In this document: positions 1-64,000 of the stretch, piece by piece
Numbering within the stretch: position 1 is the stretch's first letter
How the letters are laid out: each line of letters starts with the position of its first letter
Source: Secundilactobacillus kimchicus JCM 15530
GTDB lineage: Bacteria > Bacillota > Bacilli > Lactobacillales > Lactobacillaceae
Direction of reading: 5' to 3'
Length of the DNA stretch: 64,000 bases
Assembly (NCBI RefSeq): GCF_001433995.1
Contig: NZ_AZCX01000002.1
Coordinates: 1-64,000, forward strand
The notes under the pieces: generated by a model
What the model was told of the DNA's origin: nothing
The model's database searches: none
What the model saw: the letters and a program-made list of their open reading frames with translations, nothing else
Program-made: the position numbers and the translations under genes

Positions 1-3000
1 CAGCATTGGCACTTGGCTTACCACTGTTGTTATTGACCTTACCACTGTGGTTCTTGCCAGCACTGCTGACGTTACCACTCTGGTTCCCAATTGCGCTTTG
101 GGCATTACCATTGTTACTGGGTACTGGCCTTGGCATGATTCTTAAGGGTCTTGCTGACTTGCTTAAGTTCGCACTTGGTTCACTGTTTGGCTGGTTATTC
201 CCACTGTTGGTACTCGGTGCCTTGGCACTTGGGTTGCCGCTGTTGCTATTGACCTTGCCACTCTGGATCTTACCTGCAATCTTAACTGCGCCATTCTGGT
301 TGCCAATCCTTCTTGGATTGTTACCATTCTTAGCTGGTGCAATCTTAGCAGCTCTTGCTAAGGGTCTCTTGGATCTATTGAAGTTCGGTCTCGGCGCTAT
401 CTTAGGCTGGCTCTTTGCTCCAATTATTCTGGGTGCCCTGGCACTTGGCTTACCACTATTGTTATTGACCTTGCCATTGTGGCTATTGCCAGCATTGCTG
501 ACATTACCACTCTGGTTGCCACTCTTGCTTGCAGCACTGCCACTGTTGTTAGGCAACTTGTTGGGGGCATTCGCTAAGGGCTTAGCCGATCTTCTTAAGA
601 CCCTCGCTAAATTCCTGTTAGGCGCATTGCTCGGGACCTTATTTGCACCAATTATTCTGGGTGCCTTAACACTTGGTTTGCCACTCATACTACTGACACT
701 CCCACTGTGGATTCTGCCAGCATTGCTGACATTGCCACTCTGGTTACCATTGTTGCTTGCAGCATTACCATTCTTACTTGGTAATCTGTTAGGTGCATTC
801 TTCGGAAATGGATTAGGTCATCTGTTATTTACGGCAGCCTTGTTCTTGCTTGGCTTACCATTGTTTGGCCTTTTACACTTCTTGAGTAAATTGCTGAAGG
901 GGATCTTCCTGTACCCATTGTTGGCACTCTTAGGGACGCTTCTCGGTGGTCCACTTTACTGGCTATTAATGCCACTCTTCATCTTGTTGCACTTGTTGCG
1001 CAAGGGCTTGAAGGACTTGTTGATTGGGGCATTATTATTCCCACTCGGCTTGTTGCTCGGTGGACTTCCATTCTTGCTGAGCTTGTCATTGCTGATTGGT
1101 GGGTTCTTACTCGCCAAGGCAATTGCGGATGCTTTAGCACTTGGTTTAGCTGGCCTCTTGACTGGTTTGCCATTCTTGTTAGCCTTGCCATTGGCCTTCT
1201 TGGGTCACTTACTTGGCTTGCTTGCTCTTGGCCGCTTACTGTTCACTGGTGCCTTGTTCTTACTTGGTTTACCACTGTATGGTTTGCTTCACGCTATTAG
1301 CAAGTTCTTGAAGGGTCTCTTCCTCTATCCATTGCTTGCATTGTTAGGGACGTTACTCTTCGGACCATTGTACTGGCTAGCAATGCCACTCTTGATCCTC
1401 TTGCACCTTCTTCGGAAGGCCATCACAGACGGATTGAAGTTCCTATTGTTCTTGCCACTCGGTCTGTTACTCGGTGGTTTACCATTCTTGTTATCACTAC
1501 CATTCTTAATTGGTGGGTTCCTGTTAACAAAGGCACTCGCTGACTTGATTGGTTTGTTGCCAGCAGCATTGCTTGCAGCACTGCCATTCCTACTTGGTTT
1601 GCCATTAGCATTCCTAGGTAACTTCTTATTAAACAACTTGCTGGGCCACTTACTGTTCACGGCAGCCTTGTTCTTACTCGGCTTACCACTGTTCGGCTTG
1701 TTGCACTTCTTGAGTAAGTTGTTGAAGGGCATCTTCGTTTACCCATTATTGGCATTACTTGGTACGCTTCTCGGCGGCCCACTCTACTGGTTATTAATGC
1801 CACTCTTCATCTTGTTGCACTTGTTGCGCAAGGGGTTGAAGGACATGCTCATTGGGGCATTATTGTTCCCACTTGGCTTGTTGTTCGGTGGATTGCCATT
1901 CTTGCTAAGCTTGCCATTGCTCATCGGTGGGTTCTTACTCGCCAAGGCGATCGCGGATGCTTTAGCCTTCGGTTTAGCTGGTCTCTTGACTGGTTTACCA
2001 TTCCTGTTAGCACTGCCACTGGCCTTCTTGGGTCACACCTTGTTACTCGGGTTGTTGTTGAAGCTTGGGTTATTAGGGAAGAGCCTGCTTGATTTGATCG
2101 GCTTCTTAGCCGCAAATGGATTGGGCGCGCTACTTGGTTTCGCCTTGTTGCCATTGTTGGCACTTGCCTTACCATTACTTCTAGCTGGTTTGCCACTCCT
2201 GTTATTAGCACTGCCACTGCTATTACTTGGCTTACCACTATTAGGCCTTGCATTACCGTTGTTAGCATTACTTGGTTTGCCATTAGCCTTGTTAGCATTA
2301 CCAGTATTGGCCGGGTTAAAACTTGGCTTACTTGGTGGGGTACTCGCTTGGTTGGCCGTTCAATTTGGCAAGTTCTTATTGTCATTGTTACCAGGTTTCA
2401 TCCTTGGAACGCGCTTATTGTCGTTACTTGGACTGGGACTGTTAGCCTTGCCACTGATCTTGTTGCTCGGTTTGCCACTGTTCTTCTTGGCACTGCCACT
2501 CTTACTGTTGGCCTTACCACTCTTGATCGGTCTTGGTTTATTAGCTTCACCATTGCTATCGCTTCTTGGGTTACTTGCATTGCCAATCTTGCTTGGCTTA
2601 GCATTGGGCGGCGTCTTCGGATTGCTAGCTCACTTGTTAGGCGACTTGATTAAGTTCTTACTTGGTTTACCAGTTGGGTTCTTACTTGGTTTTGCTTTGT
2701 TACCATTACTTGGCTTTGGTTTGCTACTCTTACCACTGTTATTACCGTTGTTGCTGTTAGGTTTGCCAATCACTTTGATTGGTGGCTTACTGGCACTTCC
2801 GTTCATTCTGTTAGCACTGCCACTGTTGGGAATTCTTGGTCAATTAGCCTTGCCGTTCGTTTTAGGCTCAGTCCTAGGCGGCTTAGCAGGCTTGATTGCA
2901 TACCTGTTGACTAAGTTGGTTAAAGGGCTGATCAAATTGGCGTTGGCAGCAGCTGTGCTGTTACCATTGCTCGGCTTGCTAGCCTTACCAGTTCTGCTTG

Positions 3001-5546
3001 GATTACCATTCATTGCAGGATTAGTTCTCGGTGGACTGTTACTTGGCAGCTTGCTACTACCACTTCTGTTAGGTAAGTTCTTACTTGACGGGTTGAAGGG
3101 GATTAGCAGATTATTAATCGGTGGATTATTGCTTGGTGCTTTGTTGCTAGGCTTGCCACTATTGCTTCTTGGCTTGGCCGGCTTGATTGGCTTACCATTA
3201 GTCCTTGGTAAAGCCTTAATCGATGGGTTGAAGTTCCTGGGTAAATTACTCTTGGGTGGTTTGCTGTTAGGGCTTGCACTATTGGCCTTGCCACTGATTC
3301 TTCTGGGGTTGGCGACACTCCTTGCCGTACCTGTACTGCTTGGATTGGGCTTACTTCTGTTACCACTAATGCTTGGTAAGTTGTTCTTAGATGGGCTTAA
3401 GTTAGGCTTGTTGCTTGGCTTACCAATCATTCTTGGCTTGTTATTCTTGCTAGCCTTACCACTGCTACTTGGTTTACCATTCTTGGCCGGTCTTGCTCTG
3501 GGTGCATTGCCATTCCTTTTGGGATTACCATTGTTACTCTTAGCCTTGCCGTTGCTGCTTGGCTTACCATTTATTGCAGGAGCCTTGCTTGGATTGTTGC
3601 CACTCGGCTTACTCTCACTCTTAGCCTTGCCGCTTCTCTTAGGGAAGATGTTCTTAGACGGGTTGAAGTTGGGCGTTAAACTGATGTTGCCACTCCTCGC
3701 ATTGCTAGCCTTGCCACTATTAATGGGGTTACCATTTGTAGCTGGTCTTGCCCTTGGTGCATTGCCACTCCTTCTAGGACTGCCATTGTTGGCCTTGGCT
3801 TTACCGTTACTCCTTGGATTACCACTATTAGCTGGATTGTTGTTATTACCACTATTACTGGGTAAGTTGTTCTTAGATGGTCTGAAGTTAGGCCTTCTGA
3901 TGGGCTTGCCAGTCGTTCTTGGCTTATTGTTCCTGTTAGGCTTACCAGTATTACTTGGCTTGCCATTCCTGACTGGTCTTGCTTTTGGTGCATTACCGCT
4001 TCTTGGTCTTGGATTATTAGCTCGGCCAATTCAGATTGCGATTGCCTTGCAATTTGGCTTGCCGCTCTTGGGTGGTCTTGTGCTTGGCGCTTTACCACTA
4101 CTAGCAGGATTGCTGTTATTGCCACTATTACTGGGTAAGTTGTTCTTAGATGGTCTGAAGTTAGGTCTTCTGATAGGCTTGCCAGTCATTCTTGGCTTAC
4201 TGTTCCTGTTAGCCTTACCACTATTGATTGGGTTGCCATTCGTCGCTGGCCTGGCATTGGGTGCGTTGCCAATCCTTCTTGGGTTGCCATTGTTGCTCCT
4301 TGCTTTGCCACTCATCCTTGGCTTACCATTCATTCTGGGGCTGGCTCTTGGCGCGTTGCCATTGCTGTTAGGGCTACCGATCTTATTAGGTCTCTTAGGA
4401 CTGCCAATCTTATTAGGTCTACTAGGTTTACCGTTGCTCCTCTTAGCACTGCCACTGCTCTTGGGCTTGCCACTGTTGTTACTTGGTTTGCCGCTGTTGG
4501 CCTTGCCATCACTGGCACTGCCGCAACTGTTAGGCTTACCACTGTTGTTACTTGGTTTGCCGCTGTTGGCCTTGCCATTACTGGCACTGCCGCAACTGTT
4601 AGGCTTACCATTGTTGTTACTTGGTTTGCCACTGTTGGCTTTACCATTCTTGGCCTTACCACTGTTGTTAGGCTTACCATTGTTGTTGCCACTATTGCCG
4701 TTGTTATTGCTAGGATTACCGTTACTTGGATTTGCCCTTGGCCGTCAAAAGCCACAGCAACCCGATGACAGTATTACGCCAGCAGAACCAACTCCAATTG
4801 TGCCAACGACTCCGGTTAAGCCAGAACGACCGGAAACGCCTGTTCAACCAAGTAACTTCTATCCGTTTGCCGTATATGGCTTGAAGAATATGTACCTGTA
4901 CAGCGATCCAACGTTTAGTAAGAAGAATCGAGTTGCTTCTTACCGCGCTAAACCTCGTGTTTACCGTCCAATGTGGGTAGTTGTTGGGACTGCACGTTCT
5001 AAAGCAGGTCGGCTACGCTTTAAGGTTAAAGACGTGAACCACTTGTCTGCAACCAACGGCAAGACCGGCTACATTACAGCTCGGAAAGACTTTGTTGTGC
5101 CGGTATATTACCAGCAGGTTCATCAGACGGTCACGGTGATTAATCCTCGGGGTGTTAATGCTTATACCCGCAAGAATTTATCCGGGAAAGTCACGAACTA
5201 CAAACAAGGCACAATTTTACATGTTAAGGGGATTGTTCGCCATCACTTGACGACCCGTTACGAACTAACGAACGGCAAGTTTATCACGACGAACAAAAAG
5301 TATGTGATTTATGGCAAACGGACCTTTGTTAAGGCCGTCCGGGCCAAAACTGCTTTGAATCGCTATAACAATGTAAATCTCACAAAGCGTAATAAGCACT
5401 ACGCAAAGAAGCTTCATAAGTTATTCAAAGTTTACCGTTGGGATTATTCTCACGGTAACAGCAACAGGGTCCATGGGACCAAACGTTACCGGATTTCAGG
5501 TGGTTTCATCACCGCTAATCCACGGTACGTGTCTGTTGTTCGTTAG
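1..5546 (+). CDS. Giant Leu/Pro-rich hydrophobic repeat protein with DUF5776-like C-terminal tail (5' partial)
   Basis: The reading frame is open from the window edge for about 1,847 codons and ends at TAG 5544-5546; the true start lies upstream. Residues up to about 1,579 are almost only Leu, Pro, Gly, Ala, Phe and Ile, with motifs such as LGLPLLLL and LPLW. They fall into repeat families of 72-76, 138, roughly 55-90 and 23 codons. Sparse Lys/Asp clusters (KGLADLLK, KGLKDLL, GKLFLDGLK) recur about once per repeat. After a Pro/Thr/Glu linker (about 1,580-1,616) comes a basic, Tyr-rich tail of about 230 residues resembling the DUF5776 segments of lactobacillar surface proteins (YGLKN, KVKDVNH, GKTGYITA, ANPRYV). 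The tail suggests wall or surface attachment. The function of the hydrophobic part is unknown. Copies differ mainly at synonymous sites, so this frame is the translated one. No LPxTG motif is seen. Confidence 0.85.
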   Translation, partial: ALALGLPLLLLTLPLWFLPALLTLPLWFPIALWALPLLLGTGLGMILKGLADLLKFALGSLFGWLFPLLVLGALALGLPLLLLTLPLWILPAILTAPFWLPILLGLLPFLAGAILAALAKGLLDLLKFGLGAILGWLFAPIILGALALGLPLLLLTLPLWLLPALLTLPLWLPLLLAALPLLLGNLLGAFAKGLADLLKTLAKFLLGALLGTLFAPIILGALTLGLPLILLTLPLWILPALLTLPLWLPLLLAALPFLLGNLLGAFFGNGLGHLLFTAALFLLGLPLFGLLHFLSKLLKGIFLYPLLALLGTLLGGPLYWLLMPLFILLHLLRKGLKDLLIGALLFPLGLLLGGLPFLLSLSLLIGGFLLAKAIADALALGLAGLLTGLPFLLALPLAFLGHLLGLLALGRLLFTGALFLLGLPLYGLLHAISKFLKGLFLYPLLALLGTLLFGPLYWLAMPLLILLHLLRKAITDGLKFLLFLPLGLLLGGLPFLLSLPFLIGGFLLTKALADLIGLLPAALLAALPFLLGLPLAFLGNFLLNNLLGHLLFTAALFLLGLPLFGLLHFLSKLLKGIFVYPLLALLGTLLGGPLYWLLMPLFILLHLLRKGLKDMLIGALLFPLGLLFGGLPFLLSLPLLIGGFLLAKAIADALAFGLAGLLTGLPFLLALPLAFLGHTLLLGLLLKLGLLGKSLLDLIGFLAANGLGALLGFALLPLLALALPLLLAGLPLLLLALPLLLLGLPLLGLALPLLALLGLPLALLALPVLAGLKLGLLGGVLAWLAVQFGKFLLSLLPGFILGTRLLSLLGLGLLALPLILLLGLPLFFLALPLLLLALPLLIGLGLLASPLLSLLGLLALPILLGLALGGVFGLLAHLLGDLIKFLLGLPVGFLLGFALLPLLGFGLLLLPLLLPLLLLGLPITLIGGLLALPFILLALPLLGILGQLALPFVLGSVLGGLAGLIAYLLTKLVKGLIKLALAAAVLLPLLGLLALPVLLGLPFIAGLVLGGLLLGSLLLPLLLGKFLLDGLKGISRLLIGGLLLGALLLGLPLLLLGLAGLIGLPLVLGKALIDGLKFLGKLLLGGLLLGLALLALPLILLGLATLLAVPVLLGLGLLLLPLMLGKLFLDGLKLGLLLGLPIILGLLFLLALPLLLGLPFLAGLALGALPFLLGLPLLLLALPLLLGLPFIAGALLGLLPLGLLSLLALPLLLGKMFLDGLKLGVKLMLPLLALLALPLLMGLPFVAGLALGALPLLLGLPLLALALPLLLGLPLLAGLLLLPLLLGKLFLDGLKLGLLMGLPVVLGLLFLLGLPVLLGLPFLTGLAFGALPLLGLGLLARPIQIAIALQFGLPLLGGLVLGALPLLAGLLLLPLLLGKLFLDGLKLGLLIGLPVILGLLFLLALPLLIGLPFVAGLALGALPILLGLPLLLLALPLILGLPFILGLALGALPLLLGLPILLGLLGLPILLGLLGLPLLLLALPLLLGLPLLLLGLPLLALPSLALPQLLGLPLLLLGLPLLALPLLALPQLLGLPLLLLGLPLLALPFLALPLLLGLPLLLPLLPLLLLGLPLLGFALGRQKPQQPDDSITPAEPTPIVPTTPVKPERPETPVQPSNFYPFAVYGLKNMYLYSDPTFSKKNRVASYRAKPRVYRPMWVVVGTARSKAGRLRFKVKDVNHLSATNGKTGYITARKDFVVPVYYQQVHQTVTVINPRGVNAYTRKNLSGKVTNYKQGTILHVKGIVRHHLTTRYELTNGKFITTNKKYVIYGKRTFVKAVRAKTALNRYNNVNLTKRNKHYAKKLHKLFKVYRWDYSHGNSNRVHGTKRYRISGGFITANPRYVSVVR
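8..817 (+). repeat. A-type repeats, 72-76 codon period
   Basis: Four successive copies begin at about 8, 224, 440 and 668, so the period is 216, 216 and 228 nt (72, 72 and 76 codons). Each copy opens with LGLPL-LLTLPLW, continues LPALLTLPLW-P, and in the first three closes with a charged KGL-DLLK element and a GLFAPIILGA-like turn. The fourth copy is cut short where the B-type repeats start. Confidence 0.85.
822..2036 (+). repeat. B-type repeats, exact 138-codon period, three copies
   Basis: Copies start at 822, 1236 and 1650, exactly 414 nt apart. Each contains LLFTAALFLLGLPL, a GPLYWL core, HLLRK with a following KD, and a LAKAIADAL-like element. Copies 1 and 3 are nearly identical in protein. 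In their first 48 codons about 20 codons differ but only one changes the residue (Leu to Val). The third copy loses similarity near 2036. Confidence 0.85.
3050..4370 (+). repeat. C-type repeats with LGK-DGLK element
   Basis: Six copies of the element LLLGK-(F/L)xDGLK occur, with DGLK codons near 3088, 3223, 3391, 3658, 3876 and 4149. They are separated by stretches of GLPLLLLALPLLLGLPF-AGLALGALP. Spacing is irregular, between about 45 and 90 codons, unlike the fixed periods of the A and B types. Confidence 0.75.
4470..4676 (+). repeat. D-type 69-bp (23-codon) tandem array
   Basis: Three direct copies start at 4470, 4539 and 4608. The first two differ at essentially one codon (Ser/Leu); the third has diverged. 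The encoded unit is PLLLLGLPLLALP-LALPQLLGL. The near-identity at DNA level marks this as the most recently expanded part of the gene. Confidence 0.85.
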
Positions 5547-5577
5547 AACTGAGAACTAAAATTTGGAACCCTTTGCT

Positions 5578-5646
5578 AGTGTGAAAATCGCACTATGAGA
5601 TCATCTATGACTGAGGAGTCTACCCGTAAAATTGCCACTTTTACGG
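5578..5646 (+). other. Two short hairpins after the giant gene, no T-tract
   Basis: A 6-bp stem at 5578-5594 (AGTGTG/CGCACT, loop AAAAT) and a perfect 8-bp stem at 5624-5646 (CCGTAAAA/TTTTACGG, 7-nt loop) lie in the 162-nt gap before the TetR gene. Neither is followed by a T-run, so they are not convincing terminators. They could be mRNA-stabilising structures or an operator for the downstream regulator. Confidence 0.35.
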
Positions 5647-5708
5647 ATAGGCTTTTCGGCCATTCTGATGGGGGCCTTGCAAGGGGTAATTATCGGGGGA
5701 TAATATAA

Positions 5709-6305
5709 ATGCTTGAAACGAGAGAAACAGAAAAAAAGCTGTTCGATGCTTTTGTTTCAATGGTGCTGACTGAACAGTTGCCGATTAAAAAGGTAACGGT
5801 GACGCGGATTACCGCAAAGGCTGGCGTCAACCGACGGACATTCTATACCCATTTTGAAGATGTGTATGATTTGCACCGCCAGCTGCAAAATTGGTTGGTA
5901 GCTGAATTTGATACTCGGGTTGACCATTTGGTTGAACGGGGCGTCTTCGCTGCTAAGCCAATGATTTCGGATATTTTGGACTGCTTGGTGGTTAATCGCG
6001 ACTACGCGTTAGCGATTGCGCAACTCGACCCAGAATATTTGCCAACCCACGTCGCCAATTTCATTGGCAAAGCGATTTTGGCAAGTTCGAAACTTTTGAC
6101 GTTTGCTGATCAGAAGGGGATATCTGACAGCGAAATCAAGTATCAAGCTTATTTTCTGAGCGATGCGACTAGCTGGATCAGTTATCGTTGGCTAAAAAAC
6201 GATATGGATATGTCTAAGGACATGTTGGTGGAGATGATTTATCGCCACGTTTTGGTCAGCGTGAGTCAGGTCTTGGACACAAATGTGACCGATTTGATTG
6301 ATTAG
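5709..6305 (+). CDS. TetR/AcrR-family transcriptional regulator
   Basis: A 198-residue protein with a typical TetR N-terminal DNA-binding domain: ITAKAGVNRRTFYTHFED at about residues 34-51 gives the helix-turn-helix and the conserved F-Y-HF end. The C-terminal part is helical and variable, as expected for the ligand-binding and dimerisation domain of the family. The ATG follows TCGGGGGATAATATAA, an acceptable ribosome-binding site. It stands alone between the giant repeat gene and a strong terminator. It could regulate its neighbour or itself; the ligand cannot be read from sequence. Confidence 0.85.
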   Translation: MLETRETEKKLFDAFVSMVLTEQLPIKKVTVTRITAKAGVNRRTFYTHFEDVYDLHRQLQNWLVAEFDTRVDHLVERGVFAAKPMISDILDCLVVNRDYALAIAQLDPEYLPTHVANFIGKAILASSKLLTFADQKGISDSEIKYQAYFLSDATSWISYRWLKNDMDMSKDMLVEMIYRHVLVSVSQVLDTNVTDLID

Positions 6306-6319
6306 GTGATATCGCAAAG

Positions 6320-6355
6320 AAGCGGCGTTCCGGAGTTTTCCGGAACGCCGCTTTT
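6320..6355 (+). terminator. Intrinsic terminator after the TetR gene
   Basis: Perfect 14-bp stem AGCGGCGTTCCGGA / TCCGGAACGCCGCT with loop GTTT, followed by TTT. It also separates the TetR gene from the convergent gene on the minus strand. Confidence 0.9.
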
Positions 6356-6370
6356 TGCGGGTGTGGTTGC

Positions 6371-6997
6371 TTAATGGGTCAGCAACCACACCCTTAAAGT
6401 CAGAAGATAGGATTCAATGATCGGTAAGCTAGTGGGTACTTTTAATTCCGATTCAACAACGTCAATGCACTGTTGGGACCAGTGGTGAATGGCGCTTTCG
6501 GTTGAGATCAAGGCGAGTTGGTCAGGCGTGAAGAGTCGGTCCAGTGATGCGCGCTTGACTCGGCCGTACTGATAACGCATATTAAGTGTCCACAAGTAAT
6601 TGTATACTGCCTGCCAAGTGTCAATGTTAACGGTTTCCAGTTCACTTAACTGGTCAACTTGGGCGGCTAACTTGGTTTCCATGGTTGGGGCATCCAAAAC
6701 GTAACGCGTTTGCCGGTCGCTCGTTTTTAGGTGGCCAAGTAACTCTTGAATGGCGCGAAAGACGTTGGCTTCCCGGCCATAAATGGCGACTCGTTGGTCA
6801 ACGGAAGGATCCACCACGAGGTCAAAAGAATGAAGGAAGGTCGCCATCCAATTGAGATCGTGGTGCAAAACATCAGCGGGTTCGCCAAAAAACGTTTCAA
6901 GGTCAGTAAACGCCACGTGTCGTGGGGTATGAATAAGTAACCAGAGGGTGAATTTTAACTGACGCTGAGTTGGGGTGGATTCAATGACTTTAGGCAT
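6371..6997 (-). CDS. Hypothetical protein, possible HTH regulator
   Basis: A 208-residue protein. The start at 6997 is chosen because AAGGGAG lies about 8 nt upstream; an in-frame ATG at 7015 has no such site. The first 60 residues (TPTQRQLKFTLWLLIHTPRH, then DLETFFGEPADVLHHDLNWM) look like a winged or Mga/BglG-type helix-turn-helix, in which the segment spacing out to HDLNWM resembles the N-terminal domain of antiterminator-like regulators. The remainder is helical without a motif I recognise. It is convergent with the TetR gene and divergent from the OppA leader promoter, so it may regulate that transporter protein. The assignment is tentative. Confidence 0.5.
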   Translation of the reverse strand: MPKVIESTPTQRQLKFTLWLLIHTPRHVAFTDLETFFGEPADVLHHDLNWMATFLHSFDLVVDPSVDQRVAIYGREANVFRAIQELLGHLKTSDRQTRYVLDAPTMETKLAAQVDQLSELETVNIDTWQAVYNYLWTLNMRYQYGRVKRASLDRLFTPDQLALISTESAIHHWSQQCIDVVESELKVPTSLPIIESYLLTLRVWLLTH

Positions 6998-7129
6998 AGT
7001 AATAGCTCCCTTCATGAATACAGTATGAGTTGTAAGCGATTTCTTACTGTGTTAATCTAATCATCGCAGTTTATGATTATGGTGTCAAATTGAAAGCGAC
7101 ATGAAAATAAAATGAATGATAATTTAAGT

Positions 7130-7158
7130 TTGACATTTTATTTTAATTACCGTACAAT
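7130..7158 (+). promoter_or_regulatory. Sigma-A promoter for the OppA leader
   Basis: TTGACA at 7130-7135 and TACAAT at 7153-7158 are separated by exactly 17 nt. Transcription is expected to start near 7165, about 285 nt before the lipoprotein gene. Confidence 0.85.
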
Positions 7159-7164
7159 TCAGAA

Positions 7165-7355
7165 AAACCCGAAAAAGGAGGAAACCACCACGTTTAATTC
7201 AGTTCAATGTGCTATGTGTATGTGTCTGACTTGCCAGCGAACTGACGGTGGTTTCTTTTAGATTGGAAAATTTTTAAGGCCAGCTCTGTGTGGGTGGCGA
7301 AGTTCCCAATCTCGAAGTGCCTAACTGTCAGTGATGACAGTTAGGCACTTTTTTT
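7165..7355 (+). promoter_or_regulatory. Candidate attenuator leader with Cys-rich micro-ORF
   Basis: A full AAGGAGG (7175-7181) precedes an open frame from ACG 7190 (or ATG 7214) to TAG 7259-7261. The encoded peptide from ATG 7214 is MCMCLTCQRTDGGFF; from 7190 it has four Cys in 23 residues. GAAACCACC (7181-7189) pairs perfectly with GGTGGTTTC (7247-7255), and CAGTTC (7200-7205) with GAACTG (7239-7244), enclosing the Cys codons. TGACGGT (7243-7249) can instead pair with ACTGTCA (7324-7330) inside the terminator arm. This arrangement of leader peptide, alternative pairings and terminator is what ribosome-mediated attenuation requires. A cysteine or peptide signal is inference. Confidence 0.6.
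7315..7355 (+). terminator. Strong terminator inside the OppA leader
   Basis: A perfect 16-bp stem AAGTGCCTAACTGTCA / TGACAGTTAGGCACTT with loop GTGA runs into a T-tract ending at 7355. It lies between the leader ORF and the lipoprotein start, so readthrough must be controlled or the gene has a second promoter in the following 94 nt, where none is obvious. Confidence 0.9.
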
Positions 7356-7449
7356 GTGGCGGTAGCGTTGGAGGTGATGAGATGGTTAGTGGTTGTTGGA
7401 TGAATCGTCAAAAAAATTTCAAAAAAATAAAAACTAGGGGACGAAAAAA

Positions 7450-9090
7450 ATGAAAATAACCGGTCGGAAATTTGGAGCAGTCTTATTAGCCATTGGGGTG
7501 GTACTGGTATTAACCGCCTGCGGCCAAACAAAAAAGTCGCAAGACAAGCAAACCCTAAACCTAAGCGCAACAGCGCCCTTGCCGACTATAGATATCTCAA
7601 AATCAACGGGTTATGGTCAAACCGGAAACGTGTTTGAAAGTTTCTTTCGGTTGGGTGCAAACGGACAAACTGAACCAGGACTGGCCAAGTCGGCCACCGT
7701 TTCAAAGAACGGCTTAACATGGACGTTTAAGTTGCGCGATGCGAAATGGAGTAATGGTGATCGAATTATCGCCCAGGACTTTGTTTATTCGTGGCGTCGG
7801 ACCATTAATCCAGCTACGAAATCGCAGTATGCCTATTTATTTAACGGCATCAAGAACGCTTCAAAAATTAATGCTGGCAAAGCGAGCCCCAACACGCTGG
7901 GGATTAAGGCTTTAAATAGCCGGACTGTTGTGGTCTCGCTAGACAAACCGATGACTTACTTTAAAGTCCTCATGGCTTATCCGTTATTTGCCCCGCAAAA
8001 TCAGCGGGTCATTAAAAAGTATGGTAAAAAGTATGCGACAAAATCCGAATACATGGTCTATTCGGGCCCATTTAAAATTCAACACTGGAACGGGACCGGT
8101 AATAAGTGGCAGTTTGTCAAAAATCCGAATTACTGGGATGCCAAGGTTGTAAAGCTTAAGAAAGTGAACTTTACAGTCGTTGCGGATCCTGGAACGGGAT
8201 TGGATTTGTATCAGCGTGATAAGTTAGACTTAACGCCGCTAGCTAATCAGCAAGTTAAGAATTACAAAAACGATAAGGCGTTCAAGGAATATCCTTACTC
8301 GTATGTCAGTTTTTTAAAGTACAATTTACGTGACAGTAACGCAACACTCCGGAAGGCGCTTAACAATCGTAATATTCGCTTAGCCTTGTCGCTGGCGCTG
8401 AATCGGCAAGCCTTAACAGAAAAGGTGTTAGGCGATGGTTCAGAAACACCAACTGGGTTTGTGGCCAGTGGATTGGCGACAGACCCAAAAACAGGAGTCG
8501 ACTTCTCTAAGCAACAGGCGGTTAAGAACACAGTTAATTACAATGTTAAGTTGGCAAAAGCGGACTGGCAGAGGGGCATGCGCCAAATTGGGGCCAAAAA
8601 TTTACACTTTACCTTGCTGGCTGGAGCTGATCAGACGGTAACGAGCCCGTTGACCCAGTATCTGAAAGGCCAGTGGGAGAAGGAATTACCCGGTTTAACC
8701 GTTGATATTAAGACGATGGCGACTCAACAGATTGCCTATCAAAGTGCCGCAAAGGGTGACTTCGATGTGCTGATTTCTGGTTGGGGTGCCGATTTCAATG
8801 ACCCAATTTCATTTTTACAAATCCCGATGAGCGGCACCTCCTATAACTTCGGTCACTATCGCAATGAGGCGTATGACCGGCTAGTCAACCGAGCGGTAAA
8901 TGCGGATGCTAACAATCCTGAGAAACGTTGGCAAGACTTGGTTTCAGCGGCTAAGATCTTCAATGCTGATCAGGGGATGACCCCGCTATACCAACAGGTG
9001 ACGGCTTATCTGCAACGCAGTGATGTTCACGGCATCGTCCACAATACGGCGGGGACTCAATGGAGTTATAAAACAGCTTACATCAAGTGA
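7450..9090 (+). CDS. oppA: OppA-family peptide-binding lipoprotein
   Basis: A 546-residue extracytoplasmic solute-binding protein of the SBP_bac_5 family, which delivers oligopeptides to an Opp-type ABC importer. A basic N-terminus and hydrophobic stretch end in the lipobox LTAC (Cys 24), so it should be lipid-anchored outside the membrane. Family hallmarks include WTFKLRDAKWSNGD, QDFVYSWRR, a LDKPMTYF strand, and SGWGADFNDPISFLQ near the C-terminus. No permease or ATPase genes are adjacent, so this is an orphan binding protein that would have to work with a transporter encoded elsewhere. Its expression probably depends on the leader at 7165-7355. A frameshifted relative is at 32650-34312. 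Confidence 0.9.
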   Translation: MKITGRKFGAVLLAIGVVLVLTACGQTKKSQDKQTLNLSATAPLPTIDISKSTGYGQTGNVFESFFRLGANGQTEPGLAKSATVSKNGLTWTFKLRDAKWSNGDRIIAQDFVYSWRRTINPATKSQYAYLFNGIKNASKINAGKASPNTLGIKALNSRTVVVSLDKPMTYFKVLMAYPLFAPQNQRVIKKYGKKYATKSEYMVYSGPFKIQHWNGTGNKWQFVKNPNYWDAKVVKLKKVNFTVVADPGTGLDLYQRDKLDLTPLANQQVKNYKNDKAFKEYPYSYVSFLKYNLRDSNATLRKALNNRNIRLALSLALNRQALTEKVLGDGSETPTGFVASGLATDPKTGVDFSKQQAVKNTVNYNVKLAKADWQRGMRQIGAKNLHFTLLAGADQTVTSPLTQYLKGQWEKELPGLTVDIKTMATQQIAYQSAAKGDFDVLISGWGADFNDPISFLQIPMSGTSYNFGHYRNEAYDRLVNRAVNADANNPEKRWQDLVSAAKIFNADQGMTPLYQQVTAYLQRSDVHGIVHNTAGTQWSYKTAYIK

Positions 9091-9110
9091 GGGTGACTAA
9101 TTGACATTAA

Positions 9111-9148
9111 AAAATGGCGGTGGGCTCAAAGCCTGCCGCCATTTTTTG
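9111..9148 (+). terminator. Terminator between oppA and carB
   Basis: AAAATGGCGG pairs with CCGCCATTTT, with an inner GGC/GCC step around loop TCAAA, then a T-run. It is A/T-flanked on both sides and may serve both convergent genes. Confidence 0.85.
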
Positions 9149-9168
9149 TTATTTCTCGTGATGAGTGA

Positions 9169-12100
9169 TTAGAGGACGTGGGTTGGTGTGGGGTTCACTG
9201 TGAGGGCCCGAACTGTATCCTGAGCAGTGAACAATGGTGTTTGGTGGCTCAAAGCAGTGGTAATAAGCTGTTGAGCCGTTGCGTGTTCATCATCCGAGGC
9301 AAGGGCGAAAACGACGTCGTTAGGCCACTCTTGGTCGGCTTGGAACGTGATAGGGGAATAGCCAGATTCACTTAAATGTGCCATTAGAGCTGTGTTTTGG
9401 GTATCTAACGGTGAAACCACGACGGTCCCAACCTGCGAGCTATCATAGTGATAACTATCAAATAATGCTTGGTGAAGGGCCTCAGTAAAGGTGGCACCGC
9501 GACCGAGATCTTCGCCCGTTGATTTCATCTCGGGACTCAGAGCCGTTGGGGCGCCTGGCAACTTGGCAAATGAGAAGACTGGGGCCTTAACATACACGTC
9601 AGCGGGTTCGGCGCCCAGTCCCGGAGTCAAGCCCAAGGCTTCAAGGGATTGGCCGAGAATTAAGTGGGTGGCGAGTTGCGCAAGGTGCTGGTGCGTAATT
9701 TTACTCATGAACGGCACTGTCCGAGAGGCCCGAGGGTTGACGTCGATGACGTAGACTTTATCTGCAATGATAAACTGGATGTTCATCATGCCGATGCAGT
9801 TGACAGCCAGGCCAATAGCTGTAGCAATCCGAACAATTTCGGCTTTTTGGTCAGCTGACAGGTGTTGTGGTGGAAACATCGCGATAGAATCACCTGAGTG
9901 CACCCCGGCACCTTCTAGATGTTCCATAATACCGGGAATATAAACTTGGTGGCCGTCGCTTAAGATGTCAACTTCACATTCAATGCCCGAGATATCCTTA
10001 TCGACCAAAATGGGTTGGCCGTGGCTATTTTTTAAAGCGGGAATCAGGTAGTCATCTAGTTCGGCTGCAGTGTGGACAACGGCCATTCCTTTGCCACCCA
10101 GCACAAAGCTTGGCCGGACAAGGACCGGGAAACCAAGCTGAGTAGCGATTGCATGAGCTTCAGGTAAGCTCATGGCCGTATCACCTGCCGGATGGTCAAT
10201 GTGGTGAGTGGTCAAGAGCGCCTCAAAGTCGTGCCGGTTTTCGGTCAATTCAATGCCATGCATTGAGGTACCGAGAATCTTAACCCCCCGATCGACGAGG
10301 GCTTGGGTGAGGTTGATAGCAGTTTGCCCGCCAAACTGAACGATGACCCCAAGCGGCCTTTCGAGGTTAATGATGTTCATCACGCTATTGATGGTTAGAG
10401 GCTCGAAGTACAATTTATCCGAAATCGAAAAATCAGTTGAGACGGTTTCGGGGTTGTTGTTGATAATGATGGCGTTGTATCCCGCCGCTTGAATGGCTTT
10501 GACCGAATGCACGGTTGTGTAGTCGAATTCAACGCCTTGCCCAATTCGGATGGGTCCAGCACCAATGACGACGATGCTGTGACCAAGCGGTTGACTTTCA
10601 TTTTCGCTTCCAATAGTGCTATAGAAATAAGGTGTGCTACTCTCAAACTCGGCGGCGCAAGTATCCACCATTTTATAAACCAGATGTTGATCAGCCATCG
10701 CATGAAGCCGGTCGAGTTCATGATCCGTCACCTGACGAACCGATTGAATCATCATGTCACTAAAGCCGATTTCCTCAGCCGTTTGGACCAGATTAGCCGT
10801 CAGCATTTCAGTCATGAGCTGTTTTTGCACGGTCATGATCCGCTCGAGTTTGGCCAGAAAGAATGCATCAATCTGGGTTGCAGCCTGGAGTTGGGCGAGC
10901 GTAGCCCCCTTAGCGATGGCTCCGAAAAGCTGGAACAGCCGGATGTCAGTTGGGGTTTTAATGCTGGTCAACAGCGTTTCAAGATCAGTTGTGGCGAGAT
11001 TCTCGGGGACCAGTTTGTTTTGTAAATCAGTATTGAGTTCTAGTGATTGGACCGCCTTTAAGAGCGCTGCTTCGATGTTGGTCCCAATGGCCATGACTTC
11101 GCCGGTGGCTTTCATTTGGGTGCCAAGGGTCCGGTCCGCATGGGTGAACTTATCAAAAGCAAAGCGCGGAATCTTAGCAACCACGTAGTCAAGGGTGGGT
11201 TCGAACATGGCGTAGGTGGTTTTGGTAATGGGATTCATAATTTCGTCAAGGTTTAGCCCCACCGCAATCTTGGCGGCAATTTTGGCAATGGGGTAGCCGG
11301 TAGCCTTAGAGGCCAGGGCTGAGGAACGACTGACCCGGGGATTCACTTCAATGACGTAGTAGGCTTCACTGGTGGGATCCTGGGCAAGTTGGACGTTACA
11401 GCCCCCCTCGATGGCTAACGCGTTAACAATGGTGAGTGACGCGTCTCTTAGGCGTTGATATTCCTTGTCAGTCAATGTTTGGGTGGGTGCAAAAACAATT
11501 GAGTCGCCGGTGTGGACACCGACGGGATCGAAGTTCTCCATACCGGTCACGATGATTGACGACCCCTTATGATCCCGCATGACTTCAAATTCGATTTCTT
11601 TATAGCCCGCGATGCTTTTTTCAATCAGGCATTCGGTTTCTGGAGACATCGTTAATCCCCGAGCCAGGATGGTCGTCATTTCGGCTTCATTATGGGCAAT
11701 CCCGCCACCAGTTCCGCCAAGGGTGTAGGCGGGGCGAACGATGACAGGGTAGCCGATGGTTTTGGCAAAGGCCAGTCCAGCATCGAGGTCGTAAACGGTT
11801 TTAGAGGCGGGGATCGGTTGCTTCAACTCGTCCATCAACGCTTTGAAAGCCTCCCGGTCCTCTGCTTGGTTAATCGTTTGCAGGTTAGTACCTAGTAAGG
11901 CCACATTTAAGCGGTCGAGCACACCGGCTTGACTGAGTTGAACGGCTAGATTAAGGCCGGTCTGGCCACCCAATGTCGGTAGCAGCGCGTCGGGACGTTC
12001 CTTTTCAAGAATGGCGGTCACACTTGGGACGGTCAGCGGTTCTAAGTAAACCTTATCGGCAATCTCAGAATCAGTCATAATCGTAGCTGGATTCGAGTTG

Positions 12101-12240
12101 ATGAGGACAACTTCGTAGCCTTCATCTTTCAGGCTTAAGCAGGCTTGACTGCCCGCATAGTCAAATTCAGCAGCTTGGCCAATCACGATTGGGCCGGAGC
12201 CGATGATCACAATTTTATTAATATCAGTTCTTTTTGGCAT
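9169..12240 (-). CDS. carB: Carbamoyl-phosphate synthase large subunit
   Basis: A 1,023-residue protein with the duplicated architecture of CarB. The first ATP-grasp half starts with [20 protein letters not shown] and the second with [20 protein letters not shown] at about residue 560. A C-terminal MGS-like domain is present but short. It makes carbamoyl phosphate from bicarbonate, ATP and the ammonia passed from the small subunit. The ATG overlaps the carA stop by one base (TAATG), so the two are translationally coupled. No pyr or arg gene flanks it. Its length, and that of CarA, fits the arginine-type rather than the longer pyrimidine-type enzymes I know from lactobacilli, but this is inference. 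Confidence 0.95.
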
Positions 12241-13304
12241 TATTTAATCCCCCCGTTTGCGTGCATGAGTTCAACAAATTGGTTAAACAATCGTCGCGCT
12301 TCATGGGGGCCTGGAGCGGCCTCAGGGTGATATTGGACGGAAAAGACCGGCCGGTTAGGATATTCTAAGGCTTCGCAGGTGTTATCGTTGATTTCAATTC
12401 CCGTGACTTCAAGGGGCGTATTATCAACGGAATCAATGTCGACCGCGTACCCGTGATTTTGGGAGGTCATGATGACTTCGCCAGTTTTTAGGTTCTTAAC
12501 GGGGTGGTTGATTCCCCGGTGGCCGAACGGCATCTTATAGGTATGCGCGCCGTTAGCGAGGGCCAATAACTGGTGGCCGAGACAGATTCCGAAGAGTGGG
12601 TACTGGTTTTGGAGCTGGCTGATGACAGGCAGAAAAGCCGAGAAGTCTTCAGGATTACCAGGCCCGTTTGATAGTAAAATTCCGTCTGGGTGGAGCGCTT
12701 CAATATCTTGGAATGTGGCTTCGGGTGTCACCACAGTTACGCTGACGTTAAACGCCTGAAGGGACTTGATGATGTTGGTTTTGACGCCAAAATCAACAAG
12801 GACAACGTGCGTCGCTTGAGCACCGTCGGCTGGGCTGTAGGTGGCTGATTTTACAACGTCAGCGACCGTTTGACTACCGTTGAGCTGACTTTTAGACAGC
12901 GGCTGATTTGTCAGACTGGCCGCCATGGTACCGTGTTCCCGGATAACCTTCGTTAACTTTCTGGTATCGACACCGATAATGGCCGGGACACCAGCTTTTT
13001 CAAGAAATTGAGAAACTGTCATAACACTTTGATAGTGATAGACCGTCTCCGCAAATTCTTGAGCCACCACGGCTGCTGCAGCAACGCTTGGTGATTGATT
13101 GGCACCAAGGGAGATGCCGTAGTTACCGATTAGCGGGTACGTAAAAGTAATCATTTGGTTTGTATAGGAAGGATCCGTCAGGGTTTCTTGGTAGCCGGTC
13201 ATACTCGTCGTAAAGACCAACTCACCGTGAATTTCCTTAGTGAGATTCCCAGCGGCTGTTCCAATGAACACATCGCCATTTTCTAACGTTAGGTATTTTT
13301 TCAT
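12240..13304 (-). CDS. carA: Carbamoyl-phosphate synthase small subunit
   Basis: A 354-residue glutamine amidotransferase subunit that hydrolyses glutamine and channels ammonia to CarB. The N-terminal CPSase small domain runs from [19 protein letters not shown]. The class-I amidotransferase domain shows the nucleophile in [14 protein letters not shown] and the His/Glu pair in [13 protein letters not shown]. The start at 13304 is preceded by GGAGGC; a longer in-frame extension to 13391 has no ribosome-binding site and overlaps the promoter. It is cotranscribed with carB. Confidence 0.95.
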
Positions 13305-13362
13305 ATTGAATGCTGCCTCCTCAATGTCGCCTCTCTGGACGTGGTTAATTGCTTTTTTGAAT

Positions 13363-13391
13363 AAGATAAGAGAAACATTAGAAAATGTCAA
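13363..13391 (-). promoter_or_regulatory. carAB promoter with possible ARG half-box
   Basis: On the minus strand TTGACA (13386-13391) and TATCTT (13363-13368) are 17 nt apart. Just upstream is TATGAATAAAAAG, which matches one half of the ArgR consensus TNTGAATWWWWATTCANW. A second similar stretch, TGTATATTATATTGAAT, lies at about 13449-13466. ArgR control is plausible but not proven. Confidence 0.6.
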
Positions 13392-13675
13392 CTCTTTTTA
13401 TTCATAAAAAGTGGATATTCTGGGTTAATATAAGTAAATCACCCCACAATTCAATATAATATACATTTTGATGAAACTCATAATGAGAAATGAGAGATCC
13501 ATCACACTTCTAAGTAGTGTACTGTAACCACACTATCTACGCAAGGGAACCGTCGAATTATTTTTAGTTGGCATGACGACTTGATTGTCAGTTATTCAGA
13601 GATTTGAATATACATAAAAAAATTTGAGTTTTTTTGGTTTCTGATAGAAGCGAGCCAATAAGCCCGATCGTAGAT
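13392..13675. other. AT-rich intergenic region upstream of carA
   Basis: About 280 nt with no convincing ORF. It holds the ARG-like sequences, an imperfect hairpin around 13514-13538 (AGTAGTGT / ACACTATCT), and homopolymeric A and T runs near 13615-13636. I see no PyrR-binding motif and no T-box. Confidence 0.4.
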
Positions 13676-13713
13676 AAAAAAAGACTTTGACCAGCAAAGT
13701 GCTGACCAAAGTC
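13676..13713 (-). terminator. Terminator of the 73-aa gene
   Basis: On the minus strand GACTTTGGTCAGC pairs with GCTGGTCAAAGTC (13 bp, two central G-U pairs) and is followed by seven T. Confidence 0.85.
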
Positions 13714-13739
13714 AAACCAACAGGTATTCACGATAATGA

Positions 13740-13961
13740 TTATGAATGAACCGTCTTTAAATGAGCTGTGACGAACTTTTTGACGTCGCTATCGGCCATT
13801 GTCATAAATGGTTTCATTTGTTCTTCCGTTTTGAGGGTATCGTGTCCATTGTGAGCCATTAAGTAATCCCAAACGGCGTCGCGAATTGGCATTTCGTCCT
13901 TACTCCAATCAAAGACCACGTTCATATTTTCATCAATCAACAGTGTTTTTTCGACTGTCAT
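13740..13961 (-). CDS. Small conserved-looking hypothetical protein
   Basis: A 73-residue acidic, soluble protein starting MTVEKTLLIDENMNVVFDWS. The ATG is preceded by GAGGAGGGATTATC, a very strong ribosome-binding site, and the gene ends in its own terminator, so it is very likely real. I do not recognise a family. It has no membrane segment and no cysteine. The neighbours (carA, and a 47-residue protein in the opposite direction) do not suggest a role. Confidence 0.75.
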   Translation of the reverse strand: MTVEKTLLIDENMNVVFDWSKDEMPIRDAVWDYLMAHNGHDTLKTEEQMKPFMTMADSDVKKFVTAHLKTVHS

Positions 13962-14039
13962 GATAATCCCTCCTCTTACAATTCTAATTATAATCAGATT
14001 GGCTCAAATGGTAAGTATTTTGCCGTCATAATGGCAACT

Positions 14040-14068
14040 TTAACAAATGATCGAAAAGGTGCTATGAT
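14040..14068 (+). promoter_or_regulatory. Sigma-A promoter for the 47-aa gene
   Basis: TTAACA at 14040-14045 and TATGAT at 14063-14068 with a 17-nt spacer, 55 nt ahead of the start codon. Confidence 0.75.
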
Positions 14069-14123
14069 GAACTTGTTGGACTAGCTTCTAACAAAATTCA
14101 CATCAAAAAGGGAGCGGAATCAT

Positions 14124-14267
14124 ATGGCAAAATTAAGTAAAGAGCAACGTAAAGCTATGATTCAAAAAGCGGAGGAAGAGCGCGCAAAGCACCCAAAGCC
14201 AAAGAATGCGAAATCCGGTTTCGAAACCATCGATGAAGAAGCCGAAAAGTTAGAGAGCGAACGCTAA
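14124..14267 (+). CDS. Small charged hypothetical protein
   Basis: A 47-residue, strongly charged protein (MAKLSKEQRKAMIQKAEEER at the start, then a KHPKPKN segment and an acidic end). It has its own promoter, a GGGAG ribosome-binding site 9 nt before the ATG, and its own terminator, so it is a complete transcription unit. Its predicted fold is helical with a Pro-Lys hinge. No family recognised; small basic/acidic proteins of this kind are common in lactobacilli and often uncharacterised. Confidence 0.75.
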   Translation: MAKLSKEQRKAMIQKAEEERAKHPKPKNAKSGFETIDEEAEKLESER

Positions 14268-14308
14268 TTTCAACGGTTGCTTTTTGATCTCAAACATCCG
14301 ACTTTCGG

Positions 14309-14334
14309 GGCAGTCCAATGGGCTGTCTTTTTTT
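14309..14334 (+). terminator. Terminator of the 47-aa gene
   Basis: GGCAGTCC / GGGCTGTC, 8 bp with two G-U pairs, loop AAT, then seven T. Confidence 0.8.
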
Positions 14335-14432
14335 ATACCCAAAGTTAAGTATTATCCGTGAGTTTAACGGGAGATATGAGTAGGTGCGGGGTTATTAGGA
14401 TCCGTTCCAATAAGCCGAATAGTTTGTCAATT

Positions 14433-14496
14433 TTTACGCCAATTTTACAGACGTTTACCTGGCCTTTACAGGGGTTTTACGTTCGCTTTGTATAGT
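14433..14496 (+). promoter_or_regulatory. PHO-box-like array of five TTTAC repeats upstream of phnD
   Basis: TTTAC begins at 14433, 14444, 14454, 14465 and 14476, a spacing of 11, 10, 11 and 11 nt. Bacillus PhoP binds TT(A/C/T)ACA repeats with 11-bp spacing on one helix face. A -10 sequence TATAGT follows at 14491-14496, with no consensus -35, as usual for activator-dependent promoters. This predicts phosphate-starvation control of the phosphonate operon. Confidence 0.75.
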
Positions 14497-14529
14497 GAAC
14501 TTGTACAAAAAGTAGAGGAGGAGTTGGAG

Positions 14530-15558
14530 TTGTTCAAACGTGGGATGAAAGCAGCAACGTTAGTCACGTTGCTGATGGGCAGCAGTTTGATCATGGCAGC
14601 GTGTTCCAATGGGAGTGCGACTGGGAACGCTGATAACAAGACGTTAACGGTTGTTTTTTTACCGGGGGATTCTGCAAAGGAAGTCACGGGCGCTCGCCAA
14701 GCCTTTTCAAAAGAGATCAGTAAAGCAACTGGAAAGAAGGTTAACATTTTAACGACGACGGACTATAACGTTGCGATTCAATCGATTGCGTCTGGAAAAG
14801 CCCAAATTGCCTTGCTGGGACCAGATGCTTATGTTGAGGCGAATGCTCAGAATCGGCAGGTTCAACCATTGGTCACGGCCACGGGTGCTTCGGGGACGTT
14901 AAAGGATGCGCAATATCACAGTTACATCATGGTCCCTAAAAATAAGGCTAGTCACTATAAAGTTCAGGGTAAGTATCGCTTGAAAAAAGTGGCGGGTCAG
15001 ACAATGTCGTTTGTCTCGGCGACCTCGACTTCGGGTTTTGCGGTGCCAGCTGGGGCGATCAAAACAGCGCTTGGCGTTAAACAATCGAGTCAGTTGCAAC
15101 AAAGCGGTGGGGTGTTTAAAAAGGTTCTGTATGGGGGTTCTCATCAAGGCTCGGCCCTTAACCTGTTTAACGGGGATGCGGATGTAGCGGCCTTTGATGA
15201 CATTGACATGACACCATACGGCGAACTTATTGGGAATCCTAACAAGGCAGGGGTGATTTATAAAGTTAAAAAGGATGCTCCAGCGCCCTTTACAAAAGTG
15301 GCAGGTGCGCAGAGTCAGGCCATTGCGGCGTATCCGGTTCAAAATGAACCACTTGTTGCCAATCGAAGTCAGGTTTCTGAAACGGATGCAGCCAAAATCA
15401 TTCAGCGGTTAACGTCAAAGCAAGCGACCAATAATCCGAACTTTTTTGCGCCAATAAATTCGAAAACACATGGGATTTTTACCAAGAAGGGAAAAATGCA
15501 CTTTATAAAGGTCACCGATCGCTGGTATGAACCGACCCATAAAATTATTGGTAAATAG
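14530..15558 (+). CDS. phnD: Phosphonate ABC transporter substrate-binding lipoprotein
   Basis: A 342-residue PhnD-like protein that should capture phosphonate, probably 2-aminoethylphosphonate given the catabolic gene downstream. A TTG start at 14530 is chosen because GAGGAGG lies 8 nt upstream and the signal peptide then begins FKRGMKAATLVTLL. The lipobox is IMAAC. The PhnD/periplasmic phosphonate family features follow: TVVFLPGDSAKEVTGAR, a TTTDYNVAIQSIASGKAQIALLGPDAY ligand-region segment and SATSTSGFAVPAGAI. It is the first gene of the operon. Confidence 0.9.
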   Translation: MFKRGMKAATLVTLLMGSSLIMAACSNGSATGNADNKTLTVVFLPGDSAKEVTGARQAFSKEISKATGKKVNILTTTDYNVAIQSIASGKAQIALLGPDAYVEANAQNRQVQPLVTATGASGTLKDAQYHSYIMVPKNKASHYKVQGKYRLKKVAGQTMSFVSATSTSGFAVPAGAIKTALGVKQSSQLQQSGGVFKKVLYGGSHQGSALNLFNGDADVAAFDDIDMTPYGELIGNPNKAGVIYKVKKDAPAPFTKVAGAQSQAIAAYPVQNEPLVANRSQVSETDAAKIIQRLTSKQATNNPNFFAPINSKTHGIFTKKGKMHFIKVTDRWYEPTHKIIGK

Positions 15559-15573
15559 GAAAGGAAGCTGATC

Positions 15574-16305
15574 ATGATTCAAGTGACCAATTTAACCAAG
15601 TACTACTCAGCTGATAAGGCGTCGTTGGCGGATGTCTCAGTGACTTTTCAACCAGGTGAAGTTACCGCGATCATTGGACCTTCTGGAGCGGGGAAGACCA
15701 CGCTTTTAAGAAGCTTAAACCAATTGATTCGAGACGATTTGGGCACTATTTTGTTCAATGACCAAGACGTCCGACAACTTAATCGCCGCGGTCTTAAGCA
15801 GGTTCGACGAAAAATCGGGATGGTTTTTCAAAACTATAATCTGATTGAACCCCTAACGGCCATTGAGAATGTCCTTCATGGTCGACTAGGAGAAAAGGGT
15901 ACTTTGGCTGGGATGTTATCGTTATATTCTCAAGATGAAAAAGACCAGGCTCTGGGGTTGCTGAGTGAAGTTGGGCTAGGCGACTTTTGTTATCAGCGCT
16001 GTCACGATTTAAGTGGTGGTCAAAAGCAACGGGTGGGCATTGCCCGAGCGTTAATGCAAGCGCCAGACGTTTTACTCTGTGACGAACCTATTGCGTCGTT
16101 AGATCCCAAGTCAGCCATGGTTGTGATGGATATTTTGAGCCGGTTGGCGCGCACTAAGAAAATGACCGTGATTGTTAATTTGCACCAAGTGGATGTTGCG
16201 AGGACATATGCAGACCATATCGTGGGCATTAATCAGGGACGCGTCGCTTTTGATGCACCGGTTAGCGCGCTTGATGATTGGGCGGTCACCCAGATTTATC
16301 GGTAG
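15574..16305 (+). CDS. phnC: Phosphonate ABC transporter ATP-binding protein
   Basis: A 243-residue ABC ATPase. Walker A is GPSGAGKTT, the signature is LSGGQKQRVGIARAL, and Walker B is VLLCDEPIASLD. The stretch NLHQVDVARTYADHIVGINQGRVAFD is typical of PhnC, which energises phosphonate uptake with two PhnE permeases. It starts 16 nt after phnD behind AGGAAAGGAAG. Confidence 0.93.
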   Translation: MIQVTNLTKYYSADKASLADVSVTFQPGEVTAIIGPSGAGKTTLLRSLNQLIRDDLGTILFNDQDVRQLNRRGLKQVRRKIGMVFQNYNLIEPLTAIENVLHGRLGEKGTLAGMLSLYSQDEKDQALGLLSEVGLGDFCYQRCHDLSGGQKQRVGIARALMQAPDVLLCDEPIASLDPKSAMVVMDILSRLARTKKMTVIVNLHQVDVARTYADHIVGINQGRVAFDAPVSALDDWAVTQIYR

Positions 16306-16331
16306 TTCACTTTACCAGAAAGGACACATTT

Positions 16332-17135
16332 ATGGACCAACAAACAACCAAACAATGGGCCTTTTTCCGTCGAAAGCACACGCGATTGTTCTTAGTTTTA
16401 TTAAGCGCCCTGATGCTTTACATGGGGACGGCCAGCTTGATGAACTTTCAGACCCGTTCATTGTTAGGCATTGGAAGTGGTTTTGCCTGGATGGCGACTA
16501 ATTTCGTTCCTAATCAAGCGTCGTTAAGTCTCTTACCAGCCATCTTATATCAGCTATGGCGAACGTTTTTAATTGGGATCAGCGCGGCAACGTGTGCAGG
16601 TGTGGTGGCCTTTTTACTAGCCTTGATGGGTGCCCGAAATATTGGGTGTCGCGTTACATTAGTTCGGGTTGTAATCCGTGGTTTTGCGTCGGTTTTGCGG
16701 AACGTTCCAATCGTCGCTTGGGCTATGATTTTATTATTTTCTTTCAAACAAAATGATTTAACCGGATTTTTAGCTCTGTTTGTCATGAACCTTGGCTTTT
16801 TGATTCGAGCATTTATTGAAACAATTGAGGATTTTGATGGCGACAAGGTCCTCGCATTGAAGGCAACTGGTGCCACTTACGGCCAAATTGTTGTTCAAGC
16901 AGTTCTGCCAGAAGTCAGTGTTCCCATCGTCGAGTGGCTCTTGTACATGATTGAAAATAATATCCGGGACGCCACCCTAGTGGGGTTGCTGACAGGAACC
17001 GGGATCGGATTTTTGTTTGACCTGTACTACAAGGGATTGCAGTACGGTGCAGCAGGCTTGGTGGTGTTGGTCATAGCCATATTAGTGATTGGAATCGAGT
17101 TAAGTGCTAGTAAAATTGGGAGGGTGATCGCATGA
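16332..17135 (+). CDS. phnE: Phosphonate ABC transporter permease
   Basis: A 267-residue integral membrane protein with about six membrane segments and a BPD_transp_1 domain. The EAA-like cytoplasmic loop is seen in LALKATGATYGQIVVQAVLPEV. The ATG at 16332 is preceded by AAAGGA. Its stop overlaps the start of the next permease (ATGA), so both are coupled. Together they form the membrane channel used by PhnC and PhnD. Confidence 0.92.
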   Translation: MDQQTTKQWAFFRRKHTRLFLVLLSALMLYMGTASLMNFQTRSLLGIGSGFAWMATNFVPNQASLSLLPAILYQLWRTFLIGISAATCAGVVAFLLALMGARNIGCRVTLVRVVIRGFASVLRNVPIVAWAMILLFSFKQNDLTGFLALFVMNLGFLIRAFIETIEDFDGDKVLALKATGATYGQIVVQAVLPEVSVPIVEWLLYMIENNIRDATLVGLLTGTGIGFLFDLYYKGLQYGAAGLVVLVIAILVIGIELSASKIGRVIA

Positions 17136-17983
17136 TCGAACAGTCAAATAAACCGGTGAGTCTCCGACCAACCGTTGCAGCTAGTCTGCACCGTCGAACC
17201 GGAATACACGATCGTCGAAAAATTACGATTTCCCTGCTTCTAACGAGTCTTTTAATCCTCACCGGGTACACTTTGACGACGCTTGCGCCCGCCCACTTTA
17301 GATGGGGGGCAGCTGTGGCGAGCTTTGTCGATAACGTTCGGGTCATGATGATTAGTCCTTCATTGGGCAATGATACATGGTCACAATTGATGGCGGCCAT
17401 GGGTGAAACCGTCGGATTAGCCATTTTAACGACGCTGATTGGGGCGGGTGGCGGTTTTGTCATGGCGTTACTGTCTGCCGATAATCTGGCCCCGAAGGCC
17501 GTTGCAAGCGTTGTTAAGGCAATACTGGCCTGGATTCGTGCCGTTCCCACGATTTTGTGGGTATTGATTTATAGCGTTTCACTGGGATTAGGACCAAATG
17601 CGGCAGTGATTGGCATTAGCTTTCACAGTGTTGCTTATCTTGGAAAGGTCTATGCGAACAGCTTAGAAGCAATACCGGCAGCGAGTATCGAGGCTCTTAA
17701 GGCTAGCGGTGCCGGGCTATTCCCAATTTTATGTCAGGCGGTATTGCCCGTAGCAGCAGCCCGGCTATTGAGCTGGACGTTCATTCGTTTTGAAATCAAC
17801 TTTGCTGATGCAGTGGTCGTCGGGGCTGCAGCGGGCGCCGGCGGCATTGGTTATCAGCTGTTTACGGCCAGCAACTTCTACTTTGATTTTCATGAGGTTG
17901 GGCTTCTCATTTATTTGATTCTTGGCTTTGCAATCATTGCAGAGTTGGTGGCAGTTAAGCTTCGTGCTAAGTTCATGGATTAA
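17132..17983 (+). CDS. phnE: Phosphonate ABC transporter permease, second subunit
   Basis: A 283-residue PhnE paralogue with a long basic cytoplasmic N-terminus (residues 1-28) followed by membrane segments. The EAA loop is IEALKASGAGLFPILCQAVLPVAAARLL. Two distinct PhnE proteins per operon is a common arrangement and implies a heterodimeric pore. The start overlaps the preceding stop by 4 nt. Confidence 0.92.
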   Translation: MIEQSNKPVSLRPTVAASLHRRTGIHDRRKITISLLLTSLLILTGYTLTTLAPAHFRWGAAVASFVDNVRVMMISPSLGNDTWSQLMAAMGETVGLAILTTLIGAGGGFVMALLSADNLAPKAVASVVKAILAWIRAVPTILWVLIYSVSLGLGPNAAVIGISFHSVAYLGKVYANSLEAIPAASIEALKASGAGLFPILCQAVLPVAAARLLSWTFIRFEINFADAVVVGAAAGAGGIGYQLFTASNFYFDFHEVGLLIYLILGFAIIAELVAVKLRAKFMD

Positions 17984-18002
17984 AACCAGTGGAGGAATAA
18001 GT

Positions 18003-19895
18003 ATGAAAATTAAAGCAGTAGTGTGTGATTGGGCTGGAACGACAATTGATTATGGAAGCCGTGCACCGATTATTGGGTTTCAACAAGCATTCGCTAAATT
18101 TGGGGTGACGTTGGACCCGGCACTTATTCGACAGGATCTGGGCTTAGATAAGCGAGCACACGTTCAAAAGATGTTAGAGGATGCAGCGATATGGCAACCG
18201 ATAAGCCAGCAGTTGGCCAGCACATCACAACAATTTGTAACGGATACTGTATACAAAGAATTTCAAGAAACTATCAATCAGGCGTTGGTTGAAACCGCAA
18301 TCCTTAAACCGGGTGTTTCGACCTTACTAGCGTACCTTACCGAAAAGCATATTGCGGTTGCAACTACGTCGGGATACACTCAAGCGATGATTGAAAAGCT
18401 ACTGCCAACCGTTGCTTCTCAAGGCTATCATCCCCGCGTTAATATTACGTCGGAACTAACAGGTGGTATTGGTCGCCCACATTCGGCCATGCTCGATCTG
18501 GCGATAAAAAGGTTAGGGTTAACTGATTCAAGTGGTGTCATTAAAGTGGGTGATACGATTAACGACATTAAAGAGGGCGTGGCGGCTGGTGCGATTTCAG
18601 TCGGGGTTGTTGAAGGCAGTAATTTGATTGGGATGAGTGAGACGGAATTCACCGCTTTACCACAATCTGAACAGACTCAATTAAAAGTTGCTGCGCGGGC
18701 GCAGTTCTACGCCTCTGGTGCAAATTACGTGGTGACAACAATTGCCGATGTCATTCCCTTGATTGAACAGCTTGAACAGCAGGCAGCCCGTTCAAATGCC
18801 CCGTTGTTATTAACTCCCGGACCATTGACGACAAGTGAGAGTGTGAAGGCCGTCATGATGGTTGATCACGGAACTTGGGATGATGAGTATAAAAAAATGA
18901 CGCAGCATATTCGTCGGCAATTGCTCGAACTCGCAAGTGCAGAGGCATCAGACTTTTCGGCCGTTTTGCTGCAAGGGAGTGGTACGTACGGGGTCGAGGC
19001 AACACTTGAGACGATTCCAAAGGATTCTAGCGCCACTTTATTAATCGCAATTAATGGGGCCTATGGGCAACGAATGAGTGAAATTGCTGACCGAATAGGG
19101 GTGAAACACTTAGATTTGATCTTTGACGAAACAGAACCCGTTGATCTGGATAAAGTGTCCGATTTTGTAACCGTTCATCCTGAGATCACCCATTTTGCGG
19201 TCGTTCACGGCGAAACGACCACCGGTATTTTGAATCCCATTGAAACGCTCATCCCAGCAATGGTAGATCGCAACATTGTCACAATTGTGGACGCCATGTC
19301 GACCTTTGGTGGGATACCCATTAACGTCAACCAGTTAAATGTGGATTACTTGATCAGTAGTTCGAATAAGTGTGTCCAGGGTGTCCCAGGGTTTTCGTTT
19401 GTTATTGCAAATGTCCACCAATTAACGCAAACCGCTGGGAATGCCCGTTCGCTCTCACTTGATTTATATGACCAGTGGCGGTGTTTTGAAGACCATGATG
19501 GGAAGTGGCGATTCACGTCGCCGACCCATGTTGTGTACGCTTTTGAACAAGCCCTATTGGAGTTGAAGCAAGAGGGCGGGGTGGCAAAACGGTATCAGCG
19601 GTACAGCGAAAACGAAGCCCGCTTGCGTCAGCGGATGGTCGCGGCGGGATTTACGCCGATTTTAACACCAACCGTTCAGTCGCCGGTGATTACATCCTTT
19701 AAGTACCCTTCTGAGTCGTTTCGTTTTAGAGATTTTTATCTGTATCTCAAAGAACGGGGATTCATCATATATCCGGGTAAAGTATCTAAAATGAACAGTT
19801 TTCGAATTGGGAATATTGGCGAAATTTACCCAACGGATATCGATCGGTTAGTCGATTTAATTCAAGCGTACGTTAGTGAACCGGTTCAGAGTTAA
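18003..19895 (+). CDS. phnXW: Fused phosphonoacetaldehyde hydrolase / 2-aminoethylphosphonate-pyruvate transaminase
   Basis: One 630-residue protein joins two successive enzymes in reverse order of reaction. Residues 1 to about 262 are a HAD-fold phosphonatase (PhnX): nucleophile Asp9 in CDWAGTT with the diagnostic Ala at +2, and the Schiff-base Lys, probably Lys50 in LDKRAHV. Residues about 267-630 are PhnW, a PLP aminotransferase: LTPGPLTTSESVK start, GSGTYGVEA, and PLP Lys456 in SSSNKCVQG. PhnW converts 2-aminoethylphosphonate plus pyruvate to phosphonoacetaldehyde plus alanine; PhnX splits it to acetaldehyde and phosphate. There is a GGAGG 8 nt before the ATG. Fusion could channel the reactive aldehyde. 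All key residues I can identify are present. Confidence 0.93.
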   Translation: MKIKAVVCDWAGTTIDYGSRAPIIGFQQAFAKFGVTLDPALIRQDLGLDKRAHVQKMLEDAAIWQPISQQLASTSQQFVTDTVYKEFQETINQALVETAILKPGVSTLLAYLTEKHIAVATTSGYTQAMIEKLLPTVASQGYHPRVNITSELTGGIGRPHSAMLDLAIKRLGLTDSSGVIKVGDTINDIKEGVAAGAISVGVVEGSNLIGMSETEFTALPQSEQTQLKVAARAQFYASGANYVVTTIADVIPLIEQLEQQAARSNAPLLLTPGPLTTSESVKAVMMVDHGTWDDEYKKMTQHIRRQLLELASAEASDFSAVLLQGSGTYGVEATLETIPKDSSATLLIAINGAYGQRMSEIADRIGVKHLDLIFDETEPVDLDKVSDFVTVHPEITHFAVVHGETTTGILNPIETLIPAMVDRNIVTIVDAMSTFGGIPINVNQLNVDYLISSSNKCVQGVPGFSFVIANVHQLTQTAGNARSLSLDLYDQWRCFEDHDGKWRFTSPTHVVYAFEQALLELKQEGGVAKRYQRYSENEARLRQRMVAAGFTPILTPTVQSPVITSFKYPSESFRFRDFYLYLKERGFIIYPGKVSKMNSFRIGNIGEIYPTDIDRLVDLIQAYVSEPVQS

Positions 19896-19913
19896 CCACG
19901 GAGGCGGGCCGTT

Positions 19914-20291
19914 ATGACAATTTCGGTTAAAGCACAGATTCAATCACTCTTACAGTTACCGACGACTAATCGGCTATTTTTAATCGTTTCACCCCGGCTT
20001 GATTTAACGGTTCTTCAACCCCTAATTCAACGGTTTTCAGGGCATCAGTTAGCGCTTTTTCAATCGTTTTCTCAGCCACCGACCGCTGCTGATACCCTTA
20101 AGGCTTGGCATCAGTACCGTGTCAGCAAGGCGACGGTCATTGCCGCAGTGGGCGGGATGGATGCGATTAGTCTGGCCAATAATCTTAGGGTTGTTGCTAA
20201 TATGAATGATCAGGTTTTCTTCTTGTTTCCCAACATCATTGCCGAGATTATGAAACATTTAGTCGTTAATAACCCAGTGGGCAGACACTAA
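19914..20291 (+). CDS. Short protein resembling the N-terminal part of iron-containing alcohol dehydrogenases
   Basis: A 125-residue protein following phnXW by 18 nt behind CGGAGGC, so it is the last gene of the operon. VIAAVGGMDAISLANNLR at about residues 75-92 resembles the nucleotide-binding GGGSxxDxAK loop of iron-dependent alcohol dehydrogenases, with the pattern degraded. The metal-binding C-terminal half is missing. A full enzyme of this type could reduce the acetaldehyde made by PhnX, which would suit the context, but this protein is far too short. It is either a decayed remnant or a small protein with another role. No homologue recognised with confidence. Confidence 0.5.
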   Translation: MTISVKAQIQSLLQLPTTNRLFLIVSPRLDLTVLQPLIQRFSGHQLALFQSFSQPPTAADTLKAWHQYRVSKATVIAAVGGMDAISLANNLRVVANMNDQVFFLFPNIIAEIMKHLVVNNPVGRH

Positions 20292-20308
20292 CCATTGAAC
20301 AAGCACTG

Positions 20309-20366
20309 AAAAAGGCTCAGAACACAATGCTGAGGAATACCTCAGCGTCATGGTCTGGGCCTTTTT
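20309..20366 (+). terminator. Terminator of the phn operon
   Basis: A long imperfect hairpin: outer AAAAAGGC / GCCTTTTT, middle CAGA / TCTG, and inner GCTGAGG / CCTCAGC. It has A/T-runs at both ends and may act on the convergent gcvH-like gene too. Confidence 0.85.
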
Positions 20367-20375
20367 CGTGGCCGG

Positions 20376-20759
20376 TTAACTGACTTGGACTTCCACCAGC
20401 CAATTTTCTTTTGGCTGGTGTTGATTGACCAGTTCCGGCTGGCTAATTAGAGTCGAGTTCCGGTTGATAATTTGACCGGTTACCGGTGATTTTAAGGTTT
20501 CAACAGCCTTTTCACCCTCTAACTCAACTAAGTCATCGCCTGTCGTAATTGCCGTCTCATCGGTTGAAAAATCCAAGAAGGAAATGGTCCCAATATCGTC
20601 GGTAGCCATGGCGCTGATCCCAACGCGGACGAGACCGGGTTTGATGACTTGATACCAGACACCATCTTTTTCTTGCGGGTCAAACGCGGTCTGCTTATGG
20701 AACAAACCAGTAAACCACTGTGAAAATCTATGCCAAAAAGTGGGGGATGTGTCCTGCAT
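20376..20759 (-). CDS. gcvH: GcvH-like lipoyl-carrier protein
   Basis: A 127-residue protein with a lipoyl domain. The attachment motif is VELEGEKAVETLKSPVTG, with Lys84 as the likely lipoylated residue, corresponding to the ESVKA motif of glycine-cleavage H proteins. AGGAGG lies 6 nt before the ATG. No glycine-cleavage P, T or L genes are nearby. It is divergent from lplA, a lipoate ligase, which implies that the pair handles lipoate together: H-like proteins can serve as the first lipoate acceptor from which lipoate is passed to 2-oxoacid dehydrogenases. Confidence 0.8.
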   Translation of the reverse strand: MQDTSPTFWHRFSQWFTGLFHKQTAFDPQEKDGVWYQVIKPGLVRVGISAMATDDIGTISFLDFSTDETAITTGDDLVELEGEKAVETLKSPVTGQIINRNSTLISQPELVNQHQPKENWLVEVQVS

Positions 20760-20895
20760 GTCAATGCCTCCTTAATCGTTAATCACTGTCCTTAGTATAA
20801 CGGTTACATTGGCGAAAGAAAAGGATTGTAACGTAGGTAGCCGAACGTTGCAAAATCGCTTACAATAGACTAAAAGGGTTCGGAGGTAGGGTGAC

Positions 20896-21936
20896 ATGTT
20901 TTTAATTGATACGAGTCGCGATGGCAAGCCGGTCTATGACCCAATCGTGAACCAATCGCTAGATAATTATTTGATTAACGACAAGAAAATTTCGGGTCAC
21001 GGCTTTATGATGTATATTAACCGACCGTCAGTGATTATTGGGGTTAATCAAAATGCTTTTGCGGAGGTCAATATGACGTATCTCCGTGAGCATGGCGTTG
21101 AGTTAGTGCGGCGGACCTCCGGTGGTGGAGCCGTCTACCATGACATGGGCAATCTAGTCTTCGAAAACATCGTGGTGGGTGATCCAGGAGATCGGAGCCA
21201 ATGGGCAGACTATGAGGGGTTTGCCAACCCCGTTTTAACGGCGCTACACGAAATGGGGGCCACAGCAGCCACGTTGCGCCCACATAGTGATCTGGTCATT
21301 AATCAGCATAAGTTTACGGGGATGACGATGGTCAAATCGGGTGACGCATATGCAGCTGGCGGGACACTGATGTACGATATGAATATTGAAGCGGCAAGCC
21401 AAGCGTTACACCCCAGTGAACAGCGAATTGTTGGGAAGTGGGTTGATTCTAACCGGAGCGAGATTGAAAATTTGCGTGGCTATTTAGCGCCCGAATACCA
21501 ACAATTAGACAGCGACGGGTTTCGTGAAGCCTTTTTGAAGCACCTTTTTCATGTCGACCGGCTAGCTGATATTGAAACGGTTCGGCTAACGGATGAGGAC
21601 TGGGCAATTATTGACCAACGATTGGCCGATAAATATCAAACAGTTGACTGGAATTATGGGCAAAATCCTGGGTTTAACCGCTACCGGGAAATTGATGTCG
21701 CCGCGGGCCGGCTTGGGGTTAACCTCATGGTCAGCGACGACGTCATTACTCGGGCGGTCGTGTACTCGGATTTTGGGTCTGAAAAGATTGCCGCAAAACT
21801 CGAGAAAGCACTGACTGGCACCAGATTGACAGCTGATGATTTACGGGAAGCTCTGGGTAAGCGGTGGCTCAAAAAGGTCTTAGATGATTCTGACCGATCA
21901 GCGTTTATGACAGCCCTTCTAATTCCAAAACAGTAG
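20896..21936 (+). CDS. lplA: Lipoate-protein ligase
   Basis: A 346-residue LplA: an N-terminal biotin/lipoate ligase fold and a C-terminal accessory domain from about residue 240. The lipoate-binding motif VRRTSGGGAVYHDMGNL and the catalytic Lys139 in INQHKFTGM are intact. It activates free lipoate with ATP and attaches it to carrier lysines. GGAGG lies 10 nt before the ATG, and TACAAT near 20860 is a likely -10 element. Divergent from the GcvH-like gene. Confidence 0.93.
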   Translation: MFLIDTSRDGKPVYDPIVNQSLDNYLINDKKISGHGFMMYINRPSVIIGVNQNAFAEVNMTYLREHGVELVRRTSGGGAVYHDMGNLVFENIVVGDPGDRSQWADYEGFANPVLTALHEMGATAATLRPHSDLVINQHKFTGMTMVKSGDAYAAGGTLMYDMNIEAASQALHPSEQRIVGKWVDSNRSEIENLRGYLAPEYQQLDSDGFREAFLKHLFHVDRLADIETVRLTDEDWAIIDQRLADKYQTVDWNYGQNPGFNRYREIDVAAGRLGVNLMVSDDVITRAVVYSDFGSEKIAAKLEKALTGTRLTADDLREALGKRWLKKVLDDSDRSAFMTALLIPKQ

Positions 21937-21943
21937 GTGAAGA

Positions 21944-22267
21944 ATTATCGCAAAAACTAAAACAAAGTATGACGTCACCCAATACATTGGCGTTCCCGTC
22001 GAACAGGATGCAACCGGTCGATACGTGATTAAAAATGCTGAGGAAATTCAGCTTCATTCTTGGCGAACAGGTAAACACACCAAGGGCCGGTATACGAAGC
22101 TAGGACAGGTCTTTTTAACGGAAAACAACCTCACAGTGGCAGTGGTTGCAACGGCCCCTGTGGCGTTTAAAGATCGTCATGACTTTACACCGTTACAACG
22201 ATTTACCAGCGAATTTATCGAAGAAAACGTGCTAGCAGTGGCTCAACAACAGTTAGGCCACTCATAA
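21944..22267 (+). CDS. Hypothetical protein after lplA, probable near-cognate start
   Basis: The frame is open after TGA 21938-21940 and codes for about 107 residues ending SHS-like at 22267. The only canonical start is GTG 22025, but the 27 codons upstream look like real protein (AKTKTKYDVTQYIGVPVEQD). A GGTGA sits just ahead of ATT 21944 and ATC 21947. I therefore place the start at ATT or ATC. The protein is soluble and basic, with KGRYTKLGQVFLTENNLTVAVVATAPVAF in the middle. No family recognised. It probably shares the lplA transcript. Confidence 0.55.
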   Translation: MIAKTKTKYDVTQYIGVPVEQDATGRYVIKNAEEIQLHSWRTGKHTKGRYTKLGQVFLTENNLTVAVVATAPVAFKDRHDFTPLQRFTSEFIEENVLAVAQQQLGHS

Positions 22268-22317
22268 ATCAGGCCCCATTCCTTGAACGAATCACCAAGG
22301 AATGGGGCCTGATTTAT
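22264..22317. terminator. Bidirectional terminator between the lplA unit and dapF
   Basis: A perfect 22-bp stem ATAAATCAGGCCCCATTCCTTG with a 10-nt loop. The flanking T-runs are weak, but the stem is long and symmetrical and lies between convergent genes. Confidence 0.85.
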
Positions 22318-22342
22318 GCATAAACTTAAGTTAAATGGGTCT

Positions 22343-23353
22343 TTATTCTTTAACGGCAATTGCTGATACACTGGGCAGGCCCGCTACGAAGGCTTCGTAA
22401 GCGGCCTCTTCATGAGTTGTTGCTACCGTAGCCGTTGCCTCAGTGACGTTGGCCTGGTGCAATTGGGCGTCATCAACCGTAATTAAATGGGTTTCGGTCG
22501 CATTGCCAATCAGCTCGATTGTATCGCGAGCTTTTGAATGATGAACCACTGTTTTAACCATACCGCCGGGATTGTAGATCGTCATTTGACGACCAAAATG
22601 GCCGAGTTGTGGGTGGGTCATCGCAAAGGCAAGACTTGTCGCAGACATTCCAGTCCCACACGCATTCGTGAAGCCAACGCCACGTTCAAACGTGCGAACA
22701 AAGAGTTGGTCGGGACCAAGAATCTGAGCAAAACTAACATTGACCCCGTCCGGGAAATACCGGTTCGGCCGGTTTAACCGGGCGCCAAGGTCGCCCAGTA
22801 ACGGTCCGTTCATGGTGGTAGTGTCCACAAAACTAATGAGGTGGGGGTTTGGAACGGCAATAGCTGTGAAGGTTAGTCCGTCAGCAAAGGCCCGGACTGG
22901 CGCATCAATGAGGGTCTCGCCGCCGAGATGATCAAACGGAAAGGCGGTTTGATTAAATCGGACAGGTGAAATCTCAACGCTGAAGGCGGGGACGTCTGTG
23001 GCCAGGTCACTTTGCCGACTGACTTGCAGGTCAGCCGTAAGCGTCTCAACCTTAAACTGGTTACTGTGGTACTTTTCGGCTAAGTAGCGAGATACCGTTC
23101 GTAACCCATTACCACACATGGAGGCTTCGGAACCGTCGGCGTTGATCACCCGCATCTGACCTAAAACGTTGTCGTGGTTGGATGCGTTAACGACAAGAAT
23201 CCCGTCAGCACCGTTCAAAAGCCCCGTTTTAGGGTGAGTCATTTGTTGTGCTAAAGCCACTAGCTCTGGGTCAGTAAGTGGCTGTTCAAGGGTGGTTTGA
23301 TCCAGTAAGAAAAACCGGTTTTGGGAACCGTGAACTTTGTGTAATACGACCAT
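22343..23353 (-). CDS. dapF: Diaminopimelate epimerase
   Basis: A 336-residue enzyme that interconverts LL- and meso-diaminopimelate in cell-wall and lysine synthesis. The two catalytic cysteines are Cys80 in SMCGNGLR and Cys232 in ACGTGMSA. It is longer than the usual 270-280 residues owing to a C-terminal extension of about 50 residues rich in Ala, Thr and Glu. GAGGAGG lies about 7 nt before the ATG. It is downstream of lysC by 17 nt and cotranscribed. Confidence 0.95.
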   Translation of the reverse strand: MVVLHKVHGSQNRFFLLDQTTLEQPLTDPELVALAQQMTHPKTGLLNGADGILVVNASNHDNVLGQMRVINADGSEASMCGNGLRTVSRYLAEKYHSNQFKVETLTADLQVSRQSDLATDVPAFSVEISPVRFNQTAFPFDHLGGETLIDAPVRAFADGLTFTAIAVPNPHLISFVDTTTMNGPLLGDLGARLNRPNRYFPDGVNVSFAQILGPDQLFVRTFERGVGFTNACGTGMSATSLAFAMTHPQLGHFGRQMTIYNPGGMVKTVVHHSKARDTIELIGNATETHLITVDDAQLHQANVTEATATVATTHEEAAYEAFVAGLPSVSAIAVKE

Positions 23354-23370
23354 GAATGAATCCTCCTCAG

Positions 23371-24747
23371 TTAATGGGCAGCTGTGACTGCCTGGTCTGT
23401 GAAAAAACGGCTGTAAATATCCTTAACCGCGGCGTCGGCGTCGGCTCGTTTTGTGCCTAGCATAATGGAAATTCGCGAGGCTCCTTGATTGATCATGTGA
23501 ACGCCAATGTGGTTATCGGCCAGTGGGGCAATGATGTTTTCAATCACGCCGACCTGGTTGCGCATCCCTTCACCGACAACCATCAAAATTGCATAGTCAT
23601 CAATCCATTCGAGGGTGTCAGGATGGAGGGTCTCTTGAATATCATGGCACATTGCCTGAATGGTGGCCGCGTCTAATTGTTGTTTATCAAAGATAATGGT
23701 GAGGTCATCAATTCCGGATGGCATGTGTTCATATGAAACGTTGTATTTATATAAAATTTGTAATAGTTTCAAGGTAAAGCCGACTTCTTTGTTGAGCAAG
23801 TAGCGGTGCAGATAAAGGGCTTCAAATCGGTTAGAACTTGCCACCCCAGTAATCGTATGAGCAGGGGAGAAATCTTTCTCCGGCACGATGAACGTGCCTG
23901 GTAGGTCAGGCCGGTTTGTATTTTTTACGTTAATTGGTACCTGTCCTTCAATGGCCGGAATAATGGCTTCATCATGGAAAACGGAAAACCCGGCGTACGA
24001 TAATTCTCGCATCTCACGGTAGGTCATTTTATTGATAGCCAAGGGGTGTGCGACAATGTTGGGGTTAACTGCGTAGATGGCGTTAACGTCCGTAAAGTTC
24101 TCGTACATGTCAGCGCTTAAGCCGCGGGCCAAAATGGCCCCTGTAATATCAGAACCGCCACGGGAAAATGTGGCGATGTCGCCGGCTTCCGTAAAACCGA
24201 AAAACCCGGGAAAGATGAGTCGCTTGGTTCCCACCGTCATCGTTGCTAAATGCTGGTAGGTTGCTGGTAGGACCGTTGCGTTGTTTGGATCTGCGCTGAC
24301 TAGTAATCCAGCATCCTTGGGGTCAACAAAGGTGGCGGGGATATTCAAGTGGTTCAAGACGGCAGCCATTAGCCGTGCGTTTAACCGTTCCCCATGAGCT
24401 TTAAAAGCGGCCATGAGATAGTCGTTATTCGGATACGATTGTGTCGGCAGTTGTTGAATGGCCGTTTCGATGGGAGCCATGGCTGGGGCTTCAAGCTTAA
24501 AATAATCGGCAATGGCTTGGTATCGACCAATCAATTGACGCACAATGGCGGTTGAGTCACCGTGGTTCATCGTTAATTTTGCATATTTAATCAAAAGGTC
24601 GGTGACTTTGGTGTCGGTTTTATCGCGTTTACCGGGTGCTGAGGTGACGACGACTTGCCGGTCGGCATCACTCTTGATGATATCAATGACTTTTTGAAAT
24701 TGCGGCCCGTCCGCTAGGGAACTACCGCCAAACTTAACGACTTTCAC
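23371..24747 (-). CDS. lysC: Aspartokinase
   Basis: A 458-residue aspartokinase catalysing the first step of the aspartate family pathway. The kinase domain begins VKVVKFGGSSLADG; two ACT-type regulatory regions occupy about residues 315-455 and suggest feedback control. GTG 24747 is the start because AAAGGAG lies 10 nt upstream; a longer reading to 24789 lacks a site. It is divergent from the lysine riboswitch operon, so the riboswitch does not control it directly. Confidence 0.95.
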   Translation of the reverse strand: MKVVKFGGSSLADGPQFQKVIDIIKSDADRQVVVTSAPGKRDKTDTKVTDLLIKYAKLTMNHGDSTAIVRQLIGRYQAIADYFKLEAPAMAPIETAIQQLPTQSYPNNDYLMAAFKAHGERLNARLMAAVLNHLNIPATFVDPKDAGLLVSADPNNATVLPATYQHLATMTVGTKRLIFPGFFGFTEAGDIATFSRGGSDITGAILARGLSADMYENFTDVNAIYAVNPNIVAHPLAINKMTYREMRELSYAGFSVFHDEAIIPAIEGQVPINVKNTNRPDLPGTFIVPEKDFSPAHTITGVASSNRFEALYLHRYLLNKEVGFTLKLLQILYKYNVSYEHMPSGIDDLTIIFDKQQLDAATIQAMCHDIQETLHPDTLEWIDDYAILMVVGEGMRNQVGVIENIIAPLADNHIGVHMINQGASRISIMLGTKRADADAAVKDIYSRFFTDQAVTAAH

Positions 24748-24916
24748 GATTTGACACTCCTTTGAGTGGCCAATTATGAGATTGGTCACTAATAATTAAA
24801 TTGCATTCTAACATTTTAATTTTTGAGTGCAACCGTTAAATAGCTTAAAATCAGCCTAATTCTGAGCCCCTTTATAGTAATAAAGAAATTTTGATGAGTT
24901 AATTATTAAAAAGCCC

Positions 24917-24945
24917 TTGACACTCTCACGGATTAATAATAAGCT
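24917..24945 (+). promoter_or_regulatory. Promoter of the lysA-dap operon
   Basis: TTGACA at 24917-24922 and TAAGCT at 24940-24945, 17-nt spacer. Transcription would start at about 24952, just before the riboswitch. Confidence 0.8.
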
Positions 24946-24956
24946 GTTTGTAAATC

Positions 24957-25125
24957 GAAGAGGTTGCAACCAACATGAGTCAGTTAGCTGAGTTCCCATT
25001 GCGAACGAGGAAGTTAACCAAAAGGGGCGGTTGCCGAAGCGCTGGCGAGGATGGTCGTCAGTTCGCTGGGACGTGGTTTAAGAGACCGCGGACTGTCGCG
25101 AAGGCTACCTTCGCGGGGCGCTATC
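24957..25125 (+). promoter_or_regulatory. Lysine riboswitch (L-box)
   Basis: Conserved L-box elements occur in order: AGAGGTTGCAACC, CATGAGTCAGTTAGCTGAG, AAAAGGGGC followed by TTGCCGAAGC, GCTGGGACGTGG, ACTGTC and GGGGCGCTATCG. These match the consensus core of lysine riboswitches (AGAGGNGC, AGTA, GAAAGGGG, GCCGAAG, GCTG, CTGTC, GGGCTATC). The element sits between the promoter and a terminator, ahead of lysA, so lysine should promote early termination. Confidence 0.93.
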
Positions 25126-25167
25126 GACAAAATTGAGACCGAATTATGAAGATGAACATTTATCTTT

Positions 25168-25210
25168 GGGATCCTTTTGTTTGTGCGCAAACAAAGGGTC
25201 CCATTTTTTT
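25168..25210 (+). terminator. Riboswitch terminator
   Basis: GGGATCCTTTTGTTTG pairs with CAAACAAAGGGTCCC (loop TGCG, one mismatch), followed by seven T. It ends 38 nt before lysA. Confidence 0.9.
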
Positions 25211-25247
25211 ATCCCTTCGAAAAACTTGAAATCTCTGGAGGTCACTT

Positions 25248-26567
25248 ATGAGTGAACAATTATCAATCAACCAACAAAACGCAGCCGGTCAGTTAACGAT
25301 CGGCGGAGTCGCTGCAAGTCAGTTAGCTGAGGAATTTCAGACCCCGCTCGTGGCGTACGATGTGACTAAGATTCGGGATCAAATCAGACGATTTAAATCA
25401 GTTTTTGAAGATAACGGCGTGTCATACGCGGTCAGTTATGCCAGCAAGGCATTCGCAGCAATTGCGATGTACCAGGTAGTTGACCAAGAGGGTGGCCACA
25501 TTGATGTCGTTTCGGCAGGTGAACTATACACCGCCATGCAAGCGGGCTTTCCAATGGCAAACGTTAGCTTTCATGGAAACAACAAATCCCGAGAAGAACT
25601 GGAATTAGCAGTGGCCCAACACGTTGGTGTCATCGTATTAGATAACTTCCACGAAATTGAGTTGTTAGATGCTGTGTTAGCTGAGGCGAACACAGCAGTT
25701 CGGGTGATGCTTCGCATTACCCCGGGGATTTCGGCCCACACTCACGAGTATGACCAGACCGGTCAGGAGGACAGCAAGTTTGGGTTTGACCTCAATTCCG
25801 GTCAGGCGGCCCGCGCCCTCCAAACCGTGCTGAAGAACCCACGGATGAACATGATTGGGATTCACGCGCACATTGGGTCTCAGATTTTTGAACTGAACGG
25901 CTTTCAAATGGCGGCTGAAAAACTGGTCCAAGTTGCCAGTGATTGGCGTGACCAGTATGGTTATCAGCCAAGCGTTATCAACGTTGGTGGTGGCTTTGGA
26001 ATCCGCTATACTCAAGCTGATGATCCCATTGCACCAGAAGCGTTTGTGGATGCCATTATCAAAACGATTAAACAGAGCGCTAGCGATCATGGGCTTGACC
26101 TACCGGCAATTTGGATTGAACCAGGCCGTTCAATTGTTGGCCCTGCCGGGTACAACCTCTACACAATTGGCTCCCGAAAAGATGTACCAGGGTTAACCTC
26201 ATACTTAACGGTCGATGGTGGAATGGGTGACAACATTCGCCCAGCACTGTATCAAGCGGGATATGAAGCAGTTTTGGCTGACAACCCGATGGGGGAACCA
26301 GTTGAAACGGTTCATGTCGCCGGTAAGTATTGTGAATCAGGTGATATCTTGATTGACCAACAACCACTTCCTGAAAGTCAGCCTGGCGACGTCTTAGTGA
26401 TGCTGGACACTGGCGCTTACGGCTACTCGATGGCATCAAATTATAATCGGAATCCACGGCCGGCCGTTGTGTTTGTCGAAAAAGGGCAGGCCCAGTTGGT
26501 CATCAAACGTGAAACACTCGCTGATTTGACGCGGTTAGATCAGCCGTATCGTCCTTCAACAGACTAA
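25248..26567 (+). CDS. lysA: Diaminopimelate decarboxylase
   Basis: A 439-residue PLP enzyme that decarboxylates meso-DAP to lysine. It has an alanine-racemase-like TIM barrel with PLP Lys67 in VSYASKAFA and a HIGSQI motif, and a C-terminal beta domain with the active-site Cys in KYCESGD. TGGAGG precedes the ATG by 7 nt. It is the first gene behind the riboswitch, as expected for lysine feedback. Confidence 0.95.
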
Positions 26568-26601
26568 AACTTCCTATTATATGAAAAGGAGATTTCACTC
26601 A

Positions 26602-27312
26602 ATGGCACAGTTAAACGCGCAAGAGATTATTGATTTTATTGGTAACGCCCCTAAGAAAACCCCCGTGAAGGTCTACCTCAAGGGCCAACTTGGAGAGCTA
26701 AAGGTCCCAGCAACGGTGAAGGCGTTTATTGAAACAACAACGGGCGTGGTGTTTGGTGACTGGGCCGATGTTGAACCATTTTTAGCAGCAAATGATGTGG
26801 TGATTACTGATTACGAGGTCGAAAATGTGACCCGTAATTCGGCGGTGCCGTTACTGGATCTTAAGCCGATCAATGCCCGTATTGAACCTGGCGCCATTAT
26901 TCGTGATCAAGTTTTGATTGGCGATAATGCTGTCATTATGATGGGGGCGCTGATTAACATCGGTGCTGAAATTGGCGAGGGCTCCATGATTGACATGGGG
27001 GCCGTTCTTGGCGGCCGAGCCATCGTTGGAAAACACAGTCACATCGGTGCCGGGACCGTGTTAGCCGGGGTCGTGGAACCTGCGTCAGCCCAACCGGTTC
27101 GCGTTGGTGACAACGTGATGATTGGCGCTAATGCTGTTGTTCTTGAAGGCGTCCAGATTGGTGACGATGCAGTGGTGGCCGCTGGGGCGGTTGTTACCCA
27201 AGACGTAGCCCCTCATACGGTGGTTGCTGGGGTACCGGCACGCTACATAAAAGATGTGGATGGCAAGACAGAATCAAAGACGGGACTAGAAGACGATTTA
27301 AGAAAGTTGTGA
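26602..27312 (+). CDS. dapH: 2,3,4,5-tetrahydropyridine-2,6-dicarboxylate N-acetyltransferase
   Basis: A 236-residue enzyme of the acetylase branch of DAP synthesis. A left-handed beta-helix of hexapeptide repeats is visible ([23 protein letters not shown] and [23 protein letters not shown]). The start at 26602 has AAAGGAG 9 nt upstream. The length equals the DapH family norm. Its stop TGA overlaps the next start. Confidence 0.95.
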
Positions 27313-28472
27313 TGAAAATGGCTGTACTAACAGAGGATCGGTTAATTCAAATTCGGCGCGACCTGCATGCAATTCCAGAGTTGGCGCTAGCGGAAAAACG
27401 CACGCATGCGTACTTAAAACGGATTATTGACGGCTTAGACCAGCGGTTTATCACCGTTAAAACGATCCCCGAATTACCGACGGCTCTGTTGGTCCGCGTG
27501 GCTGGACGGCAACCAAAACGCACGATTGGGTATCGAACGGATATTGATGCGCTACCAGTGAGTGAACAGACTGGATTGCCGTTTGCCTCAAAAAATCCGG
27601 GAGTCATGCACGCTTGTGGGCATGATATTCACATGACGGTGGCATTAGGAATCCTCAGTTATTTCAGTGAGCATCAGCCTGAAGATAACCTAGTTTTCTT
27701 TTTTCAACCGGCTGAAGAGAGCCGCAACGGCGGTAAGTTAGCCTATGAGTTGGGCGTGTTTCAAGGCAAATGGCGACCGGATGAATTTTATGGTCTCCAC
27801 GACAATCCGGACTTACCAGCTGGTGCGATTGGCGTTCGGATGGGGACCTTATTTGCGGGGACAACTGAAGTCAACATTGATTTGGTTGGAAAGGGTGGTC
27901 ATGCGGCTTACCCCCAAGATGCCAATGATATGGTGGTGGCCGCTGCGCAATTGATAGGTCAAGTTCAGACCATCGTGTCTCGCAGTATTGATCCGATTGA
28001 AGGGGGCGTTATCACCCTAGGCAAGTTGGAAGCCGGCACAATTCGAAACGTTATTGCCGGTTCAGCGCATATTGAAGGGACTATTCGCGGCCTGACCCAG
28101 GCAATGATTGAACGCATTGATGGGCGGCTAAAAGACGTCGGAGAAGGAATCGCCCGGTCGTATAACGCAGAGGTTACAGTGACTCTGAATCAAGGTGGCT
28201 ATCTCCCGGTTGAAAATAATCCCGCGCTGACCAAGAACCTGATTCGGTACATGAAGGGCGCGCCAGACGTGACGTACATTGAAACCAAACCGGCTATGAC
28301 GGGGGAAGACTTTGGTTACCTCCTATCAAAAATTCCTGGGACGATGTTTTGGCTAGGGGTTGAAGATAAGTCGCAACTTCACTCGGCGACCTTGAACCCT
28401 GATGAACGGGCAATCCAAAGTGGCGTCAACGCGATTACTGGTTTTTTAACTGACAGAATGACTCAGAACTAA
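27312..28472 (+). CDS. dapL: N-acetyldiaminopimelate deacetylase
   Basis: A 386-residue M20-family metal hydrolase that removes the acetyl group added by DapH. Metal-binding features include [16 protein letters not shown] and HNDP-like GLHDNPDLP; the dimerisation domain is in the middle. The start ATG 27312 overlaps the dapH stop (TGATG); an ATG at 27318 is an alternative. Symbols vary; this is the acetyl-pathway deacetylase (also called ykuR in Bacillus). Confidence 0.93.
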
Positions 28473-28489
28473 GAAAGAGGTTGAGACTT

Positions 28490-29410
28490 ATGACAAGTTT
28501 TGAAAATGCAGATTTAATGACGGCAATCGTGACCCCATTTGATGCTCAGGATCACATTAATTATGAAAGTTTAGCTCAATTGACGGACCACCTGATTGAG
28601 ACGGGTTCTCGGGGGTTCATTATCGGCGGGACAACTGGGGAGACGCCTACTCTTACCCACGACGAAAAGATCGAGCTCTACACCCGGTTTGCCGCCATCG
28701 TTGCCGGCCGGGTCCCCGTGGTCGCTGGTACAGGGAGCAACAATACCCGCGAGACGGCTGAATTTAATGCCAAAGTGAGTCACATTGATGGTATCGATAT
28801 GGGACTGGTCGTTGTGCCATACTATAATAAGCCCAATCAACGAGGATTAGTCGCCCACTTTACCGCCGTGGCCGAACAATCTGAAATGCCAATTATCATG
28901 TATAATATTCCGGGTCGAACCGGGGTGACGATGGCAAATGATACCATCGTCGAACTTGCTCAGAACCCAATGATTGCTGGGGTTAAGCAGTGTACTTCAA
29001 TTGAAGATATCGAATACTTGGTCGAACACACACCTAATGACTTCATGGTGTATAGCGGCGAAGATGCTCAGGCTCTTGCAGCCCGGACAGTCGGTGGCGC
29101 GGGTGTAATCTCCGTGGCAGCTCACGTTTATGGCGCTCAAATTCGGGCCATGTATGATGCCTTATACGCGGGCGATTTTGCAACGGCGGGCCAACTGCAA
29201 CGACGGCTAACGCCTAAGATGCAAGCGCTCTTCATGTTTCCATCGCCGTCGCCAGTTAAGGCGGTCTTAAACGCTCAGGGCTATCAGACCGGCGATTGTC
29301 GGTTACCCATCCTGGCGTTAAACGACGCTGAAAAGCAGCAATTAGCCGACCGGTTGGGGCTGGCAAGCGATGCCTTGATTCACCAAGTTGCCGTAGAGTT
29401 AGGAGTTTAA
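28490..29410 (+). CDS. dapA: 4-hydroxy-tetrahydrodipicolinate synthase
   Basis: A 306-residue (beta/alpha)8 aldolase condensing pyruvate and aspartate semialdehyde. Schiff-base Lys166 lies in IAGVKQCTS, with Tyr138 in MYNIPGRTG and the GGTTGE motif at 47-52. The start 28490 has AAGAGGTTGAG upstream; an in-frame codon at 28481 has no ribosome-binding site. It starts 17 nt after dapL. Confidence 0.95.
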
Positions 29411-29412
29411 TC

Positions 29413-30192
29413 ATGACAAAAGTATTAGTAGCTGGATTTACCGGGGCCATGGGTCAACAAGCAGTTGCTCTGGTCAATCAGACCGACGGCTTCGAACTAA
29501 CCGCCGTTTTCGCACCAGGCGTGACGTCAACTGATCCGTCAGCATACGGATTACCCGCCACTGTCACCGTTTTTGACCAGTTATCGAGCATTACGACGGA
29601 TGCTGAGATCTGGGTTGATTTTACCTTACCGGAGGCGGTTTATCCCAACACGCGATTTGCGATTGACCATGGTATCTCGCCCGTTATCGGGACAACCGGC
29701 CTCACTGATGAGCAGGTTGCTGACCTTCAGCAACGGGCAGCTAGCCAGCACCTCGGTGGGTTAATTGCGCCAAACTTTGGGTTGTCTGCCGTTCTCTTGA
29801 TGAAGTTTGCCCAAGAAGCAGCGGCCTATTTTCCAGACGTTGAAATCATTGAAATGCACCATGACAATAAAAAAGACGCGCCATCCGGGACTGCGCTAAA
29901 TACGGCCAAGTTAATTGATGCGGTTCGTCCAGCACATCAACAAGGAAATCCAGACGAGCACGAAACCTTAGCACATGTTCGCGGTGGTGACTACCATGGC
30001 ATCAAAATTCACGCGGTTCGGCTACCGGGATATGTCGCGCATGAACAAGTTTTGTTCGGCGGGGCTGGTGAGGCCCTCACAATTCGTCAAGATTCATTTG
30101 ACCGGAGCTCCTTCATGAAAGGCGTCAAAGTGGCCTTGCAGAAAGTTCGCCACCTCAACGAATTAGTTGTGGGGCTCGAAAAAGTGCTCTAA
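29413..30192 (+). CDS. dapB: 4-hydroxy-tetrahydrodipicolinate reductase
   Basis: A 259-residue NAD(P)H enzyme. The Rossmann loop is [11 protein letters not shown], and the catalytic/substrate motif is [15 protein letters not shown] with the downstream [17 protein letters not shown]. It begins two nucleotides after dapA, so the two are tightly coupled; the ribosome-binding site lies in the dapA end (TTAGGAG). Confidence 0.95.
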
Positions 30193-30229
30193 TTGTTTTA
30201 TAATGTTAGAATCAAAAGGAGTGAAGGCC

Positions 30230-31423
30230 ATGCCAGAACTGGCAAATGAACTAACCAACCGCGTCAACTCGCGGTTAAACCAAGTTGGACCCTCCGGTAT
30301 TCGGGAGTTTGACCAACGGATATCGGCAATTCCTGGGATCGTCAAATTAACGATTGGTGAGCCGGATCTCAATACCCCGGAGCACGTTAAACAGGCTGCA
30401 ATCGCAAGTATTGCCGAAAATGATTCGCACTACTCGGCCCAAAAAGGCACCCTCGCGTTGCGTCAAGCAATCAGTGGGTTTCTTAAACGGAGCCAGGGGT
30501 TAACCTACGATCCTGATACGGAAATTATTGCGACGGTGGGCGCAACTGAGGCATTGACCGCGACCACGTTGACCATGTTAAACCCTGGGGATAAGGTCAT
30601 TGTACCAACCCCAACCTTTGCGTTGTATTTTCCAATTATTACCATTACCGGGGCAACCCCTGTCATGGTCGATACGTCACAGGACGACTTTGTCTTGACG
30701 CCAGAAAAATTGGAACAGACGTTGCAAGCAGAAGGCGACGCTGTTAAGGCCGTTTTGTTGAACTATCCAAGTAATCCGACCGGGAAAGAATACCCGCAGG
30801 ATGTTATCACAGGGTTAGCAACAGTGATTGCCAACCACGGGCTGTTTGTCATTTCAGACGAGATTTATAGTGAATTAACCTATGGTGTTGACCATTTTTC
30901 GATTGCCAAATTAATTCCAGAACGGACCGTTTTGATTAACGGGTTGTCCAAGTCCCACGCCATGACCGGGTACCGGATGGGATACGTTGTTGGCCCTAAA
31001 GCCTTCATCGCAAACGTGACGAAAATGCATGCGTTTATGGTCACGTCACCGTCTAACCCGGCACAAGCAGCTGCAGCGGAAGCGTTGAACAATGGTGATC
31101 AGGACCCGATTGAGGCGAAGGCCATTTACCAACGTCGGCGCGACTTTATCACGACGGCGTTAGCTGATATGGGGGTCTCGACCGTTTCGCCGGAGGGCGC
31201 GTTTTACATCTTCGCCAAGATCCCTGACCAGTTCGGGACGGATGATGTGGCTTTTGCTGAGAGACTAGCTAATGAAGCAAAGGTTGGCGGGACACCTGGT
31301 AGTGCTTTTGGTGCTGGCGGAGAGGGCTATATTCGGTTCTCGTATGCGGCATCCGACGCAGCACTAGCAGTAGCCATGACCCGAATGAAAGATTTTTTGA
31401 CGGCGACGGCAGAAGTTCAGTAA
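30230..31423 (+). CDS. patA: Class I aminotransferase, probable N-acetyl-LL-DAP aminotransferase
   Basis: A 397-residue fold-type I PLP enzyme. PLP Lys241 lies in INGLSKSHAMTGYRMG; the NPTG and SDEIYSE motifs are intact. Its place between dapB and asd points to the missing transaminase of the acetyl DAP pathway (PatA/DapX), although the family also includes aspartate aminotransferases. Start 30230 has AAAGGAG 8 nt upstream; in-frame extension to 30167 would overlap dapB. Confidence 0.9.
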   Translation: MPELANELTNRVNSRLNQVGPSGIREFDQRISAIPGIVKLTIGEPDLNTPEHVKQAAIASIAENDSHYSAQKGTLALRQAISGFLKRSQGLTYDPDTEIIATVGATEALTATTLTMLNPGDKVIVPTPTFALYFPIITITGATPVMVDTSQDDFVLTPEKLEQTLQAEGDAVKAVLLNYPSNPTGKEYPQDVITGLATVIANHGLFVISDEIYSELTYGVDHFSIAKLIPERTVLINGLSKSHAMTGYRMGYVVGPKAFIANVTKMHAFMVTSPSNPAQAAAAEALNNGDQDPIEAKAIYQRRRDFITTALADMGVSTVSPEGAFYIFAKIPDQFGTDDVAFAERLANEAKVGGTPGSAFGAGGEGYIRFSYAASDAALAVAMTRMKDFLTATAEVQ

Positions 31424-31444
31424 ATTTGATGGGAGCGTTATAAA

Positions 31445-32506
31445 ATGAGTAAGGATTTAACGGTTGCAATTTTAGGGGCTACGGGAGCCGTCGGGACACG
31501 GCTAATTCAACAGTTGGCCGATTCCACAATTCCGGTCGGTCAGATTAAGTTACTGGCTTCAAGCCGCTCAGCGGGGGAAACCCGTCAATTTCGAGGCCAG
31601 GACGTGGTTGTTGAAGAAGCGACCAATGATTCTTTCGACGGCGTTGATTTAGTTTTGGCGTCGGCTGGTGGTGGAGTTTCAAAGAAGTTCCTGCCAGAGG
31701 CTGTTAAGCGTGGGGCCGTTTGTGTGGACAACACTAGTGCCTTTCGGATGGATCCGGAAGTCCCACTTGTGGTGCCGGAAGTTAACGAGCAAGCGCTGTA
31801 TCAACACAAGGGCATTATTGCAAATCCCAACTGCTCAACGATTCAGATGGTTGTGGCGTTGGAACCGATTCGAGCCGCATACGGGTTGAACCGCGTGATT
31901 GTGTCCACCTACCAAGCCGCTTCGGGGGCTGGCCAGTCGGCCTGGAATGAACTAGACCGAGAAGCACAAGAACACTTGGATGGTCAGGAAATGCACGCCG
32001 AGATCCTGCCAACGAAGGGCGATAAGAAGCACTACCCACTAGCATTTAACTTACTGCCACAAATTGATGTTTTTGAAGATGATGGTTACACCCACGAAGA
32101 GTGGAAGATGATTCACGAAACTAAGAAGATTATGCTCGGTGACATGGATGCGCCCGACATCAAGGTGACGGCTACCTGCGTTCGGGTTCCCGTTGCTGTG
32201 GGTCATGGTGAATCAGTTTACTTTGAAGTTGCTGATGATAGCGCCACGACTCCTGAGCTACAACAGAAACTAGCAGATGCGCCAGGCGTGACGCTGCAAG
32301 ACGATCCCGATCACCAGATTTATCCGCAACCGATTTTGGCTGAGGGGAGTCGGGAAACCTTTGTGGGTCGGGTTCGTCCAGATCAAGAAAATAAAGGGGC
32401 TTTTAACATGTGGGTCGTTTCTGACAACCTGTTAAAGGGCGCTGCGTGGAACACGGTCCAGATCGCTGAACGCTTAGTTGCGGATGATTTAGTTCGGGTG
32501 CCATAA
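31445..32506 (+). CDS. asd: Aspartate-semialdehyde dehydrogenase
   Basis: A 353-residue NADP-dependent enzyme reducing aspartyl phosphate. It shows the GATGAVG nucleotide loop, the catalytic Cys130 in NPNCSTIQ, and the substrate motif of the dimerisation domain including GHGESVYFE. Last gene of the operon. With lysC it supplies the aspartate semialdehyde for dapA. Confidence 0.95.
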
Positions 32507-32587
32507 GAAACTGCGGTAATGAGTGACAATCGATTTCTCAAATCAAAATTAAAAAATTGACGCTAGCTAACCACCATTAGCAATAGC

Positions 32588-32631
32588 AAAAAAGCGTTCC
32601 GATTGACTTATGTTCAGTCGGAACGCTTTTT
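32588..32631. terminator. Bidirectional terminator after asd
   Basis: AAAAAAGCGTTCCGA pairs with TCGGAACGCTTTTT (inner TGA/TCA), T-runs on both strands. It ends the DAP operon and the minus-strand OppA-like gene. Confidence 0.9.
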
Positions 32632-32649
32632 GTGAGCTTAAAAATGAGG

Positions 32650-34312
32650 CTATTTGACCAAGTAGGCACTCTTATAATCGGTGGGTACGCCACTCACGTT
32701 ATAAACGACCCCGTTGAGACGGGGGTTCGTTAAGTATGAATTTGCTTGCTGGTACAAAGGGACAACCGGTTGATCCTTCATTAACAAGTTTTCAGCGCGA
32801 ACCATTTGTTGCCAGCGGGTCTCTGGATTATCTGTTCGGTATTCGGTAACTTCAGAAACCAGCTTGTCGTAGTATTCGTTGTGCCAGTGCCCAAAATTGT
32901 ACTGGCTATTGGTTGTCATAATTTGGAAGAAGGCTAACGGGTCAGGATAGTCGGCCCCCCCAACCAGTTAGCAGTAATTGATAATGGCCACTTAGACCTA
33001 CGTTGGCGGTATTGTCTGACTGGTACGAGACCACCTTGACCGTCAGACCCGGCAGTGTGTCCTGCAACTGCTTTTGAAGATTTTGGGCAGCGGCTAAACT
33101 AGTGGGATCGTTGGGGGTAGTCAGATTGATCGTCACGTCTTTTTTCCCCAATATTTTTTTGGCTTGAAGCCATTCTTGTCGGGCTTTCGGACGATTGTCT
33201 CGGACGAACCCCGGGTATTTATTTTGATCCGCAAAGTCAGCGTTTGTCCGGTTATTGTTGGTCAGTCCTGCTGGCACGAAGCCGCGGGGCGCGAGTGAAG
33301 CGGTCTTAATGCCGTGATCAATTAAGTCGTTACGGTTGATGGCATGGGTAATTGCGAGCCGAGCAGCCCGAATGTGAATCAGTTTTCTGATCGTTTTGTC
33401 AGCTGTGTTAAAATTGTACGAGATAAATCGCATGAGTGCGAATGGCCGAACCACGTAATCAGTGTCGCCTTCGTTCTTAGGAATTTGATCACCGATGAGC
33501 TGAATCTCGGCGACTTTTCCAGCCCGAAACTGCGCTAAATTCTGCTGAGGCGATTTTGAACAAGTAAACGTCAGCGAGTGTAGATAGACGTGCCGACGAT
33601 CCCAGTAATAAGGGTTCGGTTCTAGGGTCCGACTGTTCGCATTATGGTGCCACTTGACGAGCTTAAACGGCCCGCTGTACAGTTGATGAGCAGCACTTTG
33701 TCCGTATTGCTTGCCATACGTGGCGACCATTCCTTGATGCTGAGGCGCAAATAGGGGGTAGGCCAAGAGTCGCGTAAAGTAGTAAATCGGGTGGTCCAAG
33801 GTGATTTTTAGCGTCTTTTTAGCCGTTGCTTTGACCCCTAACTGATTGGCTGGTAATCGTTTCTCCCGAATGGCGGCCGCATTTTTAATGCCGTCAAACA
33901 TGTTTGCGTTGACGGAGTGGGTGCTTGGGGTGACGGTTCGTCGCCATGAATAGACGAAATCCTGAGCGTTAATCGGCTCACCATTGCTCCATCGCGCATT
34001 AGGTCGGAGTTTAAAGACGTATTGTGTGCCCGCGTGAGAGACCTTATATGATTCGGCAAGGCCAAGTGCCACATGGCCGTTTTTACCCAATCGGAAGAGT
34101 CCCTCAGTCGAACTGGTCAGCATTCTAAAGCTAGCCACTTTTGAAATATCGACAGTGCTCAAGCGGGTATTTTCAATAATATGCACATTTTGGTTGTGAA
34201 CCATCAGCCCCTTATTATCGGTGTTTGACTGCGATGTTTTAGGGGCTTGGCAACCGGTCAGGGCAAGGGTCATTAGCCCAAGGGCGCCGATTTTTAACCG
34301 AGTTAATTTCAT
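32650..34312 (-). pseudogene. Frameshifted OppA-like binding lipoprotein
   Basis: Two frames together make a full OppA-type protein. The upstream part (32942-34312) starts MKLTRLKIGALGLMTLAL with lipobox LTGC and ends LLLTGWGGRLS. The downstream part (up to 32919 and ending at 32650) resumes FFQIMTTNSQYNFGHWHNEY. The junction is a run of six C at 32955-32960; removing one base restores TGWGADYPDPLAFFQI, the conserved OppA motif. It resembles the intact oppA at 7450. It is either a real frameshift, a slipping tract, or a sequencing error. The start at 34312 has AAAGG upstream. Confidence 0.85.
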
Positions 34313-34415
34313 GAGCGACAACCTTTCATGAAAACGTTAATTTTAATTGATGATAAGAAACAAGTAACAGCTTGTCAAGTCGAGCGACGAGCTGATTGGG
34401 AAACGAGGAGTCCAA

Positions 34416-35189
34416 ATGAACGATGAAAAATACTTAACAGCTGGCCAGTTTGCCGAGATGCTTCACATTGACCGGCACCTACTGGACACCTACGATAAAC
34501 GCGGATTATTTCAACCTGAGTACCGGGAAAATAACGGCCATAAGTGGTACTCACTTGGTCAAATTAATGACTGGCAACTGTGTTTTAGCTTAAATCAACT
34601 GAGCAAAGCGTCGCCGGCATCCCGGCCGACTGACTACCAAAGTGCTCTGCGGCAACAACAACGGTTGTTAGAGGCCCAAATTAATCAGTTGGTTCTGGCT
34701 CAAGAGCGGGTCTCAGAGAGCCTGACGCGGCTTGAAACAGCCGCTCAGGTGGTTCTCGGCCGAATCACAGAAGTTGACCGCACAATCGCCCCCTTACTCG
34801 TCACACCACGCCCCAAAACCAGTGATGACCTGGCCGCGTTAGTGGTGAAGCATGTTAACCGGTACGTTTTGGCTGGGACCATGCCATCGCCAATCGTGGT
34901 TGGGCAGCGCGTCCGGCGTGGGGAGGCGACGGTCAATGCGGTGTATACCCCGTTGACTGAGGGAACTAGCCACGAGGCGGATGTGACGTTACCGGCTGGC
35001 CGTTACCTGTTGAGTTATCGAGCTGGCGATCAGCCGGCTGAGACCGCATTTCAAAGCATGCATGACTATGCTCACGACCACCGACTAATTCTGGGCGACA
35101 GCTTCTACCAGACCCCGGTCCAAACGACGGTGGGTGAGTCGCCGTTAGCCCCCAAGATCGTTAAAATATTAATCAAAGTTCGGAGTTGA
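34416..35189 (+). CDS. MerR-family regulator with GyrI-like ligand domain
   Basis: A 257-residue protein. The N-terminal MerR helix-turn-helix is in YLTAGQFAEMLHIDRHLLDTYDKRGLFQP and W-Y-LGQINDW, followed by a coiled coil of about 50 residues (QQQRLLEAQINQLVLAQERV) and a C-terminal domain reminiscent of GyrI/BmrR effector domains (TLPAGRYLLSYRAGD). Such proteins often sense hydrophobic cationic compounds. GAGGAG lies 7 nt before the ATG. It stands 4 nt before mutY, so the two genes are probably cotranscribed. Upstream is a direct divergent gene, the frameshifted OppA-like one. Confidence 0.8.
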   Translation: MNDEKYLTAGQFAEMLHIDRHLLDTYDKRGLFQPEYRENNGHKWYSLGQINDWQLCFSLNQLSKASPASRPTDYQSALRQQQRLLEAQINQLVLAQERVSESLTRLETAAQVVLGRITEVDRTIAPLLVTPRPKTSDDLAALVVKHVNRYVLAGTMPSPIVVGQRVRRGEATVNAVYTPLTEGTSHEADVTLPAGRYLLSYRAGDQPAETAFQSMHDYAHDHRLILGDSFYQTPVQTTVGESPLAPKIVKILIKVRS

Positions 35190-35193
35190 CGAG

Positions 35194-36321
35194 ATGATTG
35201 AATGGTCGCCATCAAAAATTAAGGCGTTTCAAGAAACCCTATTAGCTTGGTACGACAAGGAAAAGCGGGACTTACCTTGGCGTCGTGATCACGCGCCATA
35301 CCATGTGTGGATTTCAGAAATTATGCTACAGCAAACACAGGTTCAAACGGTCATTCCGTACTACGAACGGTTTATGGCGCAGTTTCCAACGGTTGAAGCC
35401 CTGGCTAACGCTAAGGAAAGCGACCTAATGAAAGCTTGGGAGGGGCTCGGCTATTATTCACGAGCCCGGAACTTACAGCGGGCGGCCCAACAGTTGGTTA
35501 CTGATCACCACGGTGTTTGGCCGACGACTGCTGAAGGTCTTCGAGAACTGGCAGGCATCGGTCCCTATACGGCGGGGGCGATTGCCTCGATTGCTTTTGG
35601 TCAGCCCGTTCCTGCAGTTGATGGGAACGCCTTTCGGGTATTTTCGCGCTTATTAGAAATCGACGATGATATTGCGAAGCCCAAAACGCGGTCCGTATTT
35701 GAAGCCGCCATTCAGCGCATGATGCCAGCGGACCGACCGGGTGACTTTAATCAAGCGATTATGGATCTTGGCTCAAGCTATATGACGGCTAAGAACCCGG
35801 ATTCAGCCCACTCCCCGGTCAAGGCGTTTAACCAAGCTTATTTGGATGGCATTGAAGACCAGTTTCCCGTTAAGACCAAAAAGCCTCGCCCAGTTCCGGT
35901 AGACTTGTTAGCGTTAGTGATTCGTCGGGGGGACCAACTCTTGCTGCTTAAGCGCCCAAATTCGGGGCTACTCGCGGGGTTTTGGACCTTCCCCATGGTG
36001 GATGTCGCTGAATTACAGGCCGCTTCCGAACGGGACCTAGTGCTGGAATCGGACCTCAGTCGGGCCCTTCAAAAGTGGGCGATGGACGAGTTCAAATTAG
36101 CATTGACGGCGATCGGATTTACGGGTGGGCAGCAGGTCACTCATACTTTTACCCACCGAAAGTGGCGCATTTCACTGGTTGTGGCAGACCTAGCAGTCGA
36201 TGCCGATTTAAGTTACTTTCCCGGGCAATGGCTAACGCCAAAGGCAGTGGCAAAAACGGCTTTTCCGAAGGTTCAAACAAAACTTTTTGACCAAGCGCGA
36301 GCCTTAAAACTCATGGAATAG
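35194..36321 (+). CDS. mutY: A/G-specific adenine glycosylase, lacking the iron-sulfur cluster
   Basis: A 375-residue base-excision repair enzyme that removes adenine mispaired with 8-oxoguanine. The HhH-GPD core includes the catalytic Glu42 (ISEIMLQQTQV) and Asp143 (PAVDGNAFR), and the hairpin LAGIGPYTAGAIAS. The C-terminal MutT-like domain recognises 8-oxoG. No cysteine is present anywhere, so the usual C-X6-C-X2-C-X5-C Fe-S ligands are absent; the corresponding segment reads MTAKNPDSAHSPVKA. Cluster-less MutY is known in some lactobacilli. It is cotranscribed with the MerR gene. Confidence 0.93.
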   Translation: MIEWSPSKIKAFQETLLAWYDKEKRDLPWRRDHAPYHVWISEIMLQQTQVQTVIPYYERFMAQFPTVEALANAKESDLMKAWEGLGYYSRARNLQRAAQQLVTDHHGVWPTTAEGLRELAGIGPYTAGAIASIAFGQPVPAVDGNAFRVFSRLLEIDDDIAKPKTRSVFEAAIQRMMPADRPGDFNQAIMDLGSSYMTAKNPDSAHSPVKAFNQAYLDGIEDQFPVKTKKPRPVPVDLLALVIRRGDQLLLLKRPNSGLLAGFWTFPMVDVAELQAASERDLVLESDLSRALQKWAMDEFKLALTAIGFTGGQQVTHTFTHRKWRISLVVADLAVDADLSYFPGQWLTPKAVAKTAFPKVQTKLFDQARALKLME

Positions 36322-36325
36322 GATT

Positions 36326-36353
36326 AAAAAAGACGGGCTGCCCCGTCTTTTTT
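36326..36353. terminator. Terminator between mutY and the YfhO gene
   Basis: AAAAAAGACGGG / CCCGTCTTTTTT with loop CTGC; symmetrical A/T tracts serve both convergent genes. Confidence 0.9.
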
Positions 36354-36372
36354 CGATGAATGATATACCGGT

Positions 36373-38994
36373 TTAATCGACTGATTGTTGGTTGTGCAGT
36401 CGTCTACGAGTGCGCCACTGGGTCCAGGCAAAACCAATGAGTCCAATGAGACTCGCTAGGATACCAGCGGTTAAACCAGGCACTTTATAGGCCAGTTTAA
36501 CGGTGGCATGGCCTTTTGGCAATTGAACGCCCATCATGCCGTTTATGAGCTTGGTGGGCTGGACTGGCCGATGGTTAACGGTGAGCTGCCAGCCTTCGTC
36601 AGCCGGAATGCTCATGTATAACAAGCGAGCGGATGATGTTTGAGCTGAAATCGTGAGGGCGTTATACCGGGTCTGTTTGACCGTTACCGGTTGGGCAGCC
36701 AGACGGTCAGCAACCCGGTTGACCGCCGCGATATCAAGTGTTGCGAATTGGTAGTTGCGGCGTTGATCCTGCGGGTGGCCGGTGATGGCGACGGTGACTT
36801 TATCCCCAGCCTTGAACGTGCCAAGTGGATTAACGGCCGGACTAAAATCATCGGCGACGTTTCGGTTCTTGACGTGGCCATTCACGGTCAGATTGGTGTA
36901 TTGAACCTGAGTCCCGTTGGCTGGATAGAAAAACAGTGGGCCAGAATGGCGAACGGTAAAGGTGAATCGATAGTCACTTAGGCCGTCATGCCGGTCTTTC
37001 TTGGTTGAAACTAGGTGGGAAACGTCAGTCAGATAGGTACTGCCCCGAGGCGAAAGCGCCTGCATAATTGTCTCAAGGTTGGTGAAGGCTTGCTTGGGTT
37101 GGAGTTGAACCCGATTGACAGCCTTAGGCACAAAGTACGCTGTTCCAGCAAAGGATGTCGGTTGGGTGACTGCGACGGTGTTGTCCGTTAAGAAGTCCAG
37201 TCGATGGGCCACCCCAAATAGCAGGTCAGTGACTGGTGTGGTTCCCGGAGAACCGATTCGCCGAGCATTTCGACTAAATAAGCCGAGGTCCCTAAGCATT
37301 TGCCGGGTCTGATCATTTAACGTTGAACTGTAGGAGGTCAATCCGTTATAGCCAAATAAAACGGGGTCGTTATAACTGTTCAATTTGTCGATTCGCACCC
37401 CGTTAAGTAGTGAAGCAGTGGTGTCAATTCGTGAAAAATCCGCACTATTTTGATACGGGGCAAGCATCGCTTTTTCGGTCTGGTACCGAGTGGCGTAGAG
37501 GCTGGCAGAGCCGTATCCGGCATTGGTCATATTAACCAGATAGTTGCCCCCCAGTTCAACGCCGACTACCAAGGTCAAAGCCGCTGCTTGAACCCGCCGA
37601 TTCCTGAGGTGAAAGATGGCTAACCAAGTGAGGCCAATTGCCACAACGCTCATGAGTAATGAGGTGTAGGGTTGCTGGTTGCTCAGATAGTAGTAAGGCA
37701 AACCTGGATCGTGAAAAATCCCGAAAATGAGGTTTGGAATGGTCCAATCAGCTAGGTACCCCACGCCAATAAGACCAGTTGGAATCCAAAGGGCCAGTTG
37801 TCGTTGCCGGCGGGTAAACGATTGAGCTGGTCGTGTTCGCCACGTTTCGTAGCCTAATACGATACACATAAACGAGAAAAAGTAGACTTGCCGGAACGGG
37901 AACCCCTGAGGTTGTTGAAAGGCGTGCCAAACGGTATTAAGAGTTGTGAGTAGCATTCCCAGTCCAAGAAGTGTTAAGAACCAAGCACTGCGTCGTTTAG
38001 CTTGATGCTGAATTTGCTGGGAAAGGAAGTAACCCACTAAAAGGATTAAGACAAAGCTTCCCACGAAGACGGAGGGCGCGTGGAACTTCCGGTCTAAGAA
38101 AGTATTGGCGCCCATTCCGAGTTGGGCGAGGACCTCTGGCCCAAAGGATGGAAACGGCAACCAGCTTACCCAATTGAGGGAAGCCTTGCCCGTTTTCATC
38201 ATTCCCAAAAGAGTGGGCAACAATAACCAAAAGCTCATCAGGCCGCTAAAGATAGAAACTAATAAGAAGTGGCCAATTTGTCGTAAGTGGCGACTGATAA
38301 ACCGGCGCCAGCCTTCTTGCGGTTGACGGTCGGCAACCAATAAGTAGCCAAAGTATAAAACAACAAAAAGACAGGTCATGTAGCCCAGATAGTAGTTGGT
38401 CACCAAGGTCAACCACAGGGTGATCACATACAGGTCGGCCCGCTTATAGGTGACGAACCGTTGGACCCCAAGCATTACTAAAGGCAGCAGTATCAAGGCA
38501 TCCAGCCACATGATGGTGTAATAATAACCGGCGACGAAGCCGCAAAGCGCAAAGGCGGTCGAAAACAAGACGCTCGCCAGGCGGTTTTCTCGGTAAGTGA
38601 ATTTGAAATAAATGGAGGCAGTTAAGCCAATTGTTGCAATCTTGAGCATCAGTATCACGCTTAGCGCCAGTGGGACTTGATTGGCCGGGAAAGCTAGGAG
38701 TAACAAGTTGAACGGACTCATCAAGTAGTAAGCTAAGAGCGGGATGGTATTATCCCCAAGTGATAGGGCGAAGGAATAAGTGGGTAAATGGCCCGCCAAT
38801 AAGTCAGCCCGAAAGCGACTGAAAAATGGCACATACTGGGCACCACCGTCACTGAACATCAAGACGTTATTGCCAAACGGGGCAATGTGGTTAATGGCAA
38901 ATACGATGCCTGTAATCAATAACGGTAGTCCGAAGGCCAGCAATAGTAGTAGCCAAGTCGGAATCCGGTGTGGCGTGTGATGCGTTGAATGCAT
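36373..38994 (-). CDS. yfhO: YfhO-family membrane protein
   Basis: An 873-residue protein with about 13 membrane segments in the first two thirds, a large extracytoplasmic region near the C-terminus and a final membrane segment followed by a basic tail (WRTRRRLHN). The early motif MFSDGGAQYVPFF and LAYYLMSPFN are characteristic of the YfhO family, whose members are linked to glycosylation of lipoteichoic acid or other surface polymers, with GT-C-like topology. GAGGAG precedes the ATG. Single-gene unit. Confidence 0.88.
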   Translation of the reverse strand: MHSTHHTPHRIPTWLLLLLAFGLPLLITGIVFAINHIAPFGNNVLMFSDGGAQYVPFFSRFRADLLAGHLPTYSFALSLGDNTIPLLAYYLMSPFNLLLLAFPANQVPLALSVILMLKIATIGLTASIYFKFTYRENRLASVLFSTAFALCGFVAGYYYTIMWLDALILLPLVMLGVQRFVTYKRADLYVITLWLTLVTNYYLGYMTCLFVVLYFGYLLVADRQPQEGWRRFISRHLRQIGHFLLVSIFSGLMSFWLLLPTLLGMMKTGKASLNWVSWLPFPSFGPEVLAQLGMGANTFLDRKFHAPSVFVGSFVLILLVGYFLSQQIQHQAKRRSAWFLTLLGLGMLLTTLNTVWHAFQQPQGFPFRQVYFFSFMCIVLGYETWRTRPAQSFTRRQRQLALWIPTGLIGVGYLADWTIPNLIFGIFHDPGLPYYYLSNQQPYTSLLMSVVAIGLTWLAIFHLRNRRVQAAALTLVVGVELGGNYLVNMTNAGYGSASLYATRYQTEKAMLAPYQNSADFSRIDTTASLLNGVRIDKLNSYNDPVLFGYNGLTSYSSTLNDQTRQMLRDLGLFSRNARRIGSPGTTPVTDLLFGVAHRLDFLTDNTVAVTQPTSFAGTAYFVPKAVNRVQLQPKQAFTNLETIMQALSPRGSTYLTDVSHLVSTKKDRHDGLSDYRFTFTVRHSGPLFFYPANGTQVQYTNLTVNGHVKNRNVADDFSPAVNPLGTFKAGDKVTVAITGHPQDQRRNYQFATLDIAAVNRVADRLAAQPVTVKQTRYNALTISAQTSSARLLYMSIPADEGWQLTVNHRPVQPTKLINGMMGVQLPKGHATVKLAYKVPGLTAGILASLIGLIGFAWTQWRTRRRLHNQQSVD

Positions 38995-39169
38995 GTCAAT
39001 TTCTCCTCAAAAACGATAGTTGATTAAAATAAGCTACGTTATCATTTTACACGGTTTTACCAGTTATTTTCGAAGTTTTAATAGAAACTGGTCATTGCGA
39101 TGAGGACAGCCTTGAATTTCGTGTATAATGACAGCAATGATAAATTGATTAGAGAAGGGGTCAGACGGC

Positions 39170-39490
39170 ATGGATAATCTATTCGATGTATTAAAGATGG
39201 TGAACGTTAACCACCGGGGGTTTGCCAGCAAACAAGTAGTCATTACGGACCTGGCAGGCAAGCCCAACGGATTGTTGACTGACCTATTTCGGGACACGGT
39301 GAGCAACATTCACTTGTTTTTGGACATGGCGCAACTGGAGTCCGCTGATGATGTTTTGACGGCCTTGGCGGACCACACGCCACTTCCAGATGATGTATTA
39401 GACGAATACGCTAAGATATTAAAAGAACCACTTTTAAAAATTAACTTTGCTCCCCAAAAGGGCCAAATTGAGTTAGTCGTCCGCGGCTAA
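39170..39490 (+). CDS. Hypothetical protein
   Basis: A 106-residue soluble, acidic protein (DLFRDTVSNIHLFLDMAQLE, then PLPDDVLDEYAKILKE). A TATAAT at about 39122 and GGGG before the ATG support expression. I recognise no domain or family; no membrane segment. Neighbours (yfhO divergent, dioxygenase downstream) give no functional clue. Confidence 0.7.
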   Translation: MDNLFDVLKMVNVNHRGFASKQVVITDLAGKPNGLLTDLFRDTVSNIHLFLDMAQLESADDVLTALADHTPLPDDVLDEYAKILKEPLLKINFAPQKGQIELVVRG

Positions 39491-39571
39491 ATGAGCTTTT
39501 GTCACCCTTTTTTTAGTTGTCTGTGGTATTAATTAAGCTACAAATAGGACACGCGACAAAGGAGTGCGGTT

Positions 39572-40528
39572 ATGGCAAACTTTCAACTAACTGGAATTCA
39601 TCACGTCACGGCGATGACGAGTTCGGCACCAAAAATATATGATTTTATGACGCGAATTTTAGGGTTACGACTGGTTAAAAAAACGGTCAATCAAGATGCG
39701 ATTGATACGTACCATCTATACTTTACGGATGATCAGGGATTACCAGGGACGGATCTGACGTTCTTCGATACCAAGGATGTTTCATGGAATGTCGCTGGCC
39801 ACCATATGATTTCCCGGATTTCATTACGGGTCCCAGACGATGCGGCCATTGAATTTTGGCAGCAGCGGTTTAGTGATCTGGAGGTGACTTACGGGTTACC
39901 TGATCGCCACTTTGGGGCATTGACGCTGCCCTTTGAGGACTTTGATCACCAACAGTACCAACTGATTTCAGATGAACATAATCACGGTCTGGCGGGGGCC
40001 TACAATAAACTGGGGACGCTGGATGAGGCAGTGGCAATTCGGGGCTTGGGTCCAGTCTATGTGACGATGGATGATCTGGGCGCGATTGAACCGGTACTAA
40101 CCACCTTAATGGGGTTCGAGCGGGTTGCCAGTTCAAACAACGAAACGTTATTTGAACTGGCTAATAATGGTCACGGCGCGCAATTGGTCGTAGTGGCGGA
40201 CCCGGCGGCTAACCTAGGCTCATATGGTTGGGGCGGCGTGCACCACGTGGCCTTTAGAACCCCCAATCACGACACGTTGATGGCTTGGATTGAAAAGATT
40301 CAACAGACGGACTTACCAGACAGTGGTTACCGAAATCGCTACTACTTTGAATCCGAATACTTCCGGCCGGTCCCACGGGTCTTGTTTGAGTTAGCTACCG
40401 ACGAACCCGGATTTTTTGAAGACGAAACGTACTTGGATGCGGGCAAGAAACTTGAACTGCCACCATTCTTGGAAGCGCAGCGGGCAGCCATTGAACGGTC
40501 GTTGACGCCGTTTGACACGGCCGACTAA
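39572..40528 (+). CDS. Glyoxalase/ring-cleaving dioxygenase family protein
   Basis: A 318-residue protein with two vicinal-oxygen-chelate modules, each opened by a metal-type histidine: GIHHVTAMT near the start and WGGVHHVAFRT at about residue 222. An active-site Glu/Tyr pattern follows (FESEYFRPVPRVLFELA). The closest known families are the MhqO/YkcA-type dioxygenases tied to quinone and hydroquinone stress in Bacillus; the substrate here is unknown. AAAGGAG lies 8 nt before the ATG. It is followed by a GNAT enzyme 18 nt downstream. Confidence 0.85.
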   Translation: MANFQLTGIHHVTAMTSSAPKIYDFMTRILGLRLVKKTVNQDAIDTYHLYFTDDQGLPGTDLTFFDTKDVSWNVAGHHMISRISLRVPDDAAIEFWQQRFSDLEVTYGLPDRHFGALTLPFEDFDHQQYQLISDEHNHGLAGAYNKLGTLDEAVAIRGLGPVYVTMDDLGAIEPVLTTLMGFERVASSNNETLFELANNGHGAQLVVVADPAANLGSYGWGGVHHVAFRTPNHDTLMAWIEKIQQTDLPDSGYRNRYYFESEYFRPVPRVLFELATDEPGFFEDETYLDAGKKLELPPFLEAQRAAIERSLTPFDTAD

Positions 40529-40546
40529 CGTAGAGGAGGCGCAAAT

Positions 40547-41011
40547 TTGACGCAGTTTGAGCTAAAGTCGTTTGACGACTTAACCAATCGGGAATTATTT
40601 TGGATTTACCATTTACGAGTGGCAGTTTTTGTCGTTGAGCAGACCTGTTATTATCAGGAAGTAGATACGGATGATTTGGTGGCGAAGCACGTTTTTGCTA
40701 AGGATCCGAATGGTCGAGTGATCGCGTACGCGCGGATTATTCCCGAGCCTGATCAATCAGCCGTTCGGATTGGCCGCGTTGTGGTTGACCCGGATCATCG
40801 GCAAGATGGCCTGGGCCGCTCACTCGTCAGTGAGGTGCTTCGCCAAGTTACCCTTGAGTTTCCATGGGCGCAGCAAGTATTGGCGCAGGCTCAAGCCTAT
40901 CTTCAGACGTTTTATGAGCGGTACGGTTTTCGGGCCACCAGCGACATTTACCTTGAGGATGGGATTCCTCATTTGGATATGGTTCTAAATGTTGCGGAGA
41001 TTAAGGGATAA
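40547..41011 (+). CDS. GNAT acetyltransferase (ElaA-like)
   Basis: A 154-residue N-acetyltransferase. The acetyl-CoA loop is in VVVDPDHRQDGLGRSLVSEVL; the N-terminus (ELFWIYHLRVAVFVVEQTCYYQEVD) is typical of the ElaA subfamily. The TTG start at 40547 is supported by AGGAGG 9 nt upstream. Substrate unknown. Cotranscribed with the preceding dioxygenase. Confidence 0.85.
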   Translation: MTQFELKSFDDLTNRELFWIYHLRVAVFVVEQTCYYQEVDTDDLVAKHVFAKDPNGRVIAYARIIPEPDQSAVRIGRVVVDPDHRQDGLGRSLVSEVLRQVTLEFPWAQQVLAQAQAYLQTFYERYGFRATSDIYLEDGIPHLDMVLNVAEIKG

Positions 41012-41162
41012 TTGTTGCACTTTTTGAGATTAGCTGGTATTCTATGGTTAATGTATTTATGCTTCGGGATTAAGGTACAACGTTCTAATAAGAATGGCTC
41101 CTTTATTCAAAAGTTTCAAATGCAAAATATAATAGCGCTAAGCGCACGGAGGTTTCATTCTT

Positions 41163-41363
41163 ATGGAACAAGGTACTGTTAAATGGTTCAACGCTGACAA
41201 GGGTTACGGTTTTATCACTTTGGAAAACGGCTCAGACGTTTTCGTTCACTTCTCAGCAATCAACGCTGACGGCTTCAAGACTCTTGAAGAAGGTCAAAAG
41301 GTTACTTTGGACGTCGAAGACGGCGACCGTGGCCCACAAGCTGCTAACGTTACACCAGCTTAA
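41163..41363 (+). CDS. cspA: Cold-shock protein
   Basis: A 66-residue single-stranded nucleic acid binding protein. RNP1-like KGYGFITLE and RNP2-like VFVHFSAI are intact. Length matches the CspA/B family. A TATAAT at 41128-41133 and GGAGG before the ATG mark its own transcription unit; codon use is strongly biased, as in a highly expressed gene. Confidence 0.95.
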
Positions 41364-41379
41364 TGTTAAATTAAGTGAA

Positions 41380-41408
41380 AGTCGGTCACTTCAGTGGCCG
41401 GCTTTTTT
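41380..41408 (+). terminator. Terminator of the cold-shock gene
   Basis: AGTCGGTCACT / AGTGGCCGGCT, 11 bp with two G-U pairs, loop TC, then a T-run. Confidence 0.85.
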
Positions 41409-41441
41409 ATTTTCAAAATTTAAAATGGTGAAGGTGAGAGT

Positions 41442-41681
41442 GTGAACAATTACGTTAAAAACCCAGTCATGATTGTTATCGTTGTGGTGACCATTGGATT
41501 ATTTATTCTTAGTGGTCTGGGCCGGCTTAATCAAGGGTACGCGTTAATGGGGGCCGCCGCTTTCCTATTTGGCCGGGCCATACTGGGGTATTTGAGTCTG
41601 CGAAAACTGGACCTGAGCGTTTTTTACTGGGGAATTCTCGGCTTGATCTTTCTAATTTGGGGAATTGTTTCAATCTTATAA
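41442..41681 (+). CDS. Small membrane protein
   Basis: A 79-residue protein with three likely membrane segments (MIVIVVVTIGLFILSGL, YALMGAAAFLFGRAIL, FYWGILGLIFLIWGIVSIL). The GTG start follows GGTGAAGGTGAG. It precedes the oxidoreductase gene by 18 nt and is probably cotranscribed with it. No family recognised. Confidence 0.7.
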   Translation: MNNYVKNPVMIVIVVVTIGLFILSGLGRLNQGYALMGAAAFLFGRAILGYLSLRKLDLSVFYWGILGLIFLIWGIVSIL

Positions 41682-41699
41682 ACTACGGGAGGTGGTAAC

Positions 41700-42392
41700 G
41701 TGAAAACTTTGATTTTAGTGGCCCATCCACGGATTGAGGATTCATACAGTCAGCAGTTTTTAAAGCACGGCGCGTTAGCTGAAGCTGCCACCTGGCACGT
41801 GTTGGATGACCACCAGCCGTATGATATTGACCACGAACAGGCGCTATTGCGGGCTCATGATCGGATAATCTTTCAATTTCCCCTGTACTGGTATAGTGCA
41901 CCGGCTAGCCTAAAGGCCTGGCAAGACGCGGTTTTAACGCGCCAGTTCGCTTATCCTAGCTTGGGTGGAGCCCTCGTGGGTAAGGACCTTGGGTTGGCGA
42001 TCAGCCTGGGGCTCCCCGAAAAAAATTACGCAGTTGGTCGTCCCGAACAGTTTTCGTTGGATCAGTTAACGGCACCTTTTCAAGCGGTGGCCAATAAAGT
42101 CGGCATGCGGTTTTTACCAACCTTTATTATTGATCGGTTTGGGAGCCAGACAGCACCGCAAAAACAGCACCTACTGACGCGTTATCGCCGATTGATTAGT
42201 CAGCCCACGCTCGGACACTTAGCTAATGACGTCGATTGGACTGTGTCGCGATTGCAGGTCTTGCAATCGCAACTGCCTGCCGATCAAGCTCAGCGCCTTG
42301 GATTTGTCATTGAGGCCTTAGAAACCGGTCAGCAGGACCTCAGTGATCTCACGACAACGCTGGCCATGATTCGTGATGCGGAGGATCAATGA
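41700..42392 (+). CDS. NAD(P)H-dependent oxidoreductase, flavodoxin-like fold
   Basis: A 230-residue flavoprotein of the KefF/MdaB/YwrO type. Features are LVAHPRIEDSYS at the FMN phosphate site, IIFQFPLYWYSAPASLKAWQD, and the LGLAISLGLPEKNY segment. Substrates are likely quinones or other electrophiles. GTG start behind GGGAGG. It overlaps the next small ORF by its stop (ATGATGG). Confidence 0.85.
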   Translation: MKTLILVAHPRIEDSYSQQFLKHGALAEAATWHVLDDHQPYDIDHEQALLRAHDRIIFQFPLYWYSAPASLKAWQDAVLTRQFAYPSLGGALVGKDLGLAISLGLPEKNYAVGRPEQFSLDQLTAPFQAVANKVGMRFLPTFIIDRFGSQTAPQKQHLLTRYRRLISQPTLGHLANDVDWTVSRLQVLQSQLPADQAQRLGFVIEALETGQQDLSDLTTTLAMIRDAEDQ

Positions 42393-42568
42393 TGGAAAAT
42401 ACGACGTGGTTAATTGACGTTCTCAAAGAGTTACAATCCCAACAGCCGAAGTTTGTCGATCAGGCGCTCTTAGCGGATACAGCCGTGGTTGTGACAGCGC
42501 TTGACCAGCGGTTAACCGAGTTAAACGGCGAGTTGGATGGCCGCACTTGGAATCCGGCTAATTGGTAG
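42392..42568 (+). CDS. Small hypothetical protein overlapping the oxidoreductase stop
   Basis: A 58-residue protein (MENTTWLIDVLKELQSQQPK at its start, WNPANW at its end). GGAGG lies 7 nt before the ATG; a codon at 42389 gives an alternative start. The overlap implies translational coupling with the oxidoreductase. Helical, acidic, no membrane segment; no family recognised. Confidence 0.65.
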   Translation: MENTTWLIDVLKELQSQQPKFVDQALLADTAVVVTALDQRLTELNGELDGRTWNPANW

Positions 42569-42572
42569 GCCG

Positions 42573-42601
42573 TTGACTTTGGTGGGCGAATTCGATATAC
42601 T
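42573..42601 (+). promoter_or_regulatory. Promoter of the ABC-F leader
   Basis: TTGACT at 42573-42578 and TATACT at 42596-42601 with a 17-nt spacer; start expected near 42608, about 230 nt upstream of the ATPase gene. Confidence 0.8.
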
Positions 42602-42607
42602 TTGGCC

Positions 42608-42788
42608 ATTAACTAAGAGAGGGACCGGTGTGTGAACCAATGAAATAAGTAACCTATTGACGCAATTGTTAGAGAGAACAGTCGTTAGTTGTTAGACGAT
42701 GTTTCTTTAGCTGGGCGATAGGTTACAGACGCTACCGGACCATAAAACGGGATAAGTCTGCCGCCTATCAACGATAGGGGGCTTTTTT
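42608..42788 (+). promoter_or_regulatory. Ribosome-mediated attenuator leader of the ABC-F gene
   Basis: AGAGAGGGA at 42616-42624 is followed by tiny frames: GTG AAC CAA TGA at 42632-42643 at ideal spacing, GTG 42628 to TAA 42648 in another frame, and ATG AAA TAA at 42640. Directly after them GTAACCTAT (42649-42657) pairs perfectly with ATAGGTTAC (42718-42726). GATAGG (42717-42722) can instead pair with CCTATC (42764-42769), which is the 5' arm of the terminator. A ribosome halted on the micro-ORF would cover the first arm and free the second to block termination, as in the uORF attenuators of other ABC-F genes. Confidence 0.75.
42760..42788 (+). terminator. Attenuator terminator before the ABC-F gene
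   Basis: GCCGCCTATC / GATAGGGGGC with loop AAC and one G-G mismatch, followed by six T. Confidence 0.85.
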
Positions 42789-42840
42789 CGTGTGAATTTA
42801 AAGTTAACTTCCAACGAATTTACTAAAAGGAGTGACTTTA

Positions 42841-44364
42841 ATGTCAGAATTTCAAGTTCAACCACTGGTCCAAACAATTGGGGCGCGTCCGCTCTTTAAA
42901 ACACCACTGTTAACAATGAATCATCGCGATCGAATTGGCCTGGTTGGTCGGAATGGTAGCGGTAAAAGTACGTTTCTCACCCTGCTCGCTAACGGCGCGA
43001 TTCAGCCTCAAGTCAGGGCCAGGCTGGTGCCACAATTGCAACCTAAGGCGGCCCTTAGTGGCGGTGAGCAGGTCAAAAAGGCCCTAGGAGCGGCACTGGC
43101 GACGCACCCTGACGTGTTGTTGCTGGATGAGCCCACCGCTAATCTGGATATTGACACCATTCACTGGCTGACCCAACAACTGAGTCGATTTCGAGGAGCT
43201 GTTGTGGTGGTTTCACATGACCGTGATTTTCTTGATTGCGTCGCCACAACAATTTGGGCGTTAAACAATGAAACCATCGTTTCATATCCGGGCAACTATC
43301 AAGGGTATATAGCGCAACGCCAGACTGAGCAACAACGGGATGAGAAGCAGTATCAGCAATACCGAGATGAAAAGCGACGACTCAAAAAAGTTGCTGAGGT
43401 TCAGCGTCAACGGGCTGAGCATGCCACCGTTGTTCCTAAAAATAAACGTGGCACGTCAGAGGTTCACGGCTCAAAACCCTACTTTGAAAAAATGAGTAAA
43501 AAGGGCTTCCAAGTGGCCAAAGCCACTGAGTCACGTTTGGCCCAACTGAATCACGTGGGCCGACCTAAGGCCGAAAAACCCATTAAGATGCAGGTTCCGG
43601 ATGCGCCAAAATTGGCTGGGAACACGCTTTTAACCGTTCACGACTTAACGGTTAAAGCTGGCAGTCGGCCCTTAATCAAGGCCGTCTCATTCAAGGTAAA
43701 AGCGGGCCAGCACCTTGCTATTACAGGACCTAACCGGGCGGGGAAGACAACGTTAATTGAGACGCTTTTAACTGCAAATGTCCCCGAGATTAAGTGGTCG
43801 GCGTTAGCCAAGTTCGGTTACTTTCACCAGAATTTAGCTGATTTGAACCCGGCTGTGACCTTGATTGAAACGGTTAGTGCCACAGCTGTTCAGAGTCAGG
43901 AAGTCATCCGGTTGGTGCTGGCAAGGCTAGGCTTTCCGGCTGCTACTTGGTCAAAACCCATCAGTGTGCTGAGTGGTGGGGAACGCGTCAAGGTGGCCCT
44001 AGCTAGGCTGCTAGTCAGCGATATTAACGGCTTAATTTTAGATGAACCCACCAACTTTTTAGATGTTGAGACGGTTACGGCGCTCGCCGATATGTTGCGC
44101 GACTACGGTGGGACGTTAATTGTCATCTCCCACGACCGTTGGTTTGTACGACAGGTGACCGACACGATTTACCGGATTGGAAATCACCGGTTGGTGTTGC
44201 CGGCCAATCAGGTGGCTGAAAAAGCCCCGGATCGAACGGCGACCCTTATGCAGCTTCAACTTCGGCAGGCTCAGTTGTTAGATCAGTTGAGCACTAACTC
44301 AGCATCTCAAGAAATTGAGGATGCCTACTTGGCGGTTTCAAAGCAGATTAACGAGTTAAAGTAA
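42841..44364 (+). CDS. ABC-F family ATPase, ribosome-protection type
   Basis: A 507-residue soluble protein with two ABC domains and no membrane segment. Domain 1 shows Walker A GRNGSGKST, signature LSGGEQVK and Walker B LLLDEPTANLD; domain 2 has GPNRAGKTT (Arg in place of the usual Gly/Ala), LSGGERVKVALARLL and LILDEPTNFLD. The linker (about residues 170-250) is basic, as in the P-site tRNA interaction motif. ABC-F proteins of the Vga/Lsa/Vml type rescue ribosomes from antibiotics. ATG 42841 has AAAGGAG 8 nt upstream. The attenuator supports antibiotic induction. The specific drug class cannot be read. Confidence 0.9.
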   Translation: MSEFQVQPLVQTIGARPLFKTPLLTMNHRDRIGLVGRNGSGKSTFLTLLANGAIQPQVRARLVPQLQPKAALSGGEQVKKALGAALATHPDVLLLDEPTANLDIDTIHWLTQQLSRFRGAVVVVSHDRDFLDCVATTIWALNNETIVSYPGNYQGYIAQRQTEQQRDEKQYQQYRDEKRRLKKVAEVQRQRAEHATVVPKNKRGTSEVHGSKPYFEKMSKKGFQVAKATESRLAQLNHVGRPKAEKPIKMQVPDAPKLAGNTLLTVHDLTVKAGSRPLIKAVSFKVKAGQHLAITGPNRAGKTTLIETLLTANVPEIKWSALAKFGYFHQNLADLNPAVTLIETVSATAVQSQEVIRLVLARLGFPAATWSKPISVLSGGERVKVALARLLVSDINGLILDEPTNFLDVETVTALADMLRDYGGTLIVISHDRWFVRQVTDTIYRIGNHRLVLPANQVAEKAPDRTATLMQLQLRQAQLLDQLSTNSASQEIEDAYLAVSKQINELK

Positions 44365-44398
44365 CAGGTTTTAGATTAATTTGACGTCATGAACGAGC

Positions 44399-44433
44399 AA
44401 ACGCCTTGGTGCCGAAAAGTACCAAGGCGTTTT
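44399..44433 (+). terminator. Terminator after the ABC-F gene
   Basis: AAACGCCTTGGT / ACCAAGGCGTTTT, 12 bp, loop GCCGAAAAGT. Confidence 0.85.
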
Positions 44434-44460
44434 AAATCCTGATGTTTTAAATAAGATTGC

Positions 44461-44514
44461 AAGAACCATGTCATCGCACTTGCTAACCGCAAGTGTCACG
44501 GTGGTCATGTTCTT
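44461..44514 (+). other. Nested inverted repeat between ABC-F terminator and small membrane ORFs
   Basis: AAGAACCATG pairs with CATGTTCTT (one bulge), and inside it CACTTGC pairs with GCAAGTG around loop TAACC. No ORF, T-run or known RNA family. It may be a regulatory RNA structure or a remnant. Confidence 0.4.
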
Positions 44515-44632
44515 CAAAATGCCTAAGAATCAAGGGGTCTTCAATTCGTAGCTTGCTTAATTGGGCACTTTCCTAGAGGATAATGAGTGGTATACAACGA
44601 ACATTTTGAACTAATTGGTGAGGTGTTGAAGC

Positions 44633-44848
44633 ATGCATTTTAATTATCGATTTTATAAAAGCTTTGATTTCTGGGTCGGTATTATTCTGACGATAACAAA
44701 TCGAGATATTTTCTGGCGGGTTGATCTATCAAATCCGTTTTGGTATATCAACGTTATCCTGTTTATTAGTGGGGTATACGGTCTGATAGCTGGGTTAATT
44801 ATTAAGCAGGACCGAAAAAAAGAAAATCAAACCGTTAAGCATTCTTAA
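44633..44848 (+). CDS. Small membrane protein A
   Basis: A 71-residue protein with two likely membrane segments (FWVGIILTI and FWYINVILFISGVYGLIAGLII) and a highly charged C-terminus (QDRKKENQTVKHS). A GGTGAGG site precedes the ATG. The stop overlaps the next start (TAATG), so the pair is coupled. Two-component small membrane proteins of this size occur in toxins and immunity systems, but nothing here proves that. Confidence 0.65.
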   Translation: MHFNYRFYKSFDFWVGIILTITNRDIFWRVDLSNPFWYINVILFISGVYGLIAGLIIKQDRKKENQTVKHS

Positions 44849-45012
44849 TGTGGCAATTTTGGGTGGGCTTGTTGTGCTTCCCAGTGGCAATCTCAGTGAG
44901 CGATGATAATATGTCTTGCTTCCCCGAATGGTTTAATTTCGGGATGCTGGTTCTTCGGATCGTGATGGGGTTCTACATGATTGGGTACTCGATGTTTAGC
45001 CAACGTCGGTAA
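44848..45012 (+). CDS. Small membrane protein B, translationally coupled
   Basis: A 54-residue protein starting MWQFWVGLLCFPVAISV and ending in a segment FGMLVLRIVMGFYMIGYSMF plus QRR. It has two likely membrane helices, with an acidic turn between. It starts within the preceding stop codon and ends 10 nt before a strong terminator. No family recognised. Confidence 0.6.
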   Translation: MWQFWVGLLCFPVAISVSDDNMSCFPEWFNFGMLVLRIVMGFYMIGYSMFSQRR

Positions 45013-45022
45013 TGCCGATTAC

Positions 45023-45066
45023 AAAAAGTGCTAGGTAGTTGCAATCGCAACTACCTAGCACTTTTT
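45023..45066. terminator. Bidirectional terminator
   Basis: Perfect 20-bp stem AAAAAGTGCTAGGTAGTTGC with loop AATC, between the small membrane ORFs and the convergent kinase gene. Confidence 0.92.
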
Positions 45067-45090
45067 GAATGGTGATTGTTAGAATTAAAA

Positions 45091-45909
45091 TTACCGGTTC
45101 ATCTCGTCTTGGGCGGCCCAATGGTTGATGGGGCCAAATTTATGACCCACCTCAATCGGGTTGCCGATTGCGATATTAACGTATTTTTTCGCTGTTCGAA
45201 TTGCGGCCTCAACACTTGTGCCCTTGGCAATTTCAGCTGTGATGCAAGCGGATAACGAATCCCCAGTTCCATTAACGCGGTCGGTGTGGTGGTAAGGCTC
45301 GCTAAGCCAAAACCCGGTACCGGATTCAAGTAAGACGTAGTCGCGAACCTCGGATTGATCAGCGTCTTGGTGGTAACCCTTAGCCACGACATTTTTGGCC
45401 CCCATCAGTTGGAGCTTTCGGGCGGCTTTGACCATGTCATCCTCTGATTCAAGGGTCATTTCTGCCAGCTTTTGGGTTTCGTAAAAGTTCGGGGTTATGA
45501 CGGTGGCGAGGGGAATTAGGTCAGTTCGTAGTGTTTCAAAGGCGCTTTCTTCCAGCAACATGTTCCCGTGCTTGGTCATAATGACGGGGTCCACGACGAG
45601 CGGGCCAAAGTCAAATTGAGTGACGTTTTTCGCCACCGTTTTGATTAGTGTCGAATCGGCTAACATCCCTGTCTTAGCTGCCCGAACCTCAAAATCGTCG
45701 GCAACGTCGGCAAATTCTTGGTCAATGAAGTCTGTGGGTAACGAAACGCTGGCGTGAATGCCATACGAATTTCCGGCCACTGCGGTCGTCATGACGGACA
45801 TGCCGTAAACACCCCGCGTAAAAAAAGTATGTAGATCTGCTTGCATGCCTGCTGAGCCATCACTATCGGAGCCCGCAATGGTCATAGCTTGTGGATATTC
45901 ATTTGCCAT
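45091..45909 (-). CDS. thiD: Pyridoxine/hydroxymethylpyrimidine kinase (ThiD/PdxK-like)
   Basis: A 272-residue ribokinase-fold kinase. It shows MTIAGSDSDGSAGMQADLHTF at the substrate site, a DPVIMTKHG anion segment, and the catalytic GTGD motif with VNGTGDSLSACI. Such proteins phosphorylate hydroxymethylpyrimidine (ThiD) or pyridoxal (PdxK). The sequence alone does not separate the two, and no thiamine genes are nearby. GGAGG precedes the ATG at 45909. Confidence 0.85.
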   Translation of the reverse strand: MANEYPQAMTIAGSDSDGSAGMQADLHTFFTRGVYGMSVMTTAVAGNSYGIHASVSLPTDFIDQEFADVADDFEVRAAKTGMLADSTLIKTVAKNVTQFDFGPLVVDPVIMTKHGNMLLEESAFETLRTDLIPLATVITPNFYETQKLAEMTLESEDDMVKAARKLQLMGAKNVVAKGYHQDADQSEVRDYVLLESGTGFWLSEPYHHTDRVNGTGDSLSACITAEIAKGTSVEAAIRTAKKYVNIAIGNPIEVGHKFGPINHWAAQDEMNR

Positions 45910-45976
45910 CAAATTCCTCCTTTACCGGTTGGGTCTACTTTATCACAAAAAACGTTAAATGGGCGCACTAGAACTG

Positions 45977-46654
45977 TTATGGATTGGCATCAAGGTTAAA
46001 TTGTTCGACATCGTTAGTTTCGCCAACCACCGCGACAAGGTCGTTTTCGCGGAGAATATCGCTGGGCGCTGGCGAGGTATTGACCTTACCATTGCGGGTA
46101 ATGGCAATCACGTTGACGTGGTATTTATTTCGAAGTTGAAGTTGATCGATACTTTTGCCGATAAAATCGGGACTGTCAACCTTGACCTCGGCCAGTGTCA
46201 CCTGAGCGTTTAACACCAGATAGTTCACGATATTGGGTTGCAGTTGGTGAAAGACGATTCGACGAGCCATGTCCCGTTCTGGCTGAACAATTTGATCAGC
46301 CCCAATTTTCTCTAAGACGCGCGCGTGACTGGCATTCTCAGCCTTACAGATGACGTCTTTTGCGCCGAGCTCCTTGGCAAGTAAAGTCGCCATGATGCTT
46401 GCTTGAATGTTGGACCCGATTGAAATAAAGACGTGATCGAAGCTGCCAATGGCCAGTTCTTTCATGGTTTCTTCCTCCTGAGCATCTGCAATCACGGCTC
46501 GGGTCACCATGTGGGAATAGGTGTTGACCGTTTCTTCGTCAATATCGATGGCCAGGACTTCCTGCTTGGCTTCTACCAGCGATTCGCAGATGGCACTTCC
46601 AAACTGGCCGAGACCGATGACGGCATAGTTTTCGCGTTTTTGTAGTTTAACCAA
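45977..46654 (-). CDS. ktrA: Potassium uptake regulatory subunit KtrA
   Basis: A 225-residue cytoplasmic RCK protein: RCK_N with a Rossmann nucleotide loop (VIGLGQFGSAI) and a C-terminal RCK_C domain (IDQLQLRNKYHVNVIAITRNG). It gates the KtrB channel with ATP/ADP and cyclic di-AMP in related systems. TTG 46654 is chosen because GGAGAG lies 8 nt upstream. It overlaps the ktrB stop by 8 nt. Confidence 0.9.
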   Translation of the reverse strand: MVKLQKRENYAVIGLGQFGSAICESLVEAKQEVLAIDIDEETVNTYSHMVTRAVIADAQEEETMKELAIGSFDHVFISIGSNIQASIMATLLAKELGAKDVICKAENASHARVLEKIGADQIVQPERDMARRIVFHQLQPNIVNYLVLNAQVTLAEVKVDSPDFIGKSIDQLQLRNKYHVNVIAITRNGKVNTSPAPSDILRENDLVAVVGETNDVEQFNLDANP

Positions 46655-47990
46655 TGAGCACACTCTCCTCTGGGTAGCGGTAGCCTTTTTGCTTGTGATC
46701 CGCGTTTAAAATTGAAAACATGACGGTGAAGATGCCGACCCGACCAATGAACATGAGGGCCATGATGAGGACCTTGCCAAGAAGCGTGAGGTGCGGCGTT
46801 AGGCCTAGAGAAATACCAGATGTTCCAAAGGCGGCAAAAGCCTCAAAAGTGACGTATTCGATTCCCGACGTTTTGGGGATAGGCTGTGTGGCTGCCAAAA
46901 TTAGGATGGCAATGGCCAAGATGGTAATGGCCACAAAAATTAACGTTAATGCTCGTAAGACATTTTCCTGGGTAAATCGACGATGGTTGAGCTCCGTGTC
47001 TTTGCGGCCACGCAACGTGGCGATACTCTGGAGCGCCAGTAGCCCAATTGTGGTGGTTTTAACACCACCGGCTGTAGAGCCTGGCGTCCCCCCAACGAAC
47101 ATCAAGAACATGGTAATGGCTATCCCGGCAATTGAGAGGTGACTATAAGGAATGGTGACTAATCCCGCGGTTCGTGGGGTGATGGCCATAAAAATGGTGT
47201 TCATGAATCGGTTAGAGGCCGACAGTTGATGGCTCAATTGCCCAAGATTATTTTCCGAGAAAAAGTAGATGATAGCTGAAATGATGGTGATAATGCCACC
47301 AGTGCCCATCGCTAGCTTGGTGTGAAGGCTGAGACGGTGACGTTTGCGGTATAGCAACAGGTCCTGCCAAACCAGAAAGCCAAATGATCCGGCGATGATC
47401 AGAGCGGCCATCACACTGAGAAGGTAAGGGTCGTTAGCAAACGATTCAAGACTGTTCCCGAATAAATCGAATCCGGCGTTACAAAAGGCGCTAACCGCGT
47501 GAAATAAGCTAAACCATAGCCCACGAACTAACCCGTATCGGGGATAAAAATCCGCAAAGAGCAAAGCCGTTCCGGTAAGCTGGATAATCATGGCAAGAAC
47601 GATGATGAGACGAATCAGGGACAGTTGCGATAAGTTTTCGAGGTTTAAGGATTCTTGGGCCAGCAGTCGCGTGGAGAGCCGTAATCGACGGCGCATGAAG
47701 AAAAATAAGATAACGGTAAAGGTCATGAATCCGAGACCACCGATCTCCATGAGAACTAAAATAACGAGTTGTCCAAACAAGGACCAATGGAGGGCTGTGT
47801 TGACGAGGGTCAAGCCAGTTACACATGTCGCGCTGGTGGCTGTAAATAAGGCGGTCATAGCGGACGTTGAATGGCCCGATTGCGTGGAAAGGGGCAACGT
47901 TAACAAAACTGTTCCGATTAAAATAATAATCAAAAATCCAAGAGTCAGGGCTTTTGGAAGCGATAAGTGACGCTTATTTAGATTAATCAC
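46647..47990 (-). CDS. ktrB: Potassium transporter subunit KtrB (TrkH family)
   Basis: A 447-residue membrane protein of the TrkH/Ktr family with four M1-P-M2 units. The pore loops are visible, for example ATSATCVTGLTLVN near residue 50 and SAFCNAGFDLF near 165; the third has the TPRTAGL, and the fourth the AFGTSGISLG motif. It is translated upstream of ktrA. The Ktr system imports potassium with sodium dependence. Confidence 0.92.
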   Translation of the reverse strand: MINLNKRHLSLPKALTLGFLIIILIGTVLLTLPLSTQSGHSTSAMTALFTATSATCVTGLTLVNTALHWSLFGQLVILVLMEIGGLGFMTFTVILFFFMRRRLRLSTRLLAQESLNLENLSQLSLIRLIIVLAMIIQLTGTALLFADFYPRYGLVRGLWFSLFHAVSAFCNAGFDLFGNSLESFANDPYLLSVMAALIIAGSFGFLVWQDLLLYRKRHRLSLHTKLAMGTGGIITIISAIIYFFSENNLGQLSHQLSASNRFMNTIFMAITPRTAGLVTIPYSHLSIAGIAITMFLMFVGGTPGSTAGGVKTTTIGLLALQSIATLRGRKDTELNHRRFTQENVLRALTLIFVAITILAIAILILAATQPIPKTSGIEYVTFEAFAAFGTSGISLGLTPHLTLLGKVLIMALMFIGRVGIFTVMFSILNADHKQKGYRYPEESVLIG

Positions 47991-48102
47991 GCGCGTTCTC
48001 CATTCTGATTGATATATTTAGTATACGGCATGTCGAAAACGCCTTCAATGGTTCTGGTGCGCAGTGGTATAATGTACCGAATAAGAACTGGGAGGGTTTA
48101 AC

Positions 48103-49341
48103 GTGTTAATTAAATCTGTCACCATTGAAAATCAAGAACAACCAAAGGACGTCCGGATTGAGGAAGGGCAATTTAAAGCGATTGCCGATCATTTGGAACC
48201 GTCTGGCAATGAAAAGGTCGTTGATGGTCATCACAAGCTGTTGCTGCCACCCTTTGTTGATCCTCACGTCCACTTAGATGCAACGTTGACAGCCGGTGAT
48301 CCGGAATGGAATCAGTCTGGGACGTTATTTGACGGGATTCGAATCTGGTCAGCCCGAAAGCAGAAGCTGACGATTGAAGATGTGAAACAACGAGCCACGC
48401 AAGCACTGAAGAAGCAGGCGAGTCATGGTACCCAGTTTGTTCGCTCCCACGTTGATGTTACGGATCCTAATTTGACGGCGCTTAAAGCCCTCCTGGAAGT
48501 CCGCGAAGAAGTGAAAGACTTCATCGAATTGCAGCTTGTCGCCTTTCCACAGGAAGGCATCCTGTCATTTCCAAATGGTAAGGCGCTCATGACTAAGGCG
48601 GCTGAGATGGGGGTCGACGCCTTGGGTGGGATTCCCCACTTCGAATTTAACCGTGAGTACGGCGTTGAATCGCTACATTTTGTGGAGGATCTTGCCGAAA
48701 AATACCATAAACTGATTGATGTTCACTGTGATGAGATTGACGATCCGGCAGCGCGCGGACTTGAAACGTTGGCAACCATTGCTTACGAGTCGGGAATGCG
48801 GGATGCTGTGACGGCGAGTCACACGACGGCTTTAGGCTCATATAACGACGCCTACGCTTATAAGTTGTTCCGGTTACTTAAAATGTCAGGCATCAACATG
48901 ATTGCGAACCCGTTAGTCAACACCTTTCTTGGTGGCCGGTTTGACACGTATCCCAAGCGGCGTGGCATGACCCGGGTTAAGGAATTAGCGGCGGATCAGA
49001 TCAACGTGGCCTTTGGTGAAGATGATATTAAGGACCCGTGGTACCCGATGGGGGACGGTAACATGCTTGACCCACTTCATTTGGGCTTGCACGTGGCGCA
49101 AACGATGGGCTACGACCAAATTAGGTCATCATACCGCTTTGTGACAACTAACGGTGCCAAAGCAATGCACATTTTGGATCACTACGGTATTGAAGAAGGA
49201 AAACCAGCTAATTGCATCCTGATGAATCGTAAAAACTTCTACGATGCGTTAAATGAACGGGCAGAAGTGTTGCTATCAATTCATAATGGGCGGGTGGTTG
49301 TCGAGACCCAGCCCCAACAAGTCTCAACTTTTTTTGACTAA
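48103..49341 (+). CDS. codA: Cytosine deaminase
   Basis: A 412-residue amidohydrolase of the CodA family, deaminating cytosine to uracil for salvage. Metal ligands are His55 and His57 in DPHVHLD, His in VHCDEIDD, His in TASHTTALGSY and Asp in AFGEDDIKDPWYP. GTG start with GGGAGG 8 nt upstream; a TATAAT lies near 48070. No codB permease gene is adjacent. Confidence 0.92.
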   Translation: MLIKSVTIENQEQPKDVRIEEGQFKAIADHLEPSGNEKVVDGHHKLLLPPFVDPHVHLDATLTAGDPEWNQSGTLFDGIRIWSARKQKLTIEDVKQRATQALKKQASHGTQFVRSHVDVTDPNLTALKALLEVREEVKDFIELQLVAFPQEGILSFPNGKALMTKAAEMGVDALGGIPHFEFNREYGVESLHFVEDLAEKYHKLIDVHCDEIDDPAARGLETLATIAYESGMRDAVTASHTTALGSYNDAYAYKLFRLLKMSGINMIANPLVNTFLGGRFDTYPKRRGMTRVKELAADQINVAFGEDDIKDPWYPMGDGNMLDPLHLGLHVAQTMGYDQIRSSYRFVTTNGAKAMHILDHYGIEEGKPANCILMNRKNFYDALNERAEVLLSIHNGRVVVETQPQQVSTFFD

Positions 49342-49347
49342 GTACCG

Positions 49348-49414
49348 CAAAAAAACCAGCCAATTTTAATGGGTCCTGTCAACTTGACGGGAGCCATTAA
49401 GATTGGCTGGCTTT
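49348..49414. terminator. Terminator between codA and the 143-aa gene
   Basis: An interrupted long stem: CCAGCCAAT / ATTGGCTGG outer, TTAATGG / CCATTAA inner, CGTCA-like top. On the minus strand it is followed by a T-run, so it primarily ends the minus-strand gene. Confidence 0.8.
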
Positions 49415-49420
49415 ACTTAA

Positions 49421-49852
49421 TTAGTGCTTTTTTGTGGGTACCTTTTTCTTGGCGTGCGCTTTGTGCAGATCGCGAAGTTCATTTTTTAACTCGTCAATCT
49501 GGTCTTGGTTGTGATCCATCCAGTCTTTAAAAGACATCGAGGAGTCGGAATCACCAGGCTTTAACCCGGTCGCCAACCAGAACAACGCTTGACTGAGACT
49601 TGAAAAATTATGCATCCAAAGGGTTTGACCGTTTTCTGAATCAAAGGCAACATAGGACTTATACTGCCGTTTGAGGAAAATGTGTTTGCGAATTTTGAAC
49701 GCTTCACGCTTCCGAGTGAGACGATAGTCAGGTAAAATATACTGGCCGGTTGTCGCTAGTTTTGGAATGAATTCGTCTTTTTGGCTTTTGGATTCCTTGA
49801 GAAGGGCGCGGGCTTCGTCAAGGGTAATTAAATTTGCGCGGACTTCTGACAT
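49421..49852 (-). CDS. Hypothetical protein
   Basis: A 143-residue basic, soluble protein, with a helical N-terminus, a central region YKSYVAFDSENGQTLWMHNFSS, and a Lys-rich C-terminus (HKAHAKKKVPTKKH). GGGGGATC precedes the ATG. I do not recognise a family. Divergent from the RNase H gene. Confidence 0.65.
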   Translation of the reverse strand: MSEVRANLITLDEARALLKESKSQKDEFIPKLATTGQYILPDYRLTRKREAFKIRKHIFLKRQYKSYVAFDSENGQTLWMHNFSSLSQALFWLATGLKPGDSDSSMSFKDWMDHNQDQIDELKNELRDLHKAHAKKKVPTKKH

Positions 49853-50004
49853 CTGAGATCCCCCTATGCGATTGTGGTAACTGAGTCGATACTAACGATG
49901 ATTGCTCTACCAATAACTTTAGCATATTATAGTTTAAATGAGAATGATTTACGTTTACATATTTGTTTCTTAATAAGATTTTACTAACTAAAGGAGCGGT
50001 TGAA

Positions 50005-50898
50005 TTGGCTGGTAAGAAAAAAGTATACGCCGTTAAAGCTGGACGCAAGACAGGACTATTTACGACGTGGGACGAGACAAAGGCCCAGGTAGACGGGTTT
50101 CCGGGTGCTAAATACAAGGGATTTACGACTCGAGAAGAGGCAATGGCCTACCTAAAAGAAGCGGCGGCTCAACCGCTGAGCAAGCAACCGGCAGCGGCCC
50201 GGTCAGCCGACCGGCACGCTGCCGGTGATGTGATTATTGGGTATTCAGATGGTGGATCGCGAAACACCGGGAACGTTAAAAACGGGCATGTTCGGCAAGG
50301 TGACAAAGCGGCCTGGGCGTACCGTCTCGAACTAGCCGGGCGGGTTGTCGCCGATACCGGTGGTGAGTGGGGGGCAACCAACAACCGCATGGAAATCATG
50401 GCCCTCATAAAAGCCCTCCAAAAACTCAAAGCACTCGGTCAGACCAAAGCAGAAATTGCCATGGTCTTGGACTCCAAGTATGTCCTAGACGCTGTTACCA
50501 AGGGCTGGTTAAAGAGTTGGAAACGCCGCGGGTGGCAACGGTCAGCTGGTGAGCTGAAAAACGCCGAATTGTGGCGAACGCTAGACCAGCTGTTACCCCA
50601 GTTCCCGAATTTGACCTTTAGCTGGACAAAGGGGCACGCAGACAATGCAGGAAACGTCTTTGTTGACGAATTATTGAATCAAACCATGGACCATATGGGG
50701 ACTGGCGGGGCCCAATCAGCGCCGACTGCTAAGCCAACCCCAAGCACCAAAATCAGTGCAACCAAGCCAACGCCACCAAAAAAAGCGCCAACGACGAAGC
50801 CTACTCAGGCCGAGCCGATGACGCCAGACGTTCAGAAGTCGGTTGGTGATATTGAAAAAGCACTGTCTCAACTGGATCTATTCAAAGACATTGACTAG
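50005..50898 (+). CDS. rnhA: Ribonuclease HI with N-terminal hybrid-binding domain and Pro/Lys-rich tail
   Basis: A 297-residue protein. Residues 1-50 are a caulimovirus VI-type RNA/DNA hybrid-binding domain (KVYAVKAGRKTGLFTTWDETKAQVDG). The RNase H fold follows with Asp (IGYSDGG), Glu (NNRMEIMAL), Asp (MVLDSKY) and Asp (GNVFVDELL) of the DEDD active site. A tail of about 60 residues rich in Lys, Pro and Thr ends with SQLDLFKDID. It cleaves RNA in RNA/DNA hybrids. TTG 50005 has AAAGGAG 8 nt upstream; the extension to 49963 has no site. Confidence 0.92.
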   Translation: MAGKKKVYAVKAGRKTGLFTTWDETKAQVDGFPGAKYKGFTTREEAMAYLKEAAAQPLSKQPAAARSADRHAAGDVIIGYSDGGSRNTGNVKNGHVRQGDKAAWAYRLELAGRVVADTGGEWGATNNRMEIMALIKALQKLKALGQTKAEIAMVLDSKYVLDAVTKGWLKSWKRRGWQRSAGELKNAELWRTLDQLLPQFPNLTFSWTKGHADNAGNVFVDELLNQTMDHMGTGGAQSAPTAKPTPSTKISATKPTPPKKAPTTKPTQAEPMTPDVQKSVGDIEKALSQLDLFKDID

Positions 50899-50900
50899 CC

Positions 50901-51470
50901 CTATTTCCGGTCACGATTCACTGCCTTTCGGAATCGTTGATCCACTTCCTTGCTCCAGAACCCGCCGGATAGTTCGGTCGGTTCGTTAACCATGACGAAG
51001 GCGTTTGGAGCCAGCTCGCGAATGAGGGTCATCAAGCGGTGGTCGGCCCGGCGCGGCGCCAAGATACTCATGATGAGTCGCGACCCGTTCCGGCCGTAGC
51101 CCCAGGTTTCGGTGACTCCGTAACCTTGATTTCGGATATCTTCAGGCAATTGCTTATTGCGCTGATAGTCGGGACTATCATTGTCGATTTCGACCGTGAC
51201 TTGAAAGTTGACGTAACCCAGCGCGATACGATCTTCAATTAAGATTCCCAAGTAGATCCCAATCCCGAAGCCGATGGTGTAGGCGGCCACATTAACGGGT
51301 GAGTTGATGTTTTGCAACGCAATGGCTAAGGCAATCACGTAGACGAGTTCTTCGACCACGGCGAGTAGGGGGGCCCACAGGCGCTGTCGGCGAACCACCA
51401 GCATAGTTCGGAAGGTGTTTAAGGTAATATAAAGTGCATTTAATAGAAAAATCGTTATCGCAAGTTTCAA
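50901..51470 (-). CDS. UPF0316 membrane protein (DUF2179)
   Basis: A 189-residue protein with three N-terminal membrane segments (LAITIFLLNALYITLNTF, LLAVVEELVYVIALAIA, AAYTIGFGIGIYLGILIED) and a soluble DUF2179 domain (TETWGYGRNGSRLIMSILAPRR). The start is uncertain: the TTG at 51470 has GGGG 8 nt upstream; ATG 51488 lies in that site. Role unknown. Confidence 0.8.
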   Translation of the reverse strand: MKLAITIFLLNALYITLNTFRTMLVVRRQRLWAPLLAVVEELVYVIALAIALQNINSPVNVAAYTIGFGIGIYLGILIEDRIALGYVNFQVTVEIDNDSPDYQRNKQLPEDIRNQGYGVTETWGYGRNGSRLIMSILAPRRADHRLMTLIRELAPNAFVMVNEPTELSGGFWSKEVDQRFRKAVNRDRK

Positions 51471-51573
51471 AGTCAACGCCCCTTTCATTTAACGTTTAGT
51501 TTATCACTTTGACGAACGGATAAAAGTAACTCGCTCTGTGGTAGAATGACGTTGAAAGGGGTTTTAACCTAGA

Positions 51574-52122
51574 ATGAAAACAGAACGGCAAAAAATGACG
51601 GCGGGCGAGCCGTATAATCAGTTTGACCCAGAGTTGATTGAACGGCGCGTCTTAATGCGCAAAAAATTGGCGGTAATTAACGCCGAGCCAGATAACACGA
51701 AACGCAATGAGGGCTACAAGGCGCTGATTGAAGACACGGGTGCGGATTTCTTTGTGGAAGCTGATTTTAAGTTTGATTATGGATTTAACATTCACATTGG
51801 CGATCACTTTTATGGCAATTATGACATGACGTTCTTGGATACGTGTCCAATTACAATTGGGAGTCACTGTTATTTCGGCCCCAACGTTGGGCTGTACACG
51901 CCCGTTCATCCGCTGGACTACAAGCAACGCGATGCGGATGTTGAACTGGGAGCGCCCATTACTATTGGAGATTCGTGCTGGTTTGGGGGCCGGGTCACTG
52001 TATTACCTGGCGTGACCCTCGGCAACCACGTTGTGGTCGGCGCCGGGTCCGTGGTGACCAAATCATTTGGTGACGATGTTGTCATCGCGGGCAATCCAGC
52101 CCGAATTATTAAACATCTATAA
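51574..52122 (+). CDS. maa: Maltose/galactoside O-acetyltransferase family
   Basis: A 182-residue hexapeptide-repeat acetyltransferase. An N-terminal Mac domain (MTAGEPYNQFDPELIERR) is followed by left-handed beta-helix turns (ITIGSHCYFGPNVGLYTPVHP with the catalytic His) and VVVGAGSVVTKSF. It acetylates a sugar hydroxyl with acetyl-CoA. AAAGGGG precedes the ATG by about 12 nt. Substrate unknown. Confidence 0.88.
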   Translation: MKTERQKMTAGEPYNQFDPELIERRVLMRKKLAVINAEPDNTKRNEGYKALIEDTGADFFVEADFKFDYGFNIHIGDHFYGNYDMTFLDTCPITIGSHCYFGPNVGLYTPVHPLDYKQRDADVELGAPITIGDSCWFGGRVTVLPGVTLGNHVVVGAGSVVTKSFGDDVVIAGNPARIIKHL

Positions 52123-52175
52123 AAATAGGGTTTTGCTTATTATCCATCTCGATTTTACTTATTTAAGAAAACGTG

Positions 52176-52277
52176 TATAATGAAATTCGTAAATTCAACC
52201 AAGAGTCTTTGGAGAATGGCAATTTGTTGCAGAAACGCTGTTGCAGGTGGTCTTTAAGATCTGAACAGCGTTTTTTT
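52176..52277 (+). promoter_or_regulatory. Leader of the BCCT gene with candidate micro-ORF
   Basis: TATAAT lies at 52176-52181. The leader contains TTGGAG (52209-52214) and, 9 nt downstream, TTG 52224, which opens a 20-codon frame to TGA 52284-52286 (MLQKRCCRWSLRSEQRFFVY). This frame has adjacent Cys codons and covers both terminator arms. A shorter frame starts at ATG 52216 (MAICCRN...) but is poorly spaced. Translation of the leader would interfere with the hairpin. Confidence 0.55.
52233..52277 (+). terminator. Leader terminator upstream of the BCCT gene
   Basis: AAACGCTGTT / AACAGCGTTT with a 21-nt loop, followed by seven T. It lies between promoter and gene. Confidence 0.8.
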
Positions 52278-52371
52278 GTATATTGAGTTGTGCTTGGCTG
52301 AAAATACCCACCGGCTTAGGGGCTAATTTGTCCACAAGTTGGGTATAAGAGAGTATTAGAGGAGGATTATT

Positions 52372-53985
52372 ATTTTAAGAAGCAAGTTTATCAACAAGTG
52401 GGTGTATATTCCTACCGTTGGTCTGTTCTTGTTGGCAACTGTTGCGTTGATGATTGGTGGGCAAGGTCTACGAGGGCCACTGACCGATTTTCTTCATGTG
52501 ATTGATCTCAAGATGGGCTGGTTGTTTCTCGGAATTTACATTATCAACTTTGTCTTCTTAATTGGTCTGGCCATCAGTAAGTTCGGTAAGATTAAAATCG
52601 GGCATCCGGACGATGAGCCAGTCTATAGTGGATTTAAGTGGGGCGCTATGGTGTTCGCTACGGCAATCGATGCAAGTATTATGATGTTATCGATTACCGA
52701 CCCGTTACAGGTCATTCAAACACCGCCGTTTCACCTTAAACCGTTTTCCCATGGGGCCTACATTGCTGGGACCATGTTGGGGCAGTTTAACTGGGGACCG
52801 ATGGCTTGGATGATGTTTGCGCCAGCCGCAATCTTAATCGGCTACCTGATGTACCGGCGCAACCGGCCGATTCAAAAGCTTAGTGACGGGCTTGACATCT
52901 TGGCTGGTGACAATTCGGTCAAGAAACTGTTGCGCGGGCTAGTGAACTTTCTGGTGGTCGTTGGCATCATTGGTGGCGTTGGTAGTTCAATCGGGATGGA
53001 AGTGCCGATTACGGCTAGAGCATTCTCAAGTGCCACTGGCATTAAGTTTGGTTTACCGCTTGAAAGTGCCTTATTCGTCGTGTTGTTTGGCCTTTTTGCC
53101 TTCACGGTATTTAAGGGATTAAATGGTGGAATTGACCGGTTGAGTATGGCGCACATTTGGCTGGCCATTGGCTTTTTGGTATTGATTCTACTGGCCGGGC
53201 CAACCCGTTACTTAATTGGTAATGAAGTGCAGAGTTTGGGTCAGTTGGTCACGCACTTTATTCCGCTAGCAACGGATGTCACACCAAGTACGACTCAGCA
53301 AAACACGTTGTTTTATTGGGGCTGGTGGTTGTCTTACATGCCTGTCATGGGGCTGTTTATTGCGAAAATTTCGCGGGGTCGGACAATTCGCCAATTACTT
53401 GGTGGCATGATGCTGTACGGTTTCACGGGATGTGCTTTGTTTTACGCAGTCATGGGTGGTTACGCTTTGTGGTTGCAAGAAAACGGCGTCTTCAACTTAG
53501 TTCATATTCTCAATACGCAAGGTCAAGCTGCGGTTATTGCAACGGTCATTGGGACGCTGCCAATGAAGCAATTGATGACGTTGGCTTACTGTCTTTCATG
53601 CTTTATTTTCTTAGCGACGACGATTTCTGGATCCGCCTATATCCTGTCGTCGTTCACCAGTACGCCGCTGAAGAATCGTGAACCCAGCCGGTTTAACCGG
53701 ATGACCTGGGTTGTTGTTTTTATGATTTTTGCCTTTTCACTCGTTCTCGTTGGTGGCTTTCAGGTCATTCAAACCATCTCAGTTATTGCCGGATTACCAT
53801 TGATTGGTGTCTGCGCGATTGTTTTGGTTTCGATATACCGGTTGGTCAAGCGCGATTCCGAATTGGTCTTTGTTCCCAATCCACATCCGGTTCGACCGCA
53901 ACCAACAGTGGAGCGTCGAGCCGCAATTCGTGGCCGGTTAATTTTACCGCCAACGCGCATTAGCGAAGCGACTCAGAATAATTAA
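52372..53985 (+). CDS. BCCT-family transporter, probable near-cognate ATT start
   Basis: A protein of about 537 residues with 12 membrane segments. The family hallmark around segment 8 is present as YWGWWLSYMPVMGLFIAKISRGRT. It should import glycine betaine, choline or carnitine with sodium or protons for osmoprotection. The first canonical start is GTG 52402, which has no ribosome-binding site. AGAGGAGG ends at 52365 and is followed by ATT ATT ATT TTA AGA AGC, with an open frame. I therefore place the start at ATT 52372. The leader terminator ends about 95 nt upstream. Confidence 0.8.
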   Translation: MLRSKFINKWVYIPTVGLFLLATVALMIGGQGLRGPLTDFLHVIDLKMGWLFLGIYIINFVFLIGLAISKFGKIKIGHPDDEPVYSGFKWGAMVFATAIDASIMMLSITDPLQVIQTPPFHLKPFSHGAYIAGTMLGQFNWGPMAWMMFAPAAILIGYLMYRRNRPIQKLSDGLDILAGDNSVKKLLRGLVNFLVVVGIIGGVGSSIGMEVPITARAFSSATGIKFGLPLESALFVVLFGLFAFTVFKGLNGGIDRLSMAHIWLAIGFLVLILLAGPTRYLIGNEVQSLGQLVTHFIPLATDVTPSTTQQNTLFYWGWWLSYMPVMGLFIAKISRGRTIRQLLGGMMLYGFTGCALFYAVMGGYALWLQENGVFNLVHILNTQGQAAVIATVIGTLPMKQLMTLAYCLSCFIFLATTISGSAYILSSFTSTPLKNREPSRFNRMTWVVVFMIFAFSLVLVGGFQVIQTISVIAGLPLIGVCAIVLVSIYRLVKRDSELVFVPNPHPVRPQPTVERRAAIRGRLILPPTRISEATQNN

Positions 53986-54034
53986 TGATCTTAAAAATCA
54001 AACTTGATGAATCGTTAACTGATGTTAATAACTA

Positions 54035-54066
54035 GGGTGCCCTGAGTTTTTCAGGGCCCCTTTTTT
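54035..54066 (+). terminator. Terminator after the BCCT gene
   Basis: GGGTGCCCTGA / TCAGGGCCCC with a GTTTT loop, then six T. Confidence 0.85.
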
Positions 54067-54198
54067 CTTGGCTTTGAATGGCTTATTTGCGGCTAGCAGC
54101 AATTAGGATCGACTGAAGCCGCCATATTTTGAAGCATTTTCGGTGGGTTTCCATAACAGAAATGCGTATAATGTGACAATAAAGAGGAGGACGTTTTC

Positions 54199-55143
54199 AT
54201 GACACAAAAAGTGATCGTTCCAGCGAACAGTATCGCATTGACGGATGACTATTTACGAAAACAGGGTTATGACGTGATTGAAGTCGCTGATCCGACACCG
54301 GATGCCATTTTGAGTGCAGCTCCAGATGTCGCGGGAATTGTGATGCTTGTAGCACCATTTCCCAATACGCTATATGATCAATTGCCCAATTTAAGAGTGC
54401 TCGCTCGCTACGGTGTTGGCTATGACAACATCGACGCTGATTTTGCGGCCACCAAAGGCGTTTGGGTCACGAATACGCCCGGCGCTAACGCGGTTAGTGT
54501 GGCTGAATCAGCCGTGACCGATATGTTAATTATGGCTAAGCACGCCGTTCAGGTGACGGAAGCCATGCGTCAGGGTGAAAATGCCACGTTTGGTGGCGGT
54601 GTGATGGGGCGTGAATTATCAGGCGCTACCGTCGGCATTGTAGGCTACGGCAACATCGGCCAAATGGTTGCCAAGATGTTGCGGGGCTTCGGTGGTAGAA
54701 CGTTGATTTATAATCGGACGCAAAAACCAACCGAAGACGGCACGTATGTTGACTGGGAGACGTTATTTCGCGAATCAGATTTTATTACGGTTCACTTGGC
54801 AGCGGTTCCCGAGACGGAAAAATTAATTGGCGCAAAAGAATTTGCGATGATGAAGTCGTCTGCGATTTTGGTTAACCTGGCGCGAGGCAGTATTCTTGAC
54901 GAGCCCGCATTGATTCAAGCGCTGTCTAATCACGCCATTGGCGGCGCAGCACTCGATGTCTTCACTCAAGAACCGTTACCCGCGACTAGTCCGTTATTTG
55001 GTCTCGATAACGTTTACCTGACCCCGCACACTGCAGCCAATACCCTTGAAGCGCACCAGAATATGGCGATGGGGGCTTCCAAAATGGTGGCAGATGTCCT
55101 ATCAGGTCACACACCAAAATGGGCGGTTAATAAGCCGGTTTAA
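54199..55143 (+). CDS. D-isomer 2-hydroxyacid dehydrogenase
   Basis: A 314-residue NAD-dependent enzyme. The Rossmann motif GYGNIGQMVAKMLRGFG, and the catalytic Arg (NLARGSILDEPALI), Glu (DVFTQEPLP) and His (LTPHTAANT) are intact. Sequence is close to the phosphoglycerate dehydrogenase-like branch, but without an ACT domain, and there are no serine genes nearby. The exact 2-hydroxyacid is unknown. GAGGAGG precedes the ATG. Confidence 0.9.
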   Translation: MTQKVIVPANSIALTDDYLRKQGYDVIEVADPTPDAILSAAPDVAGIVMLVAPFPNTLYDQLPNLRVLARYGVGYDNIDADFAATKGVWVTNTPGANAVSVAESAVTDMLIMAKHAVQVTEAMRQGENATFGGGVMGRELSGATVGIVGYGNIGQMVAKMLRGFGGRTLIYNRTQKPTEDGTYVDWETLFRESDFITVHLAAVPETEKLIGAKEFAMMKSSAILVNLARGSILDEPALIQALSNHAIGGAALDVFTQEPLPATSPLFGLDNVYLTPHTAANTLEAHQNMAMGASKMVADVLSGHTPKWAVNKPV

Positions 55144-55216
55144 AGGAGTCTCATGGCTTGATTTGGTCAAGGAAAGCGGTTACACTTGCGTTAAATATGC
55201 AAGGAGGTCCAAGCCA

Positions 55217-55642
55217 ATGACAGTTGAAGGTTCTTTGTATCATGCTGAAGCGGTAAATGAAAAGGGATTAAGTGGCGTTAGCTTTATTCGTGGTAATGAG
55301 CAGTTAGCATTAGGGGTTTCAAGTTCGCTGGTGAAGGGGGCCGGAACAAATGCTGAACAGTTGATTGGGTTAACGGTCAGCACTTGTTTTAACGGCACCC
55401 TTGAGTTGGTTGAGCGGAGCCATAATTTACCCCACAAGAGTGTGGTCCACACCGGGGTTGACATGGTGAAGGACGGCGAAGGCTATGCGTTTATTTTACG
55501 CATCCAGATCTTGATGGAAGGGGTTGCTCACGATCAGGCTGAGGCGCTGGTCGAAGAAGCCAAGGACCGCTGCCCCGTTGCGAAATTGATCAAGGCAAAC
55601 AGTAATGTGACCTTTACGGTTGTTGACCAATTTGAGTTTTAA
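55217..55642 (+). CDS. OsmC/Ohr family organic hydroperoxide reductase-like protein
   Basis: A 141-residue protein. The two redox cysteines expected of Ohr/OsmC are in GLTVSTCFNGTLEL (about residue 55) and EEAKDRCPVAKLIK (about residue 119). They reduce organic peroxides with lipoylated partners, so the lipoate genes at 20.4-22 kb may be relevant. AAGGAGG precedes the ATG by 9 nt; a longer reading to 55046 would overlap the dehydrogenase. Confidence 0.88.
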   Translation: MTVEGSLYHAEAVNEKGLSGVSFIRGNEQLALGVSSSLVKGAGTNAEQLIGLTVSTCFNGTLELVERSHNLPHKSVVHTGVDMVKDGEGYAFILRIQILMEGVAHDQAEALVEEAKDRCPVAKLIKANSNVTFTVVDQFEF

Positions 55643-55658
55643 TCTCAGTGTGAGATAA

Positions 55659-55693
55659 TAAAAGCCAAGGCATAAGTGCCTTGGCTTTTATTA
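55659..55693. terminator. Bidirectional terminator
   Basis: TAATAAAAGCCAAGGCA / TGCCTTGGCTTTTATTA, 17 bp, loop TAAG, between convergent genes. It slightly overlaps the stop of the membrane gene. Confidence 0.92.
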
Positions 55694-56362
55694 GGCTTGA
55701 AACAACTTTTGGTGTTTGAGTCGGGGAAAGAGGAGCCGGTCGCTAATGCCGATAAAGGTCCCTTGGAATAGCAGAGAGACCAAGGTGCCAACGTTCACAG
55801 CCCAAATGGCCTGGCTGATAAAAAAGCAACTCACAATTAAGATAATGGGCGGCAAGTAGGCGACAAACTGAGCGATGATCGGATTGCCGTGAAGGTAGCG
55901 AAAACGTAGAATCTGCATGAGGTCGTCATTGGGATGAAGCACGATGTTAATGCGCTGATAAATTGAGATTCCAGCGCCAATCATCATGACACCGACCACG
56001 TCAATGATAACCGCTAGCCAAGTCGGCAGAGATTGGATTCCAGTCACCACCAAGAGCCGGGTTAGCCCGCCTACTAGGTAGCTGAAGGGGATCATGAAGA
56101 TGAGGTTACCAATCATCCGGTGCCAGTCAATACTTCGTAGGAGCAAGGCATTGGCTAAAATAACCGCAATTCCTTCGAATAGGAGCATGTTGCCGAGTGA
56201 AACTGAAAATAGGTGGCCCAGGTTGACCGCTGAGGCTGTCCAAAGGGCGCTCCCAAGGTTAAGCGACACGGTCAGTGCGTTGCCAAGTGAATTGATGAGA
56301 ATTGAGATACAAAGCAGGATAATCTGACCCAGCCCAGTTGGGCGATCGTCAGGATAGTACAT
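55691..56362 (-). CDS. YczE/YitT-type membrane protein
   Basis: A 223-residue integral membrane protein with about five membrane segments, LGQIILLCISILINSLGNAL and LFEGIAVILANALLL among them. The NALTVSLNLGSALWTA and GAGISIYQRINIVLHPNDDLMQ motifs recall the YczE family. Function unknown. AAAGGAG lies 12 nt before ATG 56362; a TTG at 56389 is an alternative. Confidence 0.75.
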   Translation of the reverse strand: MYYPDDRPTGLGQIILLCISILINSLGNALTVSLNLGSALWTASAVNLGHLFSVSLGNMLLFEGIAVILANALLLRSIDWHRMIGNLIFMIPFSYLVGGLTRLLVVTGIQSLPTWLAVIIDVVGVMMIGAGISIYQRINIVLHPNDDLMQILRFRYLHGNPIIAQFVAYLPPIILIVSCFFISQAIWAVNVGTLVSLLFQGTFIGISDRLLFPRLKHQKLFQA

Positions 56363-56447
56363 GTCGTCTGTCAGCTCCTTTAGTTCCAATTAACAATTAT
56401 TATCATTGTAGCAAATTTTGGCGTTAAGCATGGAGGAAATCACGATT

Positions 56448-56900
56448 ATGACAGTATTTGAACCCTTAGTTTTTAACCGCATCTTATTGACGATTGACGA
56501 GGACGATAGCGCCTCAACCAAACGAGCCTTTCGATATGCAGTGACACTTGCTCAAAGCGCAAACGTTGAGTTGGGCATTTGTTCGGTCATCGAAAATCAC
56601 GATATTAACATTTATGATTCCATGATGCCGGCTAAACTCGACGAAAAACGTGAACAGTTGCAGACAGTTGTGGATGGTTATGTGAGCCAAGCCCAGGTGG
56701 CGGGGGCTAAGAATGTGACGGGCTTCATTGCTGAAGGCGGCGATGTTGATGATGTTATCTTAGAACAGGCTTTACCTGACTTTCATCCTGATTTGATTGT
56801 CTGTGGCGCCGATACAGAATTTACGGCGCATCGGGTGGCAGGTGCGGTCAGTCTTAGATTGGCCAAGAAGGCACCGATATCCGTAATTGTTGTTCGGTAA
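56448..56900 (+). CDS. Universal stress protein (UspA family)
   Basis: A 150-residue UspA fold. The N-terminal strand RILLTIDEDDSASTKRAFRYAV and the C-terminal CGADTEFTAHRVAGAVSLRLAKKAPISVIVVR fit the nucleotide-binding pattern G-2X-G-9X-G with the terminal VVR. GGAGG precedes the ATG by 11 nt. Single gene with its own terminator. Confidence 0.9.
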   Translation: MTVFEPLVFNRILLTIDEDDSASTKRAFRYAVTLAQSANVELGICSVIENHDINIYDSMMPAKLDEKREQLQTVVDGYVSQAQVAGAKNVTGFIAEGGDVDDVILEQALPDFHPDLIVCGADTEFTAHRVAGAVSLRLAKKAPISVIVVR

Positions 56901-56918
56901 ATTAGACTCGGATGAATT

Positions 56919-56954
56919 AAAAAAGCTGTTAGGCGTTGGCCTAACAGCTTTTTT
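56919..56954. terminator. Bidirectional terminator after the UspA gene
   Basis: AAAAAAGCTGTTAGGC / GCCTAACAGCTTTTTT, 16 bp perfect, loop GTTG. Confidence 0.93.
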
Positions 56955-56964
56955 GTTATCGGTA

Positions 56965-58074
56965 TCAGTAGCGAATGTTTAATAATGGTGCGTGCTTAAC
57001 GTCTTCAATTGTTTGAGTTCCGGCTAATTGCATAATGATCTTCAATTCGTCGTTCAAGTGGTTGAAGACGGAAGCCACGCCTTGAGCACCACCCAAAGCC
57101 AAGCCGTAAATGGCTGGTCGTCCGATGGCGACTAAGTCGGCTCCGGAAGCCAACGCCTTAAAGACGTCAGAACCCCGCCGAACGCCGGAGTCAAAAATCA
57201 CCGGAACCCGACCGTGAACCGCCTTGGCTACGTCTTCTAAGACGTCAAAGCTAGCCGGGCCACCATTCAACTGACGACCACCGTGGTTAGAAACGTAAAC
57301 CCCGGCAGCACCGGCTCCGACAGCATACAGGGCATCTTCAGCTGATTCGATCCCCTTCACGATGACCGGGAGATCGGTGTATTCAATAATTCGACGAACG
57401 TCGTCTGGGCCGATTTTTTGAGCCGCAGCCGCGTAAATTTCGCCGATTCCCTTACCTGCGCCATCACCTTCGCTAAACTTCGTCAGGTTGGCCATTGGGA
57501 TTGGAAATTGGAAATGGTTAACGATATCCTCTTCACGATAGCCATCGACAGTTGCATCAACCGTTAAAATAATCGCTTTAACGCCAGCTCTTTTAGCTTC
57601 GTCTAGGAGTGATTCGTTGAACGTCCAGTCCTTACTCATATAGAGTTGGAAAAACTGTGGGGCGCCATCGCCAGCTGCTGCCGTATCAGCGATTGACGTT
57701 GAAGAATAAGTACTCTGAGCCATGAGGCCGCCCACGCTAGCAACGCCCTTAGCCGTATCAACTTCACCCTTCACGTGAGCGAGGCCTTGAGCTGCAGCTG
57801 GTGCCATCATAATTGGGGTTTTGAGATTCAATCCAAAGACCGATGTATCAGTTAATGGATTTTCAATGTTGCTGAGGGCCTTCGGAACAATCTGCTTGTG
57901 GGTAAATGCCGACCGGTTTGCGTGCAGTGTCCATTCGTCTTCAGAACCGCCGACAATGTAGCCAAAACCACCCTTTGGGATAATTTCCTTAGCTTGGGCC
58001 TCTAGTGACGGTAAGTTTAAAATGTCTAGTTCTTTTTCGTTTTCGCTTTGTTCGTAACCATTAATAATTGCCAT
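56965..58074 (-). CDS. lctO: FMN-dependent alpha-hydroxyacid oxidase (lactate oxidase-like)
   Basis: A 369-residue TIM-barrel flavoenzyme. The FMN and catalytic motifs are PIMMAPAAAQGLAH, YLQLYM-like FFQLYMSKDW, VKGIESAEDAL, the catalytic His/Arg in SNHGGRQLNGGPAS, and FDSGVRRGSDVFKALASGADLVAIGRP. It probably oxidises L-lactate to pyruvate, giving hydrogen peroxide. GGAGG precedes ATG 58074. Confidence 0.9.
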   Translation of the reverse strand: MAIINGYEQSENEKELDILNLPSLEAQAKEIIPKGGFGYIVGGSEDEWTLHANRSAFTHKQIVPKALSNIENPLTDTSVFGLNLKTPIMMAPAAAQGLAHVKGEVDTAKGVASVGGLMAQSTYSSTSIADTAAAGDGAPQFFQLYMSKDWTFNESLLDEAKRAGVKAIILTVDATVDGYREEDIVNHFQFPIPMANLTKFSEGDGAGKGIGEIYAAAAQKIGPDDVRRIIEYTDLPVIVKGIESAEDALYAVGAGAAGVYVSNHGGRQLNGGPASFDVLEDVAKAVHGRVPVIFDSGVRRGSDVFKALASGADLVAIGRPAIYGLALGGAQGVASVFNHLNDELKIIMQLAGTQTIEDVKHAPLLNIRY

Positions 58075-58175
58075 AATATGGCGCCTCCAATAAAGTTCGT
58101 TTTGAATTAACAAATACACTCTACATCACTTACTAAAAGTAAGTCAACGGAAACGTCTTATTTTGGGCGTTTTTT

Positions 58176-58532
58176 TTAAAGGCCGGTGAGGTATTCTTGC
58201 AGTACGACGGCCTGGTTATGCGTCTCGTCCTTGGCCCCATATAGGAGAATGACGTCGCCATCCTTAGCGTGATCCGCCACAAGTTGCTCGAAAGCGGCTC
58301 TGTCGGGGTTAGCCTTAATTTCAGCTAGGTAGCGTGTTTTAAAGGCCGGAAATTTTTCAGGTTCGTGGTTAAACCATTGCCGAAGTTCTTTTGTTGGGGC
58401 GATGGTTTTGAACCAGTCGTCCAAAGCGGCCTTTTCCTTTGAAATACCACGGGGCCAGACCCGGTCGACCAGAATTCGGTACCCGGACAGATCGGCGGGC
58501 TTCGTGTAAATTCGTTCAATTTTAATTGCCAT
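58176..58532 (-). CDS. DUF488 family protein
   Basis: A 118-residue protein of the YeaO branch: RIYTKPADLSGYRILVDRVWPRGISKEKA at the start, WFNHEPEKFPAFKTRYLAEI in the middle and VILLYGAKDETHNQAVVL at the end. The function of the family is not established. GGGGGA precedes the ATG by 8 nt. Confidence 0.9.
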   Translation of the reverse strand: MAIKIERIYTKPADLSGYRILVDRVWPRGISKEKAALDDWFKTIAPTKELRQWFNHEPEKFPAFKTRYLAEIKANPDRAAFEQLVADHAKDGDVILLYGAKDETHNQAVVLQEYLTGL

Positions 58533-58598
58533 TTGCGTTTCCCCCTTTTCATGATTAATATTACAGTTAGAACGTTAAATTGTTAAGGAGGAAAGTTG

Positions 58599-59228
58599 AT
58601 GACCGCATTAGCTGATTTTTTTAGTGGCCGCCCCACGCCAGAAATTGCCCAAGCAGTGCTTGGAAAGCAGCTGATTTATGAAGGGCCAAGTGGCCCGGTA
58701 GGTGGCTTGATTGTGGAAGCAGAGGCTTACCTGGGACCAAAAGATTCTGCCGCCCACGCTTATGGGGGTCACCGTAGTCCTGCTAACGAGGCTTTGTATG
58801 ATGAGCCAGGCACAATCTACATTTATTCGCGGCACGGTCAGTACCTCTTTGATATTGCGGTTCAGGAAAAGGATAATCCTCAGGGCGTGTTAATCCGCGG
58901 GTTAGAGCCAACCATTGGGGTTGCACAGATGGCGGCAATGCGAGGCAAAACAGGCCCGGAAATTTCGAACGGCCCTGGGAAGTTGATGGCGGCTTTTGGC
59001 ATTCATGATAAAGCCTTAAACCGCCAGCTCTTAAACGCTGGCCCGTTACAGTTGAAACTCGTGGGTGGGCGAGTACCTGCTAGAATCGCAACGACTGCCC
59101 GCATCGGGGTGAGCCAGCGAGGAAATTCAACGGATGCGCCATACCGGTTTTACGTGGCAGGCAATCCGTATGTTTCAAAGATGTTGAAGCGAGACGTTGA
59201 CCAGAAAAACCATGGTTGGCAAGCCTAA
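58599..59228 (+). CDS. DNA-3-methyladenine glycosylase (AAG/MPG family)
   Basis: A 209-residue base-excision enzyme. The catalytic Glu lies in GGLIVEAEAYLGPKDSAAHAYGG; the fold continues with YIYSRHGQYLFDIAV and LIRGLEPTIGV. It removes alkylated purines. GGAGG lies 7 nt before ATG 58599; a TTG at 58596 is in frame but less well placed. Confidence 0.93.
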   Translation: MTALADFFSGRPTPEIAQAVLGKQLIYEGPSGPVGGLIVEAEAYLGPKDSAAHAYGGHRSPANEALYDEPGTIYIYSRHGQYLFDIAVQEKDNPQGVLIRGLEPTIGVAQMAAMRGKTGPEISNGPGKLMAAFGIHDKALNRQLLNAGPLQLKLVGGRVPARIATTARIGVSQRGNSTDAPYRFYVAGNPYVSKMLKRDVDQKNHGWQA

Positions 59229-59231
59229 ACT

Positions 59232-59278
59232 AAAAGCCACCGGTATCTTGAGCGCTGAACGGCTCATCCGGTGGCTTT
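59232..59278. terminator. Inverted repeat between the glycosylase and methyltransferase genes
   Basis: AAAAGCCACCGG / CCGGTGGCTTT with inner TGAGC/GCTCA-type pairing; no long T-run on either side, so termination strength is uncertain. Confidence 0.6.
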
Positions 59279-59283
59279 GAGGG

Positions 59284-60006
59284 TTAAGGTTTATAGGGCC
59301 GGGCACCGATGTGTAATGCGGCGGCACCAAGGTCGAACGTGCGATAATGAACGGCTTTGAATCCGGCGGCACTGAACATGTCTGCCAGCTTTTCAGCAGA
59401 AACAAACTCAGCCGTCGTTTTCTGTAAATAGGCGTACTCTTTTTCCTTGTTAACTGCTAGTTTAGCCATTTTAGGCACCAGGTTGAAGTAGGCCTGCCAA
59501 CCGAGTTTAACAACCGGTTGGGTGGGTTGTGAGGTCTCCAGGCAAGCGGCTAAAGCGCCTGGCACAATCACGCGGTATAATTCGCGAAGCACTTGATTGG
59601 CATCAGGAACGTTTCGAAGGCCAAAGCCGATTGTTGCGACGTCAAATGTGCGATCATCATACGGTAAGTGCATTGCGTCGCCCTGAACAAGGGTAACACG
59701 GTCTTGAAATCCAGCTGAAATGACCTTTTTCCGAGCGATTTCGAGCATTTTTTCACTGAAATCTAGACCAACTACGTGGCCTGCAGGTCCTACGGCTTCA
59801 GCAAGGGCGATGGTCCAGTCACCGGTGCCGCAGCAAACGTCAATGGCAAATGCACCGCGCTTGACGTGGAGCTGTTTCATGGCCACTTTTCGCCAATGTT
59901 TATGGGTACCAAGACTGATCAGTGAGTTCATTTTGTCGTAGTTATCGGCGATTTGATTGAACATGGTCGAGACTTTCTCTTCAGGTGTGTGATTAGTAAG
60001 TGCCAT
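59284..60006 (-). CDS. menG: Demethylmenaquinone methyltransferase (UbiE/MenG family)
   Basis: A 240-residue SAM-dependent methyltransferase. Motif I is DVCCGTGDWTIALA, motif post-I VVGLDFSEKMLEIARKK, and the family signature is FGLRNVPDANQVLRELYRVIVPGA. It completes menaquinone synthesis in organisms that make or salvage quinone precursors. AAAGGAG precedes the ATG. No other men genes in the window. Confidence 0.92.
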   Translation of the reverse strand: MALTNHTPEEKVSTMFNQIADNYDKMNSLISLGTHKHWRKVAMKQLHVKRGAFAIDVCCGTGDWTIALAEAVGPAGHVVGLDFSEKMLEIARKKVISAGFQDRVTLVQGDAMHLPYDDRTFDVATIGFGLRNVPDANQVLRELYRVIVPGALAACLETSQPTQPVVKLGWQAYFNLVPKMAKLAVNKEKEYAYLQKTTAEFVSAEKLADMFSAAGFKAVHYRTFDLGAAALHIGARPYKP

Positions 60007-60198
60007 TGTCGTACTCCTTTTAAACTGATTGCTTGTATTATACCCCTTTCTAAAAGTGGGGTGAAACCAAGTAGTCTGAAGGTATCAAACATATTAATAT
60101 TTGAAGACAATTAAACAACATGGTTGAAAGCTTGAAAAACTTCCGGTAATCTATACTTGAAAGTTAAAACTTTCAAATCATTCGGGGGAGTGATCAAG

Positions 60199-60432
60199 AT
60201 GGATAAAAAACATGTCGCCATTAGCCGGGCTATCGTTTTGTCTGGTCTACGGACCATGGCTTGGTGGTTTTTCGCTAGTGCGTTGATTTTGTTAGCTGTT
60301 AGTTATCAACATCTTGGCCAATCATGGCTTAGCGCTGCTGTTATGGCTTTGGCTGTCGCAGTAGTTGCAGCGGTATTTCGGTTTGTCATCGGGATGAACC
60401 GAAACCGAGCAGGGGAGCGGCAAGAACGTTAG
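60199..60432 (+). CDS. Small membrane protein
   Basis: A 77-residue protein with two membrane segments (MAWWFFASALILLAVSY and AAVMALAVAVVAAVFRFVI) and a basic C-terminus (GMNRNRAGERQER). The start at 60199 follows GGGGGAGTGATCAAG. Downstream is its own terminator. No family recognised. Confidence 0.7.
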   Translation: MDKKHVAISRAIVLSGLRTMAWWFFASALILLAVSYQHLGQSWLSAAVMALAVAVVAAVFRFVIGMNRNRAGERQER

Positions 60433-60438
60433 ATACAT

Positions 60439-60503
60439 ATAAAAGGCCCGAATACGGCAATCTGATGCGTTGACAATCAGATCGTGGTATTCGGGCCTTT
60501 TAT
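60439..60503. terminator. Bidirectional terminator
   Basis: ATAAAAGGCCCGAATAC / GTATTCGGGCCTTTTAT with an inner AATCTGAT / ATCAGAT step. It separates the small membrane gene from map. Confidence 0.9.
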
Positions 60504-60509
60504 GGTTGT

Positions 60510-61301
60510 TTACAGATACTTAGCATCCATTTCAGAATCTTGAGACGTTAAAATTTTGGGACCGTCTTTTGTGATGACTAACGTATGTTCATATTGAGCG
60601 GATGGCGTACCATCGGCTGAAACGTAGTATTCCCAGGTATCACCAGGCACTTGTTTAGAAGAGATTCGCCAAGTGCCAAGGTTAACCATGGGTTCAATCG
60701 TGATGGTCATCCCTTCGCGCAAGCGCAATCCTTTGCCTTGTTCACCGTAGTGAGGTACGTTAGGCTGTTCGTGCATGGTTGGCTGAATGCCATGACCAAT
60801 CAGTTCGCGCACATCTCCCATGTGATTTTCAGTTTCAACATACTGCTGAATCGCGTAACCAATGTCGCCAATGCGGTTCCCCACAACGGCCTGATCAATC
60901 CCTAAATACAGGGCCTTTAAGGTCACGTCCATCAGGTGTTGCTTCTCTTCAGAGATGTCTCCAACGGCGTAGGTCCAGCATGAGTCACTCATGAAGCCAT
61001 CTAGGTTCACCACCATGTCAACCGCAACAATGTCACCACTCTTTAAGAGTAAGTCCTTGCGTGGAATGGCGTGAGCGACTTCTTCGTTCACACTGACACA
61101 GGTGGCGTATTTGTACCCTTCAAAGCCAATTTGTTCGGCAATAGCGCCATGGTCTTCAATGTAATGACGGGCGAATTTTTCAATATCCCACGAACTAATA
61201 CCGGGTTTAATGATCTCTTTTAATCCGTTATGAACGCCGGCTAACACAGCGCCTGATTCGCGCATTTTTTCAATTTCTCTTGGTGATTTTAATGTGATCA
61301 A
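60510..61301 (-). CDS. map: Methionine aminopeptidase, type I
   Basis: A 263-residue pita-bread metalloprotease removing N-terminal Met. Metal ligands are seen in AVDMVVNLDGFMSDSCWTY (two Asp), LIGHGIQPTMHE (His), TIEPMV (Glu) and YEHTLVIT (Glu). TTG 61301 is chosen because AAAGGAG lies 8 nt upstream; a longer reading to 61346 lacks a site. Confidence 0.93.
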   Translation of the reverse strand: MITLKSPREIEKMRESGAVLAGVHNGLKEIIKPGISSWDIEKFARHYIEDHGAIAEQIGFEGYKYATCVSVNEEVAHAIPRKDLLLKSGDIVAVDMVVNLDGFMSDSCWTYAVGDISEEKQHLMDVTLKALYLGIDQAVVGNRIGDIGYAIQQYVETENHMGDVRELIGHGIQPTMHEQPNVPHYGEQGKGLRLREGMTITIEPMVNLGTWRISSKQVPGDTWEYYVSADGTPSAQYEHTLVITKDGPKILTSQDSEMDAKYL

Positions 61302-61476
61302 GGTAATGGCTCCTTTTTTGACGTGCGCACCAAAGCAACCCTCCAATAGATAACCACTAATTGAGTTGGGTTAATGATTGAGTGCTAATGACTTTGGGCC
61401 ACACTGCTATCCGTGAATGCACCCTCTAATTTACACCTTTTTAGCCTAAGATGCGAGGCAACCGGGTTCGTAGTGG
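61302..61476. other. Untranslated stretch upstream of map
   Basis: About 175 nt with no convincing ORF. I see no tRNA, T-box, riboswitch or clear terminator. It should hold the map promoter. Confidence 0.3.
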
Positions 61477-61647
61477 CTAAGATAGACTGGTGATTTGACC
61501 GTCATGGACAGCCTGCATGATTTTCTTGGCTTCGTCCAACCGGGATTCAACCAAGTACGTCATCGTCACGTTTTGGTCTTTTTGGGCCTGTTCGTACTGG
61601 TCCGTTAGGAAGTTAATTTGGTCGTTTAAATATGAGATGAGATCCAT
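61477..61647 (-). CDS. Small soluble hypothetical protein
   Basis: A 56-residue acidic, helical protein: MDLISYLNDQINFLTDQYEQ at the start, LVESRLDEAKKIMQAVHDGQ toward the end. The start is preceded by AAGAAAGCAGG with suitable spacing. It is too short for reliable family assignment and is not recognised. It lies between map and the zinc protease in the same direction. Confidence 0.6.
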   Translation of the reverse strand: MDLISYLNDQINFLTDQYEQAQKDQNVTMTYLVESRLDEAKKIMQAVHDGQITSLS

Positions 61648-61723
61648 TGGCTTGGCCTGCTTTCTTAAAATTCAATAGTTTAAGTATAGGCCAATTCGAC
61701 CTAAATCGCATCCTTTGCGGTGA

Positions 61724-62431
61724 TTAATTATCATCACGATTACCACCGAATAGCAAAACAAGGCGGAGCAACTGAAGAAAAGTTGCAAGAGCGGCTGCCA
61801 CATAGGTCAAAGCAGCTGCAGTTAATACGCGACGCACCATTGGGACTTCGGCTGCGGTTAACAAGCCGCCGTCTGACAGGATGTTGATGGCTCGTCGCGA
61901 CGCATTGAATTCGACGGGGAGCGTCACAAGTTGAAACAGGAGGGCAAATGAAAATAGAAAGATGCCAATGTGAATCAACGTTTGATTAAAGCTAAGAATC
62001 ACGCCGAGAATAATCAGCGGGAGTGAGGCGGACGATCCGATGTTGGCCAATGGGACAATGGCGGTTCGCAGACGCATCGGCCAGTAGTTCTTGGCGTCTT
62101 GAACGGCATGGCCGCATTCGTGCGCGGCCACCCCAATGGCTGCGACGGATTGAGACTGGGCGGTGGCTTGTGACAGACTTAAAACCTTCGTCTGGCCGTT
62201 ATAGTTATCGGTTAAATTGCCGGCAATTTCTTGAACGGCTACGTCGGTGATCCCGGATTGCTGGAGGATATACTGAGCAGCTTGCGTTCCGGTTACCCCA
62301 CTCTGAGAGCGGTAGCGGTTGTATTTTGAGAACGTGGAATTCACGTACCCCGATGCAGCCATTGAGATCACTAAACCAATGATCACGAGGAAGTAAGTCG
62401 GGTCAAACAGGGCAAAAATGGGTGAAGTCAA
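61724..62431 (-). CDS. Membrane zinc metallopeptidase (YugP family)
   Basis: A 235-residue protein with an N-terminal membrane segment and three more near the C-terminus, and the HExxH motif VAAHECGHAVQD (His104, Glu105, His108). This is the neutral zinc metallopeptidase 2 family, of which YugP is the Bacillus member; its substrate is not established. The TTG start follows AAGGAG by 9 nt. Confidence 0.9.
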   Translation of the reverse strand: MTSPIFALFDPTYFLVIIGLVISMAASGYVNSTFSKYNRYRSQSGVTGTQAAQYILQQSGITDVAVQEIAGNLTDNYNGQTKVLSLSQATAQSQSVAAIGVAAHECGHAVQDAKNYWPMRLRTAIVPLANIGSSASLPLIILGVILSFNQTLIHIGIFLFSFALLFQLVTLPVEFNASRRAINILSDGGLLTAAEVPMVRRVLTAAALTYVAAALATFLQLLRLVLLFGGNRDDN

Positions 62432-62614
62432 GTTATCGTCTCCTTTTTTCTAAATTGTAACAAATCACCAATCAATTCGTCACGTAATGGACCAGCAAGG
62501 TGTCATTTTAGAGGGAAAATTAAGAAATTCGCGATTTTACAAAGGTCGCTGCAGGCGCTATGATAAATGGGTAGTTGATAATTATTCTAATTTATATCAG
62601 AGGGGCGACGAGTT

Positions 62615-63976
62615 GTGAGTGAACCAGCAGTTTTGAAGGGCAGTCAGCGGCGGTGGTTCGTCTTCACGCTGTTAATGGGGACGTTTACCATGTCCATCAG
62701 TCAATCGGCGTTGTCGACGGCCTATCCAACACTAATGAGGTATTTTCAGATTCCAGCCTCAACGGTCCAGTGGTTAACCACCGGGTTTATGTTAATTATG
62801 TGTGTCATGATGCCGGTCAGTCCGTGGCTGCTTAGCAACATTGGCTTTAAGTCGCTATTTTTAGCCGTCTTAGCGATTTTTGACTTGGGAACCCTATTAA
62901 TTATTGTGGCCCCTACTTTTTGGTTGGTTCTGTTGGGGCGGGCAATGGAAGCCGTTGGCGTCGGTATTCTGTTTCCGTCTTACCAAACCGTTTTGTTAAG
63001 CATCACGCCGCGGACTGAGCGTGGTAGTGTGATGGGGGTTGCTGGATTAGTCATGGGTTCAGCGTTAGCTGTCGGGCCAATTATTTCGGGCCTGGTTTTA
63101 CGCGTTACCACTTGGCAGGGGCTGTTTGTGACCTTTTTGCTGATTATTACGGCGGTGCTGTTGGTCGGTTTTGGGACCATTAAAAACGTGCTACCCAGTT
63201 CACAATCGGCCCTTGATTGGCTTTCGGTCGTGAGCTTAGTCGGCTTTATCGGGATTTTATACGTGGTCAATTTGATTGGACAGCCAGCCGTTAATTGGGG
63301 CACGGCAGCTGTGCTTTTGGCCGTTAGCCTTGTAGCGGTCGTTGGTTTTGCAGTGCGGCAGTTCCGCCTGACGACGCCGCTTTTGGACTTGCGGGTGTTC
63401 GCTGTTCGGCAGTTCAATGTGGGGGCTTGGTTGACCAGTTTTTCCTATATTGCGCTCATTGTTGTCACAATTATTTGGCCCCTTTATTACCAAGAAGCGC
63501 TGGGGGTGAGTCCGTTCATCTCGGGGATGGCGTTAGTGCCAGGCGCAGTGGCGTTGAGTTTATTAAACCCTGTGACGGGACGGTTAGCTGACCGCTTGGG
63601 CTTTAAAACCGTCCTACTTATCGGTATGTTGATGATTTTGCTTGGCTGGGGCATGGTTGCCTTGATACCGGGGCGGCTGCCGCTCTGGGCCATGATGGGC
63701 GTTGCGATGTTGATTGAGGGCGGTAATGCCTTTGTGATGATGCCGGCGGTAACCCTTGGAGCAGATGCGCTACCTGACCACTTGGTTGCGCATGGCACAG
63801 CCGTTATCACGACAATGCGACAGTTACTCGGTTCTACCGGGGTTGCTGTGGCGACGTTAGTCCTAGCAGCTGGCGGTTTTCGGCTAGTTTTTTGGTCCTT
63901 TTTCGTCCTTGAACTCGTCGGATTGGGATTAGCCCTAACGTTAAAGGAGCGTCGTCAGGAAAAACCGAATAATTAG
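62615..63976 (+). CDS. MFS transporter, drug:H+ antiporter-2-like
   Basis: A 453-residue membrane protein with about 14 membrane segments. Motif C-like GLVMGSALAVGPIISGLVL follows segment 5, and the DHA2 features (TVQWLTTGFMLIMCVMMP, TPRTERGSVMG) are clear. It resembles EmrB/LmrB-type exporters of drugs or toxic compounds; the actual substrate is unknown. GTG start behind GGGGCGACGAG. It ends 24 nt before the window edge. Confidence 0.88.
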   Translation: MSEPAVLKGSQRRWFVFTLLMGTFTMSISQSALSTAYPTLMRYFQIPASTVQWLTTGFMLIMCVMMPVSPWLLSNIGFKSLFLAVLAIFDLGTLLIIVAPTFWLVLLGRAMEAVGVGILFPSYQTVLLSITPRTERGSVMGVAGLVMGSALAVGPIISGLVLRVTTWQGLFVTFLLIITAVLLVGFGTIKNVLPSSQSALDWLSVVSLVGFIGILYVVNLIGQPAVNWGTAAVLLAVSLVAVVGFAVRQFRLTTPLLDLRVFAVRQFNVGAWLTSFSYIALIVVTIIWPLYYQEALGVSPFISGMALVPGAVALSLLNPVTGRLADRLGFKTVLLIGMLMILLGWGMVALIPGRLPLWAMMGVAMLIEGGNAFVMMPAVTLGADALPDHLVAHGTAVITTMRQLLGSTGVAVATLVLAAGGFRLVFWSFFVLELVGLGLALTLKERRQEKPNN

Positions 63977-64000
63977 AGAGTGCATATTATCGGTATTAAT

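Follow-up and report, generated by a model that had tools for sequence, protein, structure and literature searches.

The contig end analysed here opens with a reading frame of such hydrophobic composition that two questions arise at once: whether it is translated and, if so, where a chain of this kind could reside. The window (the whole 64,000-nucleotide stretch that was analysed, G000:C12:1-64000, from Secundilactobacillus kimchicus JCM 15530) carries on its forward strand a stop-free frame at 3..5546, which corresponds to 1847 aa and is closed by TAG at 5544-5546. The 5' end is open and coincides with the contig start, so the window protein is truncated at that end, and we read the frame as the 3' part of a giant gene whose upstream portion probably lies on another contig.

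Frame, repeats and coding evidence

The first-pass annotation had described more than 1,570 residues of Leu, Pro, Gly, Ala and Phe continuing in one frame into the tail, and this is borne out. The Leu/Pro-rich body, delimited from composition and frame counts as aa 1-1581 (3..4745), consists of these five amino acids to 83.9% over residues 1-1580 (46.5% Leu, 13.6% Gly, 9.5% Ala, 8.8% Pro, and 5.5% Phe). Lys/Arg accounts for 3.2% and Asp/Glu for 1.1%, Cys is absent, and the hydropathy per 200-residue block lies between 1.56 and 2.2 in the window and in its likely upstream part on contig C43 (see below). The recurrence of Pro every six to eight residues, also described, applies to 59 of the 138 gaps between prolines, the remaining gaps falling outside this range.

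The body is built from several kinds of repeat, all on the forward strand. Four units of 72-76 residues with GLPL(L/I)LLTLPLW at their start begin at aa 5, 77, 149, and 225 (15..821) and are followed by three copies of a 138-residue hydrophobic repeat at aa 274-411, 412-549, and 550-687 (822..1235, 1236..1649, and 1650..2063), which were defined by alignment and codon counts and align with one another without gaps. Six LGK-x-(F/L)-(L/I)-DGLK units occupy 3069..4160, and a Leu/Pro-dense stretch at 4446..4687 is encoded by 3.5 copies of a 69-nt DNA tandem repeat. Because this tandem is the only one of 11 rows with a DNA tandem score above 100, against protein repeats that are regular, the body is not a mere DNA satellite. 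A Pro-rich polar linker (4746..4862, limits set by eye) leads from the body to the tail, where Pfam places two copies of DUF5776 (PF19087) in the same frame, at 5106..5306 and 5328..5531, the second with 27.1 bits against a cut-off of 27; the match for the whole window protein has an E-value of 5.7e-25. The proposed fusion of the body to a DUF5776-like tail is thus upheld.

When stops were counted in all six frames of the body, the sense frame had none and the other five had between 12 and 241. When the body was shuffled 200 times with a dinucleotide-Markov model, no stop-free frame exceeded 343 codons. In the sense frame, 40 synonymous and 11 nonsynonymous codons differ between copies 1 and 3 of the 138-codon repeat, 51 and 38 between copies 1 and 2, and 51 and 39 between copies 2 and 3; the sites that differ between units 1 and 3 number 27, 6, and 42 at codon positions 1, 2, and 3, respectively. 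A synonymous excess recurs in six further repeat pairings, slight in some of them (e.g. 26 v 25), and in each of the five other frames of the 138-codon repeat nonsynonymous differences are the more numerous. Given a lone stop-free frame and an excess of synonymous change, it is very probable, as judged from the codon counts, that the window frame is translated and that its amino acids are under constraint. That the frame is false (for example a shadow of an Asn/Gly/Pro/Ser-rich reading of the opposite strand) or an assembly artefact, as stop-free antisense stretches of up to 396 aa and one antisense register with just 12 body stops might suggest, has a negligible probability: it is ruled out by the six-frame stop and substitution counts, and the same plan is found again in independent genomes.

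The likely front end and the plan shared by relatives

Within G000, the genome of the window, the Leu/Pro part has matches in two places, one on C12, the contig of the window, and the other at the end of contig C43. The ORF on C43 (G000:C43, L003:2755-14631, 3959 aa), whose ATG is preceded by a AAAGGAAAGGAAG stretch, runs off the contig end; in its final portion a copy of the 138-residue unit precedes the LTLPLW unit that also begins the window frame, in the same orientation. Since the C43 frame leaves its contig inside copies of the window's own repeats, C43 and C12 are most simply explained as the two sides of one gene broken inside a repeat array. If rightly joined, they would encode a protein of at least 5,806 aa, to which the gap would add further residues, and the window would hold at most its C-terminal third. 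The head on C43 comprises, in order, a signal-peptide-like start, a domain of ~110 residues (alignment A6), a Ser/Thr/Gln-rich linker, a domain of ~125 residues (alignment A1), and ~3,160 hydrophobic residues. If the join is right, the start that the first-pass annotation had proposed to look for upstream lies here, with a putative signal peptide; a basic n-region, hydrophobic core, and cleavage-like site are recognizable by eye in the L003, L061, and L040 frames.

A 250-residue query containing the 125-residue domain matched 12 of 397 genomes of the family, in six of 40 genera, at E <= 0.001; G075 and G279 are marginal members of this set (E about 6e-4) and G095 matches at E 1e-11. With a profile of the 125-residue domain, 395 genomes sampled from the order yielded three with a match, each of them in Lactobacillaceae. 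The named carriers are Lentilactobacillus kefiri, L. parakefiri (G292), L. parabuchneri (G188), and L. sunkii (G120), from a scan with patterns taken only from the window's genome and Lentilactobacillus sequences, and four further relatives (G056, G301, G360, and G384) belong to genus g4. The Leu/Pro repeat was matched in the window's own genome alone, one of 15 in the genus and one of 397 in the family, so that the relatives have the plan in common but not the Leu/Pro sequence, which is private to this genome; the head stretch, like the repeat, had no match in the other 14 of the 15 congeneric genomes. A plasmid or phage origin was considered and set aside: a 401-residue stretch of the window's repeats had no tblastn match in plasmids or phages, and the G301 head none in plasmids.

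In L. parabuchneri the plan is seen from head to anchor in one uninterrupted frame, 5894 aa from stop to stop (17.7 kb), which spans a signal-like start and LPQTNE, and a single frame of G301 (8103 aa) follows the plan too. The bodies of L. parabuchneri, L. kefiri, and L. sunkii are all followed by LPQTNE and then by a hydrophobic stretch with a basic tail behind it; L. parakefiri keeps the LPQTN motif and has its end shortened by a stop. LPXTG-like ends were recognized by eye in G188, G143, G120, G292, and the second giant of G301, in which LPQTG follows the body and is preceded by VGFWVHNDPL, a peptide in or near which G301 copy 1, G360, and G384 end. On four tails from relatives the anchor models stay below their curated cut-offs, NF053819 with E 6e-4 to 0.02 on all four and PF00746 with E 0.07 on one. 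The C-terminus of the window protein has DUF5776 in place of an LPXTG-like motif. The family thus appears to swap its anchors (DUF5776, LPQT(N/G), and VGFWVHNDPL) and to retain its plan. Sortase (PF04203) is over cut-off in all nine genomes searched, G000 included, and together with the sorting-like motifs at the same end of the homologues this supports the surface anchoring that had been suggested for the window protein. In other genomes the same plan recurs, and the tails of the Lentilactobacillus, G301, G360, and G384 relatives end in something other than DUF5776.

Besides its Leu/Pro repeats, the body contains a module of ~388 residues with motifs such as NPIAD, NWLNPL, and FPIIGW. It recurs at intervals of 384-394 residues in G000; in Lentilactobacillus and G360 the interval is 387-388. 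Five copies each are present in G000, G143, G188, G292, and G360; we take the six module rows of G384 for five copies, one of them divided by a frame change, and G120 shows two, both at contig ends. No module was matched in G301, G095, or G056 (where the giant is covered by a 7-kb contig only), and the module profile found nothing beyond the window's own genome among 378 genomes sampled from the phylum. The alignment of the 12 Lentilactobacillus copies has a mean column identity of 70%. In seven comparisons of orthologues from different species, 128-159 synonymous and 31-94 nonsynonymous differences were found over 417-418 codons; two comparisons over 418 codons, for instance, gave 142 v 31 and 142 v 35. 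The retention of module count and length across three genera (six genomes) points to a specific structure and not to drift.

Structure prediction on single repeats, another of the earlier suggestions, returned all-helical models of modest confidence. AlphaFold2 gave a pLDDT of 64 and pTM of 0.60 for the module (12 copies) and a pLDDT of 66 and pTM of 0.24 for the window unit (two rows). Helices of 52-71 residues exceed the membrane thickness, two of the three longest in the module being largely of low confidence. Foldseek with the modest module model found no PDB match at E <= 0.001, and models of this quality do not decide what the fold is.

The absence of a known family for such a body, noted at first sight, stands after searches of Pfam, NCBIfam, PHROGs, and PDB profiles. 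Neither head nor body has a Pfam or NCBIfam match at E <= 0.001 (the best head matches below cut-off have E 0.031, and an insect TPR model E 0.0027), four stretches gave nothing in PHROGs, and PDB sequence and profile searches with head, module, repeat, and tail gave nothing significant. Among the best 60 of 109 matches to the 125-residue domain, almost every one is a calmodulin chain, aligned over ~30 residues with E 0.06-0.35, which we take as chance. No description of a hydrophobic giant family was found in the open-licence literature.

The nearest published relatives in plan are Giant1-5 of Apilactobacillus kunkeei (PMC12863079), and by analogy the present protein may work alike as a wall-held giant. 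These proteins of 3,000-8,000 aa also come from Lactobacillaceae and share a signal peptide (signal-like here), long imperfect internal repeats, and a C-terminal DUF5776, described as SH3b-like and possibly wall-binding (PMC12863079). According to that description, no transmembrane domains are predicted in Giant1-5 and an N-terminal beta-solenoid is predicted in Giant1-4 (PMC12863079). The published account sets them apart from the present body, which is hydrophobic for thousands of residues, and the head alignments here have no significant PDB profile match.

Other surface proteins resemble the giants in parts. The signal-like start, Ser/Thr-rich linker, and LPQTN/LPQTG ends (Lentilactobacillus and G301 copy 2) recall LPXTG proteins, but the window protein ends in DUF5776 and the relatives' model matches are below cut-off; ordinary LPXTG proteins have hydrophilic stalks. 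With serine-rich repeat proteins the giants share predicted export, a Ser/Thr-rich stretch, and predicted wall anchoring, whereas in the giants the Ser/Thr portion forms a linker some hundreds of residues long and the bulk is hydrophobic. The window tail has one weak, non-significant PDB match, to Serine-rich repeat protein 2 (4mbr, E 0.035). The giants also have long uncharged stretches whose centres contain Pro/Gly and which could fold into membrane hairpins, a feature reminiscent of oleosins, which coat plant lipid droplets; oleosins have one such stretch of ~72 residues, the body here thousands of residues.

Membrane or surface coat

The explanation we prefer, to which we would give an even chance, is an exported, wall-tethered giant whose body would be embedded in the cytoplasmic membrane as a series of over 100 helices kinked by Pro. 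Its N-terminus would be exported and bear the small domain, the Ser/Thr/Gln-rich linker, and the 125-residue domain; its C-terminus would also be outside, where the SH3b-like DUF5776 would hold the present protein to the wall and sortase motifs would do so for several of the relatives. The hydrophobic residues between them would be inserted during export as Pro-kinked helices and short re-entrant hairpins. Embedded in the membrane, such a polymer would be fastened to the wall at its C-terminus and would present an adhesin-like head at its N-terminus.

Segments were decoded, and the positive-inside rule examined, with a simple home-made topology model. It decodes 47-48 hydrophobic segments in the window, 93 in C43, 114 in G188, 167-174 in G301 copy 1, and 186-201 in G301 copy 2. 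For uncharged runs of at least 12 residues, the median length is 24-44 residues across seven bodies and 22 in control membrane proteins; in the window the median is 44, and 89% of the 27 runs are at least 30 residues long, exceeding one membrane pass. Runs of such length could enter or cross a membrane. Sec normally releases hydrophobic segments sideways into the lipid, and a membrane-embedded body is favoured for that reason.

Positive-inside scores were small in the first run. For controls, 16 sequences were collected from these loci and three that appeared by eye to be antisense shadows of giant genes were removed; the remaining 13, ordinary membrane proteins, scored 34.7, against 17.2 +/- 3.0 for 20 loop shuffles. 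All seven giant bodies lie within 1.3 sd of their own shuffles (8 or 20 each). Scaling by the controls' excess per Lys/Arg, an excess of ~11 to 22 would be expected for G188 and both G301 bodies, where the test has power, and the observed values are -2.7, 2.1, and -1.4. For the window (51 Lys/Arg), C43, G360, and G056 the expected excess is only ~2 to 4, so the test says little about them; per Lys/Arg, the raw scores of C43 (0.124) and G056 (0.095) come close to the control value (0.131), and those of their shuffles do too. The result speaks against a normal polytopic protein. Between the hydrophobic coat and the membrane polymer that the first-pass annotation had offered, composition thus points to the membrane, and the missing bias in the largest bodies to something other than a simple polytopic arrangement.

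That missing bias also keeps in play the exported coat, in which the whole chain, body included, would leave the cell and form a hydrophobic coat or matrix on the wall that would help the cells to aggregate, to adhere to fatty or waxy surfaces, or to form grains. We hold it unlikely, though a serious contender: both ends look extracellular by their signals, none of the seven bodies rises above its shuffles (with real power in the three largest), the uncharged runs and predicted helices do not fit the membrane thickness, and 12 of the 13 bodies counted are free of Cys, the other having a single one, Cys-lessness being common in exported proteins. A coat would nevertheless have to avoid the release into lipid that Sec normally allows such segments, and the constant length of the modules, together with their conserved polar motifs, is more suggestive of a specific fold than of a bulk phase.

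The five conserved modules, with their Asn-Pro and Trp motifs and helical prediction, could alternatively belong to a very long conventional polytopic protein, such as a transporter or channel array of ~388-residue units in which the Leu/Pro part is filler. This we consider improbable, as there is no PDB fold match at E <= 0.001, no PDB profile match, and no match in Pfam, NCBIfam, or PHROGs, the largest bodies are without a positive-inside pattern, and the module is unmatched in G301, G095, and the 7-kb contig of G056.

We tentatively suggest that the giants may represent a new class of cell-envelope polymer, with chains of ~5,800 to more than 8,000 residues, ~110-200 hydrophobic segments, and modules of fixed length, held at the wall by one end and departing from the positive-inside and helix-length norms. 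If so, these cells would make a hydrophobic phase out of protein, inside the membrane or beyond it, with which the export machinery would have to cope. To our knowledge, giant bacterial surface proteins are hydrophilic and single membrane proteins cross the membrane a few dozen times at most; a wall-anchored chain with perhaps 110-200 segments would test the limits of export, insertion, topology rules, and protein cost. The named carriers are food-associated lactobacilli and therefore easy to study, with a possible bearing on aggregation, grain formation, acid and ethanol tolerance, and surface hydrophobicity. The analysis also yields three sequence families for which no Pfam or NCBIfam model was found, namely the 125-residue head domain, the ~388-residue module, and the 138-residue unit.

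Intact and interrupted giants

Ten giant genes were counted, leaving out G075, G279, G095, and shorter paralogues of ~1,150-1,245 aa. As far as can be seen, those of G000, L. sunkii, and G056 are cut by contig ends alone. Five of the ten are interrupted: L. parakefiri has 4455 + 1448 aa on either side of one in-frame TAA, G301 copy 2 has 242 + 8113 aa, also with one in-frame TAA, G360 has 2536 + 3663 aa around a single in-frame TAA in a single-contig genome, the L. kefiri frame stops after 1285 aa and resumes beyond an ORF that looks transposase-like by eye, and G384 has a TAA plus a frame change. The interruptions may be real loss, loss in the laboratory, or sequencing error, and with half of the giants affected the product may be dispensable. 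Broken frames in homologues, which the first-pass annotation had named as evidence against its reading, do therefore occur, but two of the ten are uninterrupted at full length and change is mostly synonymous.

These interruptions, and the lack of matches to the Leu/Pro repeat and head stretch in the other 14 of 15 congeneric genomes, would fit a decaying or non-functional repeat gene with frames as relics. We give this a slim chance. The synonymous excess within the window (40 v 11, 51 v 38, and 51 v 39) and between species argues against it, as do the frames that run uninterrupted over 17.7 kb in L. parabuchneri and 24.3 kb in G301 copy 1 (8103 aa from stop to stop), and the count of five modules is retained across three genera.

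The DUF5776 tail and the head domain

A genome search of S. kimchicus JCM 15530 returned 13 DUF5776 matches on nine contigs; two of the 13 matches lie in the giant gene. Other proteins of this genome therefore carry the domain as well, which makes the tail a module common in this genome and one that the giant gene may have adopted. At the N-terminal end of the giants, positions 78-107 of the profile built from the 125-residue head domain (alignment A1) bear a faint, non-significant likeness to a calmodulin stretch (best E = 0.059).

Divergent neighbour and shorter paralogues

On contig C43, which likely carries the front of the window's giant gene, the giant gene adjoins a divergently oriented gene (L039:9460-10194, minus strand) whose product, of the ~233-246-aa class, has a signal-like start, and the same arrangement is found in L. 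kefiri (L059:272-973, minus strand). Such a neighbour also adjoins the giants of L. parabuchneri, L. parakefiri and L. sunkii. The proteins from S. kimchicus and the four Lentilactobacillus species are alike by eye, and a family search with the S. kimchicus copy gave no significant match. We regard this protein as a candidate partner of the giant.

Upstream of the giant gene lies a 1245-aa paralogue (L039:5210-8944, corresponding to C43:87209-90943; plus strand), which has the head in common with the giant and a shorter, more charged and less hydrophobic C-terminal half. Forms of 1146-1243 aa in three genus g4 relatives (G360, G056 and G384) have the head and a hydrophobic end, and a 1189-aa frame, known by its length only, is present in a fourth, G301.

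Giant loci in relatives

In G301, two giant frames of 8103 and 8113 aa are arranged head to tail (C23:1649-52397, loci L040-L042), together ~50 kb or ~2% of the genome. A 550-aa regulator is encoded 3' of the giant gene in G301 (L042:12807-14456, plus strand) and G360 (L067:6447-8096, minus strand); its Mga helix-turn-helix domain scored above the Pfam cut-off, and its match to NCBIfam AcpB/EbpR/MafR was below cut-off. Transporter-like and hydrolase-like ORFs, judged by eye, lie beyond it in both genomes. The interruption of the giant gene of L. kefiri NBRC 15888 coincides with a transposase-like ORF, recognized by eye (L059:5858-6601, plus strand).

Antisense frames

The Leu/Pro coding strand leaves long open frames on the opposite strand (window 2840-4030, minus strand, and similar) of up to 396 aa. 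Their translations contain much Asn, Pro, Gly and Ser, and an annotation could mistake these frames for genes.
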